DNA of 34,817 nt from Candidatus Sumerlaeota bacterium. GTDB lineage: Bacteria > Sumerlaeota > Sumerlaeia > JABWBI01. Location of the stretch: assembly GCA_016928695.1 (NCBI GenBank), contig JAFGKF010000200.1, positions 1 to 34,817 on the forward strand, given 5' to 3'. The position numbers were made by a program, and so were the translations under genes. Position 1 is the first letter of the stretch. Each line of letters begins with the position of its first letter. This document shows positions 1 through 34,817 of this stretch, piece after piece. The notes beneath the pieces are model-generated. The model had not been told where the DNA came from. It saw only the letters and a list, made by a program, of their open reading frames with translations, and did no database searches.

Positions 1-55
1 CCCGGCCGTGTTTGTCCTCGACACCGGCCGGAGGCCACCGATAGATTTCCCGGCC

Positions 56-1675
56 ATGTTGCCGCTCCGTCTCTGGACCAACGCCGATCTCATCACACTC
101 GACCCGGATCTCCCCCGGGCCGAGGCGCTTGTCACGGCGGGCACCACGATTCTCGCGGTGGGCGGCGCGGTGCTCGCCGAGGGATGGCGCAGCCGTGTGG
201 ATGAGGTGATCGACCTGCGGGGTCGCACCGTCGTCCCCGGCCTCACGGATTCCCACATCCACCTGATCGAGCACGGACAGGCCCTGCGCGAGGTGGCCCT
301 CGAGTCCTGCCGCTCCACGGCGGAGACGATCGCGGCGGTGCAGGCGTTCCCCCACCCCGCGTCGGGTTGGATCATCGGCCGGGGATTTCAGACCAACCAC
401 TTCGACGATGGGATCATGCCGCACCGCGCGATGCTGGACGAGATCTTCCCCGGCCGACCGGTGGTGCTCTCCTCTCGCTGTGGTCATCAGATCTGGGTGA
501 ACACGGCGGCTATGGAGGCGGCGGGTGTGACGGCCGCCACGCCCGATCCCAAGGGCGGAGTGATCGTCCGGGACGAGCGGGGTGAGCCCACGGGGGTGCT
601 CCAGGAGGAGGCGATCGAGCTCATCACACGCCACATCCCCAAACCAAGCGAGAGCCAGCTGCGCGAGGCCGTGCGGGTGGCCGCGCAGGACCTGTGGAGC
701 CATGGGGTCACGGCGGCCCACGCCCCCGAGGGGCGGGATCACCTGGGCCTGGTCTCTCGGATGAGGCAGGATAATGCGCTTCCCATCCGAACCCATTTTC
801 TTCCCCCGGTCTCGATCGCAGAGAATCTGGCGGCGGCGGCTCTGTGTGTCGGGCTCGGCGACCACTGGCTGAGTCTCGGAGGCCTCAAGATCTTCCTCGA
901 CGGAGCGCTCGGCTCCGCAACGGCGCTGATGCACGGGGACCACTGCGGACGCCCCGGCGACCGCGGTGTCGAGGTCACACCGCTCGATCGCTTTCAGGAG
1001 ATGGTGGAGCACGCCCACATCAACCGCTGGTGCGTGGCGGTGCACGCCATCGGCGATCTCGCCGTGGACCGCGCGATCGACACCATCGCCGCCTCGCAGC
1101 GACTCTGGGGCATCTCGCGGGACAACCACGGACCGTGGGACCGAATCGAACACTTCCAGTGCCTGTCCCCCGGCGCGGCGGAGCGCGCGGGCGATGCCCG
1201 CATCGCCGCGATGATGCAGCCGATCCACCTCTTCGACGACTGGGAGCCCGCGAATCGCCTGTGGGGGGACGACCGCGCCTCACGCACCTACGCCTGCCGG
1301 TCACTCCTGGACGCGGGTGTCCCGGTCGCCCTCGGCAGCGATGCCCCGGTCGCGTCCGCCAATCCCTGGCTCTGCATGCACGCCACCGTGACCCGCACCG
1401 ATCTCAGCGGTGAGCCGAGAGGCGGCTGGCACATGCCCGAGGCGCTGACCGCCGCGGAGTGTCTCGAGGCGTATTGCTGCACGCCTGCTCTCGTCGCGGA
1501 TGAGCTCGAATGGCGGGGGCAGCTCAGGCCGGGGACCGTCGCGGACTTCGCCGTGCTCAGCGAAAATCCCCTGGCCGAGGGCTGCGATCTCCGCGGCGTT
1601 CGGTCCGACATGACCATCCTCGACGGCGCGGTGGTCCACGATCGCCACGGCGAGTTCCGAGAGGCCGAGTGCTGA
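56..1675 (+). CDS. Amidohydrolase family protein (YtcJ-like, amidohydrolase 3)
   Basis: Long ORF (8..1675, in-frame ATG at 56) with LWTNADLITLD, VVPGLTDSHIHLIEHG, AVHAIGDLAVDRAID, RIEHFQ and ALGSDAPV motifs typical of YtcJ-type metal-dependent hydrolases. Confidence 0.9.
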   Translation: MLPLRLWTNADLITLDPDLPRAEALVTAGTTILAVGGAVLAEGWRSRVDEVIDLRGRTVVPGLTDSHIHLIEHGQALREVALESCRSTAETIAAVQAFPHPASGWIIGRGFQTNHFDDGIMPHRAMLDEIFPGRPVVLSSRCGHQIWVNTAAMEAAGVTAATPDPKGGVIVRDERGEPTGVLQEEAIELITRHIPKPSESQLREAVRVAAQDLWSHGVTAAHAPEGRDHLGLVSRMRQDNALPIRTHFLPPVSIAENLAAAALCVGLGDHWLSLGGLKIFLDGALGSATALMHGDHCGRPGDRGVEVTPLDRFQEMVEHAHINRWCVAVHAIGDLAVDRAIDTIAASQRLWGISRDNHGPWDRIEHFQCLSPGAAERAGDARIAAMMQPIHLFDDWEPANRLWGDDRASRTYACRSLLDAGVPVALGSDAPVASANPWLCMHATVTRTDLSGEPRGGWHMPEALTAAECLEAYCCTPALVADELEWRGQLRPGTVADFAVLSENPLAEGCDLRGVRSDMTILDGAVVHDRHGEFREAEC

Positions 1676-1707
1676 GAGACCCCGAATCCCAAAGGAGACC
1701 TTTCTCT

Positions 1708-3228
1708 GTGAGACCCCTGATCATCGCCCTGATTCTCACCCTGCCCCTTGGCATGGCCCTGGCCGCCCCTGTCGAGGGGGCGGATTCGCCCGCCGCGCTG
1801 GAGGCGGAGATCGACGCCCTGATCGAGGCGGCGGCGCCCGAGGGCGTGATCGCCATCTGCGTGTCACAGCGCGAGCCCGACGTCGATCTGATCAGCAGGG
1901 AGGCCGACCGCCCGATGACGCCCGCCTCCAACAACAAGATTCACACGACGGCGGCGGCATTCCACTGTCTTGGGCCGGATCTCACGCTCACCACTCGGGT
2001 GCTGACCAACGGCGAGGTCGACGACAACGGCTGTCTGCGTGGCGACCTCATCATCGTCGGCGCGGGCGACCCGACCATCTCGGGGCGATTCAACGGCGGC
2101 AACGTCCTGCAGACCTTCGAGGCCTGGATGGCGGCACTGGAGGAGGACGGGATCCGCTCGATCTCGGGCGACATCATCGGCGACGACGATCTGTTCGACG
2201 ACGCCCTCATCGCCGACAGCTGGTTCATGCAGGAGCTCGGCGAGTGGTACTCCGCGGAGAACAGTGCGCTCTCCTTCAACGACAACTGCGTCGACCTGCG
2301 CTGGCGCGGCGCGGCGGCGCCTGGGAACCCGGCCGCGTTCACCATGATCCCACAGACCCGCTACCTGCAGGTCGTCAGCCGTGTGAACACCATGGCCGAG
2401 GGCTCGAGCACCGACCGCTACTATCACCGACAGCACGAGAGCAACCGGGTGGTCGTCAACGGCGGGATCAATGTGGGGCAGACGCGGACCGACTCAGCCA
2501 CCGTGCACAACCCCACGCTCTACACGGTCACCGTCCTGCAGGAGCTCCTCTCGCGCCACGGCATCACGGTGCTGGGTCGTCCCCGGGACATCGACGACCT
2601 GGATCGCATTGAGATCTATGGGAGCGGGACCCGGGAGCTGGCCTCGTGGACCTCGCCCCCGCTCAGCGAGATCTGCGACGTCATCAACCAGCGGAGCCAG
2701 AACTTCTACGCCGACATGGTGCTCAAGCTCATCGGCGCCGAGGTCGAGGGCGAGGGCTCCTTCGAGGCGGGAGCGCGCGCGGTGAGACGCTTCCTCGACG
2801 AGATCGGAGCGCTTCCCGAGGGCGACGACTGGGTGATGGTCGATGGATCGGGGCTCTCGCCGCTGAACCGCACGACAGCCCGCTGCCTCACCCGGGTTCT
2901 CCGCCACATGGACACCCGGCCTGACGCCGACATCTTCCGCTCGACCATGCCGCGCGGCCGCGCCGACCGCGGCTCGCTGCGCACACGGTTTGGACACTCG
3001 GATCGCCACATCGCCGTCGCCGATCAGATCCTGGGCAAGACCGGCTACATCGGCGGCGTCTGGTCGCTCTCGGGATTCATCACGAATCAGGCGGGGGTCG
3101 ATATGTGTTACTCGATCATCCTCAACGGCTACCGCTCCGAGGAAGTGCCCCCGCTGCGCATGATCGACGACATCGCGGTGGCCATCGCCGCCTCGACCTT
3201 CGAGGAGCAGGCACCACCGGAGGAGTGA
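1708..3228 (+). CDS. dacB: D-alanyl-D-alanine carboxypeptidase/endopeptidase (PBP4/DacB family, peptidase S13)
   Basis: ORF 1510..3228 with in-frame GTG at 1708 after AAAGGAG; signal peptide; MTPASNNKIHTTAAA (SxxK), SAENSALSFNDN (SxN) and GKTGYIGGVWSLSGF (KTG) motifs. Confidence 0.88.
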   Translation: MRPLIIALILTLPLGMALAAPVEGADSPAALEAEIDALIEAAAPEGVIAICVSQREPDVDLISREADRPMTPASNNKIHTTAAAFHCLGPDLTLTTRVLTNGEVDDNGCLRGDLIIVGAGDPTISGRFNGGNVLQTFEAWMAALEEDGIRSISGDIIGDDDLFDDALIADSWFMQELGEWYSAENSALSFNDNCVDLRWRGAAAPGNPAAFTMIPQTRYLQVVSRVNTMAEGSSTDRYYHRQHESNRVVVNGGINVGQTRTDSATVHNPTLYTVTVLQELLSRHGITVLGRPRDIDDLDRIEIYGSGTRELASWTSPPLSEICDVINQRSQNFYADMVLKLIGAEVEGEGSFEAGARAVRRFLDEIGALPEGDDWVMVDGSGLSPLNRTTARCLTRVLRHMDTRPDADIFRSTMPRGRADRGSLRTRFGHSDRHIAVADQILGKTGYIGGVWSLSGFITNQAGVDMCYSIILNGYRSEEVPPLRMIDDIAVAIAASTFEEQAPPEE

Positions 3229-3229
3229 G

Positions 3230-4753
3230 ATGCGGATCAGCCTGCTGGCCACGCTCTTCGGCGTGTGCCTTTTCACCTCCTGCGCACTTCAGCGAGGCAC
3301 CGGGCCCACCGTGAGAGAGATCGGCGACGGACTCTGGAGCGTGACGCTCCGCTTCACCCCCGAGGGGGAGTTCGAGCGCGTCCACCTCGCCGGGGAGTTC
3401 CTGGGATGGGACCCCGAAGGGCTCGAGATGCTCGACGAGGACGGCGACGGCACCCACGAGGTGACGATCGAGCTGCCCATGGGGCGCCATCTCTACAAGT
3501 TCACGCTCGACGGCGGCGAGCAGTGGTTCTCCGATCCGCTCAATCCCCATCGCACCCCGGATGGCTACGCCAACTCGATTCTCTATCTCGGCGTCGATCC
3601 CGATGACTACCCCGAGGACCAGGAGCCCCCCTCGCCGCCCGCGCCCGATCGCCCCTGGCTCCCCACCGAGCAGCAGACCGAACCCACACCGCGCGATGAG
3701 CCCAATGTGCGGTTCGAACTCATTGACGACGGCTTTGACGAGGTCTTTGTCACAGGTGACTTCAATGGCTGGACAGGGCAGCTCGACCAGATGGAGCGTG
3801 GCGACGATTCCGGTCGCTGGACGCTGAGGCTCCGGCTCGATGAGCCGGTCTGGAGTCGATATCGCTTCGTCGTCTGGCGCGGAGACGAGTGGTCCACGAT
3901 CCGTGATCCGGAGAATCCTCAGATCTCCTTCGATGGTCATCCCATGGATTCGGTGGTCTTCACCCCCGGCGCGGATCGAGGCGTCGTCGAGATCCTCAGC
4001 GAGAGTCTCACCGCCTCGGTGTCGACATGCGAGGCGAGAGCTGTCTGGGCGTGGCTCCCGCCGGCCTATTTCACTGAGACCGACCGCCGTTTCCCCGTGC
4101 TGATCATGCATGACGGGCAGAATGTCTTCGATGACCCCCTCAATCCCTTCGGCCATGGCGGATGGCATGTGAACACCATCGCCGAGGAGCTGATCGCCGA
4201 GGGGCGCATCGAGCCGTTCATCCTCGTCGCCGTTCCATGCAACGGAGAGCGGCGCATGGAGGAGTACGGGATGGACGAGGATGTCATGGACGCCTCGGAG
4301 CATCCCTATGCGCGTTATCTCATCGACGACGTCCTCCCCCTCGTCACCGCGCGGTATCGAACGCTCACCGGACCCGCGAGCACCTCGGTGATGGGCTCCT
4401 CGATGGGCGGGATCATCTCGTTCTATCTGGCCTATCATCACCCCGATGTCTTCGGGCAGGCCGCGTGCCTCAGCCCGGCGTTCATGATCGGCGACGCGTC
4501 GGAGCGGACGCTGCTCGACCTCGTCCGCGCCGAGGGCAAGCGCCCTGTCCGCCTCTACCTCGACAGCGGCACCGCGGGCGAGTGCGAGGACGGCGCCCCC
4601 CAGACGCGCGAGATGCGCGATCTCCTCATCGAGAGCGGCTGGGTGCTCGGCGACGATCTCGTCTGGCACCAGGAGGAGGGCGCCGCCCACAGCGAGCGGG
4701 CCTGGCGCGCACGCGTCTGGCGCCCGCTGGAGTTTCTGTGCGGGGAGAGGTGA
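3230..4753 (+). CDS. Putative lipoprotein esterase with two N-terminal AMPK-GBD/CBM48-like E-set domains and an esterase-D/Fes-like alpha/beta hydrolase domain
   Basis: LFTSC lipobox-like N-terminus; two E-set segments (VHLAGEFLGWDPEG...YKFTLDGGEQWFSDPLNP; VFVTGDFNGW...YRFVVWRGDEW); VLIMHDGQNVFDDPLNPFGHGGW and GSSMGG nucleophile elbow. Confidence 0.85.
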   Translation: MRISLLATLFGVCLFTSCALQRGTGPTVREIGDGLWSVTLRFTPEGEFERVHLAGEFLGWDPEGLEMLDEDGDGTHEVTIELPMGRHLYKFTLDGGEQWFSDPLNPHRTPDGYANSILYLGVDPDDYPEDQEPPSPPAPDRPWLPTEQQTEPTPRDEPNVRFELIDDGFDEVFVTGDFNGWTGQLDQMERGDDSGRWTLRLRLDEPVWSRYRFVVWRGDEWSTIRDPENPQISFDGHPMDSVVFTPGADRGVVEILSESLTASVSTCEARAVWAWLPPAYFTETDRRFPVLIMHDGQNVFDDPLNPFGHGGWHVNTIAEELIAEGRIEPFILVAVPCNGERRMEEYGMDEDVMDASEHPYARYLIDDVLPLVTARYRTLTGPASTSVMGSSMGGIISFYLAYHHPDVFGQAACLSPAFMIGDASERTLLDLVRAEGKRPVRLYLDSGTAGECEDGAPQTREMRDLLIESGWVLGDDLVWHQEEGAAHSERAWRARVWRPLEFLCGER

Positions 4754-4768
4754 CAACGATGGAGCACA

Positions 4769-4806
4769 GGCGCCCTCGCCGGTTTCCATTCGCCGGCGAG
4801 GGCGCC
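4769..4806. terminator. Strong intergenic hairpin (GGCGCCCTCGCCGG / CCGGCGAGGGCGCC)
   Basis: Perfect 14-bp inverted repeat with a 10-nt loop directly after the esterase stop codon; no clear U-tract. Confidence 0.5.
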
Positions 4807-4855
4807 GGCGCTCCATATGAGGGGCGCGGCACCACGTCACCGACCATCCCCTCTC

Positions 4856-4887
4856 TTGACAGGACCGCCCCGCCGCTCTGATATCAT
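4856..4887 (+). promoter_or_regulatory. Putative sigma70-type promoter (TTGACA-N20-TATCAT)
   Basis: Perfect TTGACA at 4856-4861 and TATCAT at 4882-4887 just upstream of the CDS at 4908; the 20-nt spacer is longer than usual. Confidence 0.45.
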
Positions 4888-4907
4888 CGTCGGATCGGAG
4901 TGATGAG

Positions 4908-6164
4908 ATGGCGATGATCTGGTATCCCGACCTCGACAGACCGCGGCTGCGGCCGATCGAGGCGATCCCCATCGAGCACGAGGGGGAGACGCTGATCGGG
5001 CTGCACGACCCCTCGGGTCTGGCCAAAAGTGGACTGGCCGTCTCGCCCCCGATGTTTTTCGCTCTCACGCTGATGAACGGCCTGACATCGATCGATCAGA
5101 TCACCGCGGCTTTCAAACAGCAGTTCGATGTCGAGCTCCCCGAGGGGACGCTGCGGGAGTTCGTCCTCCAGCTCGACGAGGGCTGCCTCCTCGAATCGAT
5201 GCACTTCCGGCAGCACCGCGAAGAGCGCCTCGCCGCCTACCGCGCGCTGCCCGCGCGCCCGATGACCCACGGCGGCCGTGGCTACCCGACCGATCCCGAG
5301 GAGTTCACCGAGGCGTTCAACTCGCACTTCACGGCGGAGGGCGGACCCGGCTCCCCCCCCGAGCCGGAGAGTGGACCCGAGATCCGCGCGCTCATCGCAC
5401 CGCACATCGACTTCGAACGCGGGGCCATCAACTACGGCTGGGCGTACCAGGCACTCGGCTCCGGCGCGACGCCGGAGACCGCCGTGATCCTCGGCACATC
5501 GCACCAGCCCTGCCGCCATCCGCTCACCCTCACACGACTCGGATTCGAAACCCCTCTGGGCACACTCGAGCCCGAGACCGGGTTCATCGAGGCCCTCGCG
5601 GAGCGTCTCGATTACGATCCGTTCGAGGATGAGCTGATCCACGTCATGGAGCACTCGGTGGAGTTCCAGGCGGTGGCACTGCGCCATCTCTTCCCCGACG
5701 CCTCGGAGATGCGCATTGTCCCCATCCTGTGCGGCTCCCTCGCGGACGACCCCACGGAGGATGGAGTGGCGAGGGGAGACCGATTTGAGAGAGCCATCGG
5801 GGCTCTGATCGAGACCATCGCCTCATGGGATCGCCGCGTCTGTGTGATCGCGGGCGCGGACCTGGCGCATGTGGGCCCCCAGTTCGGGGACGAGCAACCC
5901 GTCAGCGAGGAGCAGATGGCCGAGGTGGCGTCACTGGACAGGGAGGCGCTGAACCTCGCCGCCGCGGGAGATGCCGAGGGATTCCTGGAGTCGTTCGCCC
6001 CCACCCACAACGCGCGGCGCGTCTGCTCCGTCGCGTGCATGTACACCGCGCTGCGATGCCTGCCCAGCCTGGAGGTGGAGCGGGGTCGCGTGCTCCACTA
6101 TGCACAGAGCGTCCACCCGAGCCAGCTGCTCGCGGTGACGCATGCCAGTGTGGCGTTTCCGTGA
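4908..6164 (+). CDS. MEMO family protein (AmmeMemoRadiSam system protein B-like) with an extra N-terminal helical domain
   Basis: ALIAPHIDFERGAINYGWAYQAL, VILGTSHQPC, EHSVEFQAVALRHLFPD and VIAGADLAHVGPQFGD are MEMO family motifs. Confidence 0.85.
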   Translation: MAMIWYPDLDRPRLRPIEAIPIEHEGETLIGLHDPSGLAKSGLAVSPPMFFALTLMNGLTSIDQITAAFKQQFDVELPEGTLREFVLQLDEGCLLESMHFRQHREERLAAYRALPARPMTHGGRGYPTDPEEFTEAFNSHFTAEGGPGSPPEPESGPEIRALIAPHIDFERGAINYGWAYQALGSGATPETAVILGTSHQPCRHPLTLTRLGFETPLGTLEPETGFIEALAERLDYDPFEDELIHVMEHSVEFQAVALRHLFPDASEMRIVPILCGSLADDPTEDGVARGDRFERAIGALIETIASWDRRVCVIAGADLAHVGPQFGDEQPVSEEQMAEVASLDREALNLAAAGDAEGFLESFAPTHNARRVCSVACMYTALRCLPSLEVERGRVLHYAQSVHPSQLLAVTHASVAFP

Positions 6165-6183
6165 ATGGGAGGAGAGAGGCGGA

Positions 6184-6477
6184 TCACTCCCCGCTGAGCT
6201 TCCAGCCCTCGCCCTTGACGTACTTGTAGAGCTTGCGGCCCTTGTCGCGCGCCTGGAGGTACGTGCGGATCTTGTGCTTCCACTCCGCCTGAACGGCCCA
6301 CTTGCTCGACTGCCAGTAGTGCTTCCGCCAGGGAGTGCAGGCATCATCGCGTTCGATCTCGAGGTAGATGTCCTCGATGTCGATCGGCTGTTGCTCCGAG
6401 ACGATGCGGTGCAGTGCATCGCGCACTTTCTTGGTCAAGAGGCGGAGCTGATGGGCGTCGAGTCCTTCCGCAGACAC
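6184..6477 (-). CDS. Hypothetical small protein (97 aa)
   Basis: Compact ORF with protein-like composition (YLEIERDDACTPWRKHYWQSSKWAVQAEWKHKIRTYLQARDKGRKLYKYVKGEGWKL) in an otherwise empty gap; no family recognised. Confidence 0.6.
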   Translation of the reverse strand: MSAEGLDAHQLRLLTKKVRDALHRIVSEQQPIDIEDIYLEIERDDACTPWRKHYWQSSKWAVQAEWKHKIRTYLQARDKGRKLYKYVKGEGWKLSGE

Positions 6478-6612
6478 TGGCAGTTCCCTCCAGATCAGAT
6501 TCGGGCGGACACGCTGCCGTCTCTGGGATCAGCTGTCAAAGCTTCGTTTTAAAAAAGTCCGCCCTCGTCCGACGCCTGAACTCCTTCGTCGCAAGTCAAA
6601 GCCTCACAGACT

Positions 6613-7473
6613 TCAGGGGGGCGACTGCAGATCGCCCAGCCACCTCAGGATGTCCCGGCAGACGCGATCGCGCTCGGGTTCGAACTCCAGCATGTGCCAC
6701 TGCCCCGGGTAGGTCTTCATCGTCAGCAGCGCACCGGGAATGCGGCGCATCATCTCCTGGGTGTGGGGGAGATCGATGACCTGATCCTCCCCCCCGAACA
6801 GCGCCAGGGTCGGCAAGATCAGACGCGGGAGGAGGCGCTTGAGCTTCCCCTGGAGAACCCGGGTCTGGACGAAGAACCGCGCCGTGCACTCGTGAAGCGC
6901 CAGCGGATCGGCCTCGATCGCGGCGACGCGAGCGGTGTCGCGGGTGAAGAGCCGCGCATCCCAGACGGGGTGATGCCGTCGCCTGGTGGGATCGAAGATC
7001 TGGTCGCGTGCGATGCCGAGCTGCTCGGCCTTGCCGAAGTAGGTGTGGAGGATCAGCGCCGGGGCGACGGTGATGACCGACGAGAGCCCCCGCGGATGCA
7101 TCGCAGCGCAGGCCAGCGCGGGGCGCGCCCCCCAGCAGTTGGCGAGGAGGTGAACCGTCTCGACCCCCTCGAGCCAGCGGGCGTCGTTGATCGCGGCGCG
7201 GATGTCGGCGATCCAGGTCTTCCACGAGTCGATGTCGCCGCGCTCCCCCTCGCTCCGGCCGGCGCCACGGCGGTCGACGAAGTGGACGGTGAACCCCCCG
7301 CGCGCGAGGGCCATCGAGCTCTCCTCGTACCACCCGGCGTGGCTCTCGATGCCGTGGAGGCGGACGATCACGCCGCGGCACGGCTCGGCGCGCCAGACGC
7401 GGCGATAGAGCCGGGGCTGACCCTCGCGCCTGACCCACCCCTCCCCCGTCTGAACCTGGACCTCGGCACTCAT
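6613..7473 (-). CDS. Alpha/beta hydrolase (serine aminopeptidase/monoacylglycerol lipase-like)
   Basis: VIVRLHGIESHAGWYEESSMALARGGFTVHFVDRRGAGRSEGERGD; LLANCWGARPAL nucleophile elbow variant; FGGEDQVIDLP and YPGQWHMLEFEPERDRV. Start set at ATG 7473, overlapping the upstream stop codon. Confidence 0.85.
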   Translation of the reverse strand: MSAEVQVQTGEGWVRREGQPRLYRRVWRAEPCRGVIVRLHGIESHAGWYEESSMALARGGFTVHFVDRRGAGRSEGERGDIDSWKTWIADIRAAINDARWLEGVETVHLLANCWGARPALACAAMHPRGLSSVITVAPALILHTYFGKAEQLGIARDQIFDPTRRRHHPVWDARLFTRDTARVAAIEADPLALHECTARFFVQTRVLQGKLKRLLPRLILPTLALFGGEDQVIDLPHTQEMMRRIPGALLTMKTYPGQWHMLEFEPERDRVCRDILRWLGDLQSPP

Positions 7474-8645
7474 CACAGATCGATGTGATCGCTCCGCTGC
7501 GACCATTTGTCGAGAAGTTCCCGATTCAACCGCACACCCCAGCCGTGACCCCCATGGGGCTTGGCGCGCCCCCCCCATCCGAATCCCATCGCGGGCTCGA
7601 AGAGAAACTCGCCGAGGAGATGGCGGTCGTACGAGCCCTCGAAATGGCAGAGGCCATCGACCGTCAGGGCGAACGCGCGGCCCGCCGAGGAGAGCAGGGG
7701 CGACTCCCCCACCATGCACCCCAGCCACGCCCCCCGCTTCGCGCGCCGGGCCTCCTCGAAGATGCGCAGCGAGGTGACGACGCCACCGCACTTGGAGAGA
7801 CGGATGTTGAAGAGGTCGCACTCTCTCTCCCGGATGGCGCGGCGGGCATCGGCGAGCGATGTCAGCGACTCGTCCAGCGCGATCGGGACATCGACCGCCT
7901 GGCGAAGCCGGGGGAGATGGGGCTCATCCCCCCTCGCCAGGGGCTGCTCCACGCTCGAGATGCGGAACGTCGAGAGCGCCCCGACGGCGGCCACGGCCTC
8001 CTCGAACGACCAGGCCCCGTTGGCATCGACGCGCAGATCGGTCCTCCGACCGAAGACCCGGCGCAGGCGCTTCAGCCGCGCGATGTCCCCCTCGAGATCG
8101 GTGCCCACCTTGACCTTGATCTGACGGAGACCGAAGAGACGCATCTTCATCGCCCTCTTCGTGATCGGCCACAGATCACCCTCGCCGATCACCCCCGAGA
8201 CGATGACCGGGCGGCTCGCGTCGCGGAGGGGGAGTCCGAGTCTCTCGGCCAGGAGCCGAACGATCTCCATGGCCGAGATCTCGAGGATGCGCGCGCCGAG
8301 ATCGATGAGGGCGAGATCCAGGGCGCAGCGCGCACTGGGGTGGTCGGGCAACAGCGAGTCGGCCACTGACTCCAGCCCATGGATGAACGACTCCACGGAC
8401 TCGCACCTCGGCCAAGCAACCGATCCAGCCGCTGACCGGATGATCCGATGAACACCCTCGGCGGTCTCGCCTGTCACATACTCCCGGGGCAGGCACTCCC
8501 CCCAGCCCTGAATGCCGTCCGCCGTCTCCAGGCCCACGACGACGTTGAGCGATGAGTGCCGCGCGTGCGCGGCGTGTCGAAAGGGGGTCTTCAGGGGCAC
8601 CTCGACCAGATGCAGGTGGAGGCGCCTCGGCCTCGATGGCATCAC
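7473..8645 (-). CDS. Enolase superfamily enzyme (dipeptide epimerase / o-succinylbenzoate synthase / muconate cycloisomerase-like)
   Basis: IKVKVG (KxK), LRVDANGAW, SVEQPL and IALDESL catalytic and metal-binding motifs. Confidence 0.85.
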   Translation of the reverse strand: MMPSRPRRLHLHLVEVPLKTPFRHAAHARHSSLNVVVGLETADGIQGWGECLPREYVTGETAEGVHRIIRSAAGSVAWPRCESVESFIHGLESVADSLLPDHPSARCALDLALIDLGARILEISAMEIVRLLAERLGLPLRDASRPVIVSGVIGEGDLWPITKRAMKMRLFGLRQIKVKVGTDLEGDIARLKRLRRVFGRRTDLRVDANGAWSFEEAVAAVGALSTFRISSVEQPLARGDEPHLPRLRQAVDVPIALDESLTSLADARRAIRERECDLFNIRLSKCGGVVTSLRIFEEARRAKRGAWLGCMVGESPLLSSAGRAFALTVDGLCHFEGSYDRHLLGEFLFEPAMGFGWGGRAKPHGGHGWGVRLNRELLDKWSQRSDHIDL

Positions 8646-8655
8646 GGCGTCGCTC

Positions 8656-10380
8656 TCATCTCCGCAGGAGCAGGGTGGTCTGCTCCTCGCCCTCCAGGGT
8701 GAACTCCTCGAGGATCTCGAGGCCGCGGTGGAACTCCAGGTCAGGGGTCAGGTAGGTCGGCTTGTACTGCTCGCTGCGGCCACCGCTGGTGGCGATGCGC
8801 TCACGGCGCATGTCGTCGAAGAGCGAGGCCTCCACCATGCCCATGCGGAGAGGGGCGAGGCGGCCCGACTTGCGCTTGGTCTCGTACTCCATGTTGAGGC
8901 GCTGCAGCTCGCGCTCCAGATCGCCGAGGAAGGCGCCCCAGTGTTCGCGCAGACCCAGGCTGATCTCGGACACGAGCAGGGCATAGCAGGGAGGGTGGCC
9001 CCAGACGGGCACCACCATGAAATCGGTGATCTGACGGCCGCAGCGGCACGCAACCGCCTGGACAGCCTGGGTCACCTGATGCTCGCTGAGCTTCTCGCCT
9101 GTGATGTTGCTGAACCGCGAGCCCTTGTGGAGGAAACGGATGACGGGGCACTGCTCCATGAAACCCGCCACCTCGACGACATCGTGGATGTTGTAGCGGT
9201 GCAGCCCACTGAAGTTGGTCAGGACGATGAAGTACTTGCGGCCCACCTCGACCTCGTGGGCGAGGAGGGTCGTGGGATTGTCCACCTCCTCCTCCTCGAT
9301 GGGGATGAACTCGTAGAAGTGGCCGAAGGGATCGAGGGGGCCCTCCGGTGTCCCGTCGCGCATGGGGATGGTCATGCGGCCCTCGCTGGCGATCAGACCG
9401 ATGTCGCGGATCGGCGTGCCGCCGTAGTGGGCCGGGTAGAGATCGAGGTAGTGCCCCAGAGTTCCCCCCATCCAGTTGGTGATGAGACGGAGATCGGTCC
9501 AGACGTCCTTCGGAAGAAGATGTCCCGTCCGCTCGATGATCCCCTCGAGGTGGTGCGCGCGGCGCGGGTCGGGGCGGAGCGCGGCGACCTCGGCGCGGAT
9601 GCGCGCGGGCTCATGGGCAACCGAGATGCTGACAGTTCCATCGTGGACGTCGCGGACGATCTCCTCCCGGTGGTGGTCCATGATCTGCGCCAGCATCAGG
9701 AAGCTCGAGGGATTGGCGGTGACCAGGAAGCTCACGCTCTGGGCGGCGCCCCACCGGGCGAGTGCGTAGTACTTGTCCGCGTGATTCGAGAGTGCATAGA
9801 GTGGCGCGGGGATCGCATAGATGTTGCGCACGAAGCGCGACTGCGTCTCCGTCGAGAGTCCCGACATCGAACCGCAGGCCACGCCGTGGGCGGTGCGCTC
9901 CTCGACAGGGGGGGAGACGATGGGGAGCACCTGGCGGCCAAGGCAGCCGCTGTGATCGCGCAGCGCGGCGGCCACCCAGGTCGACCAGCCCCTGCGATAG
10001 CGCGAGTGGCTCTCAGCGGTGACGGGAATGAATTTGGGCTCGGCGTCCGATCCGCTCGACATGGCATACATCAGAAGGCGCTCGGAGGGATCGAACATCA
10101 CGCCGATGTCACCGGTCTCCCGCATCCGATTGATCCAGGGCCGAACGTCCTCGTAGGTGGTCACAGGAACTCTGCGGCGGAAGGTCTGCACATCACCGAT
10201 GGTCGGATAACCCAGGGCCCTGCCCATCTCGCCGCTGGCCTGCTGGGCGATGATCTCGGCGAGCACCACGCTTTGGCAGTGAGCCATGCGGCGGCTGGCC
10301 TGCCGGAACTGGCGGAGCAGGAGCATCCCCTGACTCCTGGCTGCGGTGGAGAGAACCGCGCGGATAGACCTCTGAAGCAT
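8656..10380 (-). CDS. GH3 auxin-responsive promoter family protein (acyl-acid amido synthetase-like)
   Basis: FRRRVPVTTYEDVRPWINRM, MSSGSDAEPKFIPVT (ATP-binding), YGGTPIRDIGLIASEGRMTIPM, YFIVLTNFSGLHRYNIHDVVEV and RFLHKGSRFSNITGEKLSE are GH3-family signatures. Confidence 0.88.
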   Translation of the reverse strand: MLQRSIRAVLSTAARSQGMLLLRQFRQASRRMAHCQSVVLAEIIAQQASGEMGRALGYPTIGDVQTFRRRVPVTTYEDVRPWINRMRETGDIGVMFDPSERLLMYAMSSGSDAEPKFIPVTAESHSRYRRGWSTWVAAALRDHSGCLGRQVLPIVSPPVEERTAHGVACGSMSGLSTETQSRFVRNIYAIPAPLYALSNHADKYYALARWGAAQSVSFLVTANPSSFLMLAQIMDHHREEIVRDVHDGTVSISVAHEPARIRAEVAALRPDPRRAHHLEGIIERTGHLLPKDVWTDLRLITNWMGGTLGHYLDLYPAHYGGTPIRDIGLIASEGRMTIPMRDGTPEGPLDPFGHFYEFIPIEEEEVDNPTTLLAHEVEVGRKYFIVLTNFSGLHRYNIHDVVEVAGFMEQCPVIRFLHKGSRFSNITGEKLSEHQVTQAVQAVACRCGRQITDFMVVPVWGHPPCYALLVSEISLGLREHWGAFLGDLERELQRLNMEYETKRKSGRLAPLRMGMVEASLFDDMRRERIATSGGRSEQYKPTYLTPDLEFHRGLEILEEFTLEGEEQTTLLLRR

Positions 10381-10598
10381 CCCGTGCCCCCTGCGGCTGA
10401 GCGATCCCCCCGTCCCGCGAGGATCTCCCTCGCCGCTGACAGGATGGGTTGTCCGCCCCTATCTGCTCAAAAATCAGTTGTGTGGGCAACAGGAAAATCC
10501 CCCTCAGACAGAGGGGCTCAGGCCGGCCCGCCATCTCACGCCCAGTCCACGGGCAGATAGGTGTTGCGAGAGGCAGTCCAAACGTCTGGTTTGAACGC

Positions 10599-11536
10599 AT
10601 GTGGCCTTTCAACAGACCCTTTGGGCGGGACCATCGACTGCGAGGCGAACGACTCCTTGACCGTTTCCATCGGCGGCTCTTCGGACTCCCCTTCCTCTTC
10701 TCCAAGGGCGAGCTCTCACAGCGACTCATCCGCGATCTGCGCGGCAAGCGACTGCTGGAGATCGGATGCCGATCGGGCGTCTGGTCGACGGACTTCGCGC
10801 TGCGCGGCGCCCGGGTGACGGGTCTGGATCTCCATGCAGAGTGCCTCGGGGAGCACGCCCGTGCGCTGCGGTCTCTGCCCCCCCCCCACACATGCAGTTT
10901 TTACAGGGTGATGCCCTGCACCTCCCCTTTCGCCCGGAGTCCCACGATGTCGTCGTGATGTTCGACTGCCTCGAGCACATCCAGGACGACGAGGCCGCCC
11001 TGCGAGAGATGGTGCGTGTCCTCCAGCCGGGAGGGCGCCTCTTTCTCACCGTGCCCACCAAGCCGGGGCATCCCCCCCACAGGGTGTTCACGCGCCTGAT
11101 CTCGCTGCTCCCCCGGTCGATGCTGCGGCAGGCCCAGGTGCGAGACTCGGTCATCGACACCGACGCGGGCGAGGGCGTTGACATCGCGCAGGCCGAGGAG
11201 TCCGAAATCCTCAGGGCCTTTGGCCATTGGCGACACTACAGCCCCGAGGACATGGAGGCGCTGATCTCACGCACACTCGGCCTTCGCCTCAGTCGGATCG
11301 TTCCCTATCAGAGACTCTTCGAGAGCGAGGCGATCTGCTTCCACCTCAGCGTGCGGGGATTCCGGCGCCGCTCCCTGTATCCTCTGCTTCGCCTGATGGC
11401 GGCGCTCGACATGCTTCTCCCGCGCCGCTATCCCAGCGTTCAGATCTTCGTGATCGCCGAGAGAGTCGCGGAGGACGCCCTGACTCTCAGCCCCTCGCCC
11501 GCTCCCTCTCCCTCACGAGCTGACCGGCCTGAATGA
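10599..11536 (+). CDS. Class I SAM-dependent methyltransferase, frame interrupted at a C10 tract (10878-10887)
   Basis: The 5' half reads in one frame (LIRDLRGKRLLEIGCRSGVWSTDFALRGARVTGLDLHAECLGEHARAL) and the 3' half in the -1 frame (MQFLQGDALHLPFRPESHDVVVMFDCLEHIQDDEAALREMVRVLQPGGRLFLTVP). Together they form one complete methyltransferase. Confidence 0.75.
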
Positions 11537-12230
11537 GCGACTCGAACGTCCCCGCGTCCGACCACCACCCGTCGACCTGGGCCCAGGTGAGATCGCCGCG
11601 CCTGACGTAGGCGTTGTTGACATCGGTGATCTCCAGCTCGCCGCGGGCCGAGGGCTCGAGTCCGTGGATCACCTCCCAGACATAGTCATCATACATGTAG
11701 ACCCCCGTCACGGCGAAGCTGCTCTTGGGCTGCCGCGGCTTCTCCTCGATCCCGACGACGCGATCGCCGTCCAGCTCCGGGACGCCGAACCGCTGCGGAT
11801 CGGGCACCTCGCGGAGCAGGATCTTCGCGCCCGTCCTCTGCGCGCGATAGGCCTCGACGTGCGGCCGGATCGAATTCTCGAAGATGTTGTCGCCCAGGAT
11901 CACCACCACGCGGTCGCGGTCGACAAAGTCCTCCGCGAGGCTCAGGGCGTCGGCGATCCCCCCCTCGCCCTCCTGGTAGGTGTAGTGGAGGTCGCGCAGC
12001 CCGAGCTCCCGGCCGTTTCCGAGGAGCTGGAGAAAGTCCCCGGCGAAGCTCCCCCCCGTGACGATCATGATGTCCGTGATCCCAGCCTCGATCAGAGTCA
12101 GGAGCGGCCAGTGGATCATCGGACGGTTATAGACCGGCAGGAGGTGCTTGTTGGTGATCTTGGTCAGCGGCATCAGGCGCGTCCCCAGCCCCCCGGCCAG
12201 AATCACGCCCTTGATTGTCTTCTCACTCAT
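11487..12230 (-). CDS. Sugar nucleotidyltransferase (glucose-1-phosphate thymidylyltransferase/RmlA-like)
   Basis: MSEKTIKGVILAGGLGTRLMPLTKITNKHLLPVYNRPMIHWPLLTL and VVVILGDNIFENS; start at internal ATG 12230. Confidence 0.85.
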   Translation of the reverse strand: MSEKTIKGVILAGGLGTRLMPLTKITNKHLLPVYNRPMIHWPLLTLIEAGITDIMIVTGGSFAGDFLQLLGNGRELGLRDLHYTYQEGEGGIADALSLAEDFVDRDRVVVILGDNIFENSIRPHVEAYRAQRTGAKILLREVPDPQRFGVPELDGDRVVGIEEKPRQPKSSFAVTGVYMYDDYVWEVIHGLEPSARGELEITDVNNAYVRRGDLTWAQVDGWWSDAGTFESLIQAGQLVRERERARG

Positions 12231-12328
12231 CGCTCGCTCCCAGCGCACAGAGAAATCGGGCGGCACCATGAGGGACCGCCCGCGAAGGGGCAAGCTGGAT
12301 GTGGGCCGACCCCCTCCCGGGGCCGGGC

Positions 12329-12727
12329 TCAGCCGAGCTGCTCGATGCGCTCCATCGGCGAGATGATGTCGGTCAGGCGGACGCCGAAGCGCTCATTGAC
12401 CACGACGATCTCGCCCCGGGCGACAAGCTTCTCGTTGACGAGCACCTCGAAGGGCTCACCGACGAACTTCTGCAGCTCGATGACCGATCCCTGGCCGAGC
12501 TGGAGCAGATCGTTGATCAGCATGCGGGTGCGGCCGATCTCCACCCGGACCTGCAGAGGGATGTCGAGGAGGAATTCGAGGTCGATCGGCTTGCTCTGCC
12601 CCCCAGACGGCTCATCCTGCAGGGGCTGATCCATCTCGGACTCGGCCTGCCCCTCGGCCGTGGCGACCGGCCCCTCGGCGCTGGTCTCCTCCTCCGGGGT
12701 CTCGCTGACGCTCTCATTCTCAGACAT
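12329..12727 (-). CDS. fliN: Flagellar motor switch protein FliN
   Basis: FLLDIPLQVRVEIGRTRMLINDLLQLGQGSVIELQKFVGEPFEVLVNEKLVARGEIVVVNERFGVRLTDI is the classic FliN/SpoA domain; located after fliM. Confidence 0.95.
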   Translation of the reverse strand: MSENESVSETPEEETSAEGPVATAEGQAESEMDQPLQDEPSGGQSKPIDLEFLLDIPLQVRVEIGRTRMLINDLLQLGQGSVIELQKFVGEPFEVLVNEKLVARGEIVVVNERFGVRLTDIISPMERIEQLG

Positions 12728-12733
12728 GACATC

Positions 12734-13717
12734 TCACCTCTTGGGATCGACCAGGCTCTCGACCTGGACCGCGCGGCAGCCCCGGTGCACGCCGATGCGT
12801 CCGCGGAATTTCAGGATGTCCTCGACATAGACCTCGCAGGGCGTGCTGCAGTCCTCGTCGAGGATGATGGTGTCGCCGACCTTGAGATTGAGCAGCTCAC
12901 GCCCCGTGATCTGTGAGCCACCGAGATGAACCATGAGGTCGACATCGACCTCGCTGATCTGATTGCGCAGGCGGTTCATCCACGTGCTGTCGAAGTCCAC
13001 GGTCTCCGTCTGGAAGCCGGCGCGGAGCTTCTCGCGGATCGGCTCGAGCGTGGAGTAGGGCAGGCAGAACGTCATGGTGCCCGAGGCCTCCTCGAACTCC
13101 AGCTCGAGGGAGATCGTCACCACCACGTCGCTCGGGGGCACAATGTTGACAAACTGCGGGTTGATCTCGGATCGGACGTGGGTGATGTCCAGAGGGCTGA
13201 TGGCCTGCCAGGCCTCCTGGTAGTCGTCGATCGCGATGTCGACGACCTTCTTGATCAGCCGCTGCTCGATGACGGTGAAGTCCCGGCCCTCGAGCTTGTA
13301 GTGGGTGCCCCCGCTGCCCCCGAAGAAGGTGTCGACGAAGACGAAGACGAGCCTGCCCTCGAGCACGAGAAGGCTCAGCCCCCTCAGGGGATCCATGCGG
13401 ATGAGATGCAGACTGGTCGGCAGCGGCAGGTTCCGCATGAAATCGCCGAATTTCCGCAGGTCGGTGCCCAGAACCGAGACGTCGACCACCCGGTGAAGCG
13501 CGGTGGAGATCGAGGTGCGGAAGAGGCGCGCGAACCGGTCGTGCACGATCTCGAGAGTCGGCAGTCGGCCGCGGATGATGCGATCCTGGTTGGCGAAGTC
13601 GAAGGAGGAGGGACCGAAGGTCTCCTCCTGGGGGATCTCGGTCTCGACCTCGATCTCACCCCCCGAGATGCCCTTGAGCAGGGCATCGACCTCATCCTGG
13701 CTGAGGACTTCGCTCAA
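12734..13717 (-). CDS. fliM: Flagellar motor switch protein FliM
   Basis: MSEVLSQDEVDALLKGISGGE N-terminus and SFDFANQDRIIRGRLPTLEIVHDRFARLFRTSIS. Confidence 0.96.
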   Translation of the reverse strand: MSEVLSQDEVDALLKGISGGEIEVETEIPQEETFGPSSFDFANQDRIIRGRLPTLEIVHDRFARLFRTSISTALHRVVDVSVLGTDLRKFGDFMRNLPLPTSLHLIRMDPLRGLSLLVLEGRLVFVFVDTFFGGSGGTHYKLEGRDFTVIEQRLIKKVVDIAIDDYQEAWQAISPLDITHVRSEINPQFVNIVPPSDVVVTISLELEFEEASGTMTFCLPYSTLEPIREKLRAGFQTETVDFDSTWMNRLRNQISEVDVDLMVHLGGSQITGRELLNLKVGDTIILDEDCSTPCEVYVEDILKFRGRIGVHRGCRAVQVESLVDPKR

Positions 13718-13763
13718 CTGTCAATCCTCCGACGGTCCGGCGTTCAGCGCGCTCTCAGTGCAA

Positions 13764-14267
13764 TCACTGGACCAAGAACTCCTCGAAGAGCACCCGGCGG
13801 ATGGTCCCCTGGCGCAGATGCTGCTCAATCCTCTGCCGGATCTGGTCTTTGACCAGCTCCTTGCCAGCGACGGTGTTGATGTCCTCCATGACCAGGCCGG
13901 AGAGATAGAGCAGCACGGTGTCATGAATCAGGGGCATCCGCTCCATGATGACAGCCTCCATGGCGCTGTCCTCGAGCTCGAGGGCGATCCGCACCCGCAG
14001 GTAGCGCGATCCCGCGGACTCGTTGAGGTTCACGGTGAACTCCTCGAGCTGCACAATGGTTCCAAATTCCGGGATGGCGTCGGGGGGCGGCTCCGGGATC
14101 TCCGCATCATCTCCCCCGGCACTCATGAAGATCTTGGCGCCGGCGGCGACTCCGCCGATCACCACGATGGCCCCGAGCACCGTGATGATGAGCTTCAGGG
14201 GGGACTTCTTCCTCGGAGCGGGCGTCGCCTCCTCCTCCGGGGTCTTTTCCTGCTGCTCTTCGGCCAT
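13764..14267 (-). CDS. fliL: Flagellar basal body-associated protein FliL
   Basis: N-terminal TM segment, FTVNLNESAGSRYLRVRIALELED, and position between motB and fliM. Confidence 0.9.
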   Translation of the reverse strand: MAEEQQEKTPEEEATPAPRKKSPLKLIITVLGAIVVIGGVAAGAKIFMSAGGDDAEIPEPPPDAIPEFGTIVQLEEFTVNLNESAGSRYLRVRIALELEDSAMEAVIMERMPLIHDTVLLYLSGLVMEDINTVAGKELVKDQIRQRIEQHLRQGTIRRVLFEEFLVQ

Positions 14268-14282
14268 GGTATCTCTCCGTTC

Positions 14283-15065
14283 TCAGCCCGCGAGGGGCGC
14301 GAATAGAATATCCGAAAGCGTGGTGTCGATGACGATCTCAACGCGCCGGTGGCGCGGATCAGCGAGGTCGATCACCTCCCCCTCCTCGTCCCTGAGCGGA
14401 CACTGGCTCCCCCGCCCCACGAGGGTGAGAGTGCGCTCGTCGAGGGGGGGACTGAGCCCGATGAGGTGCTGCAGCACCGAGTCGGCACGGCGGAGGCTCA
14501 GAGACATCTGCGCCTGGGGATCGCCCCCCTGATCGGGTGCTCCGGAGGCGTGCCCCTCGATGCGCATGGGGAAATGCATCCGCCGCAGAAGAGGGCAGAG
14601 CGAGATCAGCATCTGCTGCGCCTCGGAGGTGAGCTCGGCGTCATTGCGCCCGAAGGCGAGATCGGACCGAAAGCGCACGATGATCCCCTCGGGGGTCCGT
14701 GTGATCTCGATCAGGTCCTCATTGCCCTGGATCACCTCGAGAAGCTTGAGGAGCTCCTGATACGCCTCGCTCTCCGTGGTGATGGGGCTCTCCTCGTCCC
14801 CCCCCAGCGCTGGGGGCTCGGAGATCGCCGGGATCACCGTCTCGTTCTCGACAAAGGCCCGCCCCCCCAGCTCGCTCACACTGGGCTCGCGCATCATCAT
14901 GCCGAAGGCCTCGTCGATCTGCTGCTGATCCATGGAGGACATGGTCAGGAGCAGAACAAAGAAGGTGAGCAGGAGGGTCAGGAGATCCGAGAAGGTGATC
15001 ATCCAGGCATTCGGATCGATCTCCCGGACCACGATCTCCTCTTTGGGCTTCTTGGCCATCGTCAC
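14283..15065 (-). CDS. motB: Flagellar motor stator protein MotB (OmpA domain), TM aspartate present
   Basis: DPNAWMITFSDLLTLLLTFFVLLLTMSSMD transmembrane and plug region, plus OmpA/MotB peptidoglycan-binding domain (RIEGHASGAP...LSLRRADSVLQHLI). Confidence 0.9.
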   Translation of the reverse strand: MTMAKKPKEEIVVREIDPNAWMITFSDLLTLLLTFFVLLLTMSSMDQQQIDEAFGMMMREPSVSELGGRAFVENETVIPAISEPPALGGDEESPITTESEAYQELLKLLEVIQGNEDLIEITRTPEGIIVRFRSDLAFGRNDAELTSEAQQMLISLCPLLRRMHFPMRIEGHASGAPDQGGDPQAQMSLSLRRADSVLQHLIGLSPPLDERTLTLVGRGSQCPLRDEEGEVIDLADPRHRRVEIVIDTTLSDILFAPLAG

Positions 15066-15868
15066 TCGACCTCCCCGCTGACCTCGGCGGTCTCGATCGG
15101 CTCGGCCGGGACGACAAAGGTGAAGCCCCCGACATCGACCATCTGGGTGGGTGAGCGGAAGGCGGGTTCGTGCGCCCCCTCATGGACCACGATTTCGACC
15201 CGGCGATTGAAGGCGTGCTGCTGTTCGGTCTCGTCGGCGCTCTGCGGGCGAACCGCCCCGAGACTCGCCACCGTCATCCTCGAGTGTGAGATCCCCCTGT
15301 CGAGAAAATCGTCGTAGACGCGCGCCGCCCGCGCCGCGGCGAACCACCACGGGGTCTCGAAGGACGTGCGATATGCACTCTCTCGGTCTGTGTGACCCTC
15401 GATGGTGATCAAGCACCCACTCTGCCCGAGCATCTGGACGATGTCGCTGAGAATGGGGGCGGCCTCCTCGATCAGCGTGTCCTCGCCCTCCTCGAAGAGA
15501 GCGTCGCCCTGGAGAATGAAGACGAGGTCCTCATCGCGGATCTCCACATCGATGCCCCCCTGACGAGTCTCGTCCGGCATCAGGCTGGCCAGGCGCTCCG
15601 TGAGCTCATCCCGGTCCTCGGTCGTCAGGGAGAAGTTGACCGAGTTGAGCATCCCATCGTCAGGGCTCTCGGTCTCTCCCCCCGGCATCCGGCCAAAGGT
15701 CCCGATCAGCGACCCGATGACGACACGCATCTTCTCCTGATCGATGGTGGCCATGGTGTTGAGCAGGATGAAGAAGGCCAGGAGGATCACACTCAGGGCA
15801 CAGAACTGCACCGTGAAGGGGTCGACCACGATCTGGTCCACGAAGCGCTTTTTGACCTTCTTGGCCAC
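15062..15868 (-). CDS. MotB-like/OmpA-family paralog lacking the TM aspartate
   Basis: VDPFTVQFCALSVILLAFFILLNTMATIDQEKM aligns to the neighbouring MotB TM with Asp replaced by Ala; OmpA-like domain ITIEGHTDRESAYRTSFETPWWFAAARAARVYDDFL. Overlaps the next gene by ATGA. Confidence 0.88.
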   Translation of the reverse strand: MAKKVKKRFVDQIVVDPFTVQFCALSVILLAFFILLNTMATIDQEKMRVVIGSLIGTFGRMPGGETESPDDGMLNSVNFSLTTEDRDELTERLASLMPDETRQGGIDVEIRDEDLVFILQGDALFEEGEDTLIEEAAPILSDIVQMLGQSGCLITIEGHTDRESAYRTSFETPWWFAAARAARVYDDFLDRGISHSRMTVASLGAVRPQSADETEQQHAFNRRVEIVVHEGAHEPAFRSPTQMVDVGGFTFVVPAEPIETAEVSGEVE

Positions 15869-15883
15869 CGGTGATGCGCCCCC

Positions 15884-16648
15884 TCAGTTGAACTGCGACG
15901 TCCGCTTGGCCGGGCGGAGGAAGGCGTGGAGTCGCTGCTCGACCACGCGCGGGTTGTCACCGGCGGCGATGGCCAGGATCCCCTCGAGGGCCAGCTCCTT
16001 GACCTCGATCTCGTCCTCGCTCCGGCCGCGGAGCTTGCTGGCCAGGGGGTTGAACATCAGATTCGCCATGATGGCGCCGTAGAAGGTGGTGAGGAGAGCC
16101 ACAGCCATCTGCGGGCCGATCGAGTTGGGATCGCTCATGTTCTGGAGCATGCCGACGAGCCCGATCAGCGTCCCGATCAGGCCGAGCGCTGGGGAGAACG
16201 TCCCCATCGTCGTCATGATGTCCACGCCCTTCTTGTGGCGCGATCGGACCTTGTCGATCTCCGTCTGCAGAATGCCCTCGATCGCCTCGGGCTCCTGCCC
16301 GTCGACGGCGAGCTGGACCCCCCGCGTGATGAAGATGTCGTCGACGTCCTGAATCGCGCTCTCCAGCGCCAGGATGCCATCGCGGCGCGCCTTGCTGGCG
16401 AAGTCGACAAGAAGCGGAATCATGTCAGCCCCCGCGCGCACCTTGGAGAAGAAGGCATTCTTGATGACTCCCATCACCCCGAGCACCTCATTGAGCGGAT
16501 AGGCGATCAGGGTGGCGCCGATCGTCCCGCCGACAACGATCGCGATCGAGGGCACGTTGATGAACGCCCCCAGACTCCCACCCATGGCGATGGAGCCAAT
16601 GACCAGACCGAAGGCGGAGATGATCCCAAGAATTGTCGCGATATCCAT
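15884..16648 (-). CDS. motA: Flagellar motor stator protein MotA
   Basis: MDIATILGIISAFGLVIGSIAMGGSLGAFINVPSIAIVVGGTIGATLIAYPL and PALGLIGTLIGLVGMLQNMSDPNSIGPQMAVALLTTFYGAIMANLMFNPLASKL. Confidence 0.95.
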   Translation of the reverse strand: MDIATILGIISAFGLVIGSIAMGGSLGAFINVPSIAIVVGGTIGATLIAYPLNEVLGVMGVIKNAFFSKVRAGADMIPLLVDFASKARRDGILALESAIQDVDDIFITRGVQLAVDGQEPEAIEGILQTEIDKVRSRHKKGVDIMTTMGTFSPALGLIGTLIGLVGMLQNMSDPNSIGPQMAVALLTTFYGAIMANLMFNPLASKLRGRSEDEIEVKELALEGILAIAAGDNPRVVEQRLHAFLRPAKRTSQFN

Positions 16649-16824
16649 CTCTGCGTCTCGCCTCTCGATTGACCCCGTTGGTCACAGTTCAAGCGGGGAA
16701 CTCCCTGCTGAGGAGGTCCCAGTTTCTTTTCGGAGGGCTGTCCGAACTCCTGAACACCTTTTTGGTGCTGAAACCACTGAGGATAGGGCAATTGCTCCAT
16801 GAGGCGGAAAAGGATATCGACAGG

Positions 16825-16839
16825 GCAATGACGGTGCCA
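16825..16839 (-). promoter_or_regulatory. Putative sigma54 (-24/-12) promoter for the motA operon
   Basis: Minus strand reads TGGCACCGTCATTGC, i.e. GG-N10-GC within TGGCAC-N5-TTGC, about 180 bp upstream of the motA ATG. Confidence 0.65.
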
Positions 16840-16999
16840 CATCTCTGAGATCAAAGAGATTAGGCTCAGCTGAGGAATATCAGAGAGCGATCGGGCATCC
16901 ACACGGTGCCCGCCTGCCGTCAAAGAATTGGCGATTCGGCGGATGAGGAGAACGACAGCTACAGAAAATCAACAGCTTCACACCGCATGCAACCGCTGA

Positions 17000-17587
17000 T
17001 CACGGCTCGATTTTCGACCCGAGCACCCGCAGAAACTCCCTCATCCAGGCGGGGTGCGCTGGCCATGCGGGGGCGGTGACGAGCATGCCGTCGACATGGG
17101 CATTGTCGACTCCCTCGCTCACCTCGACCCAGGTCCCCCCCGCTCTCTCGATCTCGGGGCGTACCGCGGGATAGGCGGTGCAGGCCTTGCCCTCGACGAC
17201 ACCGGCCGCGGCCAGGAGCTGCTGACCGTGGCAGATGGAGGCGATCGGCTTGCCGGCATCGGCGAAGTGGCAGATGATCTGGAGGACACCCGCGTTGAGG
17301 CGCAGGTACTCAGGCGCGCGACCGCCGGGGACCACCAGGGCATCGAAGTCCTGGGGGTTGATCAGCTCGAAGTCCCCGGTGATGGCGAAGCCGTGACCGG
17401 GTTTTTCGGAGTAGGTCTGGTCTCCCTCGAAGTCGTGGACGGCGGTGCGCACCTTTTCGCCCGGCACCTTGCCGGGGCAGACGGTGACCACCTCATGGCC
17501 CACCATCTGGAGGATCTGCAGGGGCACCATCGCCTCGTAGTCCTCCACGTAGTCGCCGACGATCATCAGGATTCTTTTCGCAGCCAT
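17000..17587 (-). CDS. DJ-1/PfpI family protein (type 1 glutamine amidotransferase-like)
   Basis: [52 protein letters not shown] and [32 protein letters not shown] at 17587. Confidence 0.92.
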
Positions 17588-17871
17588 GGCTCGCCTCTCC
17601 CGGTCAGTGATCTGGCTCTGATCACAGAGCGGTGGGGCACGCGTGTCAAGCGGGGGGATGATCGGCGACCTGACCTGGAGCGCGTCGGCGCTGATTTCAT
17701 TGGGAGTCCTGCGGCTCGTCGCAGAATCACGGGCGAGCCCGTGGACTCCACATCTGAGTTTCCATGACATCTTTGATCGACCTCTGTGGCTTTCCACTTG
17801 CCCCTCGCGTTTCCAGACGGCATGGAGGGGGCTCAGCCTGAGAGAGGACTGAGGATCGAGACCGCAACGCC

Positions 17872-19047
17872 ATGAAAGCCGTCATTCTCGCCGCGGGCGA
17901 AGGCAGCCGCATGCGCCCGCTCACATACACTGTGCCCAAACCGCTGACCCAGGTGGCGGGAAAGCCGATCCTGGAGTGGATCATCGAGTCCGTCGCACCC
18001 CATGTCGACGGCGTCATCCTGATCGTCGGCCACCTGCGCGAGAGGATCGAGGCCCACTTCGGCCCCCAGTGGAGGGGACTCAGCGTCACGTATGTCCGCC
18101 AGGCCGAGCAGAGGGGAACCGGCCATGCCCTCCAGATGTGCCGAGAGGCCCTGAGGGGCGAGGAGCGCTTCTTCGTCATCTACGGCGACAACATCTCGGC
18201 GCCCGAGGACATGGCGCGCTGCGCGCAGCACCCGCTCTCCGCACTGGCGATCCGCGTCCCCGATCCGGAGAGATACGGCATCTTCAAGACCGACGCGGAG
18301 GGCCACCTGACGGACCTGATCGAGAAGCCGTCGGAGCACGTCGGCGACCACGCGAACGCGGGCGTCTACGTGTTCGACCACCGGATCTTCGAGGAGCTCG
18401 ACCGGACCAGGGTCAGCGGGCGCGGCGAGGTCGAGCTGACCGATGCGGTGCTGGCGCTGGCAAAGCGCGCTCCGATGCAGGTGGTCGACGTGACGCGGCA
18501 CTGGCTGCCGATCGGCTACCGCGACGACGTGGTGAAGGCGGAGCCAATCCTGCTCGGCCGCGACCGAGGCCCCGCGGAGTATCTGGCCCAGCGCAAGCGC
18601 ACCATCGTCGCCGTCCTCGGTGTCTGGCGGAGACGCCTGGATGCCCTCCTGAGCGATGCGGACGAGGCCAGGGCAGCCCAGGCCCCGGCGCCCGGGCGGC
18701 AGAGCCCACTGGGGCTCCTGCGCCACATGATCACCGCCGAGCGGTGGCTGCGGTCGACGGCGGCGAGCGGGCAGATGGGTGGCCCGAATCCCCCGACGGA
18801 GGCGGAGACGCCCGATCTCGCGGGCGCGCACCGACTGCTCACCGAGGAGCGGGCGAGGACGCTCGCGTTTCTCGATGGACTCGACGAGGCGGGCCTCGAC
18901 CGGGTCTGCACTCTCTCCAGCGAGACGCTGGAGAAGGTCTATCTGACCGTCGAGGAGATGCTGCTGACGCTGCCCTGCCATGAGTGCTGGCACGCGGGTC
19001 AGATCTCCTGGGCTCTGAAAATGCTCGAGAACAGTGAGGAGTGCTGA
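17872..19047 (+). CDS. Sugar nucleotidyltransferase (NTP_transferase) fused to a C-terminal DinB-like four-helix domain
   Basis: [38 protein letters not shown] and FFVIYGDNI, then from about residue 240 [14 protein letters not shown]...[27 protein letters not shown] with DinB-type His positions. Confidence 0.85.
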
Positions 19048-19050
19048 GTG

Positions 19051-20229
19051 ATGACAGATGGCGGTGTGATGCTGATCGGAATCGACGGCGGTGCGACGGA
19101 GGCCAAGAGCCACCACGTCGCCGTCGAGGGCTCGGGTGCGGATGTCTCCTTCGCCCTGGGCGACCTCAGCGCCTCGCGCCGATACGAGAGGATCGACGGC
19201 TTCGAGCCCGTGCCCGTCGGCGATCAGATCGCCCAGCGAAACGCGGGCGACGTCCAGGTGACCGACGGCGAGCGCGAGCAGGGCGAGAGATACACCGACG
19301 CCGCCGCCGCGACAGTCATCGAGCTGGCGGAGAAAACAGGCGCCAGGCGCGTGCTGATCGGCATGGGGATGCCCGGGCTGAAGACCGAGGACGGCCGCGG
19401 GATCAACGCGATCAACAACGGCGCGCGGACGCCGGACTTCGCCGAGCGGCTGGAGGAGAAGATCCGCGCGGCCGGCATCGAGCTCGCGGGACCTCTGGCA
19501 CGGCTCGGCTCCGACGCCGACTACTGCGGCATCGGCGAGGAGCATGCGGCCGAGGGCGCCTTCCGCGACGTCGAGAGCGCGTACTACGTCGGCTGCGGAA
19601 CGGGGATCGCCGATGCGCTGAAGCTCGCGGGTCAGCTCGTGCCCCTCGACGACACCAAGGCCTGGCTCCAGAAATCGTGGCAGATCCCCTCGTGGGTGGG
19701 ACCGACGTTCGAGAAGATCGCGAGCGCGAACTCCATGATGTCGCTCTTCGCAGGGCAGATGAAGACGACACCCGCCGCCCTCGTTGAGGAGGGGACCTTC
19801 CCCCAGGACCTCGCGGCCACCGGCGATCCCCTCGCCCAGGCGGTGATGACGACTGTCGCCGCGACGCTTGCGGAGATCATCTTCGAGCGTCTCTTCACCA
19901 TCCACGCGGGCCGCGAGGAGGCGCCCCACCGGGGTGAGGCCTACCTCGGACTGTCGAGGGACCACCCGTACCGAAGCATGCTGCTCGAGCGCATCGTCGT
20001 GGGACAGCGCTTCGGATTCATCTGGGCGGATGAGCGATACAGCGACATCTTCCGCCGCCCCTGCGAGACCCTTCTCGTCGCCCATGCGAGCCGCTGCGGT
20101 GACGACGCGCTGGCCGAGCACATCGCCCCCGGTGGGTCGATCCGCCAGGGGCTGATCGTGGCCTCACGCCTGCGCGAGGCCCCCGCCATCGGCGCCGCGA
20201 TCGACGCGTGGAAGGCCTGGGCGAGCTGA
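19051..20229 (+). CDS. BadF/BadG/BcrA/BcrD ATPase family protein (N-acetylglucosamine kinase-like)
   Basis: MLIGIDGGATEAKSHHVAVEGSG phosphate-binding motif, RVLIGMGMPGLK and YYVGCGTGIADALKL; ASKHA-kinase layout. Exact start uncertain (19048, 19051 or 19069). Confidence 0.75.
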   Translation: MTDGGVMLIGIDGGATEAKSHHVAVEGSGADVSFALGDLSASRRYERIDGFEPVPVGDQIAQRNAGDVQVTDGEREQGERYTDAAAATVIELAEKTGARRVLIGMGMPGLKTEDGRGINAINNGARTPDFAERLEEKIRAAGIELAGPLARLGSDADYCGIGEEHAAEGAFRDVESAYYVGCGTGIADALKLAGQLVPLDDTKAWLQKSWQIPSWVGPTFEKIASANSMMSLFAGQMKTTPAALVEEGTFPQDLAATGDPLAQAVMTTVAATLAEIIFERLFTIHAGREEAPHRGEAYLGLSRDHPYRSMLLERIVVGQRFGFIWADERYSDIFRRPCETLLVAHASRCGDDALAEHIAPGGSIRQGLIVASRLREAPAIGAAIDAWKAWAS

Positions 20230-21648
20230 GAGCTCCCAGACGAGAAGCACAGCAAGCACCCCCCACTCGATCGCCCAGGCGATCACCGACTCGCGCCACT
20301 CCCCCGTCTGGAGAAAGTGCTCGATCGTCGCATACGTGAACAGCGCGGCGACGCTGAAGGCGAGCCAGCTGATCCGACGCTCGAGGATCGCCATGGGCAA
20401 GAGCATCAGGATGTACCACGGGTGGACGACCGGGCTGAGGATGATCCAGAGCCCCAGCGCCCAGAGAGCGGCGCTCGACACCGAGCGCGCACGCCAGGCG
20501 ATCAGGCCGAGCCCAACAAGCAGAAGCGCATGGCAGATGATCTTGGCCACGCGGAGCGCACCGGGATTCTCGCGGTGCTCGGCCATGCCCTCACGCGACG
20601 CAGCCTCGTGCGTGGCGATCGCGCCGTCGGAGTCGACCGCGCCCGCGGCGAGAACGACCGCCTCATAGACGACGAAGAATCCGCCGTCGCTGTGACGCCA
20701 GCGTGCCTCGTAGCTCCGCAGCGCCCGGGTGGGACCGTCCAGACCGGTGCGCTGGAGGAGAGTGGCGTCCGGCGGGGGCTCCTCGATCGTGTCCCAGTCG
20801 AGAAAGGGGATGTAGAGGATGGCGGGGACGATCGCCGCGAGAAGGACGGTCCATCTGCCTCGGTGCCAACGCAGGGCGACGGGCAGCAGCAGCGCGGGGA
20901 CGAGCTTGGTGGCGATGGCGAGCCCCAGCGCAACCGACGCGGAGATCTCGCGCTCACACTCGAGCTCGAAGAGCCACCACACGATGAAGAAGGCGGCGAT
21001 GGCATCGAGATGCCCTGACCCCGCGATCTCCAGGCCCACCAGCGGCGACCAGGCCCAGGCCAGCGCCCAGAGCGGATGCGCGCCGCGCCGCCTCAGCAAC
21101 GCGATGAGAAGCGCGAGCACGCCGAGATCGGCGATCACCATCAGGCCCTTCATCCCGATGAGCCCATACCAGGTCATGGCCACCGAAAAAAAGAGGAGCT
21201 GGGCGACGGGGGGGTAGATCGCGGTGATCTCGGGATAGTTGATGTGCGGCCAGAAGGGATCGTATTCGGCGAAGGGGGTCCCCGCAAAGTGCAGGGGGGC
21301 GAAGGCGTAGGGGGAGTGCCCCGCCCTCAGCACTTTTCCCTCCCAGAGATAGCGCCAGATGTCGTCAGAGAAGAGCGGCGTGGCCGGGAGCAGGAGCAGG
21401 CGCAGACCGATGGCCACGGCGATCATGGTCACCATCGCCGTCACTCCCCCACCCCCACGGACGGCGACCAGCCCCACTGCCCAGGCGACGGACCAGACCG
21501 CGAGAAGCGCGAGCACCGCGGTGCCGTGGATCTCGGTCGTGCCCGGCGGCACTCGCCAGAGCCAGCCGATTGTCCCCGCGCAGGCCAGGCAGACAGCGCC
21601 GATCAGCAGCACCTGAAACGCGGCGGCGGGTCGGTTCCCCTCGCTCAT
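20164..21648 (-). CDS. Polytopic membrane glycosyltransferase (mannosyltransferase / GT87-like)
   Basis: About 10 hydrophobic segments; PLFSDDIWRYLWEGKVLRAGHSPYAFAP motif of DUF2029/mannosyltransferase-type GT-C enzymes. Internal ATG 21648 chosen. Confidence 0.75.
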   Translation of the reverse strand: MSEGNRPAAAFQVLLIGAVCLACAGTIGWLWRVPPGTTEIHGTAVLALLAVWSVAWAVGLVAVRGGGGVTAMVTMIAVAIGLRLLLLPATPLFSDDIWRYLWEGKVLRAGHSPYAFAPLHFAGTPFAEYDPFWPHINYPEITAIYPPVAQLLFFSVAMTWYGLIGMKGLMVIADLGVLALLIALLRRRGAHPLWALAWAWSPLVGLEIAGSGHLDAIAAFFIVWWLFELECEREISASVALGLAIATKLVPALLLPVALRWHRGRWTVLLAAIVPAILYIPFLDWDTIEEPPPDATLLQRTGLDGPTRALRSYEARWRHSDGGFFVVYEAVVLAAGAVDSDGAIATHEAASREGMAEHRENPGALRVAKIICHALLLVGLGLIAWRARSVSSAALWALGLWIILSPVVHPWYILMLLPMAILERRISWLAFSVAALFTYATIEHFLQTGEWRESVIAWAIEWGVLAVLLVWELSARPGLPRVDRGADGGGLAQA

Positions 21649-21723
21649 CGGCCAACGCCATCCTTTGCGATTGACACCTGCACCGTGCCGATGCACAGCT
21701 CGGCGCCACGAGGTGAGACAGAG

Positions 21724-22452
21724 ATGCAGAGAACGGGTGAGACCTCTCCTGAGAGTGTGGGCATCAACAAGGTCTGGTATCTCAAGCGCATCAACATCTT
21801 CGAGGGGATGGACGAGGACTCTGTCCGACAGCTCGAGCCATACCTCCAGCACCGTCGCTACGAGCCGCGCGAGATGATTTTTCTGCCCGGCGACCGGGGC
21901 GACAAGGTCTATTTCCTCAAAGAGGGCGTGGTGAAGCTCGCCCGCCTCTCACCGAGCGGCAAAGAGACGACGCTCGCACTGCTCGAGCGCGGCGAGATCT
22001 TCGGTGAGATGTCATTCCTCGACGGCCTCCCGCGCGAGACCTTCGCGCAGGCGATGGAGCGCGTCCTCGTGTGCATCGCGCGCGCCCAGGACTTTCAGCG
22101 ATTCGTCGACGGCAAGCCAGGGCTCGGCCTCAGAATCTCCATGAGCATGGGGGAGCGCGTGCGCGACCTCGAGCAGCAGATCGAGAACCTCGTCTTCCGC
22201 GACGTCCCCGGGCGCCTGGCCTCAACCATCCTGCGGCTGGCCAAGAGGCACGGCACGGTGGAGCATCCACAGGGTGAGATGATCGACCTGCGTCTGACTC
22301 ACCAGGAGATCGCCAATCTGATCGGGGCCACACGCGAGAGCGCATCGATCAACATCGGCCGCCTCCGATCGGAGGGGCTGATCGAGATCGACCGCCACCG
22401 ATTCGTCATCCGAGACCGTCAGGGTCTCGAGGAGATGCTCGACGCCTTCTGA
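21724..22452 (+). CDS. Crp/Fnr family transcriptional regulator
   Basis: Cyclic-nucleotide-binding fold (MIFLPGDRGDKVYFLKEGVVKLARLSPSGKETTLALLERGEIFGEMSFLDG) and HTH (LTHQEIANLIGATRESASINIGRLRSEGLIEIDRHRFVIRD). Confidence 0.93.
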   Translation: MQRTGETSPESVGINKVWYLKRINIFEGMDEDSVRQLEPYLQHRRYEPREMIFLPGDRGDKVYFLKEGVVKLARLSPSGKETTLALLERGEIFGEMSFLDGLPRETFAQAMERVLVCIARAQDFQRFVDGKPGLGLRISMSMGERVRDLEQQIENLVFRDVPGRLASTILRLAKRHGTVEHPQGEMIDLRLTHQEIANLIGATRESASINIGRLRSEGLIEIDRHRFVIRDRQGLEEMLDAF

Positions 22453-22467
22453 GACGCGGGGGCCCTC

Positions 22468-23982
22468 TCAGGCCACCTCCCGCTGCATCATGAGATGGAC
22501 GCGCAGATACCGGACGGCCTCGTCGAGCATGATGTCGTGGAACTCCCCGTCGCCCCCCTCGGCCTCGGTGTCGTCCAGGGCGGGCTGGGTCTCCGGCTCG
22601 CCCTCGGTCTCCGGCTGCTCCATCGTCTCGCCCTCACCCTCGTCGCCCTGATGGTTGCCGTTCTCCAGGCCCACGCGGACCGCCTCGAGGTGCTCCGTGT
22701 CCTCCACCGTGTTGGGCTCGCCGAGCAGCATCCCGCGCCGCATCAGCTCGTTCTCGTGGCCCGTGGGGAGGGGAATGCCGATGTCCGGCTCGATGCCCAC
22801 ATCGTGGATCATGCGGCCATCGGGGGTCAGATAGTGCGCCGTCGTCAGGCGGATCGCCGAGGCGCGCGGGGAACCGTCCTCATTGTGGGAGAGGGTGTTC
22901 TCGAGCTCCTCGATGGTCTGCACGGAGGCCTTGCCGAAGGTGTGCCCCCCCTCGGGCCCGACGATCAGGGCGCGGTGATGATCCTGAAGCGCCCCGGCGA
23001 CGATCTCGGAGGCGGAGGCCGATCCCGCGTTGACCAGCACCAGCATGGGGACGTCGACCATGACCCCGTGCTCGCTCCGGTACCGGCGGTTCTGGGTGGC
23101 GAGGCGGCCGTCGGTGCTGACGATCAGCGCATTCTCGGGCAGGAAGATGTCTGCGACCTCGATGGCCTGGCTCAGGAGGCCGCCCGTGTTGAAGCGGAGA
23201 TCGAGAATCAGGGCCTCGATGCCCTCGTCCAGAAGCGCCTGCGCCGCCGCCCGCGCATCCTGGCCGGTGTCCTCGCTGAACTGCGCGATGCGCAGGTAGC
23301 CGATGTGATCGTCGAGGACATCGGAGAAGATGCTCTCGATGTTGATCTCATCGCGGGTGATCGTGAAGTCCAGGAACTCCCCCTCGCCCCCGGGCTCAGG
23401 GGAGGCGCGGAAGATGCCCACATCGACCGTGGAGCCCCGCGGCCCCTTGAGCAGGCGAACCGCCTCCGGCAGCGACATGCCCTCGGTAGACTCTCCGTTG
23501 ATCTCGATGATCCGATCCCAGGGCTGAATGCCGAGGCGGGCCGACGGCGTGTTCGGGATGGGTGCGATGACCGTGAGAACACCGTCGCGGATCGTGATGT
23601 GGATGCCGATGCCGAAGAACTCGCCCTGGGTGCTCTGGGTCAGCTGATCGTAGGTGTCGGGCCCCATGTACTGGCTGTGGGGATCGAGGGAGAAGGCAAA
23701 TATCCCTCGAATGGCGGACTCCATGAGGTCCTCCGTCGAGATCTCCTCGACGTACTTCTCCTGAACCTCATTGAAGATCTCCATGAAGACCTCGGCGGCG
23801 CGGTAGAACTCCTCGTCGGCGGCCTCGGCGGCCGCCTGGGCCAGCGCCCTGTTGGCAACAAAGGTCCCTGCGGCCAGCAGCAGGCTGAGGGCGGCCACCA
23901 CCCATCGGAGCGCTGCATAGCGTCGGTGTCTGATGGCGGCGATCTCATGGTCCAGCATCCGGTTCAGCTCCTTCGAATCCAC
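22468..23982 (-). CDS. S41 family C-terminal processing peptidase
   Basis: PDZ region (GIGIHITIRDGVLTVIAPIPNTPSARLGIQPWDRIIEINGEST) and S41 core (LILDLRFNTGGLLSQAIEVADIFLP; NAGSASASEIVAGALQDHHRALIVG; TFGKASVQT). Confidence 0.93.
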   Translation of the reverse strand: MDSKELNRMLDHEIAAIRHRRYAALRWVVAALSLLLAAGTFVANRALAQAAAEAADEEFYRAAEVFMEIFNEVQEKYVEEISTEDLMESAIRGIFAFSLDPHSQYMGPDTYDQLTQSTQGEFFGIGIHITIRDGVLTVIAPIPNTPSARLGIQPWDRIIEINGESTEGMSLPEAVRLLKGPRGSTVDVGIFRASPEPGGEGEFLDFTITRDEINIESIFSDVLDDHIGYLRIAQFSEDTGQDARAAAQALLDEGIEALILDLRFNTGGLLSQAIEVADIFLPENALIVSTDGRLATQNRRYRSEHGVMVDVPMLVLVNAGSASASEIVAGALQDHHRALIVGPEGGHTFGKASVQTIEELENTLSHNEDGSPRASAIRLTTAHYLTPDGRMIHDVGIEPDIGIPLPTGHENELMRRGMLLGEPNTVEDTEHLEAVRVGLENGNHQGDEGEGETMEQPETEGEPETQPALDDTEAEGGDGEFHDIMLDEAVRYLRVHLMMQREVA

Positions 23983-24151
23983 AAAATCCCCAGGGCATCC
24001 CTTCGATGGGTGGCCCTTTGGGGTTTGGCCAAGCCATGGGGCAAACAGCGTGCCATGCTCGTCTCCCGGGGCGTGTTCGTCAACGCGGAAATCCCCCGGG
24101 GTCAGCGCGGTGAGTCCCCACAGACCCCCCGGAGGCCCGGGAGGTTTGAGC

Positions 24152-24183
24152 TTGACACTGTGCCCCCCCGGTTCGCATATGAT
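24152..24183 (+). promoter_or_regulatory. Putative sigma70-type promoter for tRNA-Thr/tuf (TTGACA-N20-TATGAT)
   Basis: Perfect TTGACA at 24152-24157 and TATGAT at 24178-24183 upstream of tRNA-Thr; 20-nt spacer. Confidence 0.5.
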
Positions 24184-24266
24184 CGCGCTTCACCGTCACG
24201 CCACTGGCGTGGACGGCTGACTGAGAATGTGCGCCCTGGGGCCTGACGTCCCGGTGCGGACGGCAA

Positions 24267-24342
24267 GCCCGCGTAGCTCAGTCGGTAGAGCACCTGCATG
24301 GTAAGCAGGTGGTCAGCAGTTCAAATCTGCTCGCGGGCTCCA
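24267..24342 (+). tRNA. tRNA-Thr (anticodon GGT), CCA encoded
   Basis: GCCCGCG acceptor pairs with CGCGGGC; anticodon arm CCTGC-ATGGTAA-GCAGG; T-arm with TTCAAAT; 3' TCCA. Confidence 0.96.
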
Positions 24343-24434
24343 TTTTTTGTGCGCGGCTTTGTGCTGCGCCACGCAGTGGCGTCGCCCCCAGGGGCGACCG
24401 CTGAAACACTCCGGAGGAGGAGCTGAGGCACATC

Positions 24435-25649
24435 ATGGCCAAGGAGCAATTCAAGCGCGACAAACCCCACGTCAACGTCGGGACGATCGGTCACATCGAC
24501 CACGGCAAGACGACCCTGACGGCGGCGATCACCAAGCGTCAGGCAGAGAAGGGGCTGGCCGACTTCACCCCATTCGATCAGATCGACAAGGCTCCGGAGG
24601 AGAAGGCCCGCGGCATCACGATCGCGACCGCCCACGTGGAGTATGCCACCGCGTCGCGTCACTATGCCCACGTCGACTGCCCGGGGCACGCGGACTACAT
24701 CAAGAACATGATCACGGGCGCCGCCCAGATGGACGGCGCGGTGCTGGTCGTGGCGGCGTCGGACGGCCCGATGCCCCAGACGAAGGAGCACGTGCTGCTC
24801 GCGAGGCAGGTGAACGTGCCCTGCATCGTCGTCTACCTGAACAAGTGCGACATGATGGATGATCCCGAGCTGATCGAGCTCGTCGAGGAGGAGATCCGCG
24901 ATCTCCTGAACAAATACGAGTTCCCCGGCGACGAGATCCCGATCATCCGCGGGTCGGCCACCGAGGCGCTCGAGGGCAAGGACAGCGAGTACGGCGTTCA
25001 GTCGATCGACAGGCTGCTCGAGGCCATCGACTCCTACGTCCCGACGCCCGAGCGCGACCTGGACAAGCCCTTCCTGATGCCGGTCGAGGACGTGTTCTCG
25101 ATCACCGGCCGCGGAACGGTGGCCACCGGCCGCGTCGATCGTGGCCAGATCAAGGTCGGCGACAACGTCGAGATCGTGGGCCTGGCCGACGAGGCGAAGA
25201 AGACAGTCTGCACCGGCGTCGAGATGTTCCGCAAGATCCTCGACAGCGGCCAGGCGGGCGACAACGTCGGCCTGCTGCTGCGCGGCATCGAGAAGACCGG
25301 CGTCGAGCGCGGCCAGGTCGTCGCGGCTCCGGGTTCGATCACTCCCCACACGCACTTCAGGGCCCAGGTCTACGTCCTCTCGGAGAAGGAGGGCGGTCGC
25401 AAGAAGCCCTTCTTCAAGGGATACCGGCCGCAGTTCTACTTCCGGACGACCGACGTGACCGGCGACATCATCTCGATCCCCGACGCCCACAAGGACGACA
25501 AGGAGCGCGACATGGTGATGCCGGGCGACGACGCGAAGATCGAGGTCAAGCTGATCACGCCCATCGCCATGGAGCAGGGCCTCAAGTTCGCCATCCGCGA
25601 GGGTGGCCGAACGGTCGGCGCCGGGCAGGTGACCGAGATCATCGAGTGA
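24435..25649 (+). CDS. tuf: Elongation factor Tu
   Basis: [58 protein letters not shown]; full length. Confidence 0.99.
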
Positions 25650-25665
25650 CGGAACCGATCACCGC

Positions 25666-25741
25666 AGGCCAGTAGCTCAACTGGCAGAGCACCGGTCTCC
25701 AAAACCGGGGGTTGGGGGTTCGAGCCCCTCCTGGCCTGCCA
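25666..25741 (+). tRNA. tRNA-Trp (anticodon CCA), CCA encoded
   Basis: AGGCCAG acceptor pairs with CTGGCCT; anticodon loop CTCCAAA; GTTCGAGCCC T-loop; 3' GCCA; sits between tuf and secE as expected. Confidence 0.96.
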
Positions 25742-25774
25742 CTCATCGCACCGAAACGGAGAGCCCATCTCGCC

Positions 25775-25990
25775 ATGCCCGAGAGCCGCACAGGACGCCT
25801 CCGCCGCTTCTTCAAAGAGGTGAGCGTGGAGATGCAGAAGGTCACCTGGCCCACCAAGGAGGAGCTGTGGTCCTCCACCCTCGTCGTCCTCGTGACGACC
25901 GCGATCCTGACGGTCTTCGTCGGTGTGGTCGACTTCGGGATGAAGACCCTGGTCCAGCTTCTCCTCGGATTCGCCGGGGGGATGGGCTGA
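25775..25990 (+). CDS. secE: Preprotein translocase subunit SecE
   Basis: FFKEVSVEMQKVTWPTKEELWSSTLVVLVTTAILTVFVGVVDFGM; between tRNA-Trp and nusG. Confidence 0.95.
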   Translation: MPESRTGRLRRFFKEVSVEMQKVTWPTKEELWSSTLVVLVTTAILTVFVGVVDFGMKTLVQLLLGFAGGMG

Positions 25991-26007
25991 GCCCGGAGGC
26001 GATTGCC

Positions 26008-26535
26008 ATGACCACCTGGTACGTCCTGCACACCCACTCGGGGTTCGAGGCGAAGGTGAAGAAGAACATCGAGCACCGGGCGCAGGTCGAGGGCTTCCGC
26101 GAGCAGATCCGACAGGTCCTGATCCCCCAGGAGAGCGTCGTCGAGATCCGAAGCGGCAAGAAGCAAACGGTGACGCGGACCCTGATGCCGGGCTACGTTC
26201 TGATCGACATGGACTACGACGATGAGGTCGGCGCGGCGATCACCAAGATCCCCGGCGTCAGCGGCTTCATCGGAGACGGCAAGAAGCCCTTCCCCCTCAC
26301 CGAGGAGGAGGTGAAGAACATGCTGCAGCAGGCCGATGACTCGGCCGAGCGACCCAAGCCCGAGATCCGCCACCGCGTCGGCGAGCAGGTCAAGGTGATC
26401 GAGGGGCCGTTCGCCAGCTTCATCGGAACGATCGACGAGATCGACGTGGAGAAGGCAAAGCTCCGCGTCATGGTGTCGATCTTCGGCCGCCCCACGGCGG
26501 TCGAGCTCGACGTGCTCCAGGTGGAGTCCGTCTGA
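26008..26535 (+). CDS. nusG: Transcription termination/antitermination protein NusG
   Basis: WYVLHTHSGFEAKVKKNIE, LMPGYVLIDMDYDD, GEQVKVIEGPFASFIGTIDEID (KOW), VSIFGRPTAVELDVLQVE. Confidence 0.98.
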   Translation: MTTWYVLHTHSGFEAKVKKNIEHRAQVEGFREQIRQVLIPQESVVEIRSGKKQTVTRTLMPGYVLIDMDYDDEVGAAITKIPGVSGFIGDGKKPFPLTEEEVKNMLQQADDSAERPKPEIRHRVGEQVKVIEGPFASFIGTIDEIDVEKAKLRVMVSIFGRPTAVELDVLQVESV

Positions 26536-26660
26536 TCCGCCGACTGCGCTGATTGGGTGACGCGTCGACCCGGAGCCCCCGGGTCCACCCGTGACCGAAT
26601 GAACGAGTCTGCGGGAGAGGGGCCGCGAGCCCCTCGCCGGAACCGCGGAGGTGTGACACG

Positions 26661-27086
26661 ATGGCCAAGAAAGTGATGACAACGATCAAGCTGCAGGTCC
26701 CCGCCGGGCAGGCGAACCCGGCGCCGCCTGTCGGCCCCGCCCTGGGCCAGCACGGCGTCCAGATCATGGACTTCTGCAAGCAGTTCAACGCGAGGACGCG
26801 CGACGGCAACGGGATCCTCACCCCGGTGGTGATCACCGTCTACACCGACCGCTCCTTCACATTCGTCACCAAGACCCCCCCGGCGCCCGTCCTCCTGAAG
26901 ATGGCGGCGAAGATCGCGAAGGGCTCACCCGCCTCCAACCGCGACAAGGTGGGCAGGGTCACCCGCGCCCAGTGCCAGGAGATCGCCCAGCGGAAGATGG
27001 CCGACCTCAACGCGAAGGACCTCGAGGGCGCCACCAAGATGATCATGGGAACAGCCCGCTCCATGGGGCTGGAGGTCGCGGACTGA
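26661..27086 (+). CDS. rplK: 50S ribosomal protein L11
   Basis: [37 protein letters not shown]. Confidence 0.99.
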
Positions 27087-27192
27087 GGTTTTCCGCCGAC
27101 CCGCCCCAGGCGGACCGGTGTGTGTTCAGAGACAACCCATTCTGTGGGAGGTCGGCGAGAGTCCGGCCGCTCGCACCACGGAGGTGAAAGAG

Positions 27193-27885
27193 ATGCCAAG
27201 GCACGGCAAAAAGTACCGCGAGTCAGCGAAAAAAGTCCCCAAGAGGCCTCACGCAATCGATGAGGCCCTCGCCCTTCTCGGCCAGATCACCTACGCGAAA
27301 TTCGACCAGTCGGTCGACCTCGACGTCCGCCTGAACGTCGACCCGCGCCACGCCGATCAGCAGGTGCGCGGGACGGTGGCGCTCCCGCACGGCACGGGCC
27401 GCACGGTCCGCGTCGCGGTGTTCGCCAAGGGCGAGAAGATCCGCGAGGCCGAGGAGGCCGGGGCCGACGTCGTCGGCGGGGAGGACCTCGTCAAGCGGGT
27501 CCAGGAGGGCTTCCTGGACTTCGACGCGGCGGTGGCGACTCCCGACATGATGCGCGATGTCGGCAAACTCGGGCGCGTTCTGGGACCGCGCGGCATGATG
27601 CCCAACCCGAAGGTGGGGACGGTGACGTTCGACCTCGCCCACGCGGTCACCCAGCTCAAGGCGGGCCAGGTCGAGTTCCGCGTCGACAAGAGCGGGATCG
27701 TCCACTGCTCGATCGGCAGGATGAGCTTCGAGCCCGCCAAGCTGCGCGAGAACGCCCAGGCGCTGATGACCGCGATCCTGCGCGCCAAGCCCGCGGTCGC
27801 GAAGGGCCAGTACGTCCGCTCGCTCCACATCAGCGCGAGCCAGTCGCCGTCGATCAAGCTTGACACCGCGGCGCTCTCTGAGTGA
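27193..27885 (+). CDS. rplA: 50S ribosomal protein L1
   Basis: [68 protein letters not shown]. Confidence 0.99.
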
Positions 27886-27978
27886 AAGACCTCGCCGGCC
27901 CGCCCGCGGGGCCGACGTGAAACAGACCCAAAGGGGAGACACAAGAGCGGAGAGATCGCAGAGACCCCAGCCTGTCAT

Positions 27979-28110
27979 CGAAGACCGTGGGTGGCCCCTC
28001 CGGGGGCGGAAATCCCACCGAGATGGCGTGAGCCCAGATGCTCCCCCACCCCGCAGGTGGGGTGGCCTCCCCACGCTTTCCCGGTGACTGACCCACCGGG
28101 ATTTCTGTTT
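27979..28110 (+). ncRNA. L10 leader-type autoregulatory RNA upstream of rplJ
   Basis: Located between rplA and rplJ; GAAGACCGTGGGTGGC...AATCCCACCGAGATGGCGTGAGCC resembles the L10-leader core (GTGGG/CCCAC pairing), followed by CCCCACC/GGTGGGG and CCCGGTG/CACCGGG hairpins. Confidence 0.65.
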
Positions 28111-28111
28111 T
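28080..28111 (+). terminator. Attenuator-like hairpin in the rplJ leader
   Basis: CCCGGTG (28080-28086), ACTGACC loop, CACCGGG (28094-28100), then ATTTCTGTTTT. Confidence 0.6.
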
Positions 28112-28151
28112 CAGCCCGCCGCCCCTCACCGCGAAAGGAGGTGAAGCCCGG

Positions 28152-28673
28152 ATGCCAGCCCAGTCGAAGATCGAAGCGGTGGCCCTGCTCAGAGAGAAAT
28201 TTGAGGGGGCCAAGTCGCTGATCATCGCCGATTACCGTGGCCTGAACGTCCCCGAGATCTCGGAGCTGCGCGCAAGGGCGCGCGCGGCATCGGTCGAGCT
28301 TCTCGTGGCCAAGAACCGCCTCGCCAAGCGCGCGCTGGGTGAGCTCGAGCTGCCGACCCTGGACGACGTCCTGGTGGGCCCGAGCATCTTCGCCATGGGA
28401 TCGGAGGACCCGGTCTCACCCGCGAAGGTGCTGAACGAGTTCGCCAAGAGCAGCGAGCACCTCGAGATCAAGGGCGGTCTCTTCGAGGGCAAGGCCCTGA
28501 CCGCCGAGGATGTGAAGCGGCTGGCCTCGATGCCCTCGCGCGAGGATCTCTATGGCCGCCTGGCCGGCAGCCTCGCCGCTCCCGCCACGAACATCGCGCG
28601 GACAATCGACGCCGTCATCAGCGGACTCGCCCGTGTGATCAGAGCCGCCGCTGAGACCAGAGAGGCCGCCTGA
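28152..28673 (+). CDS. rplJ: 50S ribosomal protein L10
   Basis: [69 protein letters not shown] Shine-Dalgarno. Confidence 0.98.
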
Positions 28674-28722
28674 GCGCGGCGAACCCAGACCCAGATTTTG
28701 CCAAAGCAAGGAGACCAGAGAA

Positions 28723-29103
28723 ATGGCACTGACGAATGAAGAGATCCTCGAGGCTCTCAAAGAGAAATCCCTGATGGAGGCCGCCGAGCTCGTCAAGATG
28801 ATCGAGGAGGCCTTCGGTGTGAGCGCGGCCGCGCCCGTCGCCGTCGCCGCCGTCGCCGGTGGCGGCGCAGCCGCCGAGGCGGCTGAGGAGAAGACAGAGT
28901 TCGACGTCGTCCTCGCCGACATCGGCAGCGAGAAAATCAAGGTCATCAAAGAGGTCCGCGCCATCACCGGCCTGGGTCTCAAGGAGGCCAAGGAGAAGGT
29001 CGAGAGTGCCCCGACGGCTCTGGCCGAGGGCATCTCGAAGGATGACGCCGAGAAGATGAAGAAGCAGCTGGAGGAGGTCGGAGCGAAGGTCGAGATCAAG
29101 TGA
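28723..29103 (+). CDS. rplL: 50S ribosomal protein L7/L12
   Basis: Alanine-rich hinge, [42 protein letters not shown]. Confidence 0.99.
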
Positions 29104-29131
29104 TCTGACCGAGCCCGTCCCCGCAGATCAT

Positions 29132-29165
29132 CACCCCGGTCCCCCGCGGACCGGGGTGTTCTCAT
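29132..29165 (+). terminator. Rho-independent-like terminator after rplL
   Basis: Perfect 11-bp stem CACCCCGGTCC/GGACCGGGGTG with 5-nt loop, followed by TTCTCAT. Confidence 0.8.
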
Positions 29166-29357
29166 ATTCTGTACTCGTAACCCATAATTTAATGTTCTTG
29201 ACAGTTGAGATCCAAAAACACACTGGGTAATTCAAGTCACTGTGGGGAAGGGAAGGTCGCAGGGGTTCTTATGGATGTTGTGATTGATCGATGTCATTGC
29301 CGTGCAGTGAATCCCTGATGATCTCCTTTGCTGTCAGCTCGCCCTGTATCAGGTCAA

Positions 29358-29389
29358 TTATCCTCTGCTCCAAGTTATCCTCTGCTCCA
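29358..29389 (+). repeat. 15-bp direct repeat, 17-bp period (TTATCCTCTGCTCCA x2)
   Basis: TTATCCTCTGCTCCA at 29358-29372 and 29375-29389, about 70 bp upstream of the CDS at 29459. Confidence 0.9.
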
Positions 29390-29458
29390 TCTGACACTGA
29401 CTGGAGAGAATACACTCCCTGCGAGCCCTTGAGTGACAGCCCATCATGAGGTGAGGAC

Positions 29459-30787
29459 ATGGGATCTGCGCGATTTGCCCTGCTTCTGCTCTTCATTCTT
29501 GTGTCACATCCAATCGCATCTGAGATCTTGCCAATCCCCCCAGGGACACCGAGGTACGCAGTGCAGCTTGCAGCATTTGAGACCGCTGCAGAGGCGGAAC
29601 AGGCGGCAGAGGATTTTCGGGAGCTTGGACTCTCTCCCGTGCACACTTTGCAGATCGACAGCTGGCACAAGGTGCTGTTCGGGATCTTCTCATACCGTGC
29701 AGATGCCACTCTGCACAGCCACGCAATCCGGAGTGCCGGAATTGCCGAGAGTTTCGTGGTGTCACTGGATGTGCTCCCCTTCAGCGACCGCCCCTCATCC
29801 AGCGCGGAGATCAGCAGCCCACTTCCTCCTATCTTCACACTCGAGGTGGCATCGGCTCGGGATCTTCCGATCTCTGATCTGCACGGCAATCCCACCTATG
29901 AAGAGCTGGAGCGAATTGACCGCGAGGAGAGCGATGAGCGATATCGCCAGGAGCTTTTGGCCGTGCTGGACCAAGTGGAGGATGACGATCCAATCACAGG
30001 ATACGCGCTTGTGAATCTGGCGATCCTCGACATCGCCAGTGGAGAGCGTGACGCGGCACTTGCCCGCCTGCTGCCCGTGGCGAATGGTGAGGTCGCGTCC
30101 GCCGCATCCCACAGGGTCATGGCCATGCGCCGCGTCGCATGGCTGCTTCACAATCACAGCGTCGATAGGCTCCGAGCGTATCAGGCCTACACAGAGCTGG
30201 AGAGATTCACATGCAGCGAGTCGCTGAGAGGCATCTGCGTCAGAGATAGGGCTGGCCTTCTGATGGAACTCGCACTCTCCAACATCGGCACACTGGAGGA
30301 GTGCCGTGACCTCTGCGAGCTGGGCCTGGCCGCCGTGGCCCCCGACCAAACACAGACAAGGGCAGTCCTCAGGCTGATTGCCATGGAGACACTCGCCCAC
30401 CAGATGCGTCACTCCGAAGCCCTTGATGAGGCAACGGCGTTGGCCGCCGATCTCGAGGGGGACCCGCAGGTGGAGCGCGAGTGGTGGATGTCGCGCATCT
30501 GGATTGGCCGCTGTGCGGCTGATCTCGGTGACTGGGCACTGGCGCGGGAGACTGCCCGCTCCATCTTGGATGAGGCCCCTGAGGACGCACCCCAATTCGC
30601 CGGATTTCCTGTCCGAGCCGAGGCGATGTATCTGCTCGGCCTCTCACTCGGTTGTGAGGGGGACCGTGAGGCGAGCCGCCAGATCCTGGAGCACCTGATT
30701 GAGAACCACGGCGACACTCAGAGTGCGAGACAGGCCCGAGAGGCGCTCCAGAGCCTGGAGCGAAACTGGTCACTGGACGAGAACTGA
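29459..30787 (+). CDS. Secreted SPOR-like domain protein with TPR-like helical repeats
   Basis: GAGGTGAGGAC Shine-Dalgarno; signal peptide; YAVQLAAFETAAEAEQAAEDFRELGLSPVHTLQIDSWHKVLFGIFSYRADA (SPOR-like); long helical C-terminus ending SARQAREALQSLE. Confidence 0.75.
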   Translation: MGSARFALLLLFILVSHPIASEILPIPPGTPRYAVQLAAFETAAEAEQAAEDFRELGLSPVHTLQIDSWHKVLFGIFSYRADATLHSHAIRSAGIAESFVVSLDVLPFSDRPSSSAEISSPLPPIFTLEVASARDLPISDLHGNPTYEELERIDREESDERYRQELLAVLDQVEDDDPITGYALVNLAILDIASGERDAALARLLPVANGEVASAASHRVMAMRRVAWLLHNHSVDRLRAYQAYTELERFTCSESLRGICVRDRAGLLMELALSNIGTLEECRDLCELGLAAVAPDQTQTRAVLRLIAMETLAHQMRHSEALDEATALAADLEGDPQVEREWWMSRIWIGRCAADLGDWALARETARSILDEAPEDAPQFAGFPVRAEAMYLLGLSLGCEGDREASRQILEHLIENHGDTQSARQAREALQSLERNWSLDEN

Positions 30788-30797
30788 GGACAACGGG

Positions 30798-31436
30798 ATG
30801 AGTGATACAGAAATGGGACAGGCCAAGCGAAAGCCTCCTGGAACCAGTGGGCCAAGAGCCCCTGCTCCCGAGGGCCAAGACCAGGGACTTACAGCCAACG
30901 AAACCATCATGCCCAGCAGCGCGTCCACCGATGAGGAGAGAGAGAGCTGTCGCCTGCCTCGCCGCTCATTTCTGATCGCAGGTGTGGCGCTCATCCTTGC
31001 GGCAGATGGCATTCAGCTCCTTCGCCCCCTCCGGGCCGCCACCCCGAGCGGAGACAGATGCAGGTCGAGCACTCTGACCAATGTCTGCGACGGAGCATAT
31101 GGCGTTCCGAACAACTGCACCCAGTGGGACAATGGCTACAACACATGTGTGGGCAACAACCACTCCAACACATGTCTCGGGTCCCCCGGGGGAGGGGGAG
31201 CGAATGTCTGCCACGGGGGAGCCACAGGTGGTGTGAACCGCTGTGGCGCCTCAGGCAATCCGACGGGAAGCAATGTTTGTGAGTCGCGCACCGGAGTCGC
31301 AAATGAGTGTCAGGGTGGCACTCCCACAGCACCCTCAAATGTCTGTGCCGCGATTCCTGGCCAGGGCTCAACCAATGTGTGCAATCCCCCCGCAGCCCAC
31401 GTGTGCCGACCTTCCACAGCGGATGTGACAGTGTGA
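30798..31436 (+). CDS. Tat-signal-bearing Cys-rich protein with an N-x-C repeat array; candidate radical-SAM-modified precursor
   Basis: CRLPRRSFLIAGVALILAADGIQLLRPLRAATPSG twin-arginine-like signal, then 12 Cys, 10 of them as N-x-C, spaced 8-12 residues, rich in Gly/Ser/Thr/Pro/Asn. Encoded upstream of a radical SAM/SPASM gene. Confidence 0.8.
   Translation: MSDTEMGQAKRKPPGTSGPRAPAPEGQDQGLTANETIMPSSASTDEERESCRLPRRSFLIAGVALILAADGIQLLRPLRAATPSGDRCRSSTLTNVCDGAYGVPNNCTQWDNGYNTCVGNNHSNTCLGSPGGGGANVCHGGATGGVNRCGASGNPTGSNVCESRTGVANECQGGTPTAPSNVCAAIPGQGSTNVCNPPAAHVCRPSTADVTV
31059..31406 (+). repeat. Coding repeat array of twelve Cys units (consensus x(6-10)-N-x-C)
   Basis: DRC RSSTLTNVC DGAYGVPNNC TQWDNGYNTC VGNNHSNTC LGSPGGGGANVC HGGATGGVNRC GASGNPTGSNVC ESRTGVANEC QGGTPTAPSNVC AAIPGQGSTNVC NPPAAHVC. 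Confidence 0.9.
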
Positions 31437-31474
31437 TCCAGTGGTGATCTCCTGATCTGAAAGGAATGAGCGAC

Positions 31475-32500
31475 ATGAACATCTCTGCGATGCATCTCTT
31501 CACTGTGGGGATGGTGCTCTTTTCCCCCCTCCACACGATGGCCCAATCACTCCCTGAGCGAGCCCTGGACACACAGCATCTGATGGGGATTCCGGTGAGT
31601 CGTCTCATCACTGAAACGCAGTCCTCGCCCATGTCTCAGATACACTCCATTTCCCCCGATGGGAGATGGATGCTCCTCTGCGACTCTGCCCTGAAGACTG
31701 TCGATCTATGCAATCTGAGCACTGGGGAAATCACACCATGGCCACCAGACGCGGGGCGCATGGAGATGCTCCACCACATGACCTGGTCGCCCACTGGTTC
31801 ACGGCTACTTGCATGGGCGATTCCCCATGGGGAGCAGGGCAGCGCTGGATCAGGGCCCATGATCATCTGCGCATCGCCGGATGGTGGTTTCGAGGCCCGC
31901 TTCCACTGTGCTTGGCAACCCGTGGCCATGATCTCGGACACGGAGATCCTGGTGCTCTCGGCGGATTATGACAGGGTGGCTCTCATCACACTTGAGGGCG
32001 ACCGCCCATCACTGCCACATGTGCTGCGAGTTGAGGGAGTTGAGCAGGTGGGGTATCTCAGTGAGGGGAGATGGGATGAGAACAAACTCTACATCGAGCG
32101 CCCCCTGTGGGAGCTCGGTCCTCCGGGGAGCCCCTTTCTCCAGGAGCTGTGCCTGGCCGATGTCAATGACGAGCGGACAGTGTTGACCCTGACACCTGTC
32201 GCGTCGCGTGAGACATCGGTGCCTCTCTTTCAGCTGATGCAGCCAGATCCGACATCCAATCGCTGGGCCACGGTGATCCGCAGCGAAGAGGATGACATGG
32301 CCCGATGCTTCCTTCTCGATGACCCCAGCCAAGATCCCGTGACAGGGGACCTCCTCATGAGCACCAATGGATTCATCTATCTCAGCTGTTGGAGCGCGGA
32401 CGGCACCCGCCTGATCTTCGACGGGGGCGAGACTCTGTTTGAGACCCCGCAGACCTTTGACTACCTGCGTGAGATGGTGATCTCCAGTCCTCTCAATTGA
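31475..32500 (+). CDS. Secreted beta-propeller-like (TolB/PD40/WD40-like) protein
   Basis: AAGGA 9 nt before ATG 31475; signal peptide MNISAMHLFTVGMVLFSPLHTMAQ; repeated propeller-like blades (SISPDGRWMLLCD, MTWSPTGSRLLAWA, SCWSADGTRLIFDGG). Confidence 0.7.
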   Translation: MNISAMHLFTVGMVLFSPLHTMAQSLPERALDTQHLMGIPVSRLITETQSSPMSQIHSISPDGRWMLLCDSALKTVDLCNLSTGEITPWPPDAGRMEMLHHMTWSPTGSRLLAWAIPHGEQGSAGSGPMIICASPDGGFEARFHCAWQPVAMISDTEILVLSADYDRVALITLEGDRPSLPHVLRVEGVEQVGYLSEGRWDENKLYIERPLWELGPPGSPFLQELCLADVNDERTVLTLTPVASRETSVPLFQLMQPDPTSNRWATVIRSEEDDMARCFLLDDPSQDPVTGDLLMSTNGFIYLSCWSADGTRLIFDGGETLFETPQTFDYLREMVISSPLN

Positions 32501-32521
32501 TCAGGGTGTGGAGAGAGGACC

Positions 32522-33856
32522 ATGGGGGGGGAATCACGTGGACCACAGGGTTTGATCCTCTATGAGGATCACCTGGGACGTGGCACACTTCTGCTCATTC
32601 CATCGGCGGAATACTCCCCCATGTTCATCCCGAGCCGTGACCCAAGGGAAGTCCTTGAGTGGTTCAGGAGAGCAGTCAACTCCTCCCCCGATGCTGCCGA
32701 ATGTGGGGGTCCGGCACTCAGTGGGCTGCCCCACTCTGATGTGCTGAGCCAACACCTGAATGTATCGACTGTTGGGGAGAGCAGCCGGAGCTCATCTCTC
32801 CCTCTGGTGGTGAACGCCTGCGGTGGGGTGACAATGGAGCAGGCCCTGTCAAGCGCCCACAGACTCTCTCAGATCTGGGGGCCGGATGACACGCCGTCCA
32901 CATGGCATCTGACGCTGCTCGGTGTGGCCAAACCACCGGGTCCGCAGGAGATTCACCGCTGTCTCCTGGCATTGAATGAGCTCCTGCCCCGTGCCGGGGA
33001 CGGTGATAGACCCCCGACCCTCACACTTGGCCTGACACTGACAGAGTCCATCGATCTCAGTCTCCTCGATGAGCTCACCCAGATCCCCAATCTGCGACTC
33101 TTCTTTGACGCCGAGCACCTGCGAGACCAATGGGGACAGATCACCCAGCGTCCACCGCAGTGCCTTCGCAAATTGTCGGAGCTCAGTGATGAGGGATTCT
33201 CAATGCCCTGTCGTCTGGTGCCATCGCAGTCGGACATTCGGTCTCTGGCACAGATGGTGAATCTTATGGACAGCATCTCTCGGGGGGCCAGGGCACTCAT
33301 CGCGCTCCCTCACGCCGGGATCACCACAGATGGGGATGTGGATGAAATCACATCGGCACTTGAGGATCAGCTGGAGACGATCTTGATGAATGTGGCCCTC
33401 ACGCCCTGGTCCATCGAGCCCCTGGCCGCTGTGGCACGCGCACTCATGGGAGAGGGGCCGGTGGGGGGCCAGCTCGAGCAATGGGCACACCACTTTGCCA
33501 TCGAATGCAATGGGGCCATCCACGGCCTTGGGAATCCCCATGGTCCCATCCTGGGCAGCGGCCCAGAGCATTTGCGGAGACCCGTGGAGCGACTCAGGGC
33601 GGCTCTCAGTGGGGGGCGTGGCCCCGATGCTCATCCCCGCTGCAGGCACTGCAGCTGGCTGCCTCTGTGCGACACTCGGGTGATGATTGATCCCTGGGGA
33701 GACATCGATCAGCTCAGAGGGGACCTGCAATGCGCCATGCGTCTGCCTCTTTTCAGAGCCCTCGCACAGCGGCTGTGCGATGAGATTTTGAGCGAGCAAT
33801 CCCCCAGGCTTCTCTCCGATGAGAGACCACCGCTGAGTGGAGCTGTGCTCAGATGA
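32522..33856 (+). CDS. Degenerate radical-SAM-like protein lacking CxxxCxxC, with partial SPASM-type C-terminal Cys motif
   Basis: C-terminal HPRCRHCSWLPLC gives C-x2-C-x5-C as in SPASM domains, with later LQCAMRLPLF; central alternating strand/helix region reads like a partial TIM barrel; no CxxxCxxC. Overlaps the downstream radical SAM gene by ATGA. Confidence 0.6.
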   Translation: MGGESRGPQGLILYEDHLGRGTLLLIPSAEYSPMFIPSRDPREVLEWFRRAVNSSPDAAECGGPALSGLPHSDVLSQHLNVSTVGESSRSSSLPLVVNACGGVTMEQALSSAHRLSQIWGPDDTPSTWHLTLLGVAKPPGPQEIHRCLLALNELLPRAGDGDRPPTLTLGLTLTESIDLSLLDELTQIPNLRLFFDAEHLRDQWGQITQRPPQCLRKLSELSDEGFSMPCRLVPSQSDIRSLAQMVNLMDSISRGARALIALPHAGITTDGDVDEITSALEDQLETILMNVALTPWSIEPLAAVARALMGEGPVGGQLEQWAHHFAIECNGAIHGLGNPHGPILGSGPEHLRRPVERLRAALSGGRGPDAHPRCRHCSWLPLCDTRVMIDPWGDIDQLRGDLQCAMRLPLFRALAQRLCDEILSEQSPRLLSDERPPLSGAVLR

Positions 33857-34817
33857 CACCCTCTGGTCCCATGGTGAGACCTGAGCGACACAGTCGCTCC
33901 TCCCTGCCTCGCCTCGCTCCGATCAGCAATCTGGATCTGGACGTCACTGAGAGATGCAATCTCCGATGTATCTATTGCTTCAAGGGTGCCAAGGGGGAGA
34001 GGGACATGCCCCTCTCTGTTGGGAAGGCCGCTGTTGACTGGCTGATGGAGGCATCCGGCGACACGACAGATCTTCAGATCAATTTCATGGGTGGTGAGCC
34101 TCTCCTGTGTTTTCGAGAACTGCTCGCACCCCTGGTGCAATACGGCCACCGCAAGGCGAGATCTTTGGGCAAGGCCATCACGTTCACCGCAACGACCAAT
34201 CTGACCCTGGTGACCCAGGAGATGGTCGATCTCTGGGATCGCTTCAATTGCGGATGGCTGTGCTCCATCGATGGCACACCTGAGATTCAGAATGCTCAGC
34301 GCCCTTTCGCCGGTGGAGGGGGAAGCGCCTCGGAGGCTGAGCGAGGGGCGAGGTTGATACTCAGAACACGACCCCATCTCTCGGTGCGGAGCACTATCCA
34401 TCCCTCTCACGTGAAGGCGCTGGCAGAGTGCTTCCGTCACCTGATCCATCTGGGATTCCCACTTGTCATCATGGCCCTCTCAGACACCCATCTCTGGAGC
34501 GGCAGGAAACTCACATTGCTGGAGGAACAGCTGGAAAAGGTCCGCCTCGAGATCACAGAGCATCTCCGGCGCGGATGCCGCGCCGCCCTCTCTGGTTTCG
34601 ACTACATGATCAGTGAGATTCTGCTTCCGATGCGGGAGGGGCGAGACCTCAGTCCCATCCCCATGAGCTGTGGTGCGGGGAGAGGCTCAGCGATGATCGA
34701 TCCAGCGGGAACGCTGTGGCCCTGCCATCGCTTCAACAGCGCGGACAGAGACACGGGAGCGACTGGGGCCCACTCACTCGGAAATCTCCACGGGGAATTC
34801 AAAGACTCTCTCCAGAG
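33853..34817 (+). CDS. Radical SAM/SPASM (anSME-like / peptide maturase) enzyme, 3'-truncated by window end
   Basis: My translation (absent from the ORF track because no stop is reached): LDLDVTERCNLRCIYCFKG (CxxxCxxC), DLQINFMGGEPLL, and C-terminal MSCGAGRGSAMIDPAGTLWPCHRF (SPASM/anSME-type). Confidence 0.92.
   Translation, partial: MTPSGPMVRPERHSRSSLPRLAPISNLDLDVTERCNLRCIYCFKGAKGERDMPLSVGKAAVDWLMEASGDTTDLQINFMGGEPLLCFRELLAPLVQYGHRKARSLGKAITFTATTNLTLVTQEMVDLWDRFNCGWLCSIDGTPEIQNAQRPFAGGGGSASEAERGARLILRTRPHLSVRSTIHPSHVKALAECFRHLIHLGFPLVIMALSDTHLWSGRKLTLLEEQLEKVRLEITEHLRRGCRAALSGFDYMISEILLPMREGRDLSPIPMSCGAGRGSAMIDPAGTLWPCHRFNSADRDTGATGAHSLGNLHGEFKDSLQ

Follow-up and report, generated by a model that had tools for sequence, protein, structure and literature searches.

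The described systems closest to the locus analysed here are NxxcA/NxxcB of Streptococcus, freyrasin (PapA/PapB) of Paenibacillus polymyxa, QhpD/QhpC of quinohemoprotein amine dehydrogenase, of which QhpC is the gamma subunit, and SCIFF with the maturases CteB and ScfB. NxxcA contains a Cβ-thioether joining Cys23 to Asn20, and freyrasin carries six Cys-Asp S-Cβ bonds (PMC8326336). PapB closes Cys-x(0-6)-Asp rings, and does so to completion with 1-5 intervening residues; its Arg372 is modelled close to the substrate carboxylate, and the R372A variant is inactive (PMC9413430). QhpD joins Cys to the methylene carbons of Asp or Glu (PMC8172795).

The window (the whole 34,817-nt stretch analysed) is one complete contig, C194, of a 4.17-Mb assembly (G000) that is 92.8% complete. 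Between rplL and rpoB it carries a cassette of five genes on the same strand. The first (29459..30787, + strand) encodes an exported SPOR-domain/TPR protein of 442 aa with an N-terminal hydrophobic signal and Pfam matches to SPOR (1e-8) and TPR_6 (4e-7). The stop codon of this gene is separated by 10 nt from the ORF of the precursor, or substrate protein (30798..31436, + strand; 212 aa), which has a GAGGA ribosome-site-like sequence upstream and gave no match in Pfam or NCBIfam. An exported propeller-like protein of 344 aa (31466..32500, + strand) follows, with a signal peptide recognised in its N-terminal sequence and a Pfam PD40 match (2e-4) just above the gathering score. Next is a partner protein of 444 aa (32522..33856, + strand), whose gene overlaps the start codon of the radical SAM/SPASM maturase gene (33853..34817, + strand) by 4 nt. 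The window includes the first 321 of the 425 aa of the maturase; the gene leaves the contig, and the remainder was completed from G000:C118 (L003:5513-5908, - strand), the join between C194 and C118 resting on a single exact overlap of 87 identical bases.

The N-terminal region of the precursor, which includes an additional Cys51 outside the core, leads to a TAT-type signal, RRSFLIAGVALILAADGIQLLRPLRAA (residues 55-81; 30960..31040, + strand), assigned by motif only, i.e. RRSFL and then a hydrophobic stretch. The core array (31041..31433, + strand) starts with residue 82, at the end of this signal, and the first-pass annotation had placed its start at the same coordinate. In the translation of 30798-31433, the core Cys residues are at positions 88, 97, 107, 117, 126, 138, 149, 161, 171, 183, 195, and 203, with spacings of 9, 10, 10, 9, 12, 11, 12, 10, 12, 12, and 8, and are joined by linkers rich in Gly, Asn, Thr, and Ser. 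The corresponding tripeptides are, in order, DRC, NVC, NNC, NTC, NTC, NVC, NRC, NVC, NEC, NVC, NVC, and HVC. The translation matches exactly the earlier description of 12 core Cys at 8-12 residue spacing, ten of them in N-x-C units and the end units being D-R-C and H-V-C.

Asn occupies position -2 at 10 of the 12 core Cys residues; 100,000 composition-preserving shuffles gave at most 7. In a second shuffle test, none of 20,000 shuffles reached the number of Asn at -2 found in the window (10/12) or in a related array from genome G013 (18/21; see below). Offsets other than -2 are nowhere comparably fixed in these two arrays, and the linker positions are not conserved. No tandem repeat was found at the DNA level within the array, and the codons of the motif differ synonymously (AAT/AAC for Asn, GTC/GTT/GTG for Val, and TGC/TGT for Cys). 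Hence, the motif appears to be maintained at the protein level rather than to stem from recent DNA duplication, and by sequence the array looks like an older one kept in this way.

The array differs in arrangement from the known substrates. No offset after Cys carries a fixed Asp, and the Cys-x3-Asp units of a PapB-type substrate are absent. The Asn-x-x-Cys (NxxC) motif is also absent, the spacing being N-x-C in both G000 and G013. Finally, the 12 core Cys residues extend over about 120 residues, unlike the six Cys in about 45 residues of SCIFF.

The maturase contains a CxxxCxxC motif at residues 35-42 and a full seven-Cys SPASM domain (C273-x12-G-x4-C291, C337-x2-C340-x5-C346-x3-C350, C369). 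The cassette thus combines the genes by which ranthipeptide systems are recognised, namely those for a SPASM maturase with three 4Fe-4S motifs and for a Cys-rich precursor. The top NCBIfam match of the 321-aa fragment was PapB (NF047865; 1e-55) with 189.3 bits against a cut-off of 340 bits, and three related maturases described below scored 237.6, 230.8, and 263.8 bits, also below this cut-off. By the family cut-off, the window enzyme is not a PapB-family member. For all four maturases, the families ranking after PapB were the QHNDH, nif11-like, and SCIFF maturases. The window enzyme scored 110 bits against the SCIFF maturase family TIGR03974 (cut-off 425), 98 bits against the CXXX-repeat family TIGR04115, 91 bits against CcpM, and 54 bits against CefB (NF038107). 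The TIGR04115, CefB, and CcpM systems resemble the window in having a SPASM maturase next to regularly repeated Cys but differ in the repeat motifs, and their scores are far below that of PapB. The closest solved structure is that of the SCIFF maturase CteB (5wgg; 1.2e-50). The SCIFF maturase has an N-terminal recognition region, whereas the window enzyme lacks a leader-binding domain of its own at the N-terminus and has only about 25 residues before the barrel. No RRE-type recognition domain was matched by Pfam in the partner protein.

When 40 genomes of the phylum were searched with the enzyme, few close relatives were found. The only N-x-C locus found besides the window is in G013, a genome from a different family of the class. 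Its contig C129 encodes, in order, a TAT-type precursor, a 428-aa protein in the position of the partner, and a radical SAM enzyme 34% identical to that of the window; another copy of the enzyme is on a second G013 contig. The window and G013 precursors share 33% identity (1e-9 pairwise) in an alignment that is composition-biased. In the G013 array, 18 of the 21 core Cys are in N-x-C units. The number of units therefore varies while the motif is kept, as the homologue check proposed in the first-pass annotation was to establish.

A second arrangement is found in G001, a genome from the window's own family. Contig C18 encodes a SPOR/TPR protein, a TAT-type precursor, and a PapB-like radical SAM enzyme, and the SPOR/TPR homologue, just upstream of the precursor, is 26% identical (1e-16) to that of the window. 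In this array, D-x-C occurs at 23 of the 29 core Cys and N-x-C at none, despite the presence of 12 Asn residues in the core. Lack of conservation of N-x-C, which the earlier reading had named as evidence against itself, was thus seen only as a replacement of Asn by Asp at the same position. Only the presence of Asx at position -2 from Cys is shared by the window, G013, and G001 arrays.

The same replacement bears on a reading of the Asn in N-x-C as a site of N-glycosylation type. N-x-C matches a known minor sequon of eukaryotes; bacterial sequons, however, need Ser or Thr. Moreover, neither Pfam nor NCBIfam identified an oligosaccharyltransferase in the cassette, and the G001 relative has D-x-C without any N-x-C. 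N-glycosylation was rejected on the basis of the Asn to Asp exchange; it is largely refuted and highly improbable.

All three precursors have a twin-arginine motif and a hydrophobic segment (RRSFL in the window, RRHFL in G013, and RREFL in G001, where the segment ends with ASA). No TAT profile was matched in the Pfam and NCBIfam searches. Judged by these motifs, TAT export of the window precursor is likely. Many proteins exported by TAT are first folded with cofactors in the cytoplasm, so this route would also suit a metal-binding or disulfide repeat, in which Cys and the Asx side chains serve as ligands and the radical SAM enzyme acts elsewhere or on few residues. In both N-x-C and D-x-C, an oxygen ligand and a thiolate would face the same side of an extended chain. 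Such a repeat is nevertheless unlikely, as a PapB-like radical SAM enzyme directly adjoins the arrays at the two N-x-C loci, the D-x-C locus, and a D-F-x-C locus (see below), the His or Cys-x-x-Cys pairs typical of metal sites are absent, the Cys residues are evenly spaced, and their numbers in G013 (21) and G001 (29) are odd. Where the first-pass annotation proposed a multiply modified or metal-binding peptide, modification is well supported, if indirectly, by the adjacent PapB-like radical SAM/SPASM enzyme, the N-x-C array of G013, and the D-x-C array of G001; metal binding is the less probable of the two.

The D-F-x-C locus is in G020 (L016 7661-8536), where an array directly precedes another PapB-like radical SAM enzyme. 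Phe is at position -2 in 16 and Asp or Asn at position -3 in 15 of its 24 Cys, mostly giving D-F-x-C, a D-x-x-C counterpart of the NxxC motif with the same spacing. Asp is also present at position -1 in 11 of the 24, which makes the acceptor in G020 ambiguous. The precursor has no TAT motif.

Position 372 of PapB can be located in the related enzymes from the SPASM cysteines. The AC1 cysteines of PapB are C352, C370, and C421 (PMC10470005), and by the numbering of Cys370, Arg372 lies two residues past the second SPASM Cys. Arg is present at this position in the enzymes of G000 (Arg293), G001, and G020 and in both enzymes of G013, as well as in three QhpD-type enzymes, which are known or annotated users of Asp or Glu. 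Two ScfB-type enzymes and CteB, for which the known acceptor is Thr, have Gln. Ser and Gln were found in the paralogues of G000:C70 and G019, respectively, and among 30 further related SPASM enzymes in which the motif was readable, only 4 had Arg. Conservation of Arg supports a predicted Asx-type acceptor for all four arrays, as a correlation over few lineages. In the phylogenetic tree, the G000 enzyme clusters with the two from G013 in one clade (100/98); separate long branches inside the same wider group lead to the D-x-C and the D-F-x-C enzymes. Thus, the Asx array was not simply inherited by close descent, and Asx is seen in more than one maturase lineage.

These data allow a sactipeptide-type modification to be weighed, in which the same enzyme would join the Cys sulfur to the α-carbon of Asn at -2 or of variable neighbours, Asn serving for recognition only. 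Sactisynthases, too, belong to the SPASM radical SAM enzymes, and the known sactipeptide acceptors include Asn (PMC8326336). However, the PapB, QhpD, and SCIFF families outscore the sactisynthases (76 bits for RumMC and 189 bits for PapB with the window enzyme), the Arg of PapB is conserved, and an acceptor specified by its functional group, Asn or Asp, fits an activated carbon beside the carbonyl group. Formation of α-carbon bonds is therefore considered improbable.

Another possibility is that Asx-x-Cys is the recognition unit for a different radical SAM reaction, such as epimerisation, hydroxylation, or the formation of a C-C bond or of a bond with a linker residue. SPASM enzymes are diverse, the similarity to PapB amounts to about 190-264 bits only, and PapB rejects Asn as an acceptor, an Asp to Asn change abolishing the ring. 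The last finding also weighs against a thioether to Asn in the window, and implies that the N-x-C enzymes must differ from PapB despite the conserved Arg, choice of the acceptor requiring more than this residue. Yet, a second fixed partner is unlikely, since the linker positions are not conserved, and Cys is, apart from Asx, the only invariant residue of the unit. A different reaction is thus doubtful. Retention of position -2 while Asn and Asp interchange is as expected of an Asx acceptor, and, between the modification site and the recognition element that were both offered for Asn in the first-pass annotation, the former is the most likely reading, the exchange supporting Asx as the reacting residue.

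The preferred explanation, held with moderate confidence, is that the system is ranthipeptide-like and generates Asx-x-Cys S-Cβ thioethers on an exported protein. The protein encoded by the ORF at 30798-31436 would be its substrate, and the adjacent radical SAM enzyme very probably acts on the array. In the cytoplasm this enzyme, probably aided by the partner protein, would take hydrogen from the β-carbon of each Asn; this carbon would then be bonded to the thiol sulfur of Cys two residues on, with loss of 2 H per unit. Asx at -2 as the acceptor and an S-Cβ bond are favoured on balance. Each N-x-C or D-x-C unit would give a 10-membered ring, as counted from the bond graph: three Asn atoms (Cβ, Cα, and C), three backbone atoms of x, three Cys atoms (N, Cα, and Cβ), and S. 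About ten small rings, or as many as eleven should Asp86 of DRC also react, would thus be distributed along a flexible chain of Gly, Ser, Thr, and Asn. The stapled protein would be exported by TAT after modification. Points that weigh against this explanation are the PapB scores of all four maturases, each short of the cut-off, the single further N-x-C locus, the dissimilar partners of the two N-x-C loci, the ambiguous acceptor and missing TAT motif in G020, and the absence of a leader-binding domain at the N-terminus of the enzyme.

Compared with the described systems, the predicted rings resemble that of NxxcA, which also has Asn at a fixed distance upstream of Cys beside a SPASM radical SAM enzyme (PMC8326336). 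The NxxC spacing is x2 and a short peptide receives one ring, whereas here the spacing is x1 and 10-18 units are present in a TAT-type exported protein. Freyrasin shares with the window the nearest maturase family, repeated Cys-Asx units, and the conserved Arg372 position but its Asp acceptor follows Cys by x3, its maturase rejects Asn, and its six rings are in a short peptide without a TAT signal. QhpD/QhpC is similar in that Cys-Asp/Glu thioethers are formed in a protein, the maturase family ranks second or third, and Arg is kept; its three rings are individually placed in a folded subunit with no regular array, and QhpC has no N-x-C. That the acceptor follows Cys in the PapB and QhpD substrates stands against the proposed order, in which it precedes Cys as in NxxcA. 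SCIFF and its maturases CteB and ScfB have in common with the window a Cys-rich substrate, a ranthipeptide maturase, and the closest solved structure, 5wgg, but differ in the Thr acceptor, Gln at the Arg372 position, and six Cys within 45 residues. The window system, as read from these features, appears to work like a ranthipeptide system and is not a PapB, NxxC, or SCIFF member by what defines those groups. A literature search with thin coverage of subscription journals found no radical SAM enzyme or thioether combined with an N-x-C or D-x-C motif, which is weak evidence of novelty.

If the proposal is true, radical SAM thioether chemistry serves to staple a repetitive exported protein at ten sites or more, and the spacing from Asn to Cys is the shortest known to us. 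The natural N-x-C/D-x-C pair would then raise the question of how ranthipeptide maturases select a carboxamide or a carboxylate with the same Arg, and the cassette would provide an array substrate for many rings in one chain.

The partner protein matched nothing in Pfam or NCBIfam. Its residues 215-383, ending with CRHCSWLPLC, weakly match the C-terminal half of radical SAM/SPASM proteins (profile score 31.5, shuffle maximum 20.3), and it is possibly a degenerate radical SAM/SPASM relative or a RiPP recognition component. AF2 models of the window and G013 partners were of low confidence and not usable (mean pLDDT 41 and 47, respectively); three strands and a helix were predicted, also with low confidence, at the N-terminus of the window partner, and Foldseek with the models gave no match at E<=0.001. 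The two partners had no detectable pairwise sequence similarity convincingly above shuffles. As a query across the phylum, the window partner retrieved no relative and the G013 partner retrieved only G013 copies.

SPOR domains bind peptidoglycan, and the occurrence of SPOR/TPR proteins at two of the loci makes an envelope location plausible. The SPOR/TPR protein is a probable cell-wall-associated partner of the stapled protein, which would probably remain in the envelope and might lie beside it at the cell wall; the chances of an envelope or wall location are about even. SPOR/TPR proteins form a multi-copy family in the phylum, and the other copies have no adjoining Cys array (no further array in 32 regions inspected). 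Downstream of the D-x-C radical SAM gene in G001 (L015 4289-7936) are genes for a second TPR protein, which matches SPOR weakly, and for a secreted protein with beta-lactamase2/golvesin domains, again pointing to the envelope. The preferred guess at the biological role is that of a stapled envelope protein with a structural or protective function. More tentatively, and with some doubt, the product may be a protein-sized, TAT-exported envelope polymer with ten to more than twenty consecutive Asx-x-Cys β-thioether rings made by a PapB-like lineage, the acceptor being Asn in the window and G013 or Asp in G001 and the function structural rather than that of a small antibiotic or signal; its source would be an uncultivated bacterial class.

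Outside these loci, no relative of the precursor was retrieved with it as a query from the genome contig collection. A search of the same contigs with the radical SAM enzyme gave 80 loci (best identity 28%) with no adjoining Asx-x-Cys array, only partial patterns. When viral contigs were screened at the DNA level for N-x-C and D-x-C, the hits were nearly always low-complexity or out-of-frame repeats that had no radical SAM gene with them. At L022 (7181-7918), a PapB-like radical SAM enzyme with Arg at the Arg372 position is closely preceded by a Cys-repeat precursor made of CxxxC units, of which roughly one in three has D/N-x-C. On the phage contig L357 (IMGVR_UViG_3300031555_003080; 12347-12970 and 12986-14997), a regular SDTC array with TYxESL repeats is followed directly by two radical SAM ORFs, the first of which is not PapB-like (26 bits); the array ORF possibly encodes a phage-encoded modified repeat protein. 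The G000:C70 contig (L017, about 2897-4728 and 4732-6240, - strand) encodes a second PapB-related radical SAM enzyme and then tandem paralogues of about 300 aa, which share 'SRPLAMA.AA.GVGG.GAQG.N.GSN' and could be its substrates.

The cassette is bordered upstream by rplL (28723..29103, + strand), which encodes ribosomal protein L7/L12, lies outside the system, and has an orthologue in 35 of the 40 genomes; downstream, rpoB is about 200 nt past the radical SAM gene on C118. The distance from rplL to rpoB is about 6.2 kb here and about 52-370 nt in 19 of 29 other inspected loci of the phylum. In the remaining 10 of the 29, rpoB is also outside the 1.5-kb flank of rplL, and the idea that the site is unique was dropped; insertion between rplL and rpoB is unusual but neither unique nor diagnostic. 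The G+C content of the cassette (0.604) is below that of the remainder of the window (0.662), which fits horizontal gain. Soon after rplL, a perfect 9-bp GC-rich stem-loop (CCCCGGTCC...GGACCGGGG; 29134-29155) is followed by only a weak T run and perhaps ends the ribosomal transcript ahead of the cassette.
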